Program-made: the position numbers and the translations under genes
Source of the DNA: Sulfurimonas sp.
GTDB lineage: Bacteria > Campylobacterota > Campylobacteria > Campylobacterales > Sulfurimonadaceae
Direction: 5' to 3'
DNA length: 64,000 bases
NCBI RefSeq assembly: GCF_028714975.1
Contig: NZ_JAQTLH010000002.1
Coordinates: 62,001-126,000 of the forward strand
Notes under the pieces: model-generated
Seen by the model: only the letters and a program-made list of their open reading frames with translations
Database searches by the model: none
Told to the model about the DNA's origin: nothing
Part shown: in pieces, positions 1 to 64,000 of the stretch
Numbering within the stretch: position 1 is the first letter of the stretch
Layout of the letters: each line of letters opens with the position of its first letter

Positions 1-108
1 TATGGGATTATCGCTATTTTTGTCATAATGAACATAGAGACGCTTATAAAAGGTCTTATCTATGTTTACATCTATAAAAAAAGAGTTTGGTTAGATACTA
101 AGGTTTAG
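1..108 (+). CDS. C-terminal end of a membrane protein gene (partial, possibly MATE-type efflux)
   Basis: The first 35 codons are open and end at a TAG stop. They encode a hydrophobic stretch (GIIAIFVIMNIETLIKGLIYVY) interrupted only by two polar residues, followed by a basic tail ending KKRVWLDTKV. This is typical of the last membrane helix and cytoplasmic tail of an inner-membrane transporter, and the tail resembles MATE efflux proteins. The family call is inference from a very short piece; only the presence of a coding end is well supported. Confidence 0.45.
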   Translation, partial: YGIIAIFVIMNIETLIKGLIYVYIYKKRVWLDTKV

Positions 109-129
109 TTTAATTTTTTGGACACATAT

Positions 130-223
130 AGATTGCTTCATCGCAAGCTCTTCGCAATGACGGTTATCGCAAGCTCTTTGCAGTGACGGTCATTGCGAGC
201 CTATGAAAGAGGCGTGGCAATCT
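130..223. repeat. Palindromic intergenic repeat (REP/MITE-like) with an internal 24-bp tandem duplication
   Basis: The ends are inverted copies of AGATTGC (130-136) and GCAATCT (217-223). Inside, a 24-base unit beginning ATCGCAAGC and ending TGACGG occurs at 140-163 and again at 166-189 with two mismatches, and its inverted counterpart CATTGCGAGCC follows at 191-201. The motif CATTGCGAG...GCAATCT is widespread in bacterial intergenic repeats. It lies between two genes that end toward each other, where such elements are common. No open reading frame or transposase is present. Confidence 0.7.
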
Positions 224-236
224 AATCTTAATTCAA

Positions 237-956
237 TTATATAATCTCATTTTGCTCTTCATCCAACTTATGAAAAACAATGCCCCTATTTTCTATCTTC
301 ATAATTTTGTCAAAATATGGAAGGATTCTATCGTCGTGCGTAACGGTGATGATGGCGACATTTTGCTCTATTGCGATTTTTTTAAGCATTTTTATAACGC
401 TTATTGATCTCTGTGCATCAAGTGCGGCTGTCGGCTCATCCGCCAAGATAATCTCCGGATTGTTAGCTAATGCTCTTGCGATGGCAACCCTTTGGTTTTG
501 TCCGCCTGAGAGCTGCGATGACATACTGTAGGCTTTGTCCGAAATTTCAAGATACTCTAAAAGCTCCATCGCTTTTTGTTTTGCCGCTTTTTCGCTTACT
601 CCGTTTGTTTGCGGAAGAAGCGTTATATTTTCCATGATATTTAAAAAAGGTATAAGATAGTGAGATTGAAAGATAAAACCTATCTTTTCTCTACGGATAC
701 GGCGAGTGTCTTTTGCCGTCCATTTGTTATCGTAAACTTTCTCTTCGCCTAACCAGATCTCTCCGCTTGTAGGCTCTTGTACACATCCTATCATCATTAA
801 AAGAGTAGTTTTACCCGCACCGCTTGGAGCGATAAGGGCTACAAGTTCGCCTTTTTTTATCTCAAATGAGGCATTTTCAATTACTTTTACGAGACTTTCA
901 TTTTTTCCAAAATTTTTAACCAGATTTTGAACTCTTATTGCACTCTCTTTACTCAT
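237..956 (-). CDS. ABC transporter ATP-binding protein (MacB/LolD class)
   Basis: This 239-residue ATPase has a Walker A motif PSGAGKTT (residues 44-51), a Q-loop in FIFQSH, an LSGGQ signature (about 149-153), Walker B ILADEP (about 170-175) and a THDD switch histidine near 209. The length and motifs fit the LolD/MacB/FtsE class that powers FtsX-type permeases. It is the last gene of a minus-strand operon, one base after the permease stop, and would energise the TolC-HlyD-permease export machine encoded upstream. The substrate cannot be told from sequence. Confidence 0.92.
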   Translation of the reverse strand: MSKESAIRVQNLVKNFGKNESLVKVIENASFEIKKGELVALIAPSGAGKTTLLMMIGCVQEPTSGEIWLGEEKVYDNKWTAKDTRRIRREKIGFIFQSHYLIPFLNIMENITLLPQTNGVSEKAAKQKAMELLEYLEISDKAYSMSSQLSGGQNQRVAIARALANNPEIILADEPTAALDAQRSISVIKMLKKIAIEQNVAIITVTHDDRILPYFDKIMKIENRGIVFHKLDEEQNEII

Positions 957-957
957 C

Positions 958-2103
958 TCATCCTCCGATTGCCGCTGCGGGATCAGCGCTTATAACTTTT
1001 TTAACACCTACAAAAGAGGCTAAAATGGACGCGATGACAATTATGCCAAAGAGCATCCAAGCATCCGGAATCTCAAGTACGACTCGTTTTGGAAATTTGT
1101 CATAAGTTAAATGTGAAAAGATGTTTCCAAAGATAAAAGCAAAAACACCAAGAACCAGAGTTTCTTTTACAATCATTGAGACTATAAGGCTGTTTGGCAA
1201 CCCCATCAGTTTCATAATGGAGATCTCTTTCATCTTCTCCAGCGTCATAGTGTAGATGATAAGCGCGATAATTATTGTTGAAACAACAACTAAAATAACA
1301 GTAAAAAGACCTATCTGTTTAGCAGATTTCTCAACTACATTTTTTGTAAGTATCTCTTTTTGCTGCTCTTTGGTATATACGCTTTTGTGCTGCCATTTTC
1401 TAATATTGCGTGCTACTTCATCTATATCGTAACCGCTTTTTACTCTTGCAACGATAGTATTGACCATATGAGATTCAGAGTTTTTCACCCCTCTTGCTTC
1501 ATTGTTTTGTATCTCTTTGTTTGAGTACGAAAATTGCAGATCTTGTGCGTCTTTTAGGCTTATGAAGACTAGAGGATCACCGCTGTTTGACACTGTATTA
1601 TGTGTGATGCCTACAACCGTGTAAAAATTTCGCCCAAGTTTGATTTTGTCGTCTAACCCAAAGCCTGTTTTGTCTGTTACAACAATTTCATAATGGTCAC
1701 TTTTTAAATCCCGTCCGGCTATTATCCTTTTAGGATTTATCGGATTTATAGAGCCGAAAACATCGTATCCGACTGCAACAACACGAATAGGTTTCTCATA
1801 ATGAGGAAGTTGGATATTTTGAAATGTTATAGCTTCGCTTTTATCTATGCCGTTCATTACATAAATGATGTTTTTAAAATCTTCATAAACTCTTGAAGAT
1901 TCTGCAAAAGGTCCCATTGTGTTTTCTTGAACTATCCATAAATCTGCATTTATATCATCTAGTAAAACTTCAGCTTCAAGCATCAAACCGCGATAAACTC
2001 CAATCATGATGAGAACAATCCCAAGCAGCATTCCAACACCCATAGCCGTAACTATAAACTTGCCTAGAGTATGCTCGATATCTCTTTTTGCTAAATTTAT
2101 CAT
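958..2103 (-). CDS. ABC transporter permease, FtsX/MacB type
   Basis: The 381-residue protein has one N-terminal membrane helix (about 14-36), a large periplasmic domain, and three C-terminal helices (roughly 265-370). This is the four-helix MacB/FtsX topology. The PMFAESSRV-like region and the GDPLVFISL segment lie in the periplasmic domain. Its start overlaps the stop of the HlyD-family gene by ATGA, which indicates translational coupling, and the ATPase follows one base later. It probably forms the inner-membrane part of a tripartite export or lipoprotein-handling system; the substrate is unknown. Confidence 0.88.
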   Translation of the reverse strand: MINLAKRDIEHTLGKFIVTAMGVGMLLGIVLIMIGVYRGLMLEAEVLLDDINADLWIVQENTMGPFAESSRVYEDFKNIIYVMNGIDKSEAITFQNIQLPHYEKPIRVVAVGYDVFGSINPINPKRIIAGRDLKSDHYEIVVTDKTGFGLDDKIKLGRNFYTVVGITHNTVSNSGDPLVFISLKDAQDLQFSYSNKEIQNNEARGVKNSESHMVNTIVARVKSGYDIDEVARNIRKWQHKSVYTKEQQKEILTKNVVEKSAKQIGLFTVILVVVSTIIIALIIYTMTLEKMKEISIMKLMGLPNSLIVSMIVKETLVLGVFAFIFGNIFSHLTYDKFPKRVVLEIPDAWMLFGIIVIASILASFVGVKKVISADPAAAIGG

Positions 2104-3245
2104 CTAAATATCTTCATTCCATCGCTAAGAGGTTTGTTATTTATCGCAGGCATGAGCAACTCTGTATTTGCATCCAAGCCTGAAGCAACGGCTGCTTCTT
2201 CATCGTTTTGAGCCAAGATAGAGACAGTAATAAAATTGGCAGTTGTGTCATTTGCTGCCCAAACGCCTTTCTTACCCTCTTTTGTAACAACAAGGTTAAG
2301 AGGAATTTTTAAAACATTTTTATAGTTTGCTACTTCAATGTTAACTTCGGCTTGCTCGTTTATGTAAAATTGATTTGGAATAACATCAAAACCGATATTT
2401 ACTTCTCTTTCTAGTGTTACGGCATTGCTCATGGCAACTACTCTTTGGAGAGTCCCAGCGATTTTTAAATCTGCTTGTGATCTAAGTTTTATAGTTGCTT
2501 TTTGCATAACTTTTACCTGATTTGCAAGTCTCTCGTCAATGTTTGCTTTAACCCATAGTGTTTTTGGGTCTACTATTTTAAAAATCACGGCTGAGGGCAG
2601 TACATACTGATTTTTCTCTGCTTCTTTTGCTATAACATAACCGTCAATCGGTGAGTAGATTTTTAGTCTGTCTAATTTAGCGCCTATGGCTTCTATGCTC
2701 TTTTGCAGTCGTGACTCTTCAGATTTTGCAGATGCTATTTTTGATTTTGAAGAGTTAATCTGTGCATTGATATTTTGCAAATCGCTTTTTGCTTTGTCAT
2801 ACTCTGCAAGGGATACAAACTTTTGCTCTAATAGTTTTTCATAACGGTTGTAAGTGGCTTGTGAAAGTACCTTTTGAGCCTCCAAACTTTCTAAGTTATC
2901 TTTTGCCGATGCGGCTTCATGAGAGGCTTTTTTTAGAGATAATTTTGCTTCATCAAGAAGCATAGGCGTATCAACAGGGTCTATACTAAGAAGAAGATCT
3001 CCTTTTTTTACCCACATCCCCTCGTCAAATAAAATCTCTTCTATCTTTCCGCCGCTTTGTGCCGTAATGGCATATATATTTTTTGCATCTACATTTCCTA
3101 TACCGCGGATAGTTACATTTAAATCTCCGCTTGAGGGTTTAGTTACGGCGAATGTTGATTTTACGACATATACTTTGTTATAAAATATAACTCCGCCAAG
3201 CGCGATAAAAAGTGCAATTATTGTATATTTTAGCCATCTGTTCAT
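2100..3245 (-). CDS. HlyD/MacA-family periplasmic adaptor
   Basis: The 381-residue protein begins with one membrane anchor (about 7-24). A lipoyl-type half-motif (GGKIEEILFDEGMWVKKGD) comes near residues 65-83, then a long coiled-coil hairpin (about 95-190), the returning half (IYSPIDGYVIAKE) and a beta-barrel region. This is the membrane-fusion architecture that links an inner-membrane ABC permease to TolC. Both ends overlap neighbours by ATGA, so tolC-like, adaptor and permease genes form a coupled operon. Adjacency to a MacB-type permease favours a MacA-like role over an RND adaptor. Confidence 0.9.
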   Translation of the reverse strand: MNRWLKYTIIALFIALGGVIFYNKVYVVKSTFAVTKPSSGDLNVTIRGIGNVDAKNIYAITAQSGGKIEEILFDEGMWVKKGDLLLSIDPVDTPMLLDEAKLSLKKASHEAASAKDNLESLEAQKVLSQATYNRYEKLLEQKFVSLAEYDKAKSDLQNINAQINSSKSKIASAKSEESRLQKSIEAIGAKLDRLKIYSPIDGYVIAKEAEKNQYVLPSAVIFKIVDPKTLWVKANIDERLANQVKVMQKATIKLRSQADLKIAGTLQRVVAMSNAVTLEREVNIGFDVIPNQFYINEQAEVNIEVANYKNVLKIPLNLVVTKEGKKGVWAANDTTANFITVSILAQNDEEAAVASGLDANTELLMPAINNKPLSDGMKIFR

Positions 3246-4489
3246 TTCGTTTCTCCTTGTAGATACTCTAATCTATTTATGATTTTGTTTACGGCAAATT
3301 TTGCCTCTAGCAAGCCTAGTTCAGCTTGTAAATTTGTGGAAGTCGCATCTAAAATCTCAATGTAAGTAGACACTCCCTCTTTATATCTTGCTTCAACTAC
3401 TTCTTTGGTAGCTTTTGAAGATTCTATCAAAGCCTCTTTTGCTTTAACGGTGTGTTTGTATCTATCCAAATCAATTATCAAACTTTGGGCTTCTTCTTCC
3501 AAGAGGAGTTTTTTTGAGTTGTATGCTTCTTTTGTTATCTCTTTTGATATACGGGCTTGTTCGGTTTGCGCCGAGATTCTTCCGCCGCTGTAAATCGGAA
3601 CCTTAACACTGACTCCGACTAGTGATGTATCGTATTGGTTTATCGAATTTTGATGAGTGAATGAAGCTACCGCGTCAATGGAGCCGTAATTTTGCGCTTT
3701 TGTCGCATCATATACCAAGCCGTCTCTCTCTATCTCTTCTTTAAAGCTTTTTAGTAAAAAGTTTTTTGCGAGCATATCTTCAAGAAGAGATTTTTCATTT
3801 TGTATGTTTTGTGAAGCCGTGTTATCCACAAGCGCCGTGTCAAAATCAACTTTCTCTCCCATGTATAATGAAAGTGTCAACAGTGCTTTGTTTAAATCTG
3901 CTTTTGTTACTGCAAGGGCATCTTCGGCTACATAAAGTGCGCTTAATATACTTGTTGCATCCGCTTTGGTTTTTAATCCCTCTTTTACTAACGCTTCGGC
4001 TTGTTTGTAAAGTTCATTTTTTGTTTGCAAATCTTTTTGCCTAACCTCTAACGCTTTAGTTTGAAGAAGAGCCAAATTGTACTGATTTTTTACATTGTAA
4101 ATCAGAATAGCCTTTGCATCGTCCAAAGAGAGATTGGCGATATTTTCATTTTTTTCATAAGCTTTTATGGTTGAAGTAGTTTTTGAAAAATCATATATTT
4201 TTTGATTGATTTGGGCATCTACTTGCCAATTATCATGGGTTATAGTCTTAAACTCGCCATTTTGCGGCAGGGCAAAAGTGTTGTGCGGATTGTATTGTGC
4301 ACCGACATTTATCTGAGGCATATAGTCGGCTTTTGCAACATCCACTAAAGATTTGCTTTGTGCAACGCCCAAGGAGAGCTTTTTGATATCCGGATGGTTT
4401 TTGAGTGTTTTATCGATACACTCATCAACTGTAAGCGCCTCGGAACTTAGTACAAAAACAAAAATATATAAAAATATAGACTTCATCAC
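3242..4489 (-). CDS. TolC-family outer membrane efflux protein
   Basis: The 415-residue protein has an N-terminal signal peptide (hydrophobic core IFLYIFVFVLSS, cleavage near EA-LT) and two repeated helical OEP halves typical of TolC. These include the VDVAKADYMPQINVGAQY and VEARYKEGVSTYIEILDA-type segments. Like other OEP proteins it has no catalytic residues. It is the first gene of the export operon and overlaps the adaptor gene by ATGA. Translation may start at GTG (4489, nine bases after AAAGGA) or at the next codon, ATG (4486). Confidence 0.9.
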   Translation of the reverse strand: MMKSIFLYIFVFVLSSEALTVDECIDKTLKNHPDIKKLSLGVAQSKSLVDVAKADYMPQINVGAQYNPHNTFALPQNGEFKTITHDNWQVDAQINQKIYDFSKTTSTIKAYEKNENIANLSLDDAKAILIYNVKNQYNLALLQTKALEVRQKDLQTKNELYKQAEALVKEGLKTKADATSILSALYVAEDALAVTKADLNKALLTLSLYMGEKVDFDTALVDNTASQNIQNEKSLLEDMLAKNFLLKSFKEEIERDGLVYDATKAQNYGSIDAVASFTHQNSINQYDTSLVGVSVKVPIYSGGRISAQTEQARISKEITKEAYNSKKLLLEEEAQSLIIDLDRYKHTVKAKEALIESSKATKEVVEARYKEGVSTYIEILDATSTNLQAELGLLEAKFAVNKIINRLEYLQGETK

Positions 4490-4630
4490 ATTAAAATCCT
4501 TTGTTTAAACAGAATAGATATTGTATAGAAAATTTGTGTAATTAATGTGGAGAAAGTGTGGCAATTTTAATTTTTAAGATTAAGATGGGTACAATCTTGT
4601 AAACGATAAAAAACAATTGAGTAAAATATA

Positions 4631-6799
4631 ATGAATCTTCCAAGTCAAACCAAACGAAATACGCTGAGTTTAACTATAATCATATTGGTTTTATCATGGG
4701 TCGGTATATATCTTCTTTTAGAACAACAACTAAAAAAATCAATTCATGAAGAGTTTCAAAGAATATCAAACGGTACGGAAAATCTCTTTAAAATAAATGT
4801 TGAAAATAATAAAATAGAGCTAGGTTTTAAACTAGATAGAATAGTCGCGGCAGAGGGTTTGGCAAAAGCTATTGCAGAGAGTGATTATGAGCAGATAAAT
4901 TTTATAGTTACTCCATATTATGAAAATTTGAAACTTACTCAAAAGGCAGTAAATATTCTCACTTTTCGTTCAATTGACGGTGTGACGCTTTTTCGTGCGC
5001 ATAAACCGGAATATTTTGGGGACAAGTTAAATGAAAAAAGAGCATTAATACTAGATACGAACTCTCTTCATCGCTCATTTTGCGGCTTTGAAGTGGGTAA
5101 CCTTGAGATGACATTCCGCATTACAAAACCGATTTTTTACAATAATATGTATGTCGGAAATGTTGAACTCGGAATCAGCCCTACAAATTTTTTACAAGAA
5201 CTAGGTTCAATTTTTAAAACAGATATCGGTATTGCTGTGGATAAATCACAGCTTGCCGTTTTACTTGATAAAACAGCTACAAAAATAGATGATAAACTTA
5301 TGCTTATAAGAGGTAATGAAAATTTAAAAAACTATTTTTTACAAAAAGATGACGCAGACCAAATCTCTTATAAAGTTGATATGAATATTCCTCTGCAAAA
5401 TCACCTCTCTCAAACAATGGGCTATTTGGTTGTAGGCTTTGATATATCGAGTATTGTAAAAAAAGATACCGAGTTTATGCATCGTCTCTTTTTTATAATT
5501 GCAGTTATGATGCTGATTTTGGTTGTTGTGCTGCAGCAGGCTTTTAGTAAGATATTGAAATACTTCTCAAAACAGGTTTATATAGATCATCTAACTGGTT
5601 TGTTAAACAGACATGCGTTAAATGATGCTCTTTTTTCTAAGCAAAGCAAGGTACTTATTTTAAGCAATATCAAAGAGTTTAGTCTTTTAAATGAGCTTTA
5701 TGGGGTGGATGCAGGGAATGAAATTCTCATAAATGTAGCAGAGATTTTTAGAAATTTTGCAGATGAAAATGGGTTTGATGCGTATAGAATCTCATCTGAT
5801 GAGTTTGTACTCTTAAAAAAAGAAGATAGTTTTGATGAAGAGGGTTATTATAGGGTTGTGGAGAAGATTCAAAGCAAGATAAATTCGCTTAAAATATTGC
5901 TTCACGGTGTAGATGAAGCTATAGGCGTAGAGATATATTCAGGAATCGCATTTGACCACGCTCACTCTCTTGAAGATGCCCAAATGGCAATTAAAAAGGC
6001 AAAAAAAGAGTCTCTCTCTTGTATGACTTACTCAAAAAAAGTAGATACAAAAGAGCAGTCTCAAACGGTTATGAAGGTTAAGAGAACTATTAAGTATGCG
6101 CTTGAGCATAAAAATGTCCTCCCGTTTTTTCAGCCCATAACAGACAGAGGCGGAAAAATAGTTAAGTATGAAGCCTTGATGAGAATGGTTGAGTTTGACG
6201 GCGGCGAGAAGAGGGTTTTATATCCAAATGAGTTCTTAAGTATCGCTATGAATAGCGGCTTGTATATAAAAATGGCAAAAGATTTGTTAGAGGAGAGTTT
6301 GGCTTTTTTTGCAAAGAGAGAGGAAAAAGTTTCCGTAAACTTTTTACCGAATGATTTTTTCAACCAATCAATTATGGATGCGTTGATGAGCGGTATTGAG
6401 ATGTTTGATTCGCCGGCTAGAATAGTAGTTGAGATAACCGAACAAGAGGGTGTAGAAAATTTTGGAAGATTGCTTAGAGTTGTCAAAAAACTAAGAGCGA
6501 TGGGTGTTTTAATCGCAATAGACGATTTCGGCAGCGGATATGCAAACTATGTACACATTCTAGAAATCAAACCGGATTATCTAAAAATCGACGGTTCTCT
6601 TGTTAGAAATATTTTAACGGATACAAACTCAAAAATTTTAGTAAAAAGTATCATTCGATTTGCGCAAGAGTTAAATATCACTACCGTTGCCGAATATGTC
6701 GAAAACGAAGAGATATTTGAACTGCTTAAAGAGTACGGAGTGGATGAGTTCCAAGGCTACTATTTCGGTCGTCCGGTTGATTTGATAAATAAAAATTAA
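4631..6799 (+). CDS. Membrane sensor with Cache-like domain, degenerate GGDEF and intact EAL
   Basis: The 722-residue protein has membrane helices at about 13-32 and 288-306 flanking a periplasmic domain of about 255 residues that looks like a dCACHE sensor (FRSIDGVTLFRAHKPEYFGD). The GGDEF domain begins DHLTGLLNR, but its signature reads SSDEF, so cyclase activity is doubtful. The EAL domain keeps YEALMRM, NFLPNDFF, EITEQEG, DDFGSGY, KIDGSLV and FQGYYF, so it is probably an active c-di-GMP phosphodiesterase, perhaps with a GTP-sensing GGDEF remnant. It is monocistronic, divergent from the tolC-type operon. The ligand is unknown. Confidence 0.88.
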   Translation: MNLPSQTKRNTLSLTIIILVLSWVGIYLLLEQQLKKSIHEEFQRISNGTENLFKINVENNKIELGFKLDRIVAAEGLAKAIAESDYEQINFIVTPYYENLKLTQKAVNILTFRSIDGVTLFRAHKPEYFGDKLNEKRALILDTNSLHRSFCGFEVGNLEMTFRITKPIFYNNMYVGNVELGISPTNFLQELGSIFKTDIGIAVDKSQLAVLLDKTATKIDDKLMLIRGNENLKNYFLQKDDADQISYKVDMNIPLQNHLSQTMGYLVVGFDISSIVKKDTEFMHRLFFIIAVMMLILVVVLQQAFSKILKYFSKQVYIDHLTGLLNRHALNDALFSKQSKVLILSNIKEFSLLNELYGVDAGNEILINVAEIFRNFADENGFDAYRISSDEFVLLKKEDSFDEEGYYRVVEKIQSKINSLKILLHGVDEAIGVEIYSGIAFDHAHSLEDAQMAIKKAKKESLSCMTYSKKVDTKEQSQTVMKVKRTIKYALEHKNVLPFFQPITDRGGKIVKYEALMRMVEFDGGEKRVLYPNEFLSIAMNSGLYIKMAKDLLEESLAFFAKREEKVSVNFLPNDFFNQSIMDALMSGIEMFDSPARIVVEITEQEGVENFGRLLRVVKKLRAMGVLIAIDDFGSGYANYVHILEIKPDYLKIDGSLVRNILTDTNSKILVKSIIRFAQELNITTVAEYVENEEIFELLKEYGVDEFQGYYFGRPVDLINKN

Positions 6800-6878
6800 C
6801 TTTTAACTTCATTCTAGCGAACTGTTGGTAAAAATTTAAAAAAGTTTTGGTTGAAGTAATTTAATAAGTTTAAGATAA

Positions 6879-9540
<2,662 letters not shown>

Positions 9541-9582
9541 AACAGGACATGACATCAAAGCAGGTTATGTAAGGATAAGATT

Positions 9583-10155
9583 ATGATGCCTTTTAATTAT
9601 CTGGGATTTGTTTTTAAACATTTCGGCTCACTTATATATCCTAAAGAAGTTTTGGAAGAACTCTGTATATTTTTAAAACCTTTTTCTCATCAAGAATCTG
9701 TTTTGGATGTCGGAGCAGGGACGGGTGTGCTTAGCGAATTTGCTTATAAATGCAATAATAAATTAAAATATGTAGCCGTAGATCCGGCAGAGGGCATGCT
9801 TAAATTTGCTTTACCTTTTATAGAAACATATGTTGCAAGTGCAGAAAAACTTCCTTTTAAAGATGATAGTTTTGATGTCGTGCTTATGGGAGAATCACTG
9901 CATCACTTTTATAATCCGAGTATTGCATTTCAAGAAGTAAAACGGGTTTTAAAAAAAGATGGAAAACTTTTTATTTATGATTTTGATGTGAGTACATTTC
10001 AAGGAAAAAGTATCTGTATGATGGAAAAACTCTTTGGGGAGCCTGCCCATTTTTATAAACCGAGTACATTAAAAGAGATACTTGAAGAACATGGCTTTTG
10101 CGTACATATCGTTAATCATAAGTGGCGATACACAGTGAGTGCTTCCCTATCTTGA
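9583..10155 (+). CDS. Class I SAM-dependent methyltransferase
   Basis: The 190-residue protein carries motif I VLDVGAGTGVL (about 40-50), an acidic motif II (VAVDPAEGML) and motif IV DVVLMGESLHHF, followed by LKKDGKLFIYDFD. This is a methyltransferase fold of the UbiE/Methyltransf_11 kind. The short length and absent extra domain leave the substrate open. The start follows an AAGGATAAG ribosome site; two ATG codons occur in a row. It sits between tlyA and a toxin-antitoxin pair, in what looks like a small accessory island, so it may be a cargo gene. Confidence 0.85.
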   Translation: MMPFNYLGFVFKHFGSLIYPKEVLEELCIFLKPFSHQESVLDVGAGTGVLSEFAYKCNNKLKYVAVDPAEGMLKFALPFIETYVASAEKLPFKDDSFDVVLMGESLHHFYNPSIAFQEVKRVLKKDGKLFIYDFDVSTFQGKSICMMEKLFGEPAHFYKPSTLKEILEEHGFCVHIVNHKWRYTVSASLS

Positions 10156-10178
10156 CTAACTTATCGTATTGTGATAAT
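10152..10178 (+). promoter_or_regulatory. Promoter with overlapping dyad ahead of the higBA-like operon
   Basis: A -35-like TTGACT (10152-10157) and a -10-like GATAAT (10173-10178) are separated by 15 bases. An inverted repeat TTATC (10161-10165) ... GATAA (10173-10177) covers the spacer and -10 box. A site like this suits autorepression by the HigA-type antitoxin. The predicted start of transcription lies only a few bases before the toxin ATG. Confidence 0.5.
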
Positions 10179-10186
10179 ATGCTAAT

Positions 10187-10471
10187 ATGATAAAATCTTT
10201 TAAATGCAAGTATACGGAAGGACTTTTTGACGGTAAATATCAGAAGAAATTTTCTGTATCCGTTAATAATGTCGGAAAAAGAAAACTAGATATGTTAGAA
10301 GCCTCTTGCAGCCAAGAGGATTTAAAAGTTCCACCCTCTAATTGTTTTGAATACTTAAAAGGTAATTTGAAAGATTTTTGTAGCATTAGGATAAATGAGC
10401 AGTTTAGACTTATTTTTAGATTTGAAAATTCTAATGCCTATGATGTATATATTGATGATTATCACAAATAA
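10187..10471 (+). CDS. higB: HigB-like toxin (RelE/ParE superfamily mRNA interferase)
   Basis: The 94-residue protein matches the HigB pattern of the RelE fold: short N-terminal strand and helices (KKFSVSVNNVGKRKLDML), then PPSNCFEYLKGNLKDFCSIRINEQFRLIFRF and a terminal strand with DVYIDDYHK. Family members cleave mRNA on the ribosome. The antitoxin gene follows after 11 bases, in the toxin-first order that defines higBA. There is no recognisable ribosome site before the ATG; a -10 box lies nine bases upstream, so the message may be leaderless. Confidence 0.88.
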   Translation: MIKSFKCKYTEGLFDGKYQKKFSVSVNNVGKRKLDMLEASCSQEDLKVPPSNCFEYLKGNLKDFCSIRINEQFRLIFRFENSNAYDVYIDDYHK

Positions 10472-10482
10472 AGGAGAATATA

Positions 10483-10776
10483 ATGCAAGTAATTAGACCT
10501 AGTACTCATCCCGGTATTATTTTAAGAGAGGAGTTCGTTCTGCCGTTAAATCTAACTCAAGCCCAGTTGTCGCATGACTTAAATGTCGGTATTAAAACAC
10601 TAAGTGAACTCTATAATGAAAAAAGAGGCATAACATCTTTGATGGCTCTAAAACTCTCAGAGTATTTCGGCACAACCCCGCAGTTTTGGTTAAATCTACA
10701 AAATAATTATGATTTATACAAAACTTATGAGAAAGAGAAAGAAAATATCCAAAGTATTGCTCATAGAGTTGCATAG
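10483..10776 (+). CDS. higA: HigA-like antitoxin (HTH XRE family)
   Basis: The 97-residue protein has the HigA signature HPGIILREEFV (about 8-18), an XRE helix-turn-helix (LTQAQLSHDLNVGIKTLSEL, about 24-43) and TPQFWLNLQNNYDLY (about 66-80). It should neutralise the upstream HigB-like toxin and repress the operon. It has a strong AAAGGAG ribosome site seven bases before ATG, unlike the toxin gene, which favours antitoxin excess. The next gene, an MntA-like nucleotidyltransferase, starts 13 bases later. Confidence 0.92.
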   Translation: MQVIRPSTHPGIILREEFVLPLNLTQAQLSHDLNVGIKTLSELYNEKRGITSLMALKLSEYFGTTPQFWLNLQNNYDLYKTYEKEKENIQSIAHRVA

Positions 10777-10789
10777 ATAAGGTAATAAA

Positions 10790-11089
10790 ATGAGATTAAG
10801 CGAATTTGAAATTGAGACTATTAAAAAACATTTTAAATCTTTTTTTCCGCATGCCAAGCTTTATCTTTTTGGAAGTAGAGTAGATGAGAGTAAAAAGGGC
10901 GGAGATATAGACCTCTACATCGAAACTAAGAGTAATGAGTATAGTTATGCTAAACTTTTGGAGTTTAATTCATCTATTCAAAAAGATATAGGTGAGCAAA
11001 AAATAGATATAGTCGTAAATAAAATAGATAAAAATTTAGACAAACTCATATATCAAAATGCTAAAAAAACAGGAGTTTTTCTTGGATGA
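10790..11089 (+). CDS. mntA: MNT-type minimal nucleotidyltransferase, probable MntA antitoxin
   Basis: The 99-residue protein has the minimal nucleotidyltransferase motif LFGSRVDESKKGGDIDLYIE, that is GS, nine residues, D-x-D (about 25-39), and a third acidic site in KIDIVVN (about 71-77). In MNT-HEPN systems such as MntA-HepT the nucleotidyltransferase AMPylates a tyrosine of the HEPN toxin. Its stop overlaps the start region of the HEPN gene, and it follows higBA closely with AAGGT before the ATG. Function is inferred from motif and pairing. Confidence 0.85.
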   Translation: MRLSEFEIETIKKHFKSFFPHAKLYLFGSRVDESKKGGDIDLYIETKSNEYSYAKLLEFNSSIQKDIGEQKIDIVVNKIDKNLDKLIYQNAKKTGVFLG

Positions 11090-11525
11090 AGTAGAGTTGA
11101 AAATTAAAAGTGCTATTGATGAAGAGGAGAAACATTTTAAGAGATTTTTCAGTGCTTGTGAAAAATTAAAAACAAGTTTTCCTTTTAATGAAAAAACCTT
11201 AGAGGATGAAGAGAAAGTTGAACATCTTGATCAGATGACATGGAGATTTATAAAGATTCAAGATAGCATGGGTAGAAGGCTTATTCCTTATGTGGTGGAG
11301 TATAATTTTGACACGATTGACGGTTTGACTTTTAGAGACATGCTAAATAAACTTGAAAAACTAGAACTTTTAAATTCGCAAGAGTGGAATATTTTTAGAG
11401 TGCTTAGAAATGATATAACTCATGTTTATCCGGATGATGATAAGCTATTGGAGACTTTAAACGAGGTTTATTTAAAAAAAGATCTTTTGTATACAATTTA
11501 TAAAAATTTGAGAAATTCAATATGA
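11082..11525 (+). CDS. hepT: HepT-like HEPN-domain toxin
   Basis: The mostly helical protein carries RNDITHVY near its C-terminal third, matching the R-x4-H-x-Y motif of HepT toxins, whose Arg/His pair is the RNase site and whose Tyr is AMPylated by MntA. I place the start at TTG 11082, six bases after a perfect AGGAG (11071-11075); this gives 147 residues and overlaps the nucleotidyltransferase stop by eight bases. An ATG at 11058 is in frame but has no ribosome site and a longer overlap. It is followed directly by ribF. Confidence 0.8.
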   Translation: MDEVELKIKSAIDEEEKHFKRFFSACEKLKTSFPFNEKTLEDEEKVEHLDQMTWRFIKIQDSMGRRLIPYVVEYNFDTIDGLTFRDMLNKLEKLELLNSQEWNIFRVLRNDITHVYPDDDKLLETLNEVYLKKDLLYTIYKNLRNSI

Positions 11526-12343
11526 AAAACAGCACATCTATCGCAATCGGCGGTTTTGACGGAATGCATATCGGGCATCAGAGACTCTTTGGCGCATTAG
11601 ATAAAAGCGGTACCATCGTTGTTATAGAGACTGGGTATGCAAATCTGACTCCAAAAAAAGAGCGCCAGAGGTTTTCGCACTATCCTATCGTCTATCTTGA
11701 GTTAGATTCTATTCGCCATTTAAGCGGAGAGGAATTTATACTTTTTTTAAAAGAGAAGTTCCCAAAACTAAAAAAAATAGTTGTCGGCTATGATTTTCAC
11801 TTTGGAAAAAACAGAAAATACTCATTCAATGATTTAAAAAATCTTTTTGACGGAGAGGTTGTTGTTATAGATGAGGTGTCGCTTCACGGGGACTCTGTTC
11901 ACTCTCATAAGATTAGGGCAAAGCTTCAAATCGGAGATATTAAAGGAGCCAACGCTTTTTTAGGGCATAATTACACTATTAGAGGAAATGTCGTCTCAGG
12001 TCAGGGAATAGGCAAAAAAGAGTTGGTTGCGACTATAAATATAGAAGCGGAAGATTTTTTGATGCCAAAAGAGGGTGTTTATGCAACGCTGACAAGAATT
12101 GACGATGAAGAGCATTTTCATCCGTCAGTCTCTTTTGTAGGTCATAGAGTGACTACGGATGGGAGTTTTGCGTTAGAGAGTCACATACTTGACGGTGAAG
12201 TTTTTTGTAAAGAGAGAGCTAGTATAAGTTTTGTCTCATTTATTAGAGAAAATCAAAAATTCGACTCAATCGCAGAGCTGAAAAAAGCGATAAAAAAAGA
12301 TATATTAACCGCTTCAAAGGAGCTAAAATTTTTACAGATATAA
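11522..12343 (+). CDS. ribF: Bifunctional riboflavin kinase / FAD synthetase
   Basis: The 273-residue protein starts with the nucleotidyltransferase motif GGFDGMHIGH (about 10-19), followed by VVGYDFHFGKNR and HSHKIRAKL, the FAD synthetase half. The C-terminal half (about 145-270) has GNVVSGQGIGKK and a T-x-N-like TINIEAED, characteristic of the riboflavin kinase barrel (usually PTAN; here ATIN). It makes FMN then FAD. The length is a little under the usual 290-310. It overlaps the HEPN gene end by four bases and the truD start region by 16. Confidence 0.93.
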   Translation: MKNSTSIAIGGFDGMHIGHQRLFGALDKSGTIVVIETGYANLTPKKERQRFSHYPIVYLELDSIRHLSGEEFILFLKEKFPKLKKIVVGYDFHFGKNRKYSFNDLKNLFDGEVVVIDEVSLHGDSVHSHKIRAKLQIGDIKGANAFLGHNYTIRGNVVSGQGIGKKELVATINIEAEDFLMPKEGVYATLTRIDDEEHFHPSVSFVGHRVTTDGSFALESHILDGEVFCKERASISFVSFIRENQKFDSIAELKKAIKKDILTASKELKFLQI

Positions 12344-13383
12344 AAGAGTTAGATAGAGAATATCTACAAAGCACGCAAGATATAAATTTTAAATTTTATC
12401 AAAACGAGAGAGATTTCGTAGTTGATGAAGTACCAAAGGAAGAGTTCTTAGGCAGGGGAAACTACCTGATTTTAAAGGTGCAAAAAGTTGAGCTTACGAC
12501 TTGGGATATGATAGCCGTATTTGCAGAGTTGCTTGATGTTCCTGCCCAAAAGATAGGCTACGCAGGACTTAAAGATAAACATGCTACTACAACGCAGTAT
12601 ATCTCCGTAGAGTCAAAATATGAGCACGCGCTTAAGAATTTTCAACATAAGCAGATAAAAATTTTAGAGAAAATCAGACATTCGCACTCCATAAGAATGG
12701 GCGATTTAGCCGGAAACAGATTTAGTATAAACCTTTATGATGTCGATGTAATGGATGCGGGCAAAATAGAAAAAGTTGCCAGAAAAATAGCAAAAACGGG
12801 ACTTCCAAACTACTTTGGATATCAGAGATTCGGACAAGATGCTTCTAGTATAGATCAAGCAAAAGAGATGATAAAAGGCGAGCTTTTTATCGAAGATGCA
12901 AAATTAAAGAGCTTTTTGATTTCTGTTTATCAGAGTTACTACTTTAATGAGTGGCTAAGAGAGAGGGTTATTTTGAGCAGAGAAAAAAATTCTTCTGAGT
13001 TTTTACTTTTAAGCGGTGATGTTTATGCAGCAAAAGACGCTAAACTCTCAACTTTAAAGTTGATTCCGACTAAAGAGTTTGCATCTAAAAAATTAGTACC
13101 GACTGGGCTTCTATGCGGTAGAGATACCTTTCGTGCAAAATATGATGCAAGAGAGATAGAAGAGAAGTATGATGATGAGTTTTTACAGGAGAAGGGGTAT
13201 AGAAGAGAGGCTCTTATATACCCTAGCGACATTGATTGTAAGTTTGTTAAAAAAGAGACAATGTTAAATCTCTCTTTTACGCTTCCAAAAGGCTCTTATG
13301 CAACCGTATTTTTAGAAAGCATTGCAGGGAAAAACTATAGCGCAAAAGATGTAAAACAGGAAAAAAGCAGAAAAAATAGATAA
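12328..13383 (+). CDS. truD: tRNA pseudouridine(13) synthase, with apparent ATT start
   Basis: The protein has the TruD catalytic motif YAGLKDKHATTTQ, followed by GNRF, GLPNYFGYQRFG and a C-terminal LPKGSYATVFL. TruD makes pseudouridine 13 in tRNA-Glu. The first GTG in frame (12478) would cut off the family N-terminus, because ERDFVVDEVPKEEF, equivalent to the conserved DFxVxEvP, is encoded upstream. The open frame continues back to a stop at 12244 with no ATG, GTG or TTG. ATT at 12328 lies five bases after a perfect AAAGGAG (12316-12322), so I place the start there (351 residues). Confidence 0.85.
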   Translation: MFTDIKELDREYLQSTQDINFKFYQNERDFVVDEVPKEEFLGRGNYLILKVQKVELTTWDMIAVFAELLDVPAQKIGYAGLKDKHATTTQYISVESKYEHALKNFQHKQIKILEKIRHSHSIRMGDLAGNRFSINLYDVDVMDAGKIEKVARKIAKTGLPNYFGYQRFGQDASSIDQAKEMIKGELFIEDAKLKSFLISVYQSYYFNEWLRERVILSREKNSSEFLLLSGDVYAAKDAKLSTLKLIPTKEFASKKLVPTGLLCGRDTFRAKYDAREIEEKYDDEFLQEKGYRREALIYPSDIDCKFVKKETMLNLSFTLPKGSYATVFLESIAGKNYSAKDVKQEKSRKNR

Positions 13384-13422
13384 AAAACTTTTTTTATTAT
13401 AAAAGTTTAATCCAATTTTTAC

Positions 13423-13428
13423 TATAAT
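13423..13428 (+). promoter_or_regulatory. -10 box of the atpB promoter
   Basis: A consensus TATAAT lies 32 bases before the atpB ATG, in a T-rich stretch that is typical of housekeeping promoters in this phylum, where a -35 box is often weak. The gap between truD and atpB is 77 bases, so atpB is likely to have its own promoter. Confidence 0.5.
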
Positions 13429-13460
13429 TGCGCAATTTATTTGAGACAGGGAGTACACCT

Positions 13461-14138
13461 ATGGGTGAATTGTTCACATTTTTCGGTCTAATTTCTCACG
13501 AAAAGACTTTTATCTATATGACACACATGTTATTAGCTGCAGGTATCGCTTTAATGCTTGTTAAGATGGCTATGTCAAACTTGAAAATAGTTCCAACCGG
13601 AGCTCAAAATGTAATGGAAGCATATATTTCCGGTGTTCTTAAAATGGGAACGGATGTTATGGGGCAGGAAGCTGCTCGTCGTTATCTTCCTCTTGTCGCT
13701 ACTATCGGTCTTTTTGTCGGTATCGCTAACTTAATCGGTGTTATCCCGGGGTTTGAAGCTCCTACTGCATTTTTAGAGTTTGCATTTACACTGGCTCTTT
13801 CAGTATTTATCTACTATAACTATGAGGGTATCCGTCGTCAAGGTGTAGTTAAGTACTTCAAACACTTTTTAGGACCTGTTTGGTGGTTATACTGGTTAAT
13901 GTTCCCAATCGAGATAGTTTCTCACTTCTCTCGTTTAGTATCACTTAGCTTCCGTCTTTTTGGAAATGTTAAGGGTGACGATATGTTCTTGATGGTTATC
14001 TTGATGCTTGCTCCTTGGTTGCTTCCAATGATACCGTATGCATTATTAACATTTATGGCATTCTTACAAGCGTTTATATTTATGATGCTTACTTATGTTT
14101 ACCTTGGTAGTGCAATAACTGTTGAAGAGCATCACTAA
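13461..14138 (+). CDS. atpB: F0F1 ATP synthase subunit a
   Basis: The 226-residue membrane protein has several hydrophobic helices and the proton-channel motif SFRLFGNVKGD with the essential arginine, plus a terminal FIFMMLTYVYLGSAI. The start at ATG 13461 has AGGGAG 8 bases upstream and gives the usual N-terminus MGELFTFFG; an extension to TTG 13428 would place the -10 box within the gene. It is not next to other atp genes, as is usual in Campylobacterota where atpB is separated from the main operon. Confidence 0.96.
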   Translation: MGELFTFFGLISHEKTFIYMTHMLLAAGIALMLVKMAMSNLKIVPTGAQNVMEAYISGVLKMGTDVMGQEAARRYLPLVATIGLFVGIANLIGVIPGFEAPTAFLEFAFTLALSVFIYYNYEGIRRQGVVKYFKHFLGPVWWLYWLMFPIEIVSHFSRLVSLSFRLFGNVKGDDMFLMVILMLAPWLLPMIPYALLTFMAFLQAFIFMMLTYVYLGSAITVEEHH

Positions 14139-14150
14139 ATAGTGATATTA

Positions 14151-14414
14151 ATGCAAAAAGATAGATTCGAGAGGATTATAAGCTTTTTGCTTGGAGCATC
14201 ATGGGCGATTGTCGTCTTTGGTGCTCTTATAACTTTCCAACTCTTCTTTTTTTTAGGTCTTTCCCTTGCTCTTTTTATCACAATAATCTTTATAGTTATC
14301 TCATTTTTTTTGATTTTAGCACTTGATGCTTTTAGAGTAAACAGAGAAAAGCTATATGAATCAAAAAAACAGACAGAGCTGCTAGAAAAAATCTACTCCA
14401 AACATACAAAATAG
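14151..14414 (+). CDS. Small two-helix membrane protein, function unknown
   Basis: About 87 residues with two hydrophobic helices (about 10-30 and 32-55) and a charged C-terminal tail that looks helical (FRVNREKLYESKKQTELLEKIYSK). It starts 12 bases after atpB and probably shares its transcript; a GTG at 14142 is a possible earlier start. Position after atpB suggests an AtpI/assembly-type accessory, but I see no family motif that would confirm this. Confidence 0.65.
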   Translation: MQKDRFERIISFLLGASWAIVVFGALITFQLFFFLGLSLALFITIIFIVISFFLILALDAFRVNREKLYESKKQTELLEKIYSKHTK

Positions 14415-14419
14415 TTTTT

Positions 14420-14809
14420 ATGAAAAAACAGTTTTCACTTCTCTTAACCATTGTTGCCGTAGTTTTATATTTTTTATCTCAAAGTGATATCCCTTTAGAA
14501 AAAGAAGATAATGTAAAACGAGATGAAAAGTATTATCAAACTAAAATGTGCAATGAGTTTGGTGGTAAGACGGAGTATATCTTATTTGATAAAACTAGAG
14601 TTGATTGTTTAACGGACGAATATGCCATTGAAGTTGATTTTGCCAAAAAGTGGGCAGAAGGAATCGGTCAATCGCTTTACTATGCAGAGATAACAAAGAA
14701 AAAACCTGCTATTGCGCTTATCGTAGGCGATGGCGATGAAAAATATCTAAATAGAGTTAAAACAGTTGCAGATAAATTTGATATAAAAATTATTGTTTTA
14801 GATAAGTAA
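14420..14809 (+). CDS. Membrane-anchored protein with a nuclease-like core
   Basis: The 129-residue protein has one N-terminal hydrophobic segment (about 5-20) and then a soluble domain. It contains VDCLTDEYAIEVDFAKKWAEGIGQ and SLYYAEITKKKPAIALIV, which recall the alpha/beta core of PD-(D/E)XK nuclease-fold proteins (D...E-x-D, then a helix with GQ and a strand). The usual E-x-K is E-V-D here, with lysines following, so activity is uncertain. It lies five bases after the membrane protein gene and ends the atpB transcript. Function is not established. Confidence 0.6.
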   Translation: MKKQFSLLLTIVAVVLYFLSQSDIPLEKEDNVKRDEKYYQTKMCNEFGGKTEYILFDKTRVDCLTDEYAIEVDFAKKWAEGIGQSLYYAEITKKKPAIALIVGDGDEKYLNRVKTVADKFDIKIIVLDK

Positions 14810-14858
14810 CTCCCCCACCTAACAACCTCTAACTGCCATGAAAAACTCCATATAGGTA

Positions 14859-14893
14859 AATCAAACACTAATCAAACACTCCTGCTTTATACT
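14859..14893 (+). promoter_or_regulatory. Tandem 11-bp direct repeat plus -10-like box ahead of the NIT chemoreceptor gene
   Basis: Two exact, abutting copies of AATCAAACACT (14859-14869 and 14870-14880) are followed seven bases later by TATACT (14888-14893). The repeats would cover the -35 region on one face of the helix, as in sites bound by OmpR-family activators. The same arrangement with identical spacing occurs at 16927-16961. Confidence 0.65.
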
Positions 14894-14941
14894 TTCGCCA
14901 TAATTATTAGACCGCTATTACAATAAAAAAGGAAGTATATT

Positions 14942-16900
14942 ATGAAGACTATGAGTATCAAAAAAAGGTTATTTCTGATTGTGGTTATTCCTGTAGCTAT
15001 TATTTTAAGTTTTTCTATAAACGAAGTGTATTCAAGTATTCATGTCAAAGAGTCTCTATTTTTAGTAAAAGAGCGCATTTTAGAGGTTGAAGCAATTGCA
15101 GAATGTGTTCATTTCCTACAAATAGAAAGAGGTCAAAGTATAGGATTTCTTATTAATAAAGATAAAAAAAATAGAGATGCTTTAGAACAGACAAGAGTGA
15201 AGCTAAATAGTTCTATAGAGAAAATGAAAAAAATTTATGCCATAACAAACGGAGATAATTCTTGTTTAAATAGCCTTAGCGAGCTTACTCAAATAAGAGC
15301 ATCTATTGATTCACTTTCTTTGGCTATATCTGATGTAGGAACATACTATACAAAAATTATTTTCTCATCCATTGATATCGTGAGTGCTATTCCTTTGACA
15401 ATAGAGGATAGAGACGGCAGAAATATTATACAGGCATATTCACATCTTATTTCGGTAAAAGAGCAGCTTGGACAAATAAGAGCAAATCTTAATGAAGTAT
15501 TTAGCAAAAACAGGCTCTCTTTTGATGCAATAATAAACCTTGGAGGGAGTATAAAAACAAAGGATGTAAACATTCGCAAATTTAAAATATCTGCTTCAAA
15601 TGATTTGAAAAATATTTTTGAAACTCTCTATAATGGAGAAATAGTAGAGAAAGTAGATGCTATGATAGAAACGGCACTCACAAAAGACAAAGATGGGAAT
15701 TTTAACATTGATGCAACCCTTTGGTTTGTAAATGCAACCGCTGCCATAGATCTTTTAAGAGAGGTAGAGATTAAGATTTTTGAACAGATATACAAAGATA
15801 TTGATACAAAGATAGAACGCGCTTCACTTACTATTACGCTTTTATCTGTAGGTTTAAGTGTTGGAATTATAATTTTTGTATTATTTATATTATATTTTAT
15901 TAAACTTTCTATAACAAAACCTATTGAAGAGTTTAAATCGACACTTTTAGATATAGGAAAGAATAAAAACTTAACCATAAAAGCAGACGAAAACGCTCCG
16001 CTGGAACTCTCTCAAATGGCAAACGGTTTTAATGCTCTTATAAAAACATTAAAAGAGCTTATAGAGACTTCAAAGCAGAGTTCAAGCGAAAACGCTTCCA
16101 TCTCACATGAACTCTCTACAACGGCTATGGGAGTAGGAGAGAATGTCGAGAAGTCTGTTGTGGTGATAGATGAAGCTACCAAAAAAGCAAGCGAGATTAA
16201 AGATGAGATTCAAAGAGCAATTTATGAGGCGCAAAACAGTAAAAAAGATATCATCAGAGCAAATGAAAATCTAAATCGTGCTAGAGACGAAATAGTTAAT
16301 CTTGCTGCTAAAGTTCAAAGCAGCGCACAGCTTGAAGTGGAGCTTTCACAAAGAATGCAAACACTCTCACATGATGCAAATGAGGTTAAGAGTGTTCTTG
16401 AAATTATCTCAGACATCGCAGACCAGACAAACCTGCTTGCACTTAACGCCGCAATCGAAGCAGCAAGAGCAGGCGAACACGGAAGAGGATTTGCAGTTGT
16501 TGCAGATGAAGTGCGTAAACTTGCGGAGAGAACTCAAAGAAGTCTTACGGAGATAAACGCAACCATAAATGTAATAGTCCAATCTATCGTAGATGTAAGC
16601 GGACAGATGAGTTCTAACTCAGATGATATTCAAGAGCTGGCAGATAGTGCCGCAGATGTTGAAGAGAAGATAAACGAGAGCGTATCGATAGTAAATGAAG
16701 CAGTTCGTGCAAGCGATAGAACGGTAAGCGACTTTGAAAAGACGGGAAGAAATGTAGAGTCCATAGTATCTCAGGTTTCTCAAATCAATGAAATATCTTC
16801 AAAAAATGCAAGAAATGTTGAAGAAATTGCAGCGGCAGCCGATCATCTAAACTCTATGACTGATGAACTGCATGCAAAGCTTGAGATTTTTAGGACATAA
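14942..16900 (+). CDS. Methyl-accepting chemotaxis protein with a NIT sensor domain
   Basis: The 652-residue receptor has membrane helices at about 9-28 and 296-322. The long helical periplasmic domain between them has the NIT pattern ([15 protein letters not shown] near 58-72, and [12 protein letters not shown]), known from nitrate/nitrite-responsive receptors. A HAMP domain (about 323-375) and the conserved MCP hairpin tip follow ([20 protein letters not shown]). It would signal to CheA/CheW. A start with AAGGAAG upstream fits ATG 14942. Nitrate sensing is inference from the domain, and would suit a denitrifier. Confidence 0.93.
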
Positions 16901-16926
16901 AAGTACTTATAAAGTAAGTATAAATA

Positions 16927-16961
16927 AATCAAACACTAATCAAACACTATTGTTTTATACT
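16927..16961 (+). promoter_or_regulatory. Tandem 11-bp direct repeat plus -10-like box ahead of the HD-GYP/partner-switch operon
   Basis: AATCAAACACT occurs at 16927-16937 and 16938-16948, then TATACT at 16956-16961 after seven bases, exactly as at 14859-14893. The sequence downstream (TTCGC, then an AT-rich run) also resembles the other copy. The GTG start of the HD-GYP gene follows 65 bases after the -10-like box. Confidence 0.65.
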
Positions 16962-17026
16962 TCGCTTTTATTATTTTTTAATCAAAAGTTTTTCATGATA
17001 GATATTAAAAAATAGAAATAGAATAT

Positions 17027-18142
17027 GTGATTATTGAGATTGGAAAAAATCATTTGAAAAATGAAATATTGGAATTTTTTGATGCAAATACAAAGCAGAT
17101 AGAAGCACTTGTTTTTACTATAGAGATAAGGGATGCTTATACGCAGGGGCACTCTAAACGAGTGGCTCGGTATGCTGCACATCTTGCAAAATGGATGCAG
17201 ATGGATGAGTATTTTATAAAAGCTATTTATGTGGTTGGAATGCTGCATGACTTGGGTAAGATAGGAATTCCCGATGAAATTTTACTAAAACCGAGTGCAC
17301 TCACTGAGATAGAGTACAATCTTATCAAACTCCACAGTACGCTCTCGGAGAGAATTATCCAAAAACTAGAACTTTTCCCAGAGCTTCTCTTAGCAGTGCG
17401 CCATCACCATGAAAATTTTAACGGAAGCGGGTATCCTGATGGTTTGATAGAAGAAAATATCCCTTTGATGTCAAGGATGATTTGCATAGTGGATGTCTTT
17501 GATGCACTTACTACAAGAAGAGTTTATAGGGATTTGATGTCTATGGAGATGGCTATGGAGGTTATGGAAGAGGAGTTTAAAAAAGGGAAGTTTGACCCTA
17601 AGATTTATGCAATTTTTAAAAAAAACATCTCTAAAGTCGGAGTTTTGGATTTGGGTCATCTTTTGGAGTTTAACTACCCTGAGCTTGAGGAGAGACGCAA
17701 CACTTTTTACTTTAAAAATCCTATTACAAACCTGCTGAACAAAACAGCACTATTGACCTTTTTAAGCAAGGGTGCAAACAAAAATGAGTCTGCATTTTTA
17801 GCAGAGATAAATATTAGCGGTTTTAGTGAATACAACAGAACATACGGACTATGCAGAGGAGATGAGCTGCTTAAAAAAATCGGAAATTTATTGACTAGAA
17901 AATTTGGAAATTCTCAAGAGTTTGAAATGCCGCTAAAGCACAAAATCTATATTTTTCATGGATATGCAGATAAGTTTTATCTTTTAGAATTTGGTTTTAG
18001 AGATGCTTACCTTAAGGCTAGATTGGACAAAGTTATTAAAAAAGCGCAGGAGGAGATAAATACTCCGCTTTACTACAAAGTGTTGCTTCATGGTGAAAAA
18101 ATTCCTAGCAATATCCATAATAAAGTGGGTTATCTCCTATGA
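17027..18142 (+). CDS. HD-GYP phosphodiesterase with degenerate C-terminal GGDEF-like domain
   Basis: The 371-residue soluble protein has an HD-GYP domain: H42 in GHSKRVARYA, H74/D75 in MLHDLGKIGIPDE, HHHEN (126-130) and GSGYPDG (133-139). Such enzymes hydrolyse c-di-GMP. The C-terminal part (about 230-360) resembles GGDEF (NPITNLLNKTALL, then NISGFSEYNRTYGLCRGDELLKKI) but lacks the GGDEF signature. It starts with GTG and heads a four-gene operon, its end overlapping the next gene by ATGA. No membrane segment is visible. Confidence 0.88.
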   Translation: MIIEIGKNHLKNEILEFFDANTKQIEALVFTIEIRDAYTQGHSKRVARYAAHLAKWMQMDEYFIKAIYVVGMLHDLGKIGIPDEILLKPSALTEIEYNLIKLHSTLSERIIQKLELFPELLLAVRHHHENFNGSGYPDGLIEENIPLMSRMICIVDVFDALTTRRVYRDLMSMEMAMEVMEEEFKKGKFDPKIYAIFKKNISKVGVLDLGHLLEFNYPELEERRNTFYFKNPITNLLNKTALLTFLSKGANKNESAFLAEINISGFSEYNRTYGLCRGDELLKKIGNLLTRKFGNSQEFEMPLKHKIYIFHGYADKFYLLEFGFRDAYLKARLDKVIKKAQEEINTPLYYKVLLHGEKIPSNIHNKVGYLL

Positions 18143-19113
18143 AACGCATCTTTAACTGTGCCATAACCAATCAAATTGAACTTCTATATGCAAAAACGAG
18201 TTTGAAAAATTTTTTAAAAAGCTACACTACGCCGGATACCCATTTTTTGGAGTTTGCAGTTATGGAGCTTGGTACAAATCTTATCAAGTATGCAAATGGA
18301 GGAGAGTTATGGTTTTTGCTTATTAATGAGAAACTTGCACTCGCTTCCGTTGATTTTGGAGTCGGTGCAGACGACATAGATACGATTGTGCAAAGAGGTT
18401 ACTCTTCATCGGCTCAGGAGTCTTTGGGACTTGGTCTTTTCTCTTTGGTTTCTCATAAATCCTATGTTTTTGAGATAGCATCTTTTTCTAAAAAAAACAG
18501 TACCTCCATGGCGGGAAGCATTTTTGTGTTATATGAAAAACCCCACGATAAGAGCTCTTTTTGTTCTATGAGCCTCCCTCTTTACGATACGAGACACAAT
18601 GGAGATTTTATCGTACAAAAGGGGAAGTATGTTTTTTTCGGAGACATTGCAGGACATGGCAAAAAGGCATTTTTGAGTGCATCTGAGATTATCAAACAGT
18701 TCTTTGAGAGTTCGATTGTCGAGGGTTATATTGACGACTATTTTCAAAAATTGCACTGCTTTATCATTGAAAATTCACTTCGCAGTTTTGTCGGAGCTTT
18801 AGTAGAGTTAAACCAAAACTTCTGGAAGATTTACGGTGTGGGAAATATATCTTTGGTAGTGAAACAAAAAGAGAGTTGTAGACTCAACTCATTTTCACAA
18901 GGGATAGTGGGAGAGACTTTTAACAATGTCTCCTCTTTTGAGTTTTTCAAAGAGGAATGCTCCATGGTTATCCTTATGACGGATGGAATAGATGCAAAAA
19001 AAGCTATAGAGATAGTACAAAAATTCGGCAATCTCTCAAAAGAGTCTTTAGCGATTGCGATAACCCATTTTGCAGGCATGCATGATGATAAAACGGTTGC
19101 TATATTTATTTAA
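18139..19113 (+). CDS. RsbT/RsbW-like HATPase fused to a SpoIIE-type PP2C phosphatase
   Basis: The 324-residue protein joins two partner-switching activities. Residues about 1-130 form a GHKL ATPase (ELGTNLIKYA N-box with E43 and N47, VDFGVG at 71-76, LGLGL at 96-100). Residues about 145-324 form a SpoIIE/RsbU/RsbX-like PP2C domain (FFGDIAGHGKKA with D169, MTDGID near 285-290, HDDKTVAIFI at the end). It could both phosphorylate and dephosphorylate the STAS protein encoded next. It overlaps the HD-GYP gene by four bases and lies 14 bases before the STAS gene. Confidence 0.85.
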   Translation: MKRIFNCAITNQIELLYAKTSLKNFLKSYTTPDTHFLEFAVMELGTNLIKYANGGELWFLLINEKLALASVDFGVGADDIDTIVQRGYSSSAQESLGLGLFSLVSHKSYVFEIASFSKKNSTSMAGSIFVLYEKPHDKSSFCSMSLPLYDTRHNGDFIVQKGKYVFFGDIAGHGKKAFLSASEIIKQFFESSIVEGYIDDYFQKLHCFIIENSLRSFVGALVELNQNFWKIYGVGNISLVVKQKESCRLNSFSQGIVGETFNNVSSFEFFKEECSMVILMTDGIDAKKAIEIVQKFGNLSKESLAIAITHFAGMHDDKTVAIFI

Positions 19114-19127
19114 ACAGGAGAATGAAA

Positions 19128-19940
19128 ATGAATCAAAAAATAAAAGAACAGTTACAAGATCTCATCAAAGTACACTCATCGGAGCTGATTGAAGAGTGGG
19201 TTAAGTTTTTTAGCGAGAGTGAAAAAGAGGTGCAAAGCCGCTACTACGATGACTTTTTAGGTTTTTTTGAGGAGTGTGTAGAAGAAAATTTAGATGTTAA
19301 AAGTGAATCGGCTCAAACAATGTCAATGTTTTTAGGTAAGTTATATGAGATACTCGGTGATGACTACTTTTTTAACTTTCAAGAGTCCGTATATACTTGC
19401 TATATGAAGTTTCCTCTCTTCGCTGTTTTAGATAAAAGAGATGAGTTTCATTATGAGATTGCAAAAATGCTTACGGCATTTTTCGAGTCAATGACTTCAA
19501 AGATGATTATAAAATTGCTGCATAAAAATCAGGAGCTTGTGCGTTCAACTAACTCTGAGCTTGAGGAGAGAGAAGCTCCCATGAGTGAGATATCCGAGGG
19601 TGTTTTAATGGTTACTCTTGTGGGAACGCTTGATTCAAACCGTATCTTAAAGATTATTGATAAGGTTTTAAAAAATTTAGAAAATGTAAATATTACGGAT
19701 GTTATCATTGAGATAAATTCTATCTTTGATATCAACAGCGAAATAGCACAGCAGATTGTCAAGCTAAACAACGCCATCCATTTTATGGGTTCTCGCTCTT
19801 ATATAAGTGGTGTAAATGCAAATATTGCCAAAAATCTCACTCATCTTGGGATTTCTTTGGGTGATGTAAAAACATACAGAACTACAAAGGAGGCTATAAA
19901 GAGCATTCAACTTTCTAAAAGGGTTGAGGCAAATGCTTGA
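19128..19940 (+). CDS. RsbR-like protein with C-terminal STAS domain
   Basis: About 270 residues: an all-helical N-terminal domain like RsbRD_N (IEEWVKFFSESEKEVQSRYYDDF) and a C-terminal STAS domain (about 155-262, MVTLVGTLDSNRILKI, VIIEINSIFDINSEIAQQI). The loop that carries the phosphorylated Thr or Ser in RsbR/RsbS (DITG/DISG) reads EINSI here, leaving a serine. ATG 19128 lies seven bases after AGGAG; ATG 19122 is too close to it. It is the probable substrate of the upstream kinase/phosphatase fusion, and its end overlaps the diguanylate cyclase start. Confidence 0.82.
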   Translation: MNQKIKEQLQDLIKVHSSELIEEWVKFFSESEKEVQSRYYDDFLGFFEECVEENLDVKSESAQTMSMFLGKLYEILGDDYFFNFQESVYTCYMKFPLFAVLDKRDEFHYEIAKMLTAFFESMTSKMIIKLLHKNQELVRSTNSELEEREAPMSEISEGVLMVTLVGTLDSNRILKIIDKVLKNLENVNITDVIIEINSIFDINSEIAQQIVKLNNAIHFMGSRSYISGVNANIAKNLTHLGISLGDVKTYRTTKEAIKSIQLSKRVEANA

Positions 19941-20706
19941 TTTTATAGCTGCAGGAGCGCTCTTTGATGCCTCTACAAAAAAGATATCGGAATCGACGCA
20001 AACTTTTAACTCTCTTTTTACAAAAGAGGTATCTCTAGATGAACTTCTAGCAAATCTTGAGATAGAAGCAACTTCTGATGATCTTCCATATGCGCAGTGG
20101 ATGATGATTGGGGATGAGAACTATTTTTTTACTATAAGATTTTTGCAAAGTACGATAGCCGTGATTTTGTATCGTGATCCGCTTATCGAAGAGCTCTATG
20201 TAACACTGAAAAACGAATCTCTTTATGATTCTTTAACGGAAGGGCTGCATAAAAACCATGGAGAAGCGCGCATTTGTAATGAGTTAAAGCTCTATACAAG
20301 ATACTCCGAAAATGCGTTTTGTGTTTTGATTTACGATATAGATTTTTTTAAAAAAGTAAATGATACTTACGGTCATTTGGCAGGTGATTTTATACTCAAA
20401 GAACTCTCTTTGAGAATTAAAACTATTTTAAGAGATACGGATGTGTTTGTTCGTTTCGGAGGAGAAGAGTTTTTGATACTTCTTCCTATGACAAAGATAG
20501 CAGGTGCTATGGTCATAGCAAAAAGGATTTTGAGTGTTGCTGCATCAGAACCATTTCTTTTTCAAAACTACAAAATAGATGTCACCATAAGCATAGGGAT
20601 AACATCTCCACTTAAAAGCGACACTATAGCAACATTGATAGCAAGAGCAGATCAAGCGCTTTACAAAGCAAAAACAAACGGTCGCAATAGGATTGAGTAT
20701 CTCTAG
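19933..20706 (+). CDS. Diguanylate cyclase (GGEEF, soluble)
   Basis: The 257-residue protein has an unassigned N-terminal region (about 1-95) and a GGDEF domain with IYDIDFFKKVNDTYGH, RxxD inhibitory site (RDTD) and the intact signature FGGEEF (about 175-180), ending ADQALYKAKTNGRNR. It should make c-di-GMP with product inhibition. The usual DxLTGLxNR box is altered to DSLTEGLHKNHGE. ATG 19933 overlaps the STAS gene end by eight bases; TTG 19924 is a weaker alternative. It is the output member of the operon. Confidence 0.88.
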   Translation: MLDFIAAGALFDASTKKISESTQTFNSLFTKEVSLDELLANLEIEATSDDLPYAQWMMIGDENYFFTIRFLQSTIAVILYRDPLIEELYVTLKNESLYDSLTEGLHKNHGEARICNELKLYTRYSENAFCVLIYDIDFFKKVNDTYGHLAGDFILKELSLRIKTILRDTDVFVRFGGEEFLILLPMTKIAGAMVIAKRILSVAASEPFLFQNYKIDVTISIGITSPLKSDTIATLIARADQALYKAKTNGRNRIEYL

Positions 20707-20757
20707 TGCAGATTTCAAAAACATAATTTTTTAATATTAAAGGAGACCTTTTTAACA

Positions 20758-23334
20758 ATGTTCCATATTGACTTTAATAGAAAAATCTTTTGGGTTATTG
20801 CTATTCTTGTAGTTTTTTCCAATACTCTTCTTACTTACACAATGTATAAAAAAAATCAAGAAACGATTGAAGTTATGGCATTATCAAAAGCAGATAATCT
20901 TAAAAACTATTTTATTTCCATGAGAAATATATATCATCATCAATTTTTAAATAGCGGTCTAGATTTAAATGATACAACTATCGGATTCTTGCCTGCTCAT
21001 GCTTCTACCCTTATAAGTGACAAGTTTGTTGAACTCTCCCGAGATGGAACAGCAATTAGAAATGTAACAGATAGAGCTAGAAACGAAAAAAACAAAGCAG
21101 ATAAGTTTGAACTTGAAGCGATTGAATATTTTAAAAATAACCCACAAAAAATTATGCTTATGAAAAAAATAGAACAAAACGGAAGAAATTTTTTTAACTT
21201 TACCTCACCGCTCATTATAGAACCTTACTGTATCTTATGCCACGGGAAAAAAGAGGATACTTTGCCATCTATCCAAAAGATGTATGATAATGCTTATGAC
21301 TATAAAGTAGGTGATATCCGCGGTGTTACAAGTGTAAAAATCCCTTCAGAAGAATTAACAAATGAAAGTATGCAAAGTTTTTATAGTATTGCGATTTTTA
21401 GCTGGATTACCACACTTTTTTTGCTAATCATTATCTACTATGCCATCAGAAAGCTTACTATTAAAGATGTTGAGCAGAAGATGCTCCTTCAAAGTGAAGT
21501 AAAGATAAAAACAGCCAATCTTGAAGAACAAAAAAATGAGTTAAAAATTGCCAACACAAAACAGCAATATCTACTCTCATTACTTAGAACTGTTGCCGAT
21601 TGCAATCAGATTCTTATAACTGCAAAAAACATCAACGAACTCATACAAAATACAACCATATCTATGTACTCAAATACTTCATTTGCAAGTATTAAAATCT
21701 CAATTTTTGAAGATGGTAAACAGCGAGTAAAAAGCTCTGTAGGACTTGATGAGGAGATGGAGGTGCTGCCGCTAGAAGAGGATGTTTTTAAAAATAATCA
21801 TAATCTATTTTTAAAAAGTTTTGACGACTCTATGCCGCAAGAGTGTTTGAAAAAAGTAAAAAGACACAACATTACAGAAGTGTATGCTCTTCCGCTTAGA
21901 AAAGAACACTATGCCAAAAAGGCTCTTGGAGCTATGGTAATATATTCTATTAAAGAAAATGGTTTCTCTATGGAAGAGAGAGATATGATAAATGAACTTG
22001 CTGGTGATATTGGTTTTGCAATCAACTCTTTGTATCAAAAAGATGCAATCAATCAGCTCTCCTATTATGATCAACTGACAAACCTTCCAAATCAAAATCT
22101 TTTTGAGCAGCATTTAAATCAAGCCTTTTTAAAAAGTAGTGCAAGTTTAAAATATGGTGCCGTTTTATTGTTGGATTTTGATGATTTTAAAAATGTAAAT
22201 GATCTTATGGGCAAAGATATAGGTGATGAAGTTTTAAAAGAGATGGCAAACAGGCTTGTATCTAAAATAGATAAGACATCTATGATCTCAAGATTTGGAG
22301 GAGATAGATTTTTAATTTTAGTTGAAGATCTCTCAAGCGAGGAAAAAGAGTCTGCAATTATCTTAAAGCATATTGCACAAAAAATAGTAGCACTGGCAAA
22401 AGAGCCTTTTATCTTAGATAGCAAAACTTTTCATCTAACATGTAGCATAGGAATCGCTCTCTTTTTTGATCATAAAACTTCATTAAAGACAATTTTAAAT
22501 CAAGTAGAACATGCTATGAGAGTTGCAAAAGAGAGTGGAAAAAATCTTATAAAATTCTATGATCAAGCACTTCAGGATATGACAAATTCAAGGTCTTTGA
22601 TGTTACAGAATCTTAAAGAGGCGGTTTTAGAACATCAATTTGTTCTTTACTATCAAAAACAAGTTGATAGCAATGCAAATGTTATAGGTGTTGAAGCGCT
22701 TATAAGATGGCAACACCCTAACTTAGGATTTGTATCTCCAAGTGAGTTTATCCCTGTTGCAGAAGAGAATGATATTATAAAAGAGATTGGTGCTTATGTG
22801 CTAAATGAAGCTACAAATCTCATCGTAAAGTGGGCTAATGATGAGGTTAAAAAAGAGTGGAAAATCTCGGTAAATATCAGTCCAAAGCAGTTTAGAGATG
22901 AAAACTTTGTGGACAATATTAAAAATTTAATAATCTCAAAAAATATAGATTCAAAGAAGCTAAGAGTTGAGCTAACTGAGAGTGTTGCGATAGATAATCA
23001 AGAGAGTGTCATGCAAAAAATTAATGAATTAAATCGATTTGGTATTTCTATCTCGATTGATGATTTTGGAACTGGATATTCAAGTTTAAGATACCTTAAG
23101 CATCTGCATATTGATGAACTCAAAATAGATCAATCATTTGTCTTGGGATTAGGTAAGAACTCTTCAGACAAAACCATCATAAAAACTATTCTTACAATGG
23201 GAGAAGAGTTTGGTTTTGAGGTTATTGCAGAGGGCGTTGAGACAAAAGAGCAGTTTGAGGAGCTTAAAAATCTTGGGTGTAACTATTTTCAAGGATATCT
23301 GTTTGCTAAGCCTTGTCCCGAAAATGAGCTGTAA
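20758..23334 (+). CDS. Haem-c-binding sensor with GAF-like, GGDEF and EAL domains
   Basis: The 858-residue protein has membrane helices near 10-28 and 211-228. They enclose a DUF3365-like periplasmic domain with a CILCH motif (C158-H162), a c-type haem attachment site. A coiled coil and a GAF-like region (about 275-420) follow, then GGDEF (DQLTNLPNQN; signature degenerate, GGDRF) and EAL (VEALIRWQ, NISPKQF, ELTESVAI, DDFGTGYSSL, AEGVET) with its catalytic residues kept. It is probably a redox- or gas-responsive c-di-GMP phosphodiesterase. AAAGGAG upstream lies within a small hairpin (AAAGG/CCTTT), twelve bases from the ATG. Confidence 0.88.
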   Translation: MFHIDFNRKIFWVIAILVVFSNTLLTYTMYKKNQETIEVMALSKADNLKNYFISMRNIYHHQFLNSGLDLNDTTIGFLPAHASTLISDKFVELSRDGTAIRNVTDRARNEKNKADKFELEAIEYFKNNPQKIMLMKKIEQNGRNFFNFTSPLIIEPYCILCHGKKEDTLPSIQKMYDNAYDYKVGDIRGVTSVKIPSEELTNESMQSFYSIAIFSWITTLFLLIIIYYAIRKLTIKDVEQKMLLQSEVKIKTANLEEQKNELKIANTKQQYLLSLLRTVADCNQILITAKNINELIQNTTISMYSNTSFASIKISIFEDGKQRVKSSVGLDEEMEVLPLEEDVFKNNHNLFLKSFDDSMPQECLKKVKRHNITEVYALPLRKEHYAKKALGAMVIYSIKENGFSMEERDMINELAGDIGFAINSLYQKDAINQLSYYDQLTNLPNQNLFEQHLNQAFLKSSASLKYGAVLLLDFDDFKNVNDLMGKDIGDEVLKEMANRLVSKIDKTSMISRFGGDRFLILVEDLSSEEKESAIILKHIAQKIVALAKEPFILDSKTFHLTCSIGIALFFDHKTSLKTILNQVEHAMRVAKESGKNLIKFYDQALQDMTNSRSLMLQNLKEAVLEHQFVLYYQKQVDSNANVIGVEALIRWQHPNLGFVSPSEFIPVAEENDIIKEIGAYVLNEATNLIVKWANDEVKKEWKISVNISPKQFRDENFVDNIKNLIISKNIDSKKLRVELTESVAIDNQESVMQKINELNRFGISISIDDFGTGYSSLRYLKHLHIDELKIDQSFVLGLGKNSSDKTIIKTILTMGEEFGFEVIAEGVETKEQFEELKNLGCNYFQGYLFAKPCPENEL

Positions 23335-23346
23335 ATCCAACTGTTG

Positions 23347-23383
23347 TATCAAACACTTCAAAGCTACAATTTTGTTTTATAAC
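23347..23383 (+). promoter_or_regulatory. Half copy of the 11-bp repeat ahead of the two-component genes
   Basis: TATCAAACACT (23347-23357) matches ten of eleven positions of the repeat found twice at 14859 and 16927. A weaker second half (TCAAAGCT) follows, and TATAAC (23378-23383) sits two bases further away than the -10-like box of the other copies. The site is 59 bases before a 27-codon ORF and 191 before the sensor kinase gene. Confidence 0.4.
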
Positions 23384-23416
23384 TATAAAATTTGAAGCTT
23401 AAAAAATATTGTAGTC

Positions 23417-23500
23417 ATGGAAGAGAATAGCAGTTTACTTTTTGAGCTTTTAGATAAAATGGTAGAAGAGATAAATATGCAGATGTCGTTAAAAAAATGA
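23417..23500 (+). CDS. Possible 27-residue small ORF
   Basis: An ATG at 23417 opens 27 codons to a TGA, encoding an acidic helical peptide (starting MEENSSLLFELLDKMVEE). It lies between the regulatory half-site and the sensor kinase gene. The ribosome site is weak, and nothing in it is recognised. It may be a leader peptide, a small regulator, a remnant, or chance. Confidence 0.25.
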   Translation: MEENSSLLFELLDKMVEEINMQMSLKK

Positions 23501-23548
23501 TAGTGACATTGCAAAATATATAAAATTTAAAACAGAAGGAATATCGCA

Positions 23549-24352
23549 TTGGATTATTTAATACTTATCCTGCCTCTCTCTTTGTTGCCGGTTTTTTATT
23601 ATAGAGATCTTTATAAAAAAGAGAAAAATCAGAGGCTAAATATTGCAAAAGATCTCGATATCTTAAGTAAACAACAAATCTTTTTTATAAAAAAAATGAT
23701 TCATGAGATGAAAACGCCCCTAAGTGCCATAGAGTTACATCTTTCTATAATGGCAAAAGAGCATTGCTGTACAAAAAGTGTTGCCATGATAAAAAGTTCT
23801 ACGCGTACGCTAGCAACGATTTATGATGATATTGCCTTTCATGCTGGAAAAGAGAAGATTTGTTATCCGGCGGAGTGGATAGAGCTGGAGGAGTTTGTTG
23901 CCGATAGAGTGCTTTACTTTGATGCGATGGCAACTATTAAAAATATTTTTTTAGATTTTCATGTGGAGAGTGATTTTTATATCTGCATGAGCAGAGTAGA
24001 GCTTCAAAGACTCATCGACAATACGCTCTCAAATGCCATAAAATACTCAAAAAAATCATCTGAAATAGTAGAAATTATCATCACAAATGATAATGAAGAG
24101 TTAAATCTTATCTTTAGAGATAAGGGTATCGGGATGAGTGAGGCAGAGGTTCAAAACCTTTTTAAAGAGTACTATAGAGTGAGCAACAATATTCAAGGAC
24201 TCGGTCTTGGAATGAGCATCATCAAAGAGATTTGTGACGACTATGGTATTTCTATAAAGATTCAAAGTATTAAAAAAGAGGGAACTACTTTTATCTATAA
24301 GATTCCAAAAGAGATTGTTAAAAGAGAAGTGAAAAACAGAGGTGTAGTATGA
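23549..24352 (+). CDS. Sensor histidine kinase
   Basis: The 267-residue protein has one short N-terminal membrane segment (about 2-17), a DHp box FIKKMIHEMKTPLSAIELH with H52, an N-box LIDNTLSNAIKYSKK, a G1 box RDKGIGM and a G2 box QGLGLGMSI. It lacks a periplasmic sensor domain, so it probably senses the membrane or works with another protein. The start is TTG, preceded by AGAAGGA. Its stop overlaps the response regulator start by ATGA, making a two-component pair. Confidence 0.9.
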   Translation: MDYLILILPLSLLPVFYYRDLYKKEKNQRLNIAKDLDILSKQQIFFIKKMIHEMKTPLSAIELHLSIMAKEHCCTKSVAMIKSSTRTLATIYDDIAFHAGKEKICYPAEWIELEEFVADRVLYFDAMATIKNIFLDFHVESDFYICMSRVELQRLIDNTLSNAIKYSKKSSEIVEIIITNDNEELNLIFRDKGIGMSEAEVQNLFKEYYRVSNNIQGLGLGMSIIKEICDDYGISIKIQSIKKEGTTFIYKIPKEIVKREVKNRGVV

Positions 24353-25020
24353 AAGTTCTTCTTTTAGAAGATGATTTTAGCACCAACGCTGCCATAGTGC
24401 ATGAGCTTGAAGCATTCGGGTTTATAGTTGATTCATGTTTGGATGGGGAGTGTGCTATGGATATGGTTCACCAAAAGCAGCACGATCTCTATGTGCTTGA
24501 TATCAATGTTCCTAATTTTGACGGTTATGAAGTTTTAGAGTTTATTATAGAGAGATATCCAAATGCTCTGACTATTATGATCTCAACTCATATAGAGATT
24601 GAATATCTTAAAAAGGCTTTCATACTTGGAAGTAACGATTTTTTAAAAAAACCCTTTGAGATAGAGGAGCTTCTGCTTCGCATAAGAAATATCATGCGGC
24701 TGGCAAATCCTCAAGGAAATAAAGAAGTGATTGATTTGTCGCAAGGGTATACCTACTCGCTTCTTACCGGTGAGCTTCTTTATTATGATTTGTGCGTTAA
24801 ACTGACAAAAAAAGAGTCTCTTTTGCTGCGTCTTTTGGTTCAAAATTTGGGTAATATCGTAAGTTTTGAGAATATAAAAAATTATGTTTGGGATAACGAG
24901 GAGGAGGTCTCTTTGATTACAGTTCGTTACTGGATTTGTGCGCTTATAAAAAAGTTAAAGAACGGGATGATTGTTAATGTGAGAGGCGATGGATACCGTT
25001 TAAGAAAATTATCACACTAA
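24349..25020 (+). CDS. OmpR-family response regulator
   Basis: The 223-residue protein has a receiver domain (LLLEDD at 4-9, phosphoacceptor D51 in VLDINVP, STH near 82, K about 101 in LKKPFE) and a C-terminal winged-helix domain (KLTKKESLLLRLLVQN...ITVRYWICALIKKLK). It should bind direct repeats as a dimer when phosphorylated by the kinase encoded just upstream. It is a good candidate for the factor recognising the 11-bp repeats in this region. Its last nine bases overlap the opposite-strand diguanylate cyclase gene. Confidence 0.9.
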   Translation: MKVLLLEDDFSTNAAIVHELEAFGFIVDSCLDGECAMDMVHQKQHDLYVLDINVPNFDGYEVLEFIIERYPNALTIMISTHIEIEYLKKAFILGSNDFLKKPFEIEELLLRIRNIMRLANPQGNKEVIDLSQGYTYSLLTGELLYYDLCVKLTKKESLLLRLLVQNLGNIVSFENIKNYVWDNEEEVSLITVRYWICALIKKLKNGMIVNVRGDGYRLRKLSH

Positions 25021-26370
25021 TAAAGATTGGTAGCAAACAACCTGATTGCGACCGCCGCCTTTTGCTCTGTAGAGTGCTTTATCCGCGTTGTCTATAATTG
25101 ATTGTGCACTATCTTGGTCTGTGCAGGTTGCTATACCAAAACTTGCTGTTTTTTTGCCTGCCGTAGTAAAATGAGACTCTTCAATTTTGCTTCTTAAATG
25201 TTCAGCCAAAGAGAGTGCTCCGTTTTGATCCGTTTGCGGGCAGACAATTATAAACTCTTCACCGCCCCATCTACCTACATAGTCGGTGTCTCTAATACTC
25301 TCTTTGAGAATATCTGCAAACTCTTTTAAAATCGAATCACCGACAAGATGACCGTGCGTGTCGTTGACAAGTTTGAAATAGTCTATATCGATTAAAATCA
25401 CTGAACATGTATGGTCGTATCTCTTTTTCTTTTTAAGTTCAGTGTCAAGTATTTCATCGATTTTTACTCTATTGAAAACATTTGTAAGTCTATCCGTAAT
25501 GTAAAGAGCATCTAGCTCTTTTTTTGCATCGGATAGCTCTTCATGGCTTTTATGAAGTTTATTAATAAATATATTTATTGATTTGACTATTTGACCAAGT
25601 TCATCATAAGAAACTATGCAGAGTCTCTTTTCAAAATCAACATCTCCTCTAGCTATCTCTTTTGAATCATCGACTATTCTTTTTATCTTATATTTTATAT
25701 CTCTGTAAACTAAAAATATAATTAGAGTAGATATAAAAAACCATATAGAAAATATGAAGTTTCCGTTAAATAAGATAAAATTTGTATTACAGTAGAGAGA
25801 GTTGAAATTTTTTTCAATATCATTTTTTATTTGTAATTTTAAACTTTTAAATAAGCCGTCAATTTCATTATAATTTTGAACTAAAACTTTTGTATCATTT
25901 TCAATATTTGTATAGCATTGATTATTTTGTATTATTTTAGCAGAGACCTCTTTTACTGTTTGATAGTAGTTGTTAAAGGCGGTTATACTCTCTTTTATCT
26001 CTTTTTTATAGCTGCTGTCTATATATATGTTTAAATTTTCTCTTATTTTATCGGCATTTTTATTAGAATCATCTATCCATTCTACCTCTTTTGCAGATAC
26101 TGCACTATTCATTTCGTTAACAATTTTTTCTAATAATAAAATATTATTAAATGAAATTTCTTGCAGCGGCATCAACTCATTGTTAACACTGTTTACGGAT
26201 TGTTTCATCTCTAACATATTTAAAAATATAAAGATATAAAAAGGCAGGACTAAAATTAGACCAAACAGGGGAGCTAATAAAAATTTTTTAAGAATAGATA
26301 GAGAGTGGTAGCGAAAAACTATATTTCTAATAGTTTTTTTAATTTTCTTCATAGATAATTTTCCACTCAT
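25012..26370 (-). CDS. Membrane diguanylate cyclase with HAMP and GGDEF
   Basis: The 452-residue protein has membrane helices near 28-50 and 200-220 with a helical periplasmic region between them, a HAMP domain (SKEIARGDVDFEKR...DELGQIVKSI, about 235-285) and a GGDEF domain (DRLTNVFNRVKID, LIDIDYFKLVNDTHGH, RDTD inhibitory site, WGGEEF near 379-383). The signature is intact, so it should be an active cyclase. It is the last gene of the porin operon and overlaps the upstream gene by 32 bases if ATG 26370 is used; ATG 26352 is an alternative. Confidence 0.88.
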   Translation of the reverse strand: MSGKLSMKKIKKTIRNIVFRYHSLSILKKFLLAPLFGLILVLPFYIFIFLNMLEMKQSVNSVNNELMPLQEISFNNILLLEKIVNEMNSAVSAKEVEWIDDSNKNADKIRENLNIYIDSSYKKEIKESITAFNNYYQTVKEVSAKIIQNNQCYTNIENDTKVLVQNYNEIDGLFKSLKLQIKNDIEKNFNSLYCNTNFILFNGNFIFSIWFFISTLIIFLVYRDIKYKIKRIVDDSKEIARGDVDFEKRLCIVSYDELGQIVKSINIFINKLHKSHEELSDAKKELDALYITDRLTNVFNRVKIDEILDTELKKKKRYDHTCSVILIDIDYFKLVNDTHGHLVGDSILKEFADILKESIRDTDYVGRWGGEEFIIVCPQTDQNGALSLAEHLRSKIEESHFTTAGKKTASFGIATCTDQDSAQSIIDNADKALYRAKGGGRNQVVCYQSLLV

Positions 26371-26734
26371 TTCTTAAGTCATTCTTATCTATATAAGCGA
26401 TGGTGTTTGGAACTTGAAGTTTTTTTACAAGATCTTGCCAATCTAATCTTTTTGATATCGGTTTTCTGCCCGTAAAGACAAGTCTAGCCCAGTAGCTATT
26501 GTATTGGGATTCGCTTTTGGACAAAATATGATTGCAAAATTCATTATGTAGATTTTTATCATCCGATAAAATGGGTTCTACTTTTATGCTCTCAATTTTG
26601 TCTATTTTTGCCAGATAGATATATTGAATTATCTCTTTTGGGATATTGTTTAGTTGAGAATTTTTATTTGTTACGACTACTATTTGCGCATTTAAGAGGT
26701 GCATACCAAGCAGTAGTGAGAAAATGATTTTCAT
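26339..26734 (-). CDS. Small periplasmic binding-protein-like protein (PstS-like fold)
   Basis: About 131 residues with a signal peptide (MKIIFSLLLGMHLLNAQ) and one lobe resembling phosphate-type substrate-binding proteins (IVVVTNKNSQLNNIPKEIIQYIYLAK, and NSYWARLVFTGRK, TIAYIDKNDL). I use ATG 26734 rather than the upstream ATG 26782, which would run into the porin gene and break the signal peptide. Single-lobe proteins like this are found beside GGDEF cyclases and are thought to act as periplasmic input; that role is inference. Confidence 0.72.
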   Translation of the reverse strand: MKIIFSLLLGMHLLNAQIVVVTNKNSQLNNIPKEIIQYIYLAKIDKIESIKVEPILSDDKNLHNEFCNHILSKSESQYNSYWARLVFTGRKPISKRLDWQDLVKKLQVPNTIAYIDKNDLRNEWKIIYEEN

Positions 26735-26747
26735 GCGCCAAACCCTC

Positions 26748-27932
26748 TCAAAATATAAAATCCAAAGCAAATGAGAAGACATTTAACTCTTGCGGCTTTT
26801 GCAGGGTGCTTAAGTGATAGCTTCCGTAGTCACCTTTTGGAACAACATGCTCATATTGAAATTTTATGTCAAAATGTTCATTTATATAATATTTCATCCC
26901 GATTGTTTCTGATGATTGTGCCAAATTTTGGGCACGAAGCAGAGCATCTAAGGCATATACGCCGGTATTTGCTTCGTAAGTTGCTACATCCATTTTACTT
27001 TTTGCGTATGTTGCAAAAGGAATTAGTTTATCAAAACTATATCCCAAAGTAGCGGAATAGCCGTGGACATTTGCAAAAAAACTAGGGATTTTTCTATGTC
27101 CGCATTCACCGGAAAATATAATATTGTTATAATCTAAAAAAAGTCCAAATCCCAAGTATTCAGATTTTTTGTCTTTAAATTCATACTTATCTGCCAACTC
27201 GTTTAATCCGTATGCACGCAAACCCCCAAAGAGTTGGTCTAGTGATAGGCTTGATGCGGTTATATCGGCATTTAGATATGTAACTCTTGCCTGCAGGGCA
27301 GTCGTGCCGAATGTCAAGTTTACTGCATATAAATCATTAACTTCTACATTTGCTTTTTGATTTAGTGAATGGATGGGAACCGTTAGATTTTCTTTTCCGT
27401 AGTTTGCCTGAAGTGTATAAAAATATTTATCTATGATGTTTGAATAGATTGCTTCGATACCGTTGTACGATGAGAAAGGAACTTGACCGTAAACTTCTAC
27501 ACTCTCTCTTATCATAAGGTTTGAGTAGCCTACATTCAGATTGTCTGAATTTTTATAATAAGGCGTTCTAATTCTGCCGACTTTAACGATAATGTTTTCG
27601 CCTGAATCATACTTCAGGTATCCCCAATCGATTTTTGCTTTTATTTCGTCGTTATAGTCGTTGTTTACTATGCCTTGAAGCAGCAGGGAAAATTTTTCAT
27701 TGATGTTTAGCGTAGTCTGCAGACCGATTAAAGTATCGGTTTTAAAACTTAAATTACCTGATGAGCCATCTTTTTGAAAGATGTCTTTTCTATATATATA
27801 ATTGCTATTATCGTTATATACACCGCCGATTGTTCCAAAAGTTTTTATATCAAACTCATTTGAATAAGCAGGTAAAGTCGACAATAAAAAAATAGTAATT
27901 TTATGTAAAATATTTTTGATTTTCATGGTCAA
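26748..27932 (-). CDS. Outer membrane porin-like beta-barrel protein
   Basis: The 394-residue protein has a signal peptide ending near YSN-EF, alternating hydrophobic/polar strands throughout (for example FSLLLQGIVNNDYN, IIVKVGRIRTPYY, YFYTLQANYGK), and a C-terminal aromatic residue (FALDFIF), all typical of outer-membrane barrels. VKVGRIRTP is typical of porin strands. It is the first gene of an operon with the binding-protein-like and cyclase genes. Substrate is unknown. Confidence 0.8.
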   Translation of the reverse strand: MTMKIKNILHKITIFLLSTLPAYSNEFDIKTFGTIGGVYNDNSNYIYRKDIFQKDGSSGNLSFKTDTLIGLQTTLNINEKFSLLLQGIVNNDYNDEIKAKIDWGYLKYDSGENIIVKVGRIRTPYYKNSDNLNVGYSNLMIRESVEVYGQVPFSSYNGIEAIYSNIIDKYFYTLQANYGKENLTVPIHSLNQKANVEVNDLYAVNLTFGTTALQARVTYLNADITASSLSLDQLFGGLRAYGLNELADKYEFKDKKSEYLGFGLFLDYNNIIFSGECGHRKIPSFFANVHGYSATLGYSFDKLIPFATYAKSKMDVATYEANTGVYALDALLRAQNLAQSSETIGMKYYINEHFDIKFQYEHVVPKGDYGSYHLSTLQKPQELNVFSFALDFIF

Positions 27933-28041
27933 TTATTATACAGCAAAACATGACTTTTGTATTATTTTTAATTATGTTTATGAAAGTTAAAAGCATAATT
28001 GGGTAAAATCTACTGTAATTTTATATTTTTTAAGGAACATT

Positions 28042-29466
28042 ATGTTTGAAGTAGTTATCGGTCTGGAAGTTCATGTTCAATTAAACACAAAAACTAAACT
28101 CTTTTGCTCGTGCCCGACGAGTTTTAATCATAAACAAAATACAAATACATGCCCGACTTGTTTAGCACTGCCCGGGGCACTTCCTGTACTGAACAAAGAG
28201 GTGCTTCATAAGTCCGTAATGCTTGGAACCGCGATTGAGGCAACTATAAATCAAACATCATATTTTGATAGAAAAAGCTACTTTTATCCGGATAGTCCTT
28301 CGGCTTATCAGATTACTCAGCTTTACACGCCGGTAGTCGAGCACGGAAAACTACGCATAGACTTTGAGGACGCTACGCATAAAACTATTCGTATCAACCG
28401 TGCTCATATAGAAGCGGATGCCGGAAAAAACATACATGACGGTCCTATCTCTAAAGTTGACTTAAATCGTGCAGGAACACCGCTTTTAGAGATTGTAAGC
28501 GAACCTGATATGAGAAGTGCACAAGAGGCTATCCTTTATCTTAAAAAACTTCACTCAATTATACGCTACATTGATATCGGTGATGCAAATATGCAAGAGG
28601 GATCTTTCCGCGTCGATGTGAATGTCTCTATCCGTCCAAAGGGCGACGAGAAGCTCTATACTCGTGTAGAGATAAAAAATATTAACAGTTTTAGATTTAT
28701 CCAAAAAGCCATAGAGCTTGAAGTTGAGAGACAGATTGAGGCTTGGGAAGACGGTGTTTACGATAAAGAGATAGTTCAAGAGACAAGACTTTTTGACCAA
28801 ACTAAGCAAGAAACCCGCTCTATGCGTGGAAAAGAGGAAGCGGCGGATTATCGTTATTTTCCTGAACCTGACTTGTTAAAAGCAGTCGTAACGGATGAGA
28901 TGATGCAGGAATTTTCAAAAATTCCTGAACTTCCTGATGAGAAGATGGCTCGTTTTGTAAAAGATTACGGCATGAGCGAATATAACGCGATGGTTGTTAC
29001 TTCATCGGTTGAAATGGCGCACTTTTTTGAGGCTATGATGGAAGAGGGCATCAGTGCTAAAAATGCTCTTACATGGCTTACGGTTGAGTTGCAGGGCAGA
29101 TTTAAAGGGGATGTAAATATTACAAATTCTCCCGTAGATGCCAAAACAATCGGATTTTTAGTAAAAAGAATCGAGGACGGCACTATAAGCGGAAAAGCGG
29201 CTAAAGAGGTTCTTGATTATCTGATGGATAAGGGTGGAGATGTAGATAGCGCAATCAATACGCTAGGGCTTAAACAAGTAAGCGACAGCGGAGCATTAGA
29301 GGCAATCTGCGATGCCGTCATTGCTGCAAACGGCGATAAAGTTGCAGAGTATAAAAGCGGAAAAGATAAGCTTTTCGGTTTCTTTGTCGGTCAAGTTATG
29401 AAAGAGTCTAAGGGTAGTGCTAACCCACAAACAGTAAATGACATTTTAAAAGAAAAGCTGGGGTAG
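28042..29466 (+). CDS. gatB: Asp-tRNA(Asn)/Glu-tRNA(Gln) amidotransferase subunit B
   Basis: The 474-residue protein has the GatB opening [20 protein letters not shown], the [15 protein letters not shown] motif, the zinc cysteines of the cradle domain and the YFPEPDL motif, ending in the GatB/YqeY tail (about 330-474, [10 protein letters not shown]). It is the kinase/amidation subunit of the GatCAB complex that corrects misacylated tRNAs, needed in organisms without GlnRS or AsnRS. TAAGGAAC precedes ATG. Its stop abuts the next start. Confidence 0.97.
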
Positions 29467-31032
29467 ATGAATTTTTTTACTCGCTGGGTTGTTGATTTTG
29501 CATATTTTTTAAACACATCGGAAGCTTATCAGCATAAAAAGCGATTTGTTTATGATATCTTAGAAAACGATAAATATCAATACAAAAGATATTTTGATAT
29601 TTTTATGATAACGCTTATCTTTTTAAGCGTTGCAATTTTGATAGCTGAAGTTAAATCTGAGATGAATATATATCTAAAAATTTTAAATGTATATATTATC
29701 TCTTTCATTTTTTTTATCGAGTATTTGCTTCGGTTTTGGATAAGCAGCAGTGTTAGCGAAATTATTATAAATAAAAGCGAACATGCTACGGCACTTGGTA
29801 GGGAGTTTTATCTTTATCGAGCGTTAATAAACGCTATGAAAACAAAACTTATTTTTGTTTTTTCCTTTAAAGCAATAATAGATTTGCTTGCTATTTTACC
29901 TTTCTTCCATGAGCTGAGACTGCTTCGTCTATTTGTTCTTTTTAGAGTTTTTAAGTTATTTAGATACACAAAGAGCTTTCAAACTTTTACTTCGGTGCTT
30001 TCTACAAAAAAATTTGAATTTTTTATTTTATTGATGTTTTCATCAATAGTTATTTTTGTCTCATCGGTACTCATTTATGTAATGGAGGCGCATAATCCAA
30101 AATCACCGATAAATACACTTTTTGATGCCGTTTATTGGTCGGTAGTTACAATAGCAACTGTGGGATACGGCGATATCGTACCCGTGACGATGGAGGGTAG
30201 AACGGTTGCTATTTTTGTTATTATCGCAGGTGTTTCGCTTTTGGCTTTTACAACCTCAATCGTCGTCTCTGCTTTTACGGAAAAGCTAGATGAGATAAGA
30301 GAGATAAAAACGATTGACAATATTAGAAAACTTAAGCACTTTTATCTTATATGCGGATATCAGAATGTGGCTCAAGAGGTAGTTAAGAAATTAAAAGATT
30401 CAAAGATAAGCATTATCGTTTTAGATGAAGATATACATAGAATAGAGAACGCAAAAAAAGATGGACTTATTGCAGTAAATTATGATCCGGGAGATATAGA
30501 GAGCTATAAAAAGCTAGGTATTGATATAAATGTGCAAGTTAAGTCAATATTGTGTCTTAGAGAGAGTGATATAGAAAATGTATATACAACCTTAACGGTT
30601 AGATCAATAAGTAAAGATGTAAATATCATATCGCTGCTTATGGATGATGCAAATAGAAATAAACTTAAATTCGCCGGTGCAAATGAGATACTCTATCCAA
30701 AAGGTATAGTAGGAATGATCTCTAAAGAGTTGATAGGAAGACCTGTGGCTTTTGAAGTTATACATGCACTTAGAAATGATTACTACGGCGTAGATGTCGA
30801 AGAGATTTTAGTGGATGACAGAATGAGTCAAAATATACTATATGTAAGTGAGTTAAACAATTCCAAATTTAGAGTTATTTTGCTTGGAATATATAAAAAA
30901 GATACTAAAAGATTCTTTTTTAATCCGCTTGAGAGCACTCTTCTTGAGAGTGGGGATTATCTTCTGGCTATAGGAAATTCTGCTTTTATGAGAGAGTTTG
31001 AAAAACATTTACATAAGAAGATTAGAAAATGA
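29467..31032 (+). CDS. Voltage-gated-type potassium channel with RCK domain
   Basis: The 521-residue protein has six membrane helices (about 43-275). The fourth carries regularly spaced positive residues (RLLRLFVLFRVFKLFRYTK, around 155-175), a voltage-sensor pattern, and the pore loop has the selectivity filter TIATVGYGD. C-terminal to this are RCK/TrkA-N and TrkA-C domains (about 292-520), with the glycine-rich nucleotide motif degenerate (CGYQNVA). It likely conducts potassium. It begins directly at the gatB stop and overlaps the next gene by four bases. Confidence 0.9.
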   Translation: MNFFTRWVVDFAYFLNTSEAYQHKKRFVYDILENDKYQYKRYFDIFMITLIFLSVAILIAEVKSEMNIYLKILNVYIISFIFFIEYLLRFWISSSVSEIIINKSEHATALGREFYLYRALINAMKTKLIFVFSFKAIIDLLAILPFFHELRLLRLFVLFRVFKLFRYTKSFQTFTSVLSTKKFEFFILLMFSSIVIFVSSVLIYVMEAHNPKSPINTLFDAVYWSVVTIATVGYGDIVPVTMEGRTVAIFVIIAGVSLLAFTTSIVVSAFTEKLDEIREIKTIDNIRKLKHFYLICGYQNVAQEVVKKLKDSKISIIVLDEDIHRIENAKKDGLIAVNYDPGDIESYKKLGIDINVQVKSILCLRESDIENVYTTLTVRSISKDVNIISLLMDDANRNKLKFAGANEILYPKGIVGMISKELIGRPVAFEVIHALRNDYYGVDVEEILVDDRMSQNILYVSELNNSKFRVILLGIYKKDTKRFFFNPLESTLLESGDYLLAIGNSAFMREFEKHLHKKIRK

Positions 31033-31733
31033 AAAATAGAGCCGCTTTGATTTTCGGATATAACGATTATGCTTTGGAGATTGCTAAAAATGTTACATAT
31101 GAGTATGAGAATGTTTACCTGTATAGTTTAAATAGTGAGCAAGATATTTTAAGAAACAGGTCTTGTTTTGAAGTAAAAAGTTTCGATTTAAGCGATAAGT
31201 GGGATGATTTGAATGAAAATATCGATATTGAAAATTCTATAGCATTTTGCGTTTTAGAAGATAGTGCAGAGAATATTTTTTTAACAATTTCGCTGAGGTC
31301 TTCATTTGTCAATCTAAATATCATAGCCCTCTCAAACAACAAGCAAACGGCAAACAAATTACAAATGGCGGGTGCAAACAAGGTTATACCTCTTGTTCAA
31401 ACGACGGCAGAGATGATTTCAGAGATGTTGCAAAAACCTATTGTTAAAGATGTTTTTCATAAAATTTTATTTGAAAGCGGTGCGTTAAAAATTGCTCAAG
31501 TTAAGGTAAATGAGAGTAATTGTTATATAGGCAACTCTGTCTCGGACATAGATTGGAGTAAAAGATACGGCATCGTGGTTTTAGCAATCGTAAATGAAGA
31601 TATGAGTAGCGAATTTATATATTCATCCAAAGTAAAGCATCATATAGTAAGTAAAGATGATATGTATATAGTTGTCGGATATGAGACGGATATAAAAGAG
31701 TTTGAAAAAATGACTGGGAGTACATGTGACTAA
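31029..31733 (+). CDS. Stand-alone RCK (TrkA-N/TrkA-C) protein
   Basis: The 234-residue soluble protein has a Rossmann-like N-terminal half (ALIFGYNDYALEIA, ENVYLYSLNSEQDI, AFCVLEDSAENIFLTISLR) and a C-terminal TrkA-C-like half (about 150-230, SNCYIGNSVSDIDW). The usual GxGxxG motif is altered to GYNDYA. It overlaps the channel gene by ATGA and shares its arrangement with it, so it probably supplies the second RCK set for the channel gating ring. An alternative is a regulator of another K+ transporter. Confidence 0.82.
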   Translation: MKNRAALIFGYNDYALEIAKNVTYEYENVYLYSLNSEQDILRNRSCFEVKSFDLSDKWDDLNENIDIENSIAFCVLEDSAENIFLTISLRSSFVNLNIIALSNNKQTANKLQMAGANKVIPLVQTTAEMISEMLQKPIVKDVFHKILFESGALKIAQVKVNESNCYIGNSVSDIDWSKRYGIVVLAIVNEDMSSEFIYSSKVKHHIVSKDDMYIVVGYETDIKEFEKMTGSTCD

Positions 31734-32616
31734 AGTAGGAGTAATCGGAGCCGGTAAATGGGGTTTGGCTTTGGCTTTTGCATTAAGCCAAAAATGTGAA
31801 GTTTATATAACTTCAAGAACGCCTAGAGATATAAAAAATTTTGTCTCTCTTGATGATATCTTAAAGTTAGAGTATTTGATTATTACCATTCCTGCGCAGG
31901 AAATATCTTTATGGCTTGAAGAAAATTTCAGATTTACGAATCAAAAAATTTTAGTAGCATCAAAAGGGATAGAAGCGACAACCGGAAAGTTTTTAAATGA
32001 GATATATGCTTCGTATATTCCTGATGAAAATATAGCATTTCTCTCAGGTCCGTCGTTTGCGGCAGAAGTTATGAAATCCCTGCCGACTGCACTAGTCGTT
32101 AATTCTAAAAATGAAGAGTTAAGCACTGAGTTTGCCTCATTTTTCCCCTCTTTTATAAAAACATATATATCAACCGATGTTGTAGGCGCGGAAGTTGCGG
32201 GGGCTTATAAAAATGTTATAGCTATTGCCGCAGGTATTTGTGAGGGTTTGGGTCTTGGTAAAAATGCCGCAGCTTCACTTATATCAAGAGGTTTAGTTGA
32301 GATGCAGAGATTTGGCAAAGTATACGGTGCAAAAGATGAGAGTTTTATAGGACTTAGCGGAGCAGGGGATCTCTTTTTAACCGCATCATCGACTATGAGC
32401 AGAAATTTTCGCGTCGGTTTGGGTATCGCAGAGGGGAAATCAAAAGAGCAAATAGTAAAAGAGATTGGAGAGGTTGCCGAGGGTATAGGAACTACTTACG
32501 CACTCTATGAAATTGCAAAGCAAAAAGAGTTGTATCTTCCCATTGCAAGAGAAGTATACAATATGCTAGAGGGGCTTGACCCGCGTGTAAGCTTAAGCAA
32601 TTTTCTTGCAAATTGA
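31726..32616 (+). CDS. gpsA: Glycerol-3-phosphate dehydrogenase [NAD(P)+]
   Basis: The 296-residue enzyme has an N-terminal NAD motif GVIGAGKWGLALA (about 4-16), the catalytic lysine region GAYKNVIAIAAGICEGLGLG, and GLSGAGDLFLTASS with SRNFRVGLG. It reduces dihydroxyacetone phosphate to glycerol-3-phosphate for phospholipid synthesis. It starts with GTG and overlaps the RCK gene by eight bases. gatB - channel - RCK - gpsA appear to form one transcript ending at the hairpin at 32615. Confidence 0.95.
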   Translation: MTKVGVIGAGKWGLALAFALSQKCEVYITSRTPRDIKNFVSLDDILKLEYLIITIPAQEISLWLEENFRFTNQKILVASKGIEATTGKFLNEIYASYIPDENIAFLSGPSFAAEVMKSLPTALVVNSKNEELSTEFASFFPSFIKTYISTDVVGAEVAGAYKNVIAIAAGICEGLGLGKNAAASLISRGLVEMQRFGKVYGAKDESFIGLSGAGDLFLTASSTMSRNFRVGLGIAEGKSKEQIVKEIGEVAEGIGTTYALYEIAKQKELYLPIAREVYNMLEGLDPRVSLSNFLAN

Positions 32617-32636
32617 TAGCCAAAAAGCCGGCTATC
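32615..32636. terminator. Hairpin between convergent gpsA and cytochrome genes
   Basis: GATAGCC (32615-32621) pairs with GGCTATC (32630-32636) across an eight-base loop, and a short T run follows (TAGTTTT). The stem lies at the gpsA stop and before the stop of the opposite-strand cytochrome gene, so it may serve both. Confidence 0.55.
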
Positions 32637-32642
32637 GTAGTT

Positions 32643-33017
32643 TTAAAAAGATTTTTCTTCTATTATATATTCAGCAATTAGTTTAAGTTCGTCTTGTGTT
32701 ACTTTACCCTTTTGTGAGGGCATAACGCCAAATAATTTTACGGTGTCTTTTGGAAACAGCATTTTATCTTCACTAGGACTGATTGCATAATCAATTATAT
32801 ATTTTATTTTGTCTTCTTTATTTTCATAGCTCTCTCTAGCTTTTCTAGTTATTGCCCAATAAGGCGGTGCTTTCATGTTTTTTAACTTCTCTGCAGATAC
32901 TACCCCCATTAAATGGCATTCCCCGCACTTTTTAACAGCTAACTCTTCTGCATCCGTAGAGGCAAACAGCACTGTAAAAGAAGCAGCTAGCAGAGACAGA
33001 CTTACTAATTTTTTCAT
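32643..33017 (-). CDS. Small periplasmic c-type cytochrome
   Basis: The 124-residue protein has a signal peptide (KKLVSLSLLAASFTVLFAS) and one haem-binding site CGECH (31-35). A distal methionine candidate lies in LFGVMPSQKG, similar to class I cytochromes. Family members shuttle electrons in the periplasm, for example in sulfur oxidation or nitrate respiration, but the partner is not evident here. It stands alone on the minus strand. Confidence 0.85.
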   Translation of the reverse strand: MKKLVSLSLLAASFTVLFASTDAEELAVKKCGECHLMGVVSAEKLKNMKAPPYWAITRKARESYENKEDKIKYIIDYAISPSEDKMLFPKDTVKLFGVMPSQKGKVTQDELKLIAEYIIEEKSF

Positions 33018-33166
33018 GATAACACCTTTTTTTATAAAATAAGATAATCAAAATTATAACATATGTTTATTGCAATTGTATGAGTGTAAAAATTATAATT
33101 TAAGATTTTTTCATGGTTTTATTGCACCTTTTTAGCTAGAATTGCATCAAAAAAATAAGGCTTATA

Positions 33167-33457
33167 ATGATAGTTCATATAGTTATGTTTAGGTTTAAGG
33201 ATGAAAACAGAGGCGCAAATATTGAAGAAACTAAAAAGAGATTGAATTCTTTGGTTGATTTGGTTCCAACTCTAAAATCAATGGAGGTCGGCGTGAACTT
33301 TACGGTTGCAGATAGAGCGTTTGACCTCTCTTTATACTCTACATTTGATACAAAAGAGGATTTGGATGCTTACGCTATTCATCCTGAGCATTTAAAGGTT
33401 GTTGAATTTATAAAATCAGTAACTGCCGAGTCAAAAGTAGTTGATTATATTTTGTAG
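33167..33457 (+). CDS. Dabb (stress-responsive alpha/beta barrel) domain protein
   Basis: The 96-residue protein matches the Dabb family: MIVHIVMFRFKDE at the start, ELxSLxDLVPTLKSMEVGVNF in the middle and YAIHPEHLKVVEFI near the end. Family members form dimeric ferredoxin-like barrels and are often of unknown function. A -10-like TAGAAT lies about 30 bases upstream. It converges on rny with a hairpin between them. Confidence 0.85.
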   Translation: MIVHIVMFRFKDENRGANIEETKKRLNSLVDLVPTLKSMEVGVNFTVADRAFDLSLYSTFDTKEDLDAYAIHPEHLKVVEFIKSVTAESKVVDYIL

Positions 33458-33467
33458 CAGATAAGGC

Positions 33468-33497
33468 TTTTGCATATCATAATTTTGATATGCAAAA
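33468..33497. terminator. Bidirectional terminator between Dabb and rny genes
   Basis: A 12-bp stem TTTTGCATATCA (33468-33479) pairs with TGATATGCAAAA (33486-33497) over a six-base loop. Runs of T on one side and A on the other give a plausible rho-independent signal in both directions for two convergent genes. Confidence 0.7.
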
Positions 33498-33518
33498 AGG
33501 TACGCCGTTATGAGATTT

Positions 33519-35087
33519 TTATCTGGCAAACTCTACGGCTCTGCTCTCGCGAATAACATTGACTTTGATTTCACCCGGATATTGAACTTTATCTTCTATC
33601 TCTTTGGCTATCTCTTTTGCCATTAAAATGGCTTCATCATCGTTTATAAGTGATGCATTGACAATAACTCTTACTTCTCGTCCTGCATTAATAGCATAAG
33701 CTTGTTTAACGCCGATATGTTGTGATGCTATCTCTTCTATCTCCGTTACTCTTTTTAAGAAGCTCTCTAAAACTTCTCTTCTGGCTCCCGGTCTTGCCGC
33801 AGAGAGAGCGTCAGCGGCACAAACTGCGCCACACTCTATGGAGTTAATCTCTTCATAGCCGTGATGAGCGTAAATAGCATTTAAAACTATGCTATGCTCG
33901 TTATAGCGATTGCAAATAGCCGCACCTAAATCTACATGATTGCCTTCGCTGTCATGAGTAACCGCTTTGCCTATATCATGCAGTAGTCCGGCTCTTTTTG
34001 CAAGTCTAACATCTCCGCCCATTTCAGCAGTCATAATTCCGGCTAAATGAGCAACTTCAAGAGTATGAGCAAGAGCATTTTGTCCATAACTCGCACGATA
34101 ACGAAGCTTGCCGATAAGCTTGATAAGTTCAGGATGCATAACACCTACATCTAAATCGGCTACTATCTCTTCACCCTCATTTAGCGTATTTGCTTCAAAT
34201 TCATCACAAACTTTATTATAAATCTCTTCAATGCGAGCCGGTTGAATACGACCGTCTTCTATAAGCAACTCTATTGTTTTTGTTGCAATTGCACGCCTAT
34301 AGAGATTAAAGCTGCTTACAAGAATCACATTCGGCGTATCGTCTATAATAATATCTACGCCCAAAAGAGTCTCAAGAGTTTTGATATTTCTGCCCTCTTT
34401 GCCGATTATGCGACCTTTTAGCTCATCATCGGAAAGATTTATAATATTTGTCAGTCTCTCGGCTGCAAATTCACCGGCATACCTGCTTGTGGCTTGAGCT
34501 AAAATATAATTTGCTCTTTTTTTAGCTTCATTTTTAGCTTCATTTTCATATTTTCTGACAATGTGAGCTATCTGCGCACGAGATTTCTCTTCTACTTTTT
34601 CCAGTAAAACAACTTTTGCTTCATCTTTCGTCATACCTGCACAATACTCAATTGCATTAAGTGCTTCGTCTATTTTCTCTTCATATCTCTTCTTAAGTGA
34701 GCTTAGAGACTTTTCATTTCTTTTTAAATCAACTTGTCTAGCTTTTAAAGTAGCAACTTCATCTTGAAGTTTTTTCTCTTCATTTTGTTTATAACGCTTA
34801 AAGCTTTGCTCTTTTCTCATAATATCATCTTCTCTTTGCAGAAGATCTATTCTAGCTTTTTCTTTTGCACTTTCATATAGTTTTGTAGCTTCTAACTCTA
34901 TCTCTTGAGATTTGATATTAGCTTTATATAAAAGCAACTGTGCTTCATTTTCAATAGCACCTGCTTGAGCTTTGGCTTTTTCGACATAAATATCAAAATT
35001 AGCACTAGTTATTTTTTTAGAGATGAAAAATCCAATAAGTCCACTAACGACGGCTGCTGAGCCGCCGATTAGTACCTCATTTAGCAT
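33519..35087 (-). CDS. rny: Ribonuclease Y
   Basis: The 522-residue protein has an N-terminal membrane anchor (about 5-25), a long coiled coil (about 35-200), a KH domain with GREGRNIKTLE (about 227-240) and an HD domain with LLHDIGKAV (about 360-372). This is the RNase Y layout. It starts mRNA decay by endonucleolytic cleavage at the membrane. The start follows GAGGAAG one base after the fthC stop, so the two genes are coupled. Confidence 0.97.
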   Translation of the reverse strand: MLNEVLIGGSAAVVSGLIGFFISKKITSANFDIYVEKAKAQAGAIENEAQLLLYKANIKSQEIELEATKLYESAKEKARIDLLQREDDIMRKEQSFKRYKQNEEKKLQDEVATLKARQVDLKRNEKSLSSLKKRYEEKIDEALNAIEYCAGMTKDEAKVVLLEKVEEKSRAQIAHIVRKYENEAKNEAKKRANYILAQATSRYAGEFAAERLTNIINLSDDELKGRIIGKEGRNIKTLETLLGVDIIIDDTPNVILVSSFNLYRRAIATKTIELLIEDGRIQPARIEEIYNKVCDEFEANTLNEGEEIVADLDVGVMHPELIKLIGKLRYRASYGQNALAHTLEVAHLAGIMTAEMGGDVRLAKRAGLLHDIGKAVTHDSEGNHVDLGAAICNRYNEHSIVLNAIYAHHGYEEINSIECGAVCAADALSAARPGARREVLESFLKRVTEIEEIASQHIGVKQAYAINAGREVRVIVNASLINDDEAILMAKEIAKEIEDKVQYPGEIKVNVIRESRAVEFAR

Positions 35088-35088
35088 T

Positions 35089-35661
35089 TTACTTCCTCTT
35101 TATAGCCATATTTTTGTTTTGCACTTTAATATGCGGTGTGATAATTAAATCGCATGTGATGTCATAATCATCACAAATAAATTTTTTTGTAAAACAAAAT
35201 TCTGATTGTATAAAAATTGTGTATGGTCTCTTTTTAAACTTTGCAAAGAAACGATCATACATCCCTTTTCCAAAACCAACTCTTTGTAAATTTCCATCTA
35301 CACCGACTATCGGTACTATGGCTATATCTATTTTTTTAATTTTTCTTAAACTGTTTCCCGCTTCATAAATACCAAACTTTTTTTTCTTAAGCGGTAACCT
35401 AAATGGTACCATCTTAAAACTTTCGCCTTCCATAAACGGTACGAAAATATCATATTTTTTTCTGAGTATTTTAATCGGTTTTGCCGTATCTGCTTCAAAA
35501 GGCAAGGATGTATAAAAAAGTATCTTCTTATTTTTAAATTTTTTAAGTTCTCTAAGTAATAAAGAGCTTATTTTTGCATTTTTGTATATACGATTATGTT
35601 TTGGACTATTTTTAATTTTATCTAGACAATTTTGTCTAAAAATTGTTTTTGTAAGAGGCAT
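35089..35661 (-). CDS. 5-formyltetrahydrofolate cyclo-ligase
   Basis: The 190-residue protein has an N-terminal basic helix, FYTSLPFEADT, and the signature VGFGKGMYDRFF (about 132-143), characteristic of 5,10-methenyltetrahydrofolate synthetases. It recycles 5-formyl-THF into the one-carbon pool using ATP. It is very lysine-rich. It is followed one base later by rny, and diverges from the tlpA-like gene. Confidence 0.92.
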   Translation of the reverse strand: MPLTKTIFRQNCLDKIKNSPKHNRIYKNAKISSLLLRELKKFKNKKILFYTSLPFEADTAKPIKILRKKYDIFVPFMEGESFKMVPFRLPLKKKKFGIYEAGNSLRKIKKIDIAIVPIVGVDGNLQRVGFGKGMYDRFFAKFKKRPYTIFIQSEFCFTKKFICDDYDITCDLIITPHIKVQNKNMAIKRK

Positions 35662-35677
35662 ATAAAATCTTTATGGT

Positions 35678-35683
35678 TATAAT
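35678..35683 (+). promoter_or_regulatory. -10 box for the tlpA-like - ftsY transcript
   Basis: A TATAAT box lies 41 bases before the lipoprotein ATG in a T-rich stretch, in the short gap between divergent genes. Confidence 0.4.
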
Positions 35684-35724
35684 TTTGTTTATTTTACTCA
35701 AAAAACAGAAAACAAGGCAGGCAA

Positions 35725-36288
35725 ATGTTTAAAAAATATATTTTACTTATATCGATATTATCGGCGATTTTATTTCAAGGTTGTTCAAATAACAAAGAAA
35801 AATCTAGCAGTAGCGCAAATGAGATGCTCTCTGGTCCCGAATATGTATTAACGGGTCTTGATAAAAAAGAGTATGTCGTAAAAAAAAGCGCCCAAGGCTT
35901 TGTTTTAGAAGGTGCAAAAGATAAAGTAGTTATTTTTGACATATTTGCAACTTGGTGTCCGCCTTGTCGTACAGCGGCTTCTCACTTAACTTCTCTTCAA
36001 GAGAAATATAAAGATAAACTTATAATTATCGGGATTACTATTGAAGATAAGGTAGAGAATGCAAAATTAGAAGAGTTTGCACAAAAGTATAAAGCAAAAT
36101 ATATTTTAGTAAATTCGGATCAGAACCGCCGTCTAAGCGATGCAATCGTAAAAGAGTTGAAACTAGGTGAGAGATATCCTATCCCTACTATGGCAATGTA
36201 TAAAAACGGAACTCTCATAAATCATTATGTCGGTGCAACGCAAGAAGAGTTTGTAGACAGTGATATTAAAAACGCTTTGGGCAAATAG
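35725..36288 (+). CDS. TlpA-like thioredoxin-fold lipoprotein
   Basis: The 187-residue protein has a lipobox LFQGC at 16-20, so C20 is probably lipidated, and a thioredoxin domain with active site WCPPCR (W77-R82) and the cis-proline region YPIPTMAMY. This is a TlpA/ResA-type disulfide reductant, often serving cytochrome c maturation; the several CxxCH proteins in this window fit. It abuts ftsY with no gap. Confidence 0.9.
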   Translation: MFKKYILLISILSAILFQGCSNNKEKSSSSANEMLSGPEYVLTGLDKKEYVVKKSAQGFVLEGAKDKVVIFDIFATWCPPCRTAASHLTSLQEKYKDKLIIIGITIEDKVENAKLEEFAQKYKAKYILVNSDQNRRLSDAIVKELKLGERYPIPTMAMYKNGTLINHYVGATQEEFVDSDIKNALGK

Positions 36289-37167
36289 ATGTTTGGATTT
36301 ATAAAAAAATCGCTTAGTAAAACCGTAGAGGCTATAAAAGCGGTAGTTCCAAAAAAACAGCTATCATTTTCTAAAAGCGAGATTGAAGATATTTTACTCG
36401 AAGCCGATGTTGAGTATGAGTTAGTAGAGATTATTTTAAATGAGATTTATCAAAGCAAGGTTACTCGTGATATTCTTAGACCAAAACTGCTCGCTACGCT
36501 TGCGCATACAACTTACAAGGAACCGGAATTTACACCTCCGTTTGTTGAGTTGATTGTTGGAGTAAACGGTGCCGGAAAGACAACGACCATATCTAAACTT
36601 GCGCTAAAATATAAGAATGATGGTAAAAAAGTTATGCTTGGTGCAGGAGACACTTTTCGTGCCGCTGCCATAGAGCAACTTACTCTTTGGGCAAAAAAAT
36701 TAGATATTCCCATAGTGGCTTCAAAGCAGGGTCACGATAGCTCGGCTGTTGCCTATGACACCATAGATTCTGCCAAGTCAAAAGGATTTGATAATGTCAT
36801 TATTGATACTGCAGGAAGACTTCACACGCAAACAAATCTGGCAAATGAGCTAAAAAAAATCAACCGTATTTGCGATAAAGCTCATAACGGTGCACCTCAT
36901 AGAACCATTCTTATTATTGACGGAACACAAGGAAACTCGGCGATTGCTCAAGCAAAAGCATTTCATGAGATGATAGGTATTGACGGGATTATTATTACAA
37001 AACTTGACGGCACTGCAAAAGGCGGAAGCATCTTTAGTATCGCTTATGCTCTTGGACTTCCTATTCTCTTTGTCGGAACAGGCGAAAAACCAGAAAATTT
37101 AACTCCGTTTGATAAGTATGAGTTTGTTGACGGTCTGCTTGATGCTATATTTGAAGAAGAGCATTAA
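36289..37167 (+). CDS. ftsY: Signal recognition particle receptor
   Basis: The 292-residue protein has the N helical domain and G domain of FtsY: P-loop [10 protein letters not shown] (about 86-95), [32 protein letters not shown] and [12 protein letters not shown]. The acidic N-terminal A domain of E. coli FtsY is missing, as in many short versions. It docks ribosome-bound SRP at the membrane. The ATG directly follows the tlpA-like stop. Confidence 0.97.
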
Positions 37168-37219
37168 GGTCACCTTTGCCATCGCTTTTGGGTACTGCTC
37201 ATTTTAGTGCGTGACATTA

Positions 37220-37250
37220 AGTAAAATATGACAATTTGTCATATTTTACT
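37220..37250. promoter_or_regulatory. Perfect 31-base palindrome upstream of radA
   Basis: AGTAAAATATGACAA (37220-37234) is followed by one T and then its exact inverted copy (37236-37250). The right arm ends 20 bases before the TATAAT box (37271-37276) of the probable radA promoter, so the palindrome covers the -35 region. There is no long T run. It could be an operator or, less likely, an ftsY terminator. Confidence 0.6.
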
Positions 37251-37270
37251 ATCTACAACACTATATTATA

Positions 37271-37276
37271 TATAAT
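37271..37276 (+). promoter_or_regulatory. -10 box of the radA promoter
   Basis: TATAAT lies 29 bases before the radA ATG within a very AT-rich stretch. AGAGG lies seven bases ahead of the ATG region as ribosome site. The gap between ftsY and radA is long enough for an independent promoter. Confidence 0.45.
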
Positions 37277-37305
37277 CACTCAAATCCTTTTAAGAGGTTA
37301 AAAAT

Positions 37306-38652
37306 ATGTCCAAAAAAAAGATTCTTTTTGAGTGCCAACACTGCGGATTAACAACTCCTAGATGGATGGGTAAGTGTACAAATTGCGGAGCTTGGGACTC
37401 TTTTGTTGAGTTAAATGAGCATCAGCAGGAAGTTGCAAAACAGACAAAATCAACTTCAGGCTCATCTACAAAAGCACAAAGCATTAATGATATAAAAGAG
37501 GAAGAGATTTTTAGGTTTAGTTCCGGAAATATAGAGTTAGATATGGTGCTTGGCGGCGGAGTGGTTCCCGGTTCACTGACTCTGATCGGCGGAAGTCCGG
37601 GTGTAGGAAAATCAACTCTGCTTTTAAAAGTAGGCGGCGATATAGCTTCTAGCGGACAGAATGTTCTTTATGTAAGCGGCGAGGAGTCAAGCGGACAGAT
37701 AAAACTTCGTGCAAATAGGCTAAAATCAAATCAAGATTCGCTTTATCTGCTTAGCGAAATAAGATTGGAGCAGGTTATTATTGAACTTGAACATCGTGCT
37801 TATGATTTTTTAATTATAGACTCAATCCAAACTATGTATTCTGAAAATATCTCATCGGCTCCCGGTTCCGTAACCCAAGTAAGACAGATTACATTTGAAC
37901 TTATGAGAATTGCAAAAGAGAGAAACATTGCTATTTTCATTATAGGACATATCACAAAAGAGGGTTCAATCGCGGGTCCAAGGGTTTTGGAACATATGGT
38001 AGATACGGTTCTCTATTTTGAGGGCGATTCTTCGCAAGAGCTTAGAATACTTAGAGGTTTTAAAAATCGTTTCGGACCTACTAGTGAAATAGGTGTTTTT
38101 GAGATGAGAAGTGACGGTTTGGTATCTGCAACGGATGTTGCATCGAGATTTTTTAACCGCAACTCAGAACAATCAGGCTCGGCTTTGACTGTTATTATGG
38201 AAGGCTCTCGTCCAATAATACTTGAGGTTCAGGCACTTGTCTCAGAATCTCATACGGCAAATTCAAAAAGACAAGCTACAGGATTTGATACAAATAGACT
38301 TAATATGCTCTTGGCACTCTTAGAGAGAAAACTTGAAATTCCTTTATCCGGATATGATGTATTTATTAATATTACCGGAGGAATTAAAATAAGTGAAACA
38401 TCTGCCGATTTAGCAGTTCTAGCGGCTATTATAAGTAGTTTTCGCAATCGTGCCATATCAAAACAGACTATTTTTATAGGTGAAGTTTCGCTGGTGGGAG
38501 ATGTAAGGGAAGTTTTTGGAATGGATGCAAGGCTTAAAGAGGCTAGTATGCAAAATATTTCAAAAGCGCTTGTTTCAAAAAAACCGTTAGAAAAATCGGC
38601 TATTAAAATATTTGTAGTAGACGAAGTTACAAAACTTTTAGAGTGGTACTGA
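37306..38652 (+). CDS. radA: DNA repair protein RadA
   Basis: The 448-residue protein has an N-terminal C4 zinc finger (CQHCGLTTPRWMGKCTNCGAW, split as CxxC...CxxC, about 10-29), Walker A GGSPGVGKST (about 96-105), the RadA KNRFG motif (about 246-250), and a Lon-like C-terminal region (about 285-448). RadA/Sms helps process recombination intermediates by branch migration. It is preceded by its own promoter and palindrome. Confidence 0.97.
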   Translation: MSKKKILFECQHCGLTTPRWMGKCTNCGAWDSFVELNEHQQEVAKQTKSTSGSSTKAQSINDIKEEEIFRFSSGNIELDMVLGGGVVPGSLTLIGGSPGVGKSTLLLKVGGDIASSGQNVLYVSGEESSGQIKLRANRLKSNQDSLYLLSEIRLEQVIIELEHRAYDFLIIDSIQTMYSENISSAPGSVTQVRQITFELMRIAKERNIAIFIIGHITKEGSIAGPRVLEHMVDTVLYFEGDSSQELRILRGFKNRFGPTSEIGVFEMRSDGLVSATDVASRFFNRNSEQSGSALTVIMEGSRPIILEVQALVSESHTANSKRQATGFDTNRLNMLLALLERKLEIPLSGYDVFINITGGIKISETSADLAVLAAIISSFRNRAISKQTIFIGEVSLVGDVREVFGMDARLKEASMQNISKALVSKKPLEKSAIKIFVVDEVTKLLEWY

Positions 38653-38657
38653 TTTTT

Positions 38658-38673
38658 GAGATATTTAAATCTC
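38658..38673 (+). terminator. Weak hairpin after radA
   Basis: GAGAT (38658-38662) and ATCTC (38669-38673) pair around a six-base loop, followed by TTTTATC. The stem is short, so this is a weak terminator candidate just after the radA stop. Confidence 0.35.
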
Positions 38674-38690
38674 TTTTATCGTATTAATAG

Positions 38691-38696
38691 TATAAT
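38691..38696 (+). promoter_or_regulatory. -10 box for the small protein at 38732
   Basis: TATAAT lies 35 bases before the ATG of the 85-residue protein gene. AAAGGAA (38718-38724) precedes that ATG as ribosome site. Confidence 0.4.
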
Positions 38697-38731
38697 CGCC
38701 CTATTTAAATATTTTTAAAGGAAACTGATAG

Positions 38732-38989
38732 ATGGATGCCAAAGTAAGAAGTGAAGAGAAATTTGTTAAATTATCAATAGCGTATGAAGGAAAAGAGGAA
38801 GGTGAATTGGTCTGCTCTACGATTGATAAAATTGTTTCTAAGTATGATATAAAACCTGAAATGTATACTTGCAATCTATCCAATAAAAAAGATGTAGTCG
38901 TCATCGAGTATCATGATGATGTTGAACGCGAAGCGGGTGATATATTTGAAGAGATTATAAAAACTTTAAATATAACTATTTGTGATTGA
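38732..38989 (+). CDS. Small acidic protein of unknown function
   Basis: An 85-residue protein with mixed strands and helices (FVKLSIAYEGKEEGELV, MYTCNLSNKKDVVVIEYHDD, IFEEIIKTLNITICD) and no membrane or signal segment. I recognise no family. It lies between radA and fliL on the same strand, has a clear AAAGGAA ribosome site and its own promoter-like box, so it is very likely a real gene. Two cysteines (in EMYTC and at the end, ICD) are worth noting. Confidence 0.7.
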   Translation: MDAKVRSEEKFVKLSIAYEGKEEGELVCSTIDKIVSKYDIKPEMYTCNLSNKKDVVVIEYHDDVEREAGDIFEEIIKTLNITICD

Positions 38990-39051
38990 TTATTACAAAA
39001 TAGTACTTATTAAATTTTGATATATTAATAAACCAAAATCAAGGAAGAATT

Positions 39052-39636
39052 ATGTCTGAGAAAGAGACTAAAGAAGAAGCTGGTACAGAAAAGAAAAAAT
39101 CCGGTAATACATTGATGTTAGTTATCATTGTTGTTTTATTGCTAATCATCATCGGTGGTGGATTGGTCGCATTTCTCTTATTGCATGGAGATGAAAAAGA
39201 TGCTGCGGCACATGGTGCGGCTCCTCAGGCTCACGAAAAAGCTGCACCCGCACCTGCACCGGCGGCACATGCACCTGCACCGGCAAAAGCTAAAGGTGAT
39301 GGAGATGAAATTGCTTCAAGAAAGTTAAGTGAAATTGGAGTTTTATATCCATTGGACACTTTTACCGTCAATTTAAAAAGTGATTCAGGGCGTCGTTATC
39401 TTAAGGCTACCGTTTCATTAGAATTAAAAGGTCCTGAGTTAAGTGTAGAGCTTGATAAAAAAACGGCAGTTATAAGAGATAGAATTATTAGAATTTTGAC
39501 ATCTAAGACATTAGAAGAGATTTCTTCTGCCAAAGGCAAACAAAAAGTAACTGAACAAATCGTTGAAGTTTTAAACTCTATGCTTGCTGATGGAAGTGTA
39601 AAAGGTATCTATTTTACAGAGTTTGTTATACAGTAG
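39052..39636 (+). CDS. fliL: Flagellar basal body protein FliL
   Basis: The 194-residue protein has a charged N-terminus, one membrane helix (about 21-46), an Ala/Pro/His-rich linker (about 55-82) and the FliL periplasmic domain (FTVNLKSDSGRRYLKATVSLE, LTSKTLEEISSAKGKQKVTEQI, ending VKGIYFTEFVIQ). FliL supports stator function around the flagellar motor. It ends directly at the acpS start, an arrangement also seen in other Campylobacterota. Confidence 0.95.
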   Translation: MSEKETKEEAGTEKKKSGNTLMLVIIVVLLLIIIGGGLVAFLLLHGDEKDAAAHGAAPQAHEKAAPAPAPAAHAPAPAKAKGDGDEIASRKLSEIGVLYPLDTFTVNLKSDSGRRYLKATVSLELKGPELSVELDKKTAVIRDRIIRILTSKTLEEISSAKGKQKVTEQIVEVLNSMLADGSVKGIYFTEFVIQ

Positions 39637-40011
39637 ATGATTGGTATAGATCTTATAAAAACATCTCGTATGAGTCGCTTTATGGAGCGATTCGGAGATA
39701 AAGCCCTTTATAGATTTTTATCTAAAGATGAAGTGTCACTCGTTAAAAACTACAAAACAGCTTCCGGATTTTGGGCGGCAAAAGAGGCTTGTTCAAAAGC
39801 TCTTGGTGTCGGTATCGGTTCAGAGTGCAGCTTTCATGATATAGTTATATACAAAACAAAAAGCGGCGCACCGAAACTAAAATTATCAGAGAAGCTTTTA
39901 AATAACTTTAATATTTTAGATTTAAGCATCTCTATTACCCATGACGGCGAGTATGCGATAGCAGTAGTAGCTATAGAATCAGCCCCCGCCGACAAAATCC
40001 AACAACTCTAA
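39637..40011 (+). CDS. acpS: Holo-[acyl-carrier-protein] synthase
   Basis: The 124-residue enzyme starts MIGIDLIKTSRM, with a metal-binding Asp in the G-I-D motif, and carries the catalytic FWAAKEACSKALGVGIG (about 45-61) and the ISITHDGEYAIAVV end. It attaches phosphopantetheine to acyl carrier protein. It abuts the fliL stop with no gap. Its last 33 bases overlap the opposite-strand thiS gene. Confidence 0.95.
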   Translation: MIGIDLIKTSRMSRFMERFGDKALYRFLSKDEVSLVKNYKTASGFWAAKEACSKALGVGIGSECSFHDIVIYKTKSGAPKLKLSEKLLNNFNILDLSISITHDGEYAIAVVAIESAPADKIQQL

Positions 40012-40179
40012 CTTGTCCATCTCTTTTAAAGAGTAAGTTGCCCAATTTCCTTGTTTGACTATCTCCATATTTACGGCTGCTGCCATTACCTTGCCTGTTA
40101 AACCCAACTCTTCTAAAAGATGCTCAAGGGTAATATTCTCGTTAAACTCTTTTGTTTCGCCGTTAATTATAAGTTTCAT
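39979..40179 (-). CDS. thiS: Sulfur carrier protein ThiS
   Basis: The 66-residue ubiquitin-like protein starts MKLIINGETKEFNENITL and ends DKLELLDFVGGG, with the C-terminal Gly-Gly that is adenylated and thiocarboxylated in thiamine thiazole synthesis. It is encoded alone, with no other thi gene in the window. Its 3' end overlaps acpS on the opposite strand by 33 bases, so both coding ends constrain the same DNA. Confidence 0.92.
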   Translation of the reverse strand: MKLIINGETKEFNENITLEHLLEELGLTGKVMAAAVNMEIVKQGNWATYSLKEMDKLELLDFVGGG

Positions 40180-40224
40180 TCTTTCTCTTTTTATAAGTTT
40201 AAAATCTTGATTAAAGTTAGGTTG

Positions 40225-41121
40225 TTAATTATACAAATCCTCACTCTCGTTTATCTGTGAATCATCGTAAGGATCCATATGTATAAGAACGTGTACTTTT
40301 TTTTCTTTAAAAAGTTGTTTTAACTTTGCTTCTAACTTATCTGAAATCAGATGCGCGTCATATAGCGATATGCTGACATTAAAAACAATATGTACGGATA
40401 TAAAAATATGCGAGCCTGACTCTCTTGTTTGTAGATGATGATAGTTTGTCGTCTCTTTTTGACTCTCAATAACATCCGTAATTTTTTTAATGTCACTTTC
40501 ACAGAGTGCGGCATCAAGAAGCATCAGAATACCCTCTTTAATAATAGGTATTGCCGAGTAGATCATATATATGCCGATACCAATACCAAGAATTGAATCA
40601 ATTAAATCTTCACCGGTTAATGAAACAAGACCAAGTGCTAAAAGAACCGCACCGTTTGAAAAGATATCGGTTTTATAGTGGAGCGCATCAGCTTTAATGA
40701 CCATATTACCTGTTTTTTTAGCAACTTTGTTTAGGAACAGAACCAGTATAGATGTTATTAATATAGAAGCTAACATTACAAAAATAGATACACCCATAAA
40801 TTCCATCTCTCGCGGATGGGCTATTTTTATAAGTGCTTCATAAAGTATAAAAAGTGCCGAGAGCGATATTATAGTGCCTTCTATAACCGCTGCTAGAGGT
40901 TCTATCTTACTTCTTCCATGGTGAAATTTATCATCAGGATCTTTTTCAGAATTATGCAGCGCAAAGTAGTTAAAAAGAGAGACTGTTAAATCGAGCAAGG
41001 AGTCTATGGCTGATGCTAAAACAGCGATAGAACCGCTTAAAATACCAACAGTCATTTTCATAATAACAAGCAGTGTAGCTACGGATGTAGATATTACGGT
41101 CGCTTTTTTTTCTAATCTCAT
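40225..41121 (-). CDS. Cation diffusion facilitator family metal transporter
   Basis: The 298-residue protein has an N-terminal membrane domain with metal-site motifs AIDSLLDL (D-x3-D) and DALHYKTDI (H-x3-D), the conserved HHGRSKIEPL loop, and a C-terminal cytoplasmic ferredoxin-like domain (about 205-290, HHLQTRESGSHIFISVHI). These fit the FieF-like group exporting Zn, Fe or Mn by proton antiport. The metal cannot be fixed from sequence. It stands alone on the minus strand. Confidence 0.93.
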   Translation of the reverse strand: MRLEKKATVISTSVATLLVIMKMTVGILSGSIAVLASAIDSLLDLTVSLFNYFALHNSEKDPDDKFHHGRSKIEPLAAVIEGTIISLSALFILYEALIKIAHPREMEFMGVSIFVMLASILITSILVLFLNKVAKKTGNMVIKADALHYKTDIFSNGAVLLALGLVSLTGEDLIDSILGIGIGIYMIYSAIPIIKEGILMLLDAALCESDIKKITDVIESQKETTNYHHLQTRESGSHIFISVHIVFNVSISLYDAHLISDKLEAKLKQLFKEKKVHVLIHMDPYDDSQINESEDLYN

Positions 41122-41214
41122 TTTTAGTCCTGTATGTTTTAAGGTACAATTATAGTAAAATTAATATTAAAATTATAGATTATGGTAATTATGATGAATA
41201 GGGCGGTTGTGTAA

Positions 41215-42111
41215 ATGAATTTACAAGAGTTGAGAAATCAAAGAGAGAAGTGGATGAGATGGAAAAATATAGCTCCGCTTAGAGAGGCACTTGATAGTTT
41301 ACAAGACGGTTCTTGGGAAGTGAAACTCGGTGATGCCGTTACAATTAGCGGTGAGATTAATGACCCTTTATATGTAGAGAGTGTAGCTAGAATGATGATG
41401 CCTTGGAGAAAAGGTCCGTTTGAGCTTTTTGACACGTATATAGACTCCGAATGGAGAAGCAATATAAAATACAACCTTTTGCGAAAACATTTTAATTTAA
41501 AAGATAAAAGAGTTGCCGATATAGGATGTAACAACGGATACTATCTTTTTAGGATGCAAGAAGATTCTCCTAAATCCCTTGTCGGTTTTGATCCGTCGCC
41601 CTTATATAAAACACAATTTGATTTTATAAATCATTTTGTAAAGAGCGATATTGTTTATGAACTTTTGGGTGTTGAGCATTTGGAATTTTATGAGGAAAAG
41701 TTTGATACCATCTTTTGTTTGGGTGTTCTTTATCATAGAAGTGATCCCATCGGAATGTTAAAATCTCTTTATAAGGGGCTTGACAATGAGGGTGAAGTAA
41801 TATTGGACACTTTTTATATTGATAGTGATGATGAGATGTGTTTGTGTCCCGAGTCGTCATACTCCAAGATACCCAATATCTATTTTGTACCGACTATAAA
41901 AGCTTTGAGAAATTGGTGTTTAAGAGCGGGGTTTGATAGTTTTGAGGTTTTAGAAACTTCTACTACGGATAGTAATGAGCAAAGAAAAACTTCTTGGATT
42001 GAGGGGCAGTCGCTAGAGGATTTTTTAGATAAAAACGACAATACTAAAACGGTTGAAGGTTATCCGGCACCTGCTAGAGTATATGTAAAATTGATTAAGG
42101 ATAAGAGATAA
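41215..42111 (+). CDS. cmoB: tRNA U34 carboxymethyltransferase CmoB
   Basis: The 298-residue protein matches CmoB: an N-terminal region with [23 protein letters not shown], then a SAM motif [15 protein letters not shown] (about 100-114), [11 protein letters not shown]-type core and GWCLRAGF-like end. It carboxymethylates 5-hydroxyuridine at tRNA position 34 using carboxy-SAM. It is slightly shorter than the E. coli protein (323), as is common in this phylum. Its stop overlaps the next start by TAATG. Confidence 0.94.
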
Positions 42112-42599
42112 TGGGTAATGCAGAAGATCTTTTTGAAGATGATGAAGGGTTAGATATAGATGGATATAAAAACAAAGATGATGTTATATTAAAAACGCAT
42201 GAGAGAATAAATCAAGATTTATGCGGAGAGATAGAGAAACTAGAAACAGGGTATATAGAATTAAAATTGGTAACAAATCATGACATGATTGCCGATTCTA
42301 AAAATCTGATACACGGCGGATTTATTTTCAGTGCCGCCGATTATGCCGCTATGGCTGCCGTTAATGAAAAAAATGTTGTTTTAGTGGCAAGTGACTGTCA
42401 GTTTTTATCACCAGTAAAATTTGGCGATATAGTAAACTTTGTCGCTAAAGTCCGTCATAAAGAGGGTAGAAAAAGAAATGTGCATGTAACGGGACATGTA
42501 TTAGAGATAAAAGTTTTTGAGGGCGAGTTTAAAACTGTCGTAACTGATAGACATGTTTTAAAGTTAAGGTTGACCGATACGGAAGATGACGATGAATAG
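42111..42599 (+). CDS. Hotdog-fold thioesterase-like protein (PaaI family)
   Basis: The 162-residue protein has an acidic N-terminal tail (about 1-30) and a hotdog domain: LVTNHDMIADSKNLIHGGFIFSAADYAAM with the G-G active-site region (about 65-85) and VASDCQFLSPVKFGDIVNF. Members hydrolyse acyl-CoA or related thioesters; the substrate here is unknown. It is translationally coupled to cmoB by a one-base overlap. The acidic ends on both sides are unusual. Confidence 0.85.
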   Translation: MGNAEDLFEDDEGLDIDGYKNKDDVILKTHERINQDLCGEIEKLETGYIELKLVTNHDMIADSKNLIHGGFIFSAADYAAMAAVNEKNVVLVASDCQFLSPVKFGDIVNFVAKVRHKEGRKRNVHVTGHVLEIKVFEGEFKTVVTDRHVLKLRLTDTEDDDE

Positions 42600-42606
42600 G
42601 TAATCA

Positions 42607-43200
42607 TTAAAGATTTCCTATCCAATAATCACTATACTGTTGCTCCTGTCTGATAGTCGTAGTTCCTCCGTGCCCCGGATATATAGTTTTATCGTATGGA
42701 ATTTTCTTAAATTGTTCAAGAGACTCTCTCATCTGCTTTGGAGAAGAGTATGGAAAATCTGTGCGCCCGATAGAGCGTTCAAAAATGAAATCACCGCTAA
42801 ACATCGCATCTTCAATTTCTATCGTTGAACATCCGGGAGTGTGTCCGGGAAAGTGAGTAAATTTAACTTTAACTCCTCCAAAATCAAGCTCTTGATTGGG
42901 TTCCACTTCTACATCAGGTTTTGACGGCGGTAAATCTGGCATCCATGAGCTGCTTGAGAGTAACATTGTGTCCTCTTTTGGGGTGTAGAGCGGAATTTTT
43001 AGTTTCTCTTGTAATTCGGCATTGCTCCAAACATGGTCAAAATGACCGTGTGTATTTAAAATTGCAACCGGATTTTTAACATTATCCATAACCCATTTTG
43101 TAGCACCCATTCCCGGATCTATTATAAAATCTTTTCCATTAACCGTTACTATGTAGCAGTTTGTTTGATATTCACCCATAGGTTTTACTTTTATATTCAT
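42607..43200 (-). CDS. MBL-fold metallo-hydrolase (glyoxalase II-like)
   Basis: About 197 residues with the metal-site motif THGHFDHVW (about 57-65), HFPGHTPGCSTIE (about 119-131), GDFIFERSIGRTD and a terminal HGG. This is the metallo-beta-lactamase fold used by glyoxalase II-type hydrolases. I choose ATG 43200 (MNIKVKPMG), since the earlier ATG 43242 adds a segment across the divergent promoter. In Campylobacter a similar gene also flanks nadE. Confidence 0.9.
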   Translation of the reverse strand: MNIKVKPMGEYQTNCYIVTVNGKDFIIDPGMGATKWVMDNVKNPVAILNTHGHFDHVWSNAELQEKLKIPLYTPKEDTMLLSSSSWMPDLPPSKPDVEVEPNQELDFGGVKVKFTHFPGHTPGCSTIEIEDAMFSGDFIFERSIGRTDFPYSSPKQMRESLEQFKKIPYDKTIYPGHGGTTTIRQEQQYSDYWIGNL

Positions 43201-43249
43201 ATGTAATGCTCTTTTTCGCAAAATTATAACATTGGTTACCAAAATTTGA

Positions 43250-43255
43250 TATAAT
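43250..43255 (+). promoter_or_regulatory. -10 box of the nadE promoter
   Basis: TATAAT lies about 50 bases before the nadE start. A short palindrome TGCCC-TT-GGGCA (43267-43278) follows within the leader. The region separates two divergent genes. Confidence 0.4.
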
Positions 43256-43303
43256 AATTTTTCTTATGCCCTTGGGCACTTCGAAGTTTCTCAAAGGTTT
43301 ATG

Positions 43304-44110
43304 ATGAAAAAGTATGAGCAAATAACAGAGTATTTGTGCTATTTTTTAAATGATGAAGTTCGCAAAACAGGATTGGGTAATGTTGTGCTTGGTCTGAGCG
43401 GCGGGATAGATTCTGCCGTTGTAGCCGTGCTCGCTCATAGAGTGTTTAAAGATAATCTCTTGTGCGTAAAAATGCCCTCACACTACTCTTCGCAAAATTC
43501 TCTTGATGATGCCGATGAGCTTTGTCGTGATTTTGGATTAAATGTCATCACGGCTTCAATTGAACCTATGCTAAGAGCTTATGAAGAGTTAAATCCCGAT
43601 ATGGATAATCTTAGACGCGGAAATATCTCTGCACGGCTTAGAATGGCTACTATTTTTGACATTTCGGCAAAACAGAGAGCTTTGGTTTTGGGTACCAGCA
43701 ATAAAAGTGAATTGATGCTCGGTTACGGAACGCTTTACGGAGATTTGGCGAGTGCGTTAAACCCGATAGGCGATTTGTATAAGAGTGAAATTTATGAGTT
43801 GGCGGAGTATTTGGGTGTCTCAAAAGCTATTATAAAAAAAGCTCCTTCTGCCGATTTGTGGCATGGACAGAGCGATGAGGCTGATTTGGGGTATAGTTAT
43901 GCCCGACTTGATGAAGCGCTTAAGCTTTATGTTGAAGAGAGACTCACTAAAGAAGATATAATTAAAAGAGGATGTGATAAAGATATGCTGGAAATGATTA
44001 TAGAGCGGATTTTTCGCAATCAGTTTAAGAGAAAAATGCCGCTTATCGCAAAACTGACCTCAAGAACTATAAACCACGATTTTAACTATCCAAGAGATAT
44101 AACACTATAA
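43304..44110 (+). CDS. nadE: NAD+ synthetase (ammonia-dependent type)
   Basis: About 268 residues with a P-loop-like LGLSGGIDSAVVA (about 29-41), RLRMATIFDISA, LGTSNKSELMLGYGT and DLWHGQSDEADLG, the NadE family motifs. It makes NAD from deamido-NAD. There is no glutaminase domain, so it uses ammonia. Two ATG codons occur at 43301 and 43304; AAAGG lies six bases before the second, which I prefer. Confidence 0.95.
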   Translation: MKKYEQITEYLCYFLNDEVRKTGLGNVVLGLSGGIDSAVVAVLAHRVFKDNLLCVKMPSHYSSQNSLDDADELCRDFGLNVITASIEPMLRAYEELNPDMDNLRRGNISARLRMATIFDISAKQRALVLGTSNKSELMLGYGTLYGDLASALNPIGDLYKSEIYELAEYLGVSKAIIKKAPSADLWHGQSDEADLGYSYARLDEALKLYVEERLTKEDIIKRGCDKDMLEMIIERIFRNQFKRKMPLIAKLTSRTINHDFNYPRDITL

Positions 44111-44120
44111 GGAGCAAGGG

Positions 44121-45242
44121 ATGAAAATTGCATTTTGTAAATATGAAAGCAGCAGAGAGGCACACTCAAATGTTAGTGATGTTTTAGACGGTGAAGAGAT
44201 AAATCAGGTAGCGGAGCTAGAAGAGGAGTTTGCCGCATATATCGGTGCAGATTATGCACAAGCTACTTCACATGGAACATCGGCGCTTCATTTGGCTATG
44301 TTAGCGCTTGATTTAAAACGCGGTGATAAAGTAGTTTGTTCCGTAAATGCACATCCGAATGTTCCCGAAGTCGTCCGCCACTTTGACGCAGAGCCTGTTT
44401 TTATAGATATAGATTCGCAAACTTACAATATAAATCTTGATAAACTAGAGGCATATCTGGAAGATAACAAGGCTAAAAAACTAAAAGCCGTTATTGTTAC
44501 GCATATAGCAGGACAGTGTGTTGACTTGGATAGACTTTATAGAATGGCGACCATTTATGATGTAAAAATCGTAGAAGATGCGAGCGAAGCATTAGGGGCT
44601 ACATACAAAGGTGACAAAATAGGCTCGACAGGAGCGGATATAACATGTTTTAACTTTTCGTCTCATCTGAAAAAAGATGTTTGTAACGGCGGTATGATTG
44701 TTTCAAACTCACAAGAGATTATGGAGCGTGCAAAACTTTTAAGTTCTCACGGAATGAAGAGAGACGAGGATTCTTTGGAGTACATATATGATGTAGTCGA
44801 TATAGGGTTTGATTATTCGATGAGTCAGTTGGATGCGGCGTACATAAGAGCGCAAATTAAAGAGCAGGATAACAATCTTGTAAGAGTAAAAGAGATAGCT
44901 GAGATGTATAACAAAGCTCTTGCAGGAGTAAATCATATAACTATACCTAAGCCGATTAGCGATGAACATCCTTACTCTCTTTATATTATAAAAGTAGATA
45001 AAAATAGAGACTCTTTTGCACTGGAGCTAAAAAAACATGGTGTTGAGGTCGGAGTTCACTATATACCTCTTCACTTTTTATCGTACTATAAACACAAATA
45101 TTCGCTAAAAGTAAATAATTTTCCGGTTGCGCTTACAACTTATCAGCAGGTAATGTCGCTTCCGATTTATCCTAGAATGCAAGATAAAGAAGTGCAGTAT
45201 GTTATAGATAAAATCAAATCCGTAGCATCGACTAGGGTATAA
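44121..45242 (+). CDS. DegT/DnrJ/EryC1/StrS-family PLP-dependent aminotransferase
   Basis: The 373-residue protein has the sugar aminotransferase fold: SHGTSALHLAMLAL (about 49-62), VIVTHIAGQCVDLDRL, EDASEALGATY with the PLP Asp, and the lysine region FNFSSHLKKDVCNGG (about 184-198), where K is the PLP lysine. Members aminate keto sugars for surface polysaccharides. The usual start FxxP is not seen; it begins KIAFCKYESSREAHSN. It sits between nadE and lpxK and follows nadE by ten bases (ATAAGGAG ribosome site). Confidence 0.88.
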   Translation: MKIAFCKYESSREAHSNVSDVLDGEEINQVAELEEEFAAYIGADYAQATSHGTSALHLAMLALDLKRGDKVVCSVNAHPNVPEVVRHFDAEPVFIDIDSQTYNINLDKLEAYLEDNKAKKLKAVIVTHIAGQCVDLDRLYRMATIYDVKIVEDASEALGATYKGDKIGSTGADITCFNFSSHLKKDVCNGGMIVSNSQEIMERAKLLSSHGMKRDEDSLEYIYDVVDIGFDYSMSQLDAAYIRAQIKEQDNNLVRVKEIAEMYNKALAGVNHITIPKPISDEHPYSLYIIKVDKNRDSFALELKKHGVEVGVHYIPLHFLSYYKHKYSLKVNNFPVALTTYQQVMSLPIYPRMQDKEVQYVIDKIKSVASTRV

Positions 45243-45260
45243 GTTTATGTTAGATAATCT

Positions 45261-45329
45261 GCCGCTTTATGCGGCTAGCTTCAGTGCCAAAGCGGCTAGC
45301 GTAGCATTGACGGACTTGTTCGTTAATGC
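45261..45329 (+). repeat. Intergenic double-hairpin repeat, copy B (shared with 49056-49124)
   Basis: Hairpin 1 (GCCGC 45261-45265 with GCGGC 45271-45275), a 24-base segment identical to copy A (45283-45306, beginning AGTGCCAAAGC), and hairpin 2 (GCATT 45304-45308 with AATGC 45325-45329). It fills most of the gap between the aminotransferase and lpxK genes and reaches over the first possible lpxK ATG. Confidence 0.65.
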
Positions 45330-46249
45330 GTAAGATGGTAGTCTTTTGGGTTGAAGAGTATTTCTACAACCCAAATTTCGTTCAAAAAATTATCTCTCTT
45401 TTGCTTCTGCCTCTTAGTTTTATTTACTGTTTTATTATGTATATGCGATTTAAAAGCAAAAAACCGCAGGATTTCGGCGTTGATATCATCAGCATCGGAA
45501 ATCTTAGTGTCGGAGGAAGCGGTAAAACGCCGCTTGTAACCGCTCTTGCATCAAGATATGAAAATGCGGCGGTAGTTCTTCGCGGATACGGACGAGAGAG
45601 CCGCGGACTTTTTGTGGTAAGTGACGGAGAAAAAATATTAATCGATGTAAGTACTAGCGGTGATGAGGCTATGATATACGCAAAAAAAGTGCCAAATGCC
45701 ATAGTTATAGTAAGCGAAGATAGAAAAAAAGGTATTATAAAAGCCAAAGAGATGGGTGCAAAAATTATATTTTTAGATGACGCCTACTCAAAGCACGATA
45801 TAAAAAAGCTTGACATTCTCATAGATGTACAAAGTAAAAATTCATCTTGTCTGCCATCAGGAGCTTTTAGGGAGAGACTTTGGAAAGAAAAAGAGGCTGT
45901 TGTCGTAAAAGAGGGGATTGATTTTAAAAGAGTAGTTGAACTTAAAAATAAAAGTGATAAAATGTCGCTTGTAACTGCCATAGCAAGACCGCAGCGCCTT
46001 GATGGTTATTTGCCTCAAGTTGTGAGTAAAAATTACTTTGAGGACCATCACTCGTTTACAAAAGATGAGATTTCCAAGATTATTCAAAGAGACAAGGCAA
46101 GCTCAATTTTGGTTACTTACAAAGATTTTGTAAAATTAGAGCAGTTTGATTTACCGCTTTCACTACTTGATTTACATGTGGAAGTTAATGAAAATATTTT
46201 TAAAATAATAGATAATTATAGAGGAAACAGTAATGCAAAAAAAGATTGA
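45326..46249 (+). CDS. lpxK: Tetraacyldisaccharide 4'-kinase
   Basis: The 307-residue protein has an N-terminal membrane segment (about 22-42) and a P-loop SVGGSGKTPL (about 60-69), with FLDDAYSKHD and ITAIARPQR, as in LpxK, which phosphorylates lipid A precursor. Two starts are possible, ATG 45326 and ATG 45335; the first lies in hairpin 2 of the repeat just upstream. The gene ends by overlapping argB by 17 bases. lpxK next to nadE and a metallo-hydrolase gene is also seen in Campylobacter. Confidence 0.93.
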   Translation: MRKMVVFWVEEYFYNPNFVQKIISLLLLPLSFIYCFIMYMRFKSKKPQDFGVDIISIGNLSVGGSGKTPLVTALASRYENAAVVLRGYGRESRGLFVVSDGEKILIDVSTSGDEAMIYAKKVPNAIVIVSEDRKKGIIKAKEMGAKIIFLDDAYSKHDIKKLDILIDVQSKNSSCLPSGAFRERLWKEKEAVVVKEGIDFKRVVELKNKSDKMSLVTAIARPQRLDGYLPQVVSKNYFEDHHSFTKDEISKIIQRDKASSILVTYKDFVKLEQFDLPLSLLDLHVEVNENIFKIIDNYRGNSNAKKD

Positions 46250-47084
46250 AACAGTTCAAACGCTTCTTGAAGCTCTGCCGTTTATAAAAGAGTTCAGAGG
46301 TGAAACGATAGTCATAAAATACGGCGGTTCGGCACAAGAGTCACCGCAGTTAAAAGAGAAGTTTGCCGAAGATATTCTGCTTATGTATCTTGTAGGCATT
46401 AAGCCGGTTATCGTTCACGGCGGAGGCAGACAGATAAACGAGATGTTAGATGCTCTAAAAATTGATACTAAATTTATAGACGGTCAGAGAGTCACTTCAA
46501 AAGAGGTTATGAGAATTGTCGAGATGGTACTTAGCGGAGAGATAAACAAAGAGATAGTATCACTCTTGAACTCTCATGGCGCAAAAGCGATAGGCATCAG
46601 CGGAAAAGATGCTCATTTTATCTCTGCAAAATCCAAAGACTTCGCAAAATGGGGACTTACGGGAAATATTACGGATGTAAAAGCTGAAGTTATCTCAAAT
46701 TTGATAGCTGAAAAATTTATCCCTGTTATCGCACCAATTGCAGCAGGTTCAGAGATGGGACATCCGGGATTTAACATAAATGCGGATTTATGTGCTTCGT
46801 ATGTTGCAAAAGCGATAGGTGCGAACAAAATCATATTTTTAACGGATACAGCCGGAGTTTTAAACAACAACAAAGAGCTCTTTAGCACGCTTACAAAAGC
46901 TGAAGTTGAAGCACTTAAGGCTGATGGAACTATCCACGGCGGAATGGTACCAAAAGTCGATGCTTGCCTTGAAGCAATCGAGGGCGGCGTGCAAAAAGCT
47001 CACATCATAGACGGCAGAATAGAACACTCGATGCTGCTAGAGCTTTTCACATCGGCAGGTATAGGAACGCAGATAGTTGTATAA
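46233..47084 (+). CDS. argB: Acetylglutamate kinase
   Basis: The 283-residue protein has KYGGSAQE (about 30-37), the VHGGGRQINEML motif (about 61-72), the ADLCASYVA substrate region, and LTDTAGV with GGMVPKVDACLEAIE near the end. It catalyses the second step of arginine synthesis. AGAGGA lies before the ATG inside the lpxK 3' end. It converges on the FAD oxidoreductase gene with an eight-base gap and no visible terminator. Confidence 0.96.
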   Translation: MQKKIETVQTLLEALPFIKEFRGETIVIKYGGSAQESPQLKEKFAEDILLMYLVGIKPVIVHGGGRQINEMLDALKIDTKFIDGQRVTSKEVMRIVEMVLSGEINKEIVSLLNSHGAKAIGISGKDAHFISAKSKDFAKWGLTGNITDVKAEVISNLIAEKFIPVIAPIAAGSEMGHPGFNINADLCASYVAKAIGANKIIFLTDTAGVLNNNKELFSTLTKAEVEALKADGTIHGGMVPKVDACLEAIEGGVQKAHIIDGRIEHSMLLELFTSAGIGTQIVV

Positions 47085-47092
47085 ATCTATAT

Positions 47093-48235
47093 TTAGTTCT
47101 TTCTAGCCGTTTTATAAAAGAGTTTCTCGCTTGATAGCTCCTTTGGCATAGGTGTATCATTTAGAATATTTTCACCCAATATTTTTGCCAAGTATGGAGC
47201 GAGAACAAAACCTCTTGAGCCCAGAGCGTTGATGATGTAGAGATTAGGATAGTACTCTAACAGGTTCGGCGGGATTTTTGTGCCGTTTTTGATTGAGGGA
47301 TATTTTTTTAAGCTCTCATTAAAGTTTACAACTTTGCCTATTACTGGAAAATAGCTCTTTATCGTCGCTCTTGCACCTCTGTAAATTTTTACGACTTCTA
47401 AATTTTCTAGTTTTATCAGCTCGTCTGCTTCCCTTAGGAGAGTTTCGATTTGTCCCTGCTCGCTATTTACATAAAAAGCACACTTGTCACACGAGGTAAT
47501 GCACTCCATTTTTGCGGTGTCGTGTCTCTCTTTTGTGGCACCGATAGCAACCGTGCCGTCACTTTTGTTTGTTGAGATAGAGATGGATTTGTGTATGTTA
47601 AACGGCACTTTCGTTGTTGTTTTTACATCTATTTTAACCCCAAAAATCGGAGATATCTCTATGTATGGAGTTTGAACTAACGGTTTTATAACACCTTGAG
47701 CCAGTATGACGGTTTTTGCTTTGAAGTTTTCAAAAATATAAAATCCATCTTCAAAGATTAATTCGCTTACATCTTCTTTATAAAAATCACACTTTTCTAT
47801 GAGTTTTTTGCAAATCTCATTTGGATTTAAAATAGCTGCATTTTCGTAAAAATACCCATCAATTTGGGTAAAGTTTTGCGATATCTCTTGCAGCTCTTTT
47901 GTATTTAGATATCTGCTTTTTATACTGTTAGATTGAAGTTTTTCACTCTCAAAGTTATTATTTGCAACTCTTAAAACACCTCTTTTGTTGAGCGCTTGGG
48001 GTGCAAACTCTTCATAAAATTTAAGGCTATACATAAGGGCGCTGTTTACAAAACTGTTATAGGGATTCTCTTTTCCCGGAAGCGGAGATAAAAACGCACC
48101 TGCAGCTCCGCTGCCGCCGCCGGCAATGCCCTCTTTATCTATAACAGCAATTTTTTTACCATTTTTTTGCAAGTAGTGGGCAATATTGCATCCGGCACTT
48201 CCGGCTCCGATAATTAAAAAGTCATATATTTTCAT
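47093..48235 (-). CDS. FAD-dependent oxidoreductase, MnmC oxidase-domain-like
   Basis: The 380-residue protein starts with a Rossmann FAD motif FLIIGAGSAGCNIA (about 6-19) and has the DAO fold. The C-terminal GSRGFVLAPYLAK (about 344-356) and AGGGSGAAGAF near the start match the oxidase domain of MnmC, which acts on cmnm5-modified wobble uridines. It is a single domain, without the MnmC methyltransferase half. Glycine-oxidase-like function is an alternative. It is divergent from the DUF2018 gene. Confidence 0.82.
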   Translation of the reverse strand: MKIYDFLIIGAGSAGCNIAHYLQKNGKKIAVIDKEGIAGGGSGAAGAFLSPLPGKENPYNSFVNSALMYSLKFYEEFAPQALNKRGVLRVANNNFESEKLQSNSIKSRYLNTKELQEISQNFTQIDGYFYENAAILNPNEICKKLIEKCDFYKEDVSELIFEDGFYIFENFKAKTVILAQGVIKPLVQTPYIEISPIFGVKIDVKTTTKVPFNIHKSISISTNKSDGTVAIGATKERHDTAKMECITSCDKCAFYVNSEQGQIETLLREADELIKLENLEVVKIYRGARATIKSYFPVIGKVVNFNESLKKYPSIKNGTKIPPNLLEYYPNLYIINALGSRGFVLAPYLAKILGENILNDTPMPKELSSEKLFYKTARKN

Positions 48236-48298
48236 TTTGGAATTATAGAAAAATGTGACTTAATGTCAGGCGTTAAGACATTATTAGATTAGTGATGT

Positions 48299-48304
48299 TA
48301 TAAT
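48299..48304 (+). promoter_or_regulatory. -10 box ahead of the DUF2018 operon
   Basis: TATAAT lies 30 bases before the ATG of the next gene. An imperfect dyad (TGAC...GTCA, around 48257-48267) lies about 30 bases upstream of it. The stretch ACTTAATGTCA here is the exact reverse complement of TGACATTAAGT near radA. Confidence 0.4.
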
Positions 48305-48334
48305 CGCGTCATTATTAAAACTATAGGATATGAG

Positions 48335-48616
48335 ATGTACGGACTATTTGAAGACGAAGACGATATATTTATGGGCTCGCCAAAGAGTAAATTAATGGAT
48401 GTAATATTTAATGCAAATAACGACAGAGTAAGAGCCGAATTGCAAAATTTTATCGACAGAACGGCTGCTATGGAGCTTATGATGACAGAAAAATTCGGTG
48501 AAAATGTAGACAGAGATATTCAAAGATTTATGCTTTCAAGTAGAGATGAAGTTGATGAACATTCAAAAAGTCTCTATATCGAACTAATGGGTACTATACT
48601 TTCACAGAGCGAATAG
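48335..48616 (+). CDS. DUF2018-family protein (HP0242-like)
   Basis: The 93-residue all-helical acidic protein (MYGLFEDEDDIFMGSPKSKL, then VRAELQNFIDRTAAMELMM and VDEHSKSLYIELMGTILSQ) resembles the DUF2018 family. The H. pylori member HP0242 forms an intertwined, knotted homodimer. In Helicobacter and Campylobacter it also lies just upstream of an isoprenoid/haem gene cluster. Its role is unknown. The next gene begins immediately after the stop. Confidence 0.78.
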   Translation: MYGLFEDEDDIFMGSPKSKLMDVIFNANNDRVRAELQNFIDRTAAMELMMTEKFGENVDRDIQRFMLSSRDEVDEHSKSLYIELMGTILSQSE

Positions 48617-49030
48617 TTGAAAATTTTTTTGCGACTGTTTCTTTTTTTAGCATTTAGTTTTAGTTTCATATTTGCAAGTGATGTAACAGAAACTAAGGAA
48701 ATATTACTAAAAAAAGATGAGCAAAAGAAAATTCTTGTAAAATACGCAAATAAAGAGAAGTTATTTCAGTTTAGATGGACACTTTATAAAAACGGCGGAC
48801 TTGTTGTTTTTAGGTCTTATGATAAGATAGTTGCCCAGAGTATGCTCTATTTAAGACATGAAAATCAAAGTTTTAGAGTAGAGTTGAAGACAAAAGGTGC
48901 AACTTTTCATAACGCACCGTATATATTGGTTAAATTTAAAGAGTTTAAAGAAGATTCAAAACAGGCTCTATTTGAGATTTTTTTGTTTGATGAAAAAGAG
49001 CAAATATACTTAGAAGAGTTAAAGAAATAA
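48617..49030 (+). CDS. Exported protein of unknown function
   Basis: The 137-residue protein has a clear signal peptide (MKIFLRLFLFLAFSFSFIFAS) and a small soluble domain with beta-strand character (RWTLYKNGGLVVFRSYDK, FRVELKTKGATF, YILVKFKEF). It starts at TTG directly after the DUF2018 stop. By position it corresponds to the exported protein that lies in the same place in Campylobacter. No function is assigned. Confidence 0.7.
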   Translation: MKIFLRLFLFLAFSFSFIFASDVTETKEILLKKDEQKKILVKYANKEKLFQFRWTLYKNGGLVVFRSYDKIVAQSMLYLRHENQSFRVELKTKGATFHNAPYILVKFKEFKEDSKQALFEIFLFDEKEQIYLEELKK

Positions 49031-49055
49031 ATTTCTTGCAATAAAACGAAGTTTT

Positions 49056-49124
49056 CTGCCTCAAAAGAGGCAGACTTTAGTGCCAAAGCGGCTAGCGTAG
49101 CAAAATGGGCTTTGCTCATTTTGC
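49056..49124 (+). repeat. Intergenic double-hairpin repeat, copy A (shared with 45261-45329)
   Basis: Hairpin 1 (CTGCCTC 49056-49062 with GAGGCAG 49067-49073), the same 24-base segment as copy B (49079-49102), and hairpin 2 (GCAAAATG 49100-49107 with CATTTTGC 49117-49124). It separates the exported protein gene from ispB. The reading frame from 49031 onwards stays open through the element into ispB. Confidence 0.65.
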
Positions 49125-49141
49125 GTGTAAAAAGAGAGAAT

Positions 49142-50029
49142 ATGCAAAGAGTTGAGAGAGAGATTGAGAGATTAATTAAAGAGATAAATTATGATGAAGT
49201 AACTCGTCTTTTTGAGATGCTTCAAGGCGGAAAAAGGCTTCGCGCAAAACTAATTTTAAAGATAGCTCACTCTAGCGAAAAAGCTCCTCTGCTTGCTGCA
49301 ATCGTTGAGCTTATTCACGGAGCAAGTCTGCTTCATGATGATGTAATAGATGAAGCTACGCTTAGACGCGGAGTGGCTTCGGTAAATGCAACGGATGGAA
49401 GCAAAACAGCCGTAATGCTTGGAGATATACTCTACTCAAAAGCATTTACGGAACTCGTTTCGTTTGAGAGAGATATCGCAAAAATAGTCGCATCTTCCGT
49501 TACCGCTCTTAGTAAGGGTGAAATGATGGATGTTAAGATGGCAGATGAGTTTAACGGTGATGAAGAGAAATATCTTGATATGTTGTACCTTAAAACTGCT
49601 ACTTTAATTGAAGCGGCCGCAGAGTCTGCCGCTATTTTAGCAGGTAAAGATTCTGCATCCCATGCGTTATATGGAAAAAATCTCGGTCTCTCTTTTCAAA
49701 TAATAGATGATATTTTAGATATCACAGCCGATGCGGCAACTCTTGGAAAGCCTGCTATGAACGATTTTGTAGAGGGTAAATGTACACTGCCTTACATCTA
49801 TCTTTACAAAGTTTTAAATGACGATGATAAAAAAAAGTTAGTCAGCTTACATGCAAAAATGTTGGATGAGCAGGATGCTCTTTGGATTAAACAAAAAATG
49901 CAAGAGCATAAAACCATTGAAAAATCTTTTGAGTTGGCACAAAAACTCTCAAATGAGGCTATGAGCGTAATGAAAGATGATACCGAGCTGGTAAATATTT
50001 TACAAACTATGATAAAAAGAAGTTATTAA
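49142..50029 (+). CDS. ispB: Polyprenyl diphosphate synthase (octaprenyl-type)
   Basis: About 295 residues with GGKRLRAKLI (about 28-37), first aspartate-rich motif LLHDDVIDEATLRRG (about 65-79) and second QIIDDILDI (about 189-197). It extends isoprenoid chains for quinones. A short side chain before the first motif suits a long-chain product, but the length is inference. ATG 49142 follows AGAGAG; longer readings in frame run into the repeat. It is followed by hemA with TAATG overlap. Confidence 0.92.
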   Translation: MQRVEREIERLIKEINYDEVTRLFEMLQGGKRLRAKLILKIAHSSEKAPLLAAIVELIHGASLLHDDVIDEATLRRGVASVNATDGSKTAVMLGDILYSKAFTELVSFERDIAKIVASSVTALSKGEMMDVKMADEFNGDEEKYLDMLYLKTATLIEAAAESAAILAGKDSASHALYGKNLGLSFQIIDDILDITADAATLGKPAMNDFVEGKCTLPYIYLYKVLNDDDKKKLVSLHAKMLDEQDALWIKQKMQEHKTIEKSFELAQKLSNEAMSVMKDDTELVNILQTMIKRSY

Positions 50030-51327
50030 TGCACTATTTAAACATAAGCTTTTCACATAAAAACTCAACTCTGGAAGTCAGAGAAAAGCTCTCTTACAAA
50101 GATGACGATGCTCTAAGGGCATGTCTTGCAAAATTAAACTCCGGTGAAGCAATCAACGAGTCCGTTTTAATATCTACATGCAATCGCATGGAGGTGCTTT
50201 GCAGCTGCAGCGATATAGCTCTGGCAACACAGCATATTTTTGAGATGCTAGCAGCAAGATCCGGAATCTCAATAGAAGAGCTTGAAGGAAGGGCGGACAT
50301 ATATGATGACAGCAGCGCAATCCATCACCTCTTTAGTGTTGCATCATCACTCGATTCAATGGTTATTGGTGAGACGCAAATTGCAGGACAATTAAGAGAT
50401 GCTTTTAGATTTTCATATGACAATGGATTTTGTGGTCAAAAATTGGCTCGCGCAATGCACAATGCTTTTAAATGTGCCGCAAAAGTTAGAAATGCAACGG
50501 ATATATCTTCAAAACCGGTCTCCATCGCCAGTGTTGCGGTTGCAAAACTAAAATCGGTTTTAGATAGCGTAGAGGGTAAAAAAGCGTTAGTTATAGGCGT
50601 AGGAGAGATGTCTGAGATAACGGCTAAACATCTTGCATCAAACGGTGCCGATGTTTATATCATGAACAGGACAAAATATAAAGCCCAAAAATTAGCCGAT
50701 GAGTGCGGGGTAAAAGTTTTAGATTTTAGCGAGTTGCCAAATGCAGTTAATGAGTTTGAGATTCTTTTTACCGCAACTTCAGCACCAGAGCCTATAGTTA
50801 CGGACGAGATTATAAAACAGTGTGATTTTGAGAGATATTGGTTTGATTTGGCACTCCCAAGAGATATAAACTATCATAAAGGTGAGAAGATAAATCTCTA
50901 TGTAATTGATGATTTGAAAAATATCGTAGATGAAAATATGAGCTTGCGTGAAGACGGTGCAAGAAAAGCTCACGGTATTATCGGACGAAGTACGGTAGAA
51001 TTTTTTGAATGGCTGGATACTCTAAATATTGAACCGATGATTAAAGAGATTTATCAAAAAGCTTACGAAGCGGCAAAGGTCGAGAGCGATAGAGTTATAA
51101 AAAACGGCTATATACCAAAAGAGTATGAAGCTCAAGTTCATAAGATGAGCCAGCAGGTTATGAAGAGGTTTTTACATGATATGACTTCAAAGATGCGCAG
51201 CGTTTCCGAAGAGTCAAAATCCGATATGGTAACGAGTGCTTTGCAGTTTTTAATAAAACAAGATAAAAATGACATGCCTGACAAATACAAATGTGAGCAT
51301 GCCCTAAATATTTTAGAAGGAAGATAA
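50029..51327 (+). CDS. hemA: Glutamyl-tRNA reductase
   Basis: The 432-residue protein has the catalytic [10 protein letters not shown] (Cys near 49), [13 protein letters not shown], and a Rossmann region with [17 protein letters not shown] (about 190-206), ending in the dimerisation helix. It makes glutamate-1-semialdehyde for haem. TAATG junctions link it to ispB before and proS after. As in Campylobacter, hemA and hemC share one gene block. Confidence 0.97.
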
Positions 51328-52634
51328 TGAGAAGAAGCAGAGCTTTTATACCTACGACAAAAGAGGCGCCATCAGATGCAACGCTGCCGTCGCACAAATT
51401 TTTACTTAGAGGCGGTTTTATAAATCAACAGGGCGCCGGACTTTATAATTTTATGCCCTTAGGCAAAATTGTACTGGAAAAAATTAGAGCTATCGTAAAA
51501 GAGGAATTAGACAGTGCCGGCTGCTTGGAAGTACAGCTTAGTTTTGTTACTCCGATCGGTTTGTGGGAGAGAAGCGGTCGCTGTGAAGCTATGGGAAAAG
51601 AGATGCTTCGCATAAAAGACAGACATGAAAACGAGTTCGTGCTAAGTCCTACAAATGAAGAAGCTATGGTGGAACTAGTAAAAAACAGAGTAACAAGCTA
51701 TAAAGATTTGCCTCTGAATCTGTATCAGATAAATACAAAGTTTCGTGATGAAGCAAGACCTAGATACGGGCTTATGCGCGGTAGAGAGTTTTTAATGAAA
51801 GACGGATACTCTTTTCACTCTTGCCAAGAAGATATGGTAAGAGAGTTTCACCTTATGGAGGAGACTTATAAAAAGATTTTTACAAGACTCGGTCTTGATT
51901 TTAGAGTAGTCGAAGCAGACAGCGGAGCAATCGGCGGAACAGGAAGCAAAGAGTTTCATGTTTTGGCAAACAGCGGTGAAGATACTCTTGTAGTATGTGA
52001 AACTTGTGACTATGGTGCAAATATAGAGACAATATTTGAGAGTGAAGAGGAGATTGATGCACTAAAGGCAACATCTTATGAGGAGCTCTTAGAGTCAAAA
52101 ATCTCTAAAAAATGTGAATGTGGAGCTGAGCTTCATTTTAGAAAAGGGATTGAAGTAGGGCATATCTTTCAATTAGGCACTAAATACTCATCTGCATTAG
52201 AAGCGCATTTCAATGATGAAAACGGCAGAGCAAAACCTTTTGAAATGGCAACATTCGGTATAGGCGTAAGCAGGCTTGTAGCAGCTATCATCGAGCAAAA
52301 CCATGATGAAGAGGGATGTATCTGGACAAAAGCGACTGCTCCGTATGTGGTAAATATCATGATTTCAAATATAAAAGATGTAAATCAAGTTAATTTGGGC
52401 GAAGAGTTGTATGAGAAACTCAAAGCTTCAAATGTAGAGGTTATGCTTGATGATTCAAAAGAGAGATTCGGTTTTAAAATGAAAGATGCGGAGCTTATCG
52501 GGTTTCCATACACGATTATCATAGGCAAAGAGTTAGAAAACGGTTTAGTTCAAGTTTACGATAGAAAAACAAGAGAAAATATCTCGGTCGGTGCAGATAC
52601 TATTTATAGTAAAATAATGGAATTGATTCAGTAA
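51327..52634 (+). CDS. proS: Prolyl-tRNA synthetase without the INS editing domain
   Basis: The 435-residue enzyme has class II motifs: motif 1 region, motif 2 [17 protein letters not shown] (about 139-155), motif 3 FGIGVSRLV (about 311-319), and an anticodon-binding C-terminus. In the usual bacterial enzyme about 180 residues (INS) lie between CDYxANIE and GIEVGHIF. Here only about 40 do (233-273), including a CEC that resembles the segment after INS. It should charge tRNA-Pro but lack cis-editing of Ala-tRNA-Pro. Confidence 0.93.
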
Positions 52635-53062
52635 TGATTTATTTTCTTATTTACCTATTTTTAGAGGTTATAATTTTTGTAAATATATCATCGGCGATAG
52701 GTGGATTGGCAACATTTTTTGAGATAATCATAAGTGCGTTTTTGGGATTAATCATATTGATTAATTTTAAAGCGACGCTTACAGAGAATCTCAGATCAGT
52801 CTCTTATAACTGTATTGATTTAAGGCAGTTTCAGAGTTTAAATTTATTTACGATTTTAGGAGCAATTTTACTGATTCTCCCGGGATTTTTAACGGATATT
52901 ATAGGTATTTTGTTGCAGTTTAGCGTATTTACGACTATGCTTGTTAATCGTTATAATATAAAATCAAATAAGTGTAATACAAAATATGAAAAAAATAATA
53001 GAGAAAAGGATATAGATGTCATTGATGTTGAAATTATTAGCGACAACAGCACTTCTAAGTAG
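52634..53062 (+). CDS. FxsA family membrane protein
   Basis: The 142-residue protein has four hydrophobic helices (about 2-20, 24-44, 70-92 and 90-108) and the FxsA pattern (FLEVIIFVNIS, GAILLILPGFLTDIIGILL), with a polar C-terminal tail. FxsA proteins affect phage exclusion in E. coli when overproduced, but a general role is unknown. It is linked to proS by TAATG and its end overlaps the next gene by 47 bases. Confidence 0.85.
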   Translation: MIYFLIYLFLEVIIFVNISSAIGGLATFFEIIISAFLGLIILINFKATLTENLRSVSYNCIDLRQFQSLNLFTILGAILLILPGFLTDIIGILLQFSVFTTMLVNRYNIKSNKCNTKYEKNNREKDIDVIDVEIISDNSTSK

Positions 53063-53849
53063 TTTATTGGCGGCGGCAGATAGCTCATATGAGCGTGTTG
53101 AGGAGTTTTTAGAAAAATCATTTAGTAATAACCAAAATATAAAGTCGATAAATATCAAGGTTACAAATAAAATCGCAGTAAAAGAACGCAGCGGTTGGAG
53201 TGCATATTTTGTTGAATTGGATGCAATATTGAAAAAAGACAATCGTCAAGTAGTCCAAAAAATGATTTGGTTCTCAGACGGTAAAGTCATAACTAAAGAG
53301 TTGTTTGACTTAGAGAGCGGCAAGGATATGGGTGATTTTGTTTCGCTGCCGTTTAAAAATGAGTATTACAATAAAGCAAATTTGGTTTGCGGAAATGAAA
53401 ATGCAAAGCATAAAGTAGTGATTTTTTCTGATCCTCTCTGCCCGTTTTGTAGACAATTTGTTCCTGAAGCAATAGAGTATATGAAAAAAGAGCCTAATAA
53501 GTTTGCAGTCTATTATTACCACTTGCCTTTAGAATCTCTTCATCCATCTGCGGTTGAACTTATCAAGGCTGCAATAGCATTGGAGCTAAAAGGTGCAAAA
53601 GATGTTGTTTTAAACCTTTATAAAGTAAATGTAGATCCAAAAGAAAAGAGCAATGAGGTGATTTTAAAAGAGTTTAATAAAGTTATGAACTCTAATATTA
53701 CTATGGCTGATTTAATCTCATCGGAAGTATTGAAACATTTCCAAAATGATTTAAAAGTAGCCGATGCGCTTATGGTAAACGGAACTCCTACCGTGTTTTT
53801 AGACGGAACGGTAGATAAAACAAAAATGAAATATAAAGAGGCAAAATAG
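53016..53849 (+). CDS. Periplasmic thiol:disulfide interchange protein (DsbC/DsbG-like)
   Basis: The 277-residue protein has a signal peptide (LKLLATTALLSSLLAAA) and a thioredoxin-type domain with active site DPLCPFCRQF (about 139-148), and the cis-proline loop NGTPTVF near 250. The N-terminal region could be the dimerisation part seen in DsbC. A strong AAAAGGA site precedes ATG 53016, inside the fxsA end. It likely acts on cysteines of exported proteins, such as cytochromes. Confidence 0.85.
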   Translation: MSLMLKLLATTALLSSLLAAADSSYERVEEFLEKSFSNNQNIKSINIKVTNKIAVKERSGWSAYFVELDAILKKDNRQVVQKMIWFSDGKVITKELFDLESGKDMGDFVSLPFKNEYYNKANLVCGNENAKHKVVIFSDPLCPFCRQFVPEAIEYMKKEPNKFAVYYYHLPLESLHPSAVELIKAAIALELKGAKDVVLNLYKVNVDPKEKSNEVILKEFNKVMNSNITMADLISSEVLKHFQNDLKVADALMVNGTPTVFLDGTVDKTKMKYKEAK

Positions 53850-54791
53850 ATGAAAAAATTAATAATCGCAACAAGAGGTTCGCAACTCGCACTTTGGCAA
53901 TCAAATCACATTAAGGCTGTTTTAGAGGAGCAAAATCCGGGTCTTGAGGTTGAACTCAATGTAATCATTACAACCGGAGATCGTATCCAAGATAAAGCAT
54001 TGTCAAAAATCGGCGGTAAAGGTCTGTTTTTAAAAGAGCTTGAAGAGGCTATGCTAAGAGGCGAGGCTCAAATAGCTGTTCATTCACTTAAAGATGTTCC
54101 TACCGTAATGCCCGATGGTCTGCTTTTAGCGGCTATTACCGAGAGAGAAGACTCAAGAGATGCTCTTTTATCTGAAAAATATCCAAACATAGATGCTCTT
54201 CCAAAAGGTGCAGTAGTAGGTACATCTTCGCTTCGCCGTCGTATGCAGATAGAGAAGCTTCGTCCGGATTTGGTTATAAAAGATTTAAGAGGAAATGTTG
54301 ACACAAGAATCAGAAAACTTAAAGAGGGTCAGTTTGATGCCGTTATTTTAGCTGCCGCAGGCATAAACAGACTATCGCTTTTAGATGCAGTAAAACATGT
54401 TTATCCGATATCTCTTGAAGAGATGGTTCCGTCAATGGGGCAGGGTGCGCTTGGTATTGAAGCCGTAAATGATGATGAAGTTTTAAAAATTGTTGCAGGA
54501 CTTGAAGATGAGTACAGCAGAATCGAGACGACTATCGAGAGATCTTTTGTAGATGAGCTTGAGGGCGGCTGTCAGGTTCCAATCGGAGTAAATGCATCTG
54601 TTTTAGAAGATGGAAGCGTTAGTATCAAGGCAGTTTTAGGACTTCCGGACGGAACAGAGATGTTAAGTGATTCAAAAATAACATCTAAAAGAGATTACCA
54701 AAATATCGGTAGAGAGATGGCTGCAGAGTTTATTGCAAGAGGTGCTAAAGAGCTGCTTGCCCGTGCCGAAGCTATGATGGAAAATAAGTAG
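53850..54791 (+). CDS. hemC: Porphobilinogen deaminase
   Basis: The 313-residue protein has ATRGSQLALWQS (about 6-17), KDLRGNVDTRIRKL (about 144-157) and the cofactor cysteine in ELEGGCQVPIG (about 237-247). It polymerises porphobilinogen to hydroxymethylbilane. The start abuts the upstream stop. It is part of the haem cluster with hemA. Confidence 0.97.
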   Translation: MKKLIIATRGSQLALWQSNHIKAVLEEQNPGLEVELNVIITTGDRIQDKALSKIGGKGLFLKELEEAMLRGEAQIAVHSLKDVPTVMPDGLLLAAITEREDSRDALLSEKYPNIDALPKGAVVGTSSLRRRMQIEKLRPDLVIKDLRGNVDTRIRKLKEGQFDAVILAAAGINRLSLLDAVKHVYPISLEEMVPSMGQGALGIEAVNDDEVLKIVAGLEDEYSRIETTIERSFVDELEGGCQVPIGVNASVLEDGSVSIKAVLGLPDGTEMLSDSKITSKRDYQNIGREMAAEFIARGAKELLARAEAMMENK

Positions 54792-54793
54792 TT

Positions 54794-56608
54794 ATGAAAA
54801 GAACTATTGAGTTACTCAAGAAAAATGATGAGTTGAGAGTAATTGATCAAGAATTGGATATTTATCTTGAAATTCCTCATTTAGCTTATGCAGAGGTAAA
54901 GAAAAAAGATGGCGGCAAAGCTCTTCTTTTTACAAATGTCGTAGATAAAAAAAGCGGCAAAAAATTTAGTGAGCCGGTTGCTATGAATCTTTTTGGTTCA
55001 TATAAACGCTGTGAACTCCTCTTTGGCAGAACTATAGAATCTGTTGCCGATGAAATAACAAAGCTACTGCATTTGAAACCTCCTGTGGGTTTTTTAAATA
55101 AACTCTCAATGGCTAGTGAACTCTTCTCCCTAAAAAATATATTTCCAAAGAAACTAAGCAAGAGCGGAGCGTGTCAAGAAGTAAAATATTTGGATGAAAA
55201 TGTAGACCTTTATAGACTTCCGGTTCTTACGACGTGGGAGCAAGACGGCGGTCCATTTATCACAATGGGACAAGTTTATACACAAAGCTTAGACGGCGAG
55301 ATGGTAAATCTTGGTATGTACAGACTTCAAGTGTATGATAAAAATCATCTAGGAATGCACTGGCAGATTCATAAAGACTCTTCACACTTTTTTGACCAGT
55401 ATCAAAAAGCGGGTAAAAAGATGCCTGTTAGCGTTGCAATCGGCGGAGATCCTCTCTACACATGGTGCGCAACTGCTCCTCTTCCTTATGGTGTCAATGA
55501 ACTTTTAATGTATGGGCTTATAAAAAAACAGCCTGCAAAACTTGTAAAATCTTTAACGACTCCTCTTTATATTCCGCAAGATGTAGATTATGTTATTGAG
55601 GGTTGGGTCGATACCAGTGAGATGAGAATTGAGGGTCCTTTTGGAGATCATACGGGCTACTATACTTTAAGAGAGCCGTATCCGGTTATGGAAGTTAGCG
55701 CTATCACAATGAAAAAAAATCCTACTTTTTTAGCAACGGTTGTCGGTAAGCCCCCACTTGAAGATAAGTATATGGGTTGGGCGACCGGAAAGATATTTTT
55801 CCCGCTTTTAAAGACCACCGCACCGGATCTGCTTGATTATCATATGCCGGAGAATGCGGGTTTTCATAACTTAATTTTGGCAAAAATGCAGCCTTATTAT
55901 AAAGGTCATGCAAAACAGTTTATGCACGCTTTTTGGGGTGCTGGGCAGATGAGTTTCGTTAAACACGCTATATTTTTAGATGAAAATGCTCCTAAGTTGG
56001 AAAACTATGAAACTCTAAGTGCTTATATACTTGATAGATTTACGCCGAAATCTCTTTTTGTAACCGAGGGAATTTTGGATGCACTAGACCATTCATCTGC
56101 CGAGAGTTTGGTGGGTGGAAAATTAGGAATCGATGTAACGTCAGCGCAAAAACAAGAGGCTCCTGAGCTTCTTGGGGATGAGGAGTTGCTATTAAGGGTT
56201 AAAGAGGCTATCCCAGAAGCTGTCAATCTGCATCAGTTTATGAGAAGAACTAAAAATCCTATAACGGTAATATCCGTAAATAAGATTAAAAATTTAAAAA
56301 ATTGCTTCGAAGCTCTTGTGAAGTTAAGCCCGCATATCAGGATAGTTGTATTTGTAGATGATGCTAAAAATGATATATTTAATCCTTATATGTTAATCTG
56401 GAGAGTTACGAACAATATAGACGCGACAAGAGATCTTTTTGTATCAGGATTGATGGTCGGTGTGGACGGAACTAAGAAGAATGCCTTAGACGGTTTTACC
56501 AGAGAATGGCCCGATGATGTAGATTGTACGCAAAGCGTAGTAGACTCTTTAAAAAGTAAAGGTCTATGGGATTTAGAAGACAAACTGTACAAAAAGTATC
56601 AATTATAG
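54794..56608 (+). CDS. ubiD: UbiD-family decarboxylase (3-octaprenyl-4-hydroxybenzoate carboxy-lyase or menaquinone counterpart)
   Basis: The 604-residue protein has the UbiD middle region: VKSLTTPLYIPQDVDYVIEG, GPFGDHTGYYTLREPYP (about 278-294) with the E of E-x2-P-type site, and YMGWATGKIFFP. It decarboxylates a quinone precursor using prenylated FMN. In organisms of this phylum, which use menaquinone, the substrate may be a futalosine-pathway product. It lies two bases after hemC and ends the operon. Confidence 0.93.
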   Translation: MKRTIELLKKNDELRVIDQELDIYLEIPHLAYAEVKKKDGGKALLFTNVVDKKSGKKFSEPVAMNLFGSYKRCELLFGRTIESVADEITKLLHLKPPVGFLNKLSMASELFSLKNIFPKKLSKSGACQEVKYLDENVDLYRLPVLTTWEQDGGPFITMGQVYTQSLDGEMVNLGMYRLQVYDKNHLGMHWQIHKDSSHFFDQYQKAGKKMPVSVAIGGDPLYTWCATAPLPYGVNELLMYGLIKKQPAKLVKSLTTPLYIPQDVDYVIEGWVDTSEMRIEGPFGDHTGYYTLREPYPVMEVSAITMKKNPTFLATVVGKPPLEDKYMGWATGKIFFPLLKTTAPDLLDYHMPENAGFHNLILAKMQPYYKGHAKQFMHAFWGAGQMSFVKHAIFLDENAPKLENYETLSAYILDRFTPKSLFVTEGILDALDHSSAESLVGGKLGIDVTSAQKQEAPELLGDEELLLRVKEAIPEAVNLHQFMRRTKNPITVISVNKIKNLKNCFEALVKLSPHIRIVVFVDDAKNDIFNPYMLIWRVTNNIDATRDLFVSGLMVGVDGTKKNALDGFTREWPDDVDCTQSVVDSLKSKGLWDLEDKLYKKYQL

Positions 56609-56654
56609 CTATCTTGTTTTAAAATGTGTTATTTTTTATTCAATGTAAGGTAAA

Positions 56655-56660
56655 TATAAT
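56655..56660 (+). promoter_or_regulatory. -10 box ahead of the small cytochrome gene
   Basis: TATAAT lies 40 bases before the ATG, in a very AT-rich gap of 92 bases after ubiD. AAGGGG is present nine bases ahead of the ATG as ribosome site. Confidence 0.4.
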
Positions 56661-56700
56661 AAAGTGTAATGTAGCATAAGTAAACACAAGGGGTTTCTTT

Positions 56701-57042
56701 ATGGGTAAGTTTTTTATTTTTTCTTTATTTATGGTTGTTTTTGCTTTATCAAATGCAGATGCTGCATTGCATAAAGGGCAAAAAGAGTATTTGAAACAGT
56801 GTTCTAAATGTCATCCGGGCGGACAGACGTTTATCTCTAAAAAATATATTAGAGAGTGGGAACAGATTATGAAGAACAACGGTGAAGAGTTGGCGAAAGT
56901 ACATTTAAGCAGCAGTGATGAAAAAGCTAAGCCTTCTCATGAATATTTTAAAAATAAAGAATCAAAAGATAATGCAGTCCATTTAATGCAATTTTTGATG
57001 GAGTACGCAAAAGATAGCGGTAAAGTTCCTGCTTGTAATTGA
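56701..57042 (+). CDS. Small periplasmic monohaem cytochrome-like protein
   Basis: The 113-residue protein has a signal peptide (FFIFSLFMVVFALSNADA, about 3-20) and one CxxCH site, CSKCH (about 34-38), followed by WEQIMKNNGEELAKVHLSS and a helical end. It resembles small haem c proteins that relay electrons in the periplasm. No methionine ligand is obvious, so the sixth ligand is not clear. It is transcribed alone from its own promoter. Confidence 0.8.
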   Translation: MGKFFIFSLFMVVFALSNADAALHKGQKEYLKQCSKCHPGGQTFISKKYIREWEQIMKNNGEELAKVHLSSSDEKAKPSHEYFKNKESKDNAVHLMQFLMEYAKDSGKVPACN

Positions 57043-57062
57043 AAATACCTCTAAAAACTCTT

Positions 57063-57092
57063 AACACTATTTTAGATAGATAGAATAGTGTT
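57063..57092 (+). terminator. Hairpin after the cytochrome gene
   Basis: AACACTATT (57063-57071) pairs with AATAGTGTT (57084-57092), a nine-bp stem with a 12-base loop, followed by GCTCTTATTT. The stem is 21 bases after the cytochrome stop and ahead of the argH promoter. Confidence 0.55.
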
Positions 57093-57184
57093 GCTCTTAT
57101 TTACGCTACTTTGTAAAATCACTTAATTTAGCTAAAATACCAAACTTTTTTAACAACTTATAAAATAAAATTAAGGAAATTATC

Positions 57185-58585
57185 ATGGACAAAATGTGGT
57201 CGGGTCGTTTTTCTGCAAGCGCATCAAGCCTTTTGGATCAGTTTAACGCATCTATTATGTTTGATAGAAAACTTTATCGCGAAGATATTGAAGGCTCTCT
57301 TGCTCATGCTGCTATGCTTGCTAAACAAGGTATCTTGACGGCTGATGAACTCGCTCAAATAAGAGATGGGCTAAATCAAGTTAAAAATGAGATCGAGTCG
57401 GGTGAATTTGAATGGAAAATATCGGATGAAGACCTTCATATGGGGATTGAAAAACGCTTAACCGCTATTATTGGAGAAGCCGGAAAAAAACTTCATACGG
57501 CAAGAAGCAGAAATGATCAGGTTGCAGTAGATTTTCGCCGTTATGTTCTTCGTAAAAACTTAGAAATAGTTGACGCGCTTAAGCTTCTAATGAATGAGAT
57601 ACATGTCGTAGCAAGTAAACATACTCAAACGTTACTTCCCGGTATGACGCATCTTCAACATGCTCAACCGATTAATTTTGCTTTTCATTTAAGCGCATAT
57701 TTGTCAATGTTTAAAAGAGATATTGAGAGATTTCTTAGTTCACATGCAAGAAATAACATCTCTCCTTTGGGATGTGCGGCGCTTGCAGGAACTCCGCATA
57801 AAATTGACAGAGATATGACGGCCGAACTTTTAGGCTTTAGCGGCGTAAGCGTAAACTGTTTAGATACGGTAAGCGATAGAGATTTTGCGTTAGAGATTTT
57901 ATTCAATATTTCAACCATGATGATGCACATCTCCCGTTTGAGCGAAGAGTTGGTTATGTGGTCAAGCTATGAGTTTAGATTTATTGAGCTTAGCGATGAG
58001 TACTCAACAGGCTCGTCAATAATGCCTCAAAAGAAAAATCCCGATGTTCCCGAACTTCTTCGCGGCAAAACGGGGCGAGTTTACGGTTCATTAATGGGAC
58101 TATTAACCGTTATGAAAGGTCTTCCTTTAGCTTACAATAAAGATACGCAAGAAGACAAAGAGGGTGTTTTTGATGCGGTTGAGACAGCTGAAATTTCATT
58201 AGAGATACTAAAAGAAGCTATTAAAACTATGCAGGTAAAAGCACACTATATGAAGAGTGCCTGCAAAATCGGACATTTAAGTGCTACCGATTTGGCAGAT
58301 TATCTAGTTCAAAAGTGTGATATCCCTTTTAGAGAAGCTCATTTTATTACCGGAAAAGCGGTAGCTAAGAGTGAAGAGTTAAAAATTGATTTGAGTGATA
58401 TCGAGCTAAAATATCTTCAAGAGATTGATAGTAGAATAGGCGAAGATGTTTTGGCGTTTTTATCGATTGAAAACTCTATGAATGCCAGAACTTCAGCAGG
58501 CGGAACATCAACCCAGAGAACTGAAGAACAGCTGGCGTATTTTAAAAATTTTTTAGTAAAAACTAATGCGGAGTTGTTTATATGA
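57185..58585 (+). CDS. argH: Argininosuccinate lyase
   Basis: The 466-residue protein has the family signature [12 protein letters not shown] (about 278-289), [15 protein letters not shown] and the [13 protein letters not shown] region. It makes arginine and fumarate. TAAGGAAA precedes ATG, with a TAAAAT-like -10 box about 50 bases upstream. Its stop overlaps the OsmC-type gene by four bases. Confidence 0.97.
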
Positions 58586-59046
58586 GAGTGACAATATCAC
58601 ACTTAAACGAGATGAAATTTGAGGCAAAAACAGATAAAAGCAGTTTTATTATTGATTGCCCTGTTATAACTCCGATAGAGTATTTTTTAGCGGGAATTAT
58701 CTCATGCAGTGCAACAGATATGGTTATGATGCCTAAAAACCAAAATAAAACCGTTACAAATTTAGTAATTGACGGTGATGCAGTGAGAAATGATGATTTT
58801 CCTAAAAAGTTCAATACCTTGCATCTTGATTATAGATTTGATTCAGATGCCGATGATATAGTGGCTGCTAGATGGGTTATGGCTTCGTTAGAGACATACT
58901 GCTCGACGATTAATACTATCAGAGATTCCGTAGCCGTATCATATTCTGTGACTCATAACGGAAAAAAGATTAAAGAGAATGAAAAAATTATTTCAGGCGG
59001 CGGCTTAAAAATAGATATGGGAAAAATTGAGAGTTGCCCGTCATAG
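58582..59046 (+). CDS. OsmC/Ohr-family protein
   Basis: The 154-residue protein has an OsmC fold with two redox cysteines: one in ISCSATDMV (about 41-49) and one in [12 protein letters not shown] (about 103-114). Such proteins reduce organic or lipid hydroperoxides. The sequence around the first cysteine differs from Ohr, so the substrate is open. It overlaps argH by ATGA. Confidence 0.85.
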
Positions 59047-59052
59047 GGCAAC
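59033..59052. terminator. Terminator hairpin between osmC-type and hinT genes
   Basis: GTTGCCC (59033-59039) pairs with GGGCAAC (59046-59052) over a six-base loop and is followed by TTTAAATC. It contains the OsmC stop codon and lies two bases from the opposite-strand hinT end, so it may end both transcripts. Confidence 0.65.
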
Positions 59053-59053
59053 T

Positions 59054-59410
59054 TTAAATCATACTCTTTGGGTCTGCGTCGCTTAAATGCGACCATGCTA
59101 GTTTTGCTCCGCCAAGCAGATGAAAATGGAGATGTTTTACCTCTTGCCCTCCGTCTTCTCCGATGTTTGTTATAACTCGATACCCGCTTTTGTCAATACC
59201 TAACTCTTTTGCAACATCTTGCATAAAAAGAGTCATATCTTTCATAATTTGAGGCGTTACTTCATTAAAACTATCTACATGAATTTTTGGAATAGCCAGT
59301 ATATGTACGGGAGCTTTTGGATTTATATCGTGAAATGCCAAAAAATTCTCATTTTCTAATATAATATTTGAGGGTATTTCATTGTTAATTATTTTACAAA
59401 ATATGCACAT
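59054..59410 (-). CDS. HIT-family hydrolase (HinT)
   Basis: The 118-residue protein begins MCIFCKIINNEIPSN and carries the histidine triad VKHLHFHLLGG (about 94-104). HinT proteins hydrolyse adenosine phosphoramidates. The CIFCKI cysteines form a possible zinc site, common in the group. It is convergent with the OsmC gene and divergent from pheS. Confidence 0.95.
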   Translation of the reverse strand: MCIFCKIINNEIPSNIILENENFLAFHDINPKAPVHILAIPKIHVDSFNEVTPQIMKDMTLFMQDVAKELGIDKSGYRVITNIGEDGGQEVKHLHFHLLGGAKLAWSHLSDADPKSMI

Positions 59411-59480
59411 TATGCTTCCTTTTTTTATTTATTGTAGCATATAAAATGCTAAATGAAGCTATATATAAATTATATTTGAC

Positions 59481-59516
59481 TATAATCCCTTTAAAATTTA
59501 AGAGGGAATTTCCCTC
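59481..59516 (+). promoter_or_regulatory. pheS promoter -10 box and leader hairpin
   Basis: TATAAT (59481-59486) is followed by GAGGGAA (59502-59508), T, and TTCCCTC (59510-59516), a perfect seven-bp hairpin nine bases before the pheS start codon at 59525. The ribosome-site-like GAGGG is sequestered by the stem, so the hairpin may influence pheS translation. Confidence 0.45.
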
Positions 59517-59524
59517 CAGTACGG

Positions 59525-60526
59525 GTGAGTCTATTGAAAGATTGGTATGACGCAATAAAAGAAGCACAAAGTGTTGATAAAATCGAAGAAATTCGTATAT
59601 CCGTGTTTGGAAAAAAAGGTGTTTTGGCGGCAGAATTTGCTAGAATGAAAGAAGCACCGGATGAAGAAAAATCAAAAATTGCACAAGAGCTAAACATTCA
59701 TAAAAATGCACTTATGAATGAATTAACTGCAAGAAAAATAGTTCTTCAAACATTAGAGCTGCAAGCGCATATGAAAGCACAAGCAGTTGATGTGACCATG
59801 TTTAGCTCCCATTCTGAAGCAGGTGCGCTGCATCCCGTGATGGAGACTATGGATAGAATAGTAGAATATTTTTCATCTATGAATTTTGCCGTAAGAACGG
59901 GAACGATGGTAGAAGATGATTTTAATAACTTTGAAGCTCTAAATCTTCCAAAATATCATCCTGCTCGCGATATGCAAGATACATTTTACTTTAAAGACGA
60001 GATGCTGCTTCGTACACACACATCGCCTGTTCAGATAAGAACAATGATGAGCACAAAGCCTCCTATCCGTATGATAGCGCCGGGAGCGGTTTTTAGAAGA
60101 GATTACGATATCACCCATACTCCTATGTTTCATCAAGTTGAGGGGCTTTTGGTTGATAAAGAGGGAAAGGTCTCTTTTGCAAATCTGAAGTTTATTTTAG
60201 AAGATTTTTTAAAGTACATGTTCGGTGATGTAAAAGTTCGTTTTCGTCCTAGTTTCTTTCCTTTTACGGAGCCTTCGGCAGAGGTAGATATCTCATGTGT
60301 ATTTTGTAAAGGCGAAGGTTGCAGAGTTTGTTCTAAAACCGGATGGCTGGAAGTTTTAGGTTGCGGAATCGTAGATCCTAATGTCTTTAAAGCAGTAAAA
60401 TATGAAAATGTGAGTGGATATGCTTTTGGTCTCGGTGTTGAGAGATTTGCAATGCTGATTCATCAGATAGGAGATCTTCGTTCGCTTTTTGAGGGAGATA
60501 TTAAGTTGCTGGAGCAGTTTCGATGA
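59525..60526 (+). CDS. pheS: Phenylalanyl-tRNA synthetase alpha subunit
   Basis: The 333-residue protein has an N-terminal coiled coil (about 10-80) and the class II core: [12 protein letters not shown] (about 160-171), [22 protein letters not shown] and [10 protein letters not shown] (about 300-309). It forms the alpha2-beta2 enzyme with PheT. The start is given as GTG 59525; TTG 59534 is an alternative, and no strong ribosome site decides. Its end overlaps pheT by ATGA. Confidence 0.96.
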
Positions 60527-62862
60527 TAGTTACTAGAAGTTGGTTAAACGAGTGGATAGATTTAAACGGGGTATCTACGGATCAGTTGGCAAAAACATTT
60601 AACTCTATCGGTTTAGAGGTAGACAGTATCTCAACTTATAAAGTTCCTCAAAAAATAGTATTCGGTAGAGTCTTAGAGTGCGAAAAACATCCTGATGCCG
60701 ATAAGCTGAATGTTTGTAAAGTAGATGTCGGAGATGCTGTTTTACAAATTGTTTGCGGTGCTTCAAATGTTAGAGCCGGACTTGATGTAGTTGTTGCAAC
60801 CGTCGGTGCAGTTATGCCTGATGGAATGGTTATCAAACAAGCAAAACTTCGCGGCGTTGAGTCTGAGGGTATGATTTGTTCGGCTAAAGAGATAGGTTTG
60901 CCGGATTCAAAAGATGGAATAATGGAGCTTGATGGCAGTATCGGAAAATTCAAACTGGGTCAAGAAGTTTGTGAAAACCCGATATTTAGCGATGATGTCA
61001 TAGAGATAGAGCTAACCGCTAATCGTGGTGACTGTTTAAGCATTAGAGGTATTGCAAGAGATTTGAGTGCAGCCTTTGATAGAGCGCTTAGAGAAAGAAA
61101 TATAAAAGAGAGTGAAGAAAAAAGAGTCGGAATAGGGCGAATCTTGGCTCTTTCGCATGAAAATAATTTAAATGTAAATATTCGCTATAAAGCTGTGGAT
61201 TTAAAAGAATTGAAATTGTCTTTTGTCGTTAAACTTAGACTTTTACAAATAGAAGAGAAAAAAGAGACTGATATAGAATCTGCTATAGCCTATGCAACAC
61301 ATAGCAGCGGAGTTGTTTTAAGAGCATATAACCATGGCTTTTTCTGTGCTAAAGATGAGATTTTGGCAAAAGCATCATTATGTCAGGATGAGAATGGCTT
61401 TGCATCAATAATGGCAAGAGAAAATAAGAAAGCTTCCACTATAGGAATAACTCAAGAAGATGCTTCTAAAGCAACTAGCGATGAGGGAATTGTCTTAATT
61501 GAAGCTAGCTATATTCCGCCGGATATTATCTCTAAAAAAATGCAAAGTAAAAAAATGGCTGCGGGTCATAGTTATTATAGAGCTTCAAGAGGAAGCGAGC
61601 CGGATTTAGATCAGGGTCTAAATTATTGTATCGATTTTATTGAATCAAACTCCGCTTCATCTGTTTTTGGCGGTACGATTGAACTTTACGATATGCACGA
61701 AGATAAAATCATAAGCGTTAGCAAAAAAGAGATTGATGAAATTGTCGGCGCTAATATCGATAAAGCTAAAATAACAAAAATATTGAAAAACTTAGGTTTT
61801 GAGACTACAAAATTATCAGCTGAAGATTTTGTTGTTTTAGTTCCGAAATTTAGACACGATATATCAAACAGACAAGATATAGCCGAAGAGATTGTTCGTT
61901 TAATCGGTATTGACAATATCCCTTCAAAACCTTTTACTTTTACTGAAGACAACAGACTCGGGGATGATTATTTTAGGTATAAAAAAAGACAGACATATAG
62001 ACATAAAGCTGCCTATAGCGGATTTTTTGAGTCTGTCTCTTTTGTTTTTGACGATAAAAAAATTTTACAAGAGTATGGATTTGAAACCCTTGATGAGAGC
62101 AAAGAACTGCTTAATCCTATCGTAAATACGCTAGATACTCTAAGGTCTACACTCTTGAGTGGATTGCTTAGAGCTGCATCAAATAACTCTAAAAACGGAT
62201 ACTCGTCGGTAAAACTTTTTGAAATTGGTTCCGTATTTAGCTCACAAAGAGAGGAATCTTTGAAGATGGCAATGCTCTTTAGCGGAGATAGAGAGTCTCA
62301 AAGTTTGTCAAACTCCGGGAAACCTCTAAAAGTTGATTTTGGATTTTTTGCTCAAAAGGTTTCAAATATTATAGGAGAGTTTGAACTTCGTGAGTTTAAA
62401 ACGAAACATTCGCTCTCACACCCATTTCAGTCTGCTGCCGTAGTAATGGAAGGTGAAGTAGTCGGAGAGCTTTTCCGTCTTCATCCAAATGTTGAAGATA
62501 GTTATGATTTAGGTATAACATATATGTGTGAGCTTGATTTTGAAAAACTGCCGAGCGGTTTAAAAACTGCAAAAAAAACCTCAAAATATCAGGCATCATA
62601 TAGAGATTTGAGTATTGTAATGCCAAAAGAGATGAGTTATGAAAAAGTAAAGAGTGTGATTGAAGAGTCTGCAACACTAGAGCTTGTTCGTTTTTATCCG
62701 GTTGACAAATACAGTGATGAATCACTAGGTGAAAATATGAGTCTATCTATTCGTTTTGTTCTGCAGTCAAATGATAAAACACTTGAAGAAGAAGATATTA
62801 CAAAAGCAATGGATTCTATCTTAAATGCACTTAATAATAAACTAGGAATTGGTATTAGATGA
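60523..62862 (+). CDS. pheT: Phenylalanyl-tRNA synthetase beta subunit
   Basis: The 779-residue protein has an N-terminal tRNA-binding EMAP-like domain (about 40-150, [14 protein letters not shown]), the B1/B5 domains with [10 protein letters not shown], and a C-terminal FDX-ACB domain (about 690-779, [13 protein letters not shown]). It follows pheS with a four-base overlap. The length is normal. pheS - pheT - aroA is the arrangement also seen in related bacteria. Confidence 0.97.
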
Positions 62863-64000
62863 GCAGCGTAAAAGTTAGTAAAGCGGCAAAATTTTCACTT
62901 CGTATTTCTGAGATAGCACCGGATAAATCAATATCTCACAGATGTGCAATGTTTGCTATGCTAGCAGACGGAACAAGTGAGATAACTAACTTTTTAAGAG
63001 CGGAAGATACGCTAAATTCTCTACAAATTGTAAAAAATCTAGGTGCAACCGTAGAAGATGACGGTATGACTATCAAGATAAGTTCCGACGGGATAAAAGA
63101 GAGTAGTGAAATTTTAGATTGTGGAAATTCAGGAACGGGAATGAGGCTTTTTTGCGGACTTTTGAGTTCGGCAGAGGGACATTTTGTTTTAACGGGAGAC
63201 GAATATCTTCGCCGTCGTCCTATGAAGCGGGTAACTGCTCCGCTTCGTGACATCGGTGCAAAGCTTGACGGCAGAAATAACGGTGATTTGGCACCGATTA
63301 GCATAAGGGGAGCATCTCTTAGAGCGTTTAATTATGAGAGCAAAATCGCTTCTGCACAAGTTAAGAGCGCTATGATTTTAGCGGCTCTTAGAGCTGATGG
63401 CGAATGTAGCTACAAGGAGCCTGAACTTAGCAGAGACCATACGGAGAGAATGTTAAAAGGTATGGGTGCGGAGATAGAAGTAGATGGTTTAACTACTAAA
63501 ATAAAACCGATGAAAAAACTTCTCTCACCTCTAAAAATAAGAGTTCCAGCTGACCCTTCAAGTGCATTTTTCTTTGGAGTTGCAGCTGCTATAACTCCAA
63601 ATTCCGATGTTGTTTTAGAGGGCGTTACGCTAAATCCGACACGCATTGAAGCATTTGAAGCACTGCGTAGAATGGGTGCTGATATAAGATATGAGACGAC
63701 GGATAATAAGTATGAACCTATCGGGAATATACATGTAAAGTACTCTTTGCTTAAAGCTATAACGGTTGAAGATAATATATCTTGGCTTATTGACGAACTT
63801 CCGGCACTCTCTATCGCTTTTGCGTGCGCAGAGGGTGTAAGTGTGGTAAAAAATGCAGAGGAACTTAGGGTTAAAGAGAGCGATAGAATCTCAACCGTAG
63901 TAAACGGACTTAGAGCTTGCGGGATTGAAGTAGATGAAGTTCATGACGGTTATAGCGTAAAAGGCTCAGAACTTAAAGCCTCTACTATCAACAGCCATGG
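62859..64000 (+). CDS. aroA: 3-phosphoshikimate 1-carboxyvinyltransferase (partial at the window edge)
   Basis: The frame is open from ATG 62859 ([12 protein letters not shown]) to the window end, about 380 residues. It has the EPSP synthase features: PDKSISHRCAMFAMLADG (about 21-38), LDCGNSGTGMRL with the PEP-binding loop (about 86-97), RRRPMKRV, and LRVKESDRI with the shikimate-pathway KESDR motif. It joins shikimate-3-phosphate with PEP. It overlaps pheT by four bases and continues beyond this window. Confidence 0.96.
   Translation, partial: MSSVKVSKAAKFSLRISEIAPDKSISHRCAMFAMLADGTSEITNFLRAEDTLNSLQIVKNLGATVEDDGMTIKISSDGIKESSEILDCGNSGTGMRLFCGLLSSAEGHFVLTGDEYLRRRPMKRVTAPLRDIGAKLDGRNNGDLAPISIRGASLRAFNYESKIASAQVKSAMILAALRADGECSYKEPELSRDHTERMLKGMGAEIEVDGLTTKIKPMKKLLSPLKIRVPADPSSAFFFGVAAAITPNSDVVLEGVTLNPTRIEAFEALRRMGADIRYETTDNKYEPIGNIHVKYSLLKAITVEDNISWLIDELPALSIAFACAEGVSVVKNAEELRVKESDRISTVVNGLRACGIEVDEVHDGYSVKGSELKASTINSH

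Follow-up and report, generated by a model that had tools for sequence, protein, structure and literature searches.

A four-gene operon of Sulfurimonas sp. that probably joins a stressosome-derived switch without RsbS to c-di-GMP synthesis and breakdown

Introduction

Can a switch of the stressosome type work without RsbS and act on c-di-GMP through enzymes encoded beside it? The stressosomes that have been described have a core made of RsbS together with RsbR, and their messenger is RsbT in its free form. The question is raised by a locus in a sulfur-cycle Campylobacterota bacterium, Sulfurimonas sp., where a kinase-phosphatase protein and an RsbR-type protein are encoded between genes for c-di-GMP enzymes. 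A naturally occurring switch in which RsbS is missing and RsbT is joined to its phosphatase would reveal which parts of the stressosome are dispensable, and its four proteins would make a small route, suited to reconstitution, that leads in Campylobacterota from stress-type sensing to c-di-GMP. Positions refer to the window, i.e., the whole stretch of 64,000 nucleotides that was analysed.

Organization of the operon

Window positions 17027-20706 were found to contain four tightly packed genes on the + strand, with neighbours that overlap or nearly touch each other:

17027..18142, + strand: HD-GYP phosphodiesterase whose C-terminal GGDEF domain is degenerate (Pfam HD_5, E 2.1e-35; GGDEF, 2.6e-6)
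18139..19113, + strand: fusion of an RsbT-like serine/threonine kinase with an RsbX-like PP2C phosphatase, 324 aa (family profile, residues)
19128..19940, + strand: RsbR-type protein with a STAS domain behind a helical, sensor-like N-terminal domain (profile, fold match)
19936..20706, + strand: diguanylate cyclase whose GGEEF domain, with an RxxD inhibitory site, follows a small N-terminal domain of mixed alpha/beta type (Pfam GGDEF, 1.3e-36)

The c-di-GMP genes thus flank the switch on each side. A preliminary description of this DNA had placed four ORFs here and called them an overlapping operon, which the ORF coordinates confirmed. The HD-GYP and fusion genes overlap by 4 nt (18139-18142). 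For RsbR, the start at 19128 was preferred over 19122 because of a ribosome-binding site and agreement with homologues, and given this start the gap between the fusion and RsbR genes is 14 nt. The best start for the cyclase is the ATG at 19936, so that the first 5 nt of its gene coincide with the end of the RsbR gene (19936-19940). Promoter and terminator scans gave nothing above chance.

More c-di-GMP genes are present in the same region, with a GGDEF-EAL gene at 20758 and a GGDEF gene at 25012. Besides, positions 23549-25020 encode a histidine kinase-response regulator pair, homologues of which are also found near the operon in three other loci (L011, L018, and L019).

The c-di-GMP enzymes

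The H/HD/H/HH/D positions of the HD-GYP domain were kept in the window protein; of the 12 readable members, just L032 departs, having lost two metal ligands. The window protein therefore carries the metal ligands of an active phosphodiesterase and is predicted to be one. Its degenerate C-terminal GGDEF domain, with GYADKF replacing GGDEF, was absent from the preliminary description.

For the cyclase, Pfam found GGDEF-type domains only. The GGEEF motif and the RxxD I-site were kept in all 18 of 18 members, and this signature predicts an active diguanylate cyclase. In the structural model (pLDDT 91 overall) the N-terminal domain is mixed alpha/beta and not a four-helix bundle, and it is PAS-like solely by the order of its elements. 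Within the whole system conservation is lowest in this domain, with a mean identity of 18% compared to 55% for the GGDEF domain of the same protein.

The RsbT-RsbX fusion

The HATPase/PP2C protein was weak in Pfam (SpoIIE, 0.0012, under the cut-off). A family profile built from 16 members had its best matches with RsbX (3w40, 8.6e-10) and a SpoIIE-type phosphatase (3zt9, 3.3e-9), and its HATPase half reached BceS and, weakly, the anti-sigma F factor. Compared to proteins of related loci, the profile matched RsbX and RsbT of Vibrio (2.2e-18 and 3.6e-17), both RsbX and RsbT of another Campylobacterota genome (G195) and, over most of its length, a T-X fusion of Deinococcus (1.2e-27). Invariant in 17 fusion members were the HATPase residues E43, N47, D72/G74/G76 (DxGxG), and G97/G99 (GxG) and the PP2C residues D156, D169, D282, D316, and D317. 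From the profile matches and the invariant catalytic residues, the product is identified as an RsbT-RsbX fusion, so that the RsbT kinase and the RsbX phosphatase of a stressosome pathway are both found, as two halves of one protein. The HATPase/PP2C fusion of the preliminary description is hereby borne out.

An HsbR-type origin of the fusion was ruled out, as the profile did not match the receiver-PP2C-HATPase protein of the same genome. This HsbR-like protein (L049:3840-5534, on G000:C4) adjoins a chemoreceptor, and no STAS gene was seen beside it in the stretch read. In a plasmid collection just distant relatives of the fusion were found (21-28% identity).

The RsbR-type protein

Pfam recognised the STAS domain, and the RsbR profile matched stressosome RsbR proteins (7o0i, 4.8e-25; 7b0u, 8.9e-22), with SpoIIAA far behind (0.006). 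The structural model had a mean pLDDT of 83 and a pTM of 0.51, which makes the relative placement of its domains uncertain, and it could be superposed along its full length on Listeria RsbR (261 residues, Z 16.7, rmsd 5.7). An N-terminal sensor domain followed by an RsbR-type STAS domain, as expected of a stressosome RsbR, is supported by these full-length profile and fold matches, and the RsbR-like STAS protein proposed earlier was recovered by both. S172 and S206 (numbered from 19122) align with the phosphosites T175/T209 of Listeria (PMC6614362). S172 is invariant (19/19) and the S206 position is Ser or Thr in 19/19 members, so that by residue type both stressosome sites are predicted to be phosphorylatable.

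A Vibrio-like heme-binding RsbR was ruled out, since the N-terminal domain has no conserved His. Cys52 of this domain is conserved in all readable members and Cys93 in 18/19; together with the lack of a conserved His, this might point to sensing of redox state or metals and not to heme.

RsbS and sigma factors

Searches with STAS and RsbS profiles did not find RsbS in the window genome (G000) or in three further carriers of the operon genes (G353, G073, and G326). The search recovered the canonical RsbS of G195, though the G195 sequence was part of the profile. In the fifth carrier (G386) a further STAS reading frame of 93 aa is present. By these searches, RsbS is absent from at least four of the five carrier genomes, which the preliminary description had not noted. 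An RsbS encoded elsewhere in the window genome was also rejected, as only the operon RsbR and two other matches were returned, a 551-aa frame that is SulP transporter-like by length and an ABC-transporter permease that carries a fused STAS domain.

In the window genome just two sigma-70-type factors were found, RpoD-like and FliA-like by length, and none is a dedicated stress sigma factor of the SigB type. The earlier remark that no sigma factor gene lies nearby therefore extends to the whole genome, apart from these two.

Distribution and co-inheritance

The fusion was strongly present in 5/397 genomes of the phylum; five more matches near 1e-4 were ordinary histidine kinases. The RsbR profile detected the same five of the 397 genomes plus a STAS-only match in G195, which belongs to a canonical RsbR-RsbS-RsbT-RsbX set. 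The fusion was not found in any of 40 other genomes taken as a first sample of relatives. A contig scan of GTDB r220, which might miss distant relatives because it was based on two peptide patterns, turned up 17 loci; their sources were Sulfurimonas, Nitratiruptor, Nautiliaceae, and other Campylobacterota, apart from one contig labelled Crocinitomicaceae. The last one (L020) is likely a mis-binned contig, since its downstream genes resemble those of the Nautiliaceae locus L013 in size and strand. After duplicates were merged, 19 distinct loci were obtained, nearly all from Campylobacterota.

The fusion gene adjoined the RsbR gene in all 17 loci with a readable upstream side, and the RsbR gene adjoined the cyclase gene in 18/19 loci. 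The exception, L019, has kept the HD-GYP, fusion, and RsbR genes and has no cyclase gene after RsbR. Adjacency of HD-GYP and fusion genes was seen in 13 of the 17 readable loci (exceptions: L012, L013, L023, and L033), the HD-GYP gene being missing in some Nautiliaceae-type loci, and the full four-gene order was found in 12/17. The conserved gene order expected from the preliminary description thus stood for the fusion, RsbR, and cyclase genes, with no free separation, and was looser for the HD-GYP gene. Genes flanking the operon vary between loci. The gene trees had 6-8 of 9-14 splits in common, compared to about 0.2 for shuffled tips; most splits agree and some conflicts are well supported, so the gene set is mostly, not strictly, co-inherited. 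The four-gene unit is rare but coherent.

Several loci have another GGDEF gene upstream. Two extra GGDEF-family genes, each directly upstream of the HD-GYP gene, are orthologous (L011:10306-11073 and L019:5103-5909; 57%), and a pattern search found the GGDEF motif in L011 and not in L019.

Possible modes of action

Judged from sequences and models, the operon probably encodes a stressosome-derived switch that operates without RsbS and controls c-di-GMP. The profile, fold, and residue evidence agrees with the stressosome-like switch proposed in the preliminary description; that this switch sets the c-di-GMP level directly, as was also proposed, is what we infer. To the reading of the operon as a reduced, stressosome-derived partner switch governing the local pair of c-di-GMP enzymes we assign a probability of about 0.55. 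The N-terminal domain of RsbR, the evident partner of the fusion, would receive the signal, and the kinase half of the fusion would phosphorylate S172/S206, which the phosphatase half would reverse. The phosphorylation state of RsbR would decide on binding of the cyclase, on or off, by RsbR or by the released kinase arm, and the HD-GYP protein, via its degenerate GGDEF domain, would counteract the cyclase from within that complex. Because there is no RsbS, RsbR itself would have to be the scaffold that binds the kinase.

This reading is favoured by the occurrence of fusion and RsbR in the same five genomes, near-constant adjacency, largely congruent trees, and kept catalytic residues and phosphosites, and further by the lack of RsbS in four carriers and of sigma-70 factors other than the RpoD-like and FliA-like ones in the window genome. 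Points against it are that the N-terminal domain of the cyclase, where docking is expected, shows low conservation and that no RsbU_N docking domain was found there, together with the locus without a cyclase (L019), the four of 17 readable loci that miss the HD-GYP gene, and the ligand loss in L032. A fully self-contained version, in which RsbR alone is the scaffold, RsbT and RsbX are tethered, and an RsbR-centred complex reciprocally controls cyclase and HD-GYP protein, is put forward tentatively and, taken as a whole, is rather unlikely.

The effector may also be the kinase arm and not RsbR: RsbR would sequester the RsbT half and, on its own phosphorylation, release it for binding or phosphorylation of the cyclase. 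In Moorella the cyclase MtG, whose docking domain is RsbU_N, is acted on by RsbT (PMC4976288 and PMC12143880, both citing Quin et al. 2012), and all ATPase motifs are kept in the RsbT-like half of the fusion. The cyclase of the operon, however, gave no Pfam match to RsbU_N, its N-terminal domain being modelled as mixed alpha/beta, and the kinase is tethered to a phosphatase and diverges faster than RsbR. We regard this route as doubtful.

It is improbable that the c-di-GMP pair and the RsbR switch are merely co-transcribed for use under shared conditions, without physical regulation. The wealth of c-di-GMP genes in the region (20758 and 25012) and the additional upstream GGDEF genes in other loci would fit such an arrangement, but adjacency is near-constant over divergent loci while the flanks change, and the gene trees are largely congruent. 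Least probable of all is an output on motility, with RsbR binding FlgM and altering FliA activity while the c-di-GMP enzymes act in parallel. It would be modelled on Pseudomonas HsbA, which binds FlgM when unphosphorylated (PMC6482189), and a sigma-70 factor of FliA length is present in the genome. However, the STAS protein is a two-domain RsbR type, the HsbR-like protein of the genome gave no match with the profile of the fusion, and the constant neighbour is the cyclase.

Comparison with known systems

The reduced partner switch favoured here resembles the Bacillus/Listeria stressosome-SigB pathway in the domain plan and phosphosite positions of RsbR and, by homology, in the RsbT and RsbX activities; in contrast to that pathway, genes for RsbS, RsbU, RsbV, RsbW, and SigB are not part of the operon. 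Clusters of rsbRSTX with c-di-GMP outputs are known from Vibrio, Chromobacterium, and Herbaspirillum (PMC9237108). Like the operon, these modules and the one of Moorella contain an RsbR with sensor and STAS domains, RsbT, and RsbX (PMC9237108, PMC12143880), and have an adjoining gene for a c-di-GMP enzyme and no sigma factor within the module (e.g., Vibrio locus L015). The operon differs from them in that it is without RsbS, has RsbT and RsbX in one protein, places cyclase and HD-GYP genes around the switch, and encodes a cyclase for which neither Pfam nor the N-terminal model indicates the RsbU_N domain of the Moorella type. In another Campylobacterota genus (L052:3928-6999, G195), an RsbR-RsbS-RsbT set of the canonical kind was seen next to a GGDEF-EAL gene; behind the set comes an RsbX that is joined to a histidine kinase.

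In HsbRAD of Pseudomonas aeruginosa, kinase and phosphatase are likewise in one protein, and phosphorylation of the antagonist HsbA is linked to the diguanylate cyclase HsbD (PMC6482189). HsbR is a receiver-PP2C-HATPase protein, whereas the fusion is HATPase-PP2C without a receiver, and HsbA is classed as an anti-sigma factor antagonist, whereas the STAS protein of the operon is of the RsbR type; the combination of regulator and antagonist typical of HsbRAD was thus not found in the operon. In SiaABCD, also from P. aeruginosa, a kinase-phosphatase pair governs a phosphoprotein, SiaC, that activates the cyclase SiaD (PMC8457831, PMC7647112). By Pfam, neither SiaC nor the DUF6272/SiaB family is represented in the operon, and SiaC was not found in the window genome, which sets the operon apart from SiaABCD. 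At one locus (L029:2529-5838) the four genes are directly preceded by a Sia-type switch (CHASE8-PP2C, HD-GYP, DUF6272/SiaB, and SiaC), so that two distinct partner switches adjoin c-di-GMP enzymes at a single locus.

No literature report joining stressosome and Sulfurimonas was found in the library that was searched. The idea of a stressosome acting on c-di-GMP is not new, being preceded by Moorella, the proteobacterial rsbRSTX modules, HsbRAD, and SiaABCD. Nor is the fusion new on its own, since T-X fusions elsewhere adjoin complete RsbR-RsbS-RsbT sets, e.g., in Deinococcus. What appears to be a new variant is the form without RsbS that has a fused kinase-phosphatase, no recognised RsbU_N, and both c-di-GMP enzymes in the operon.
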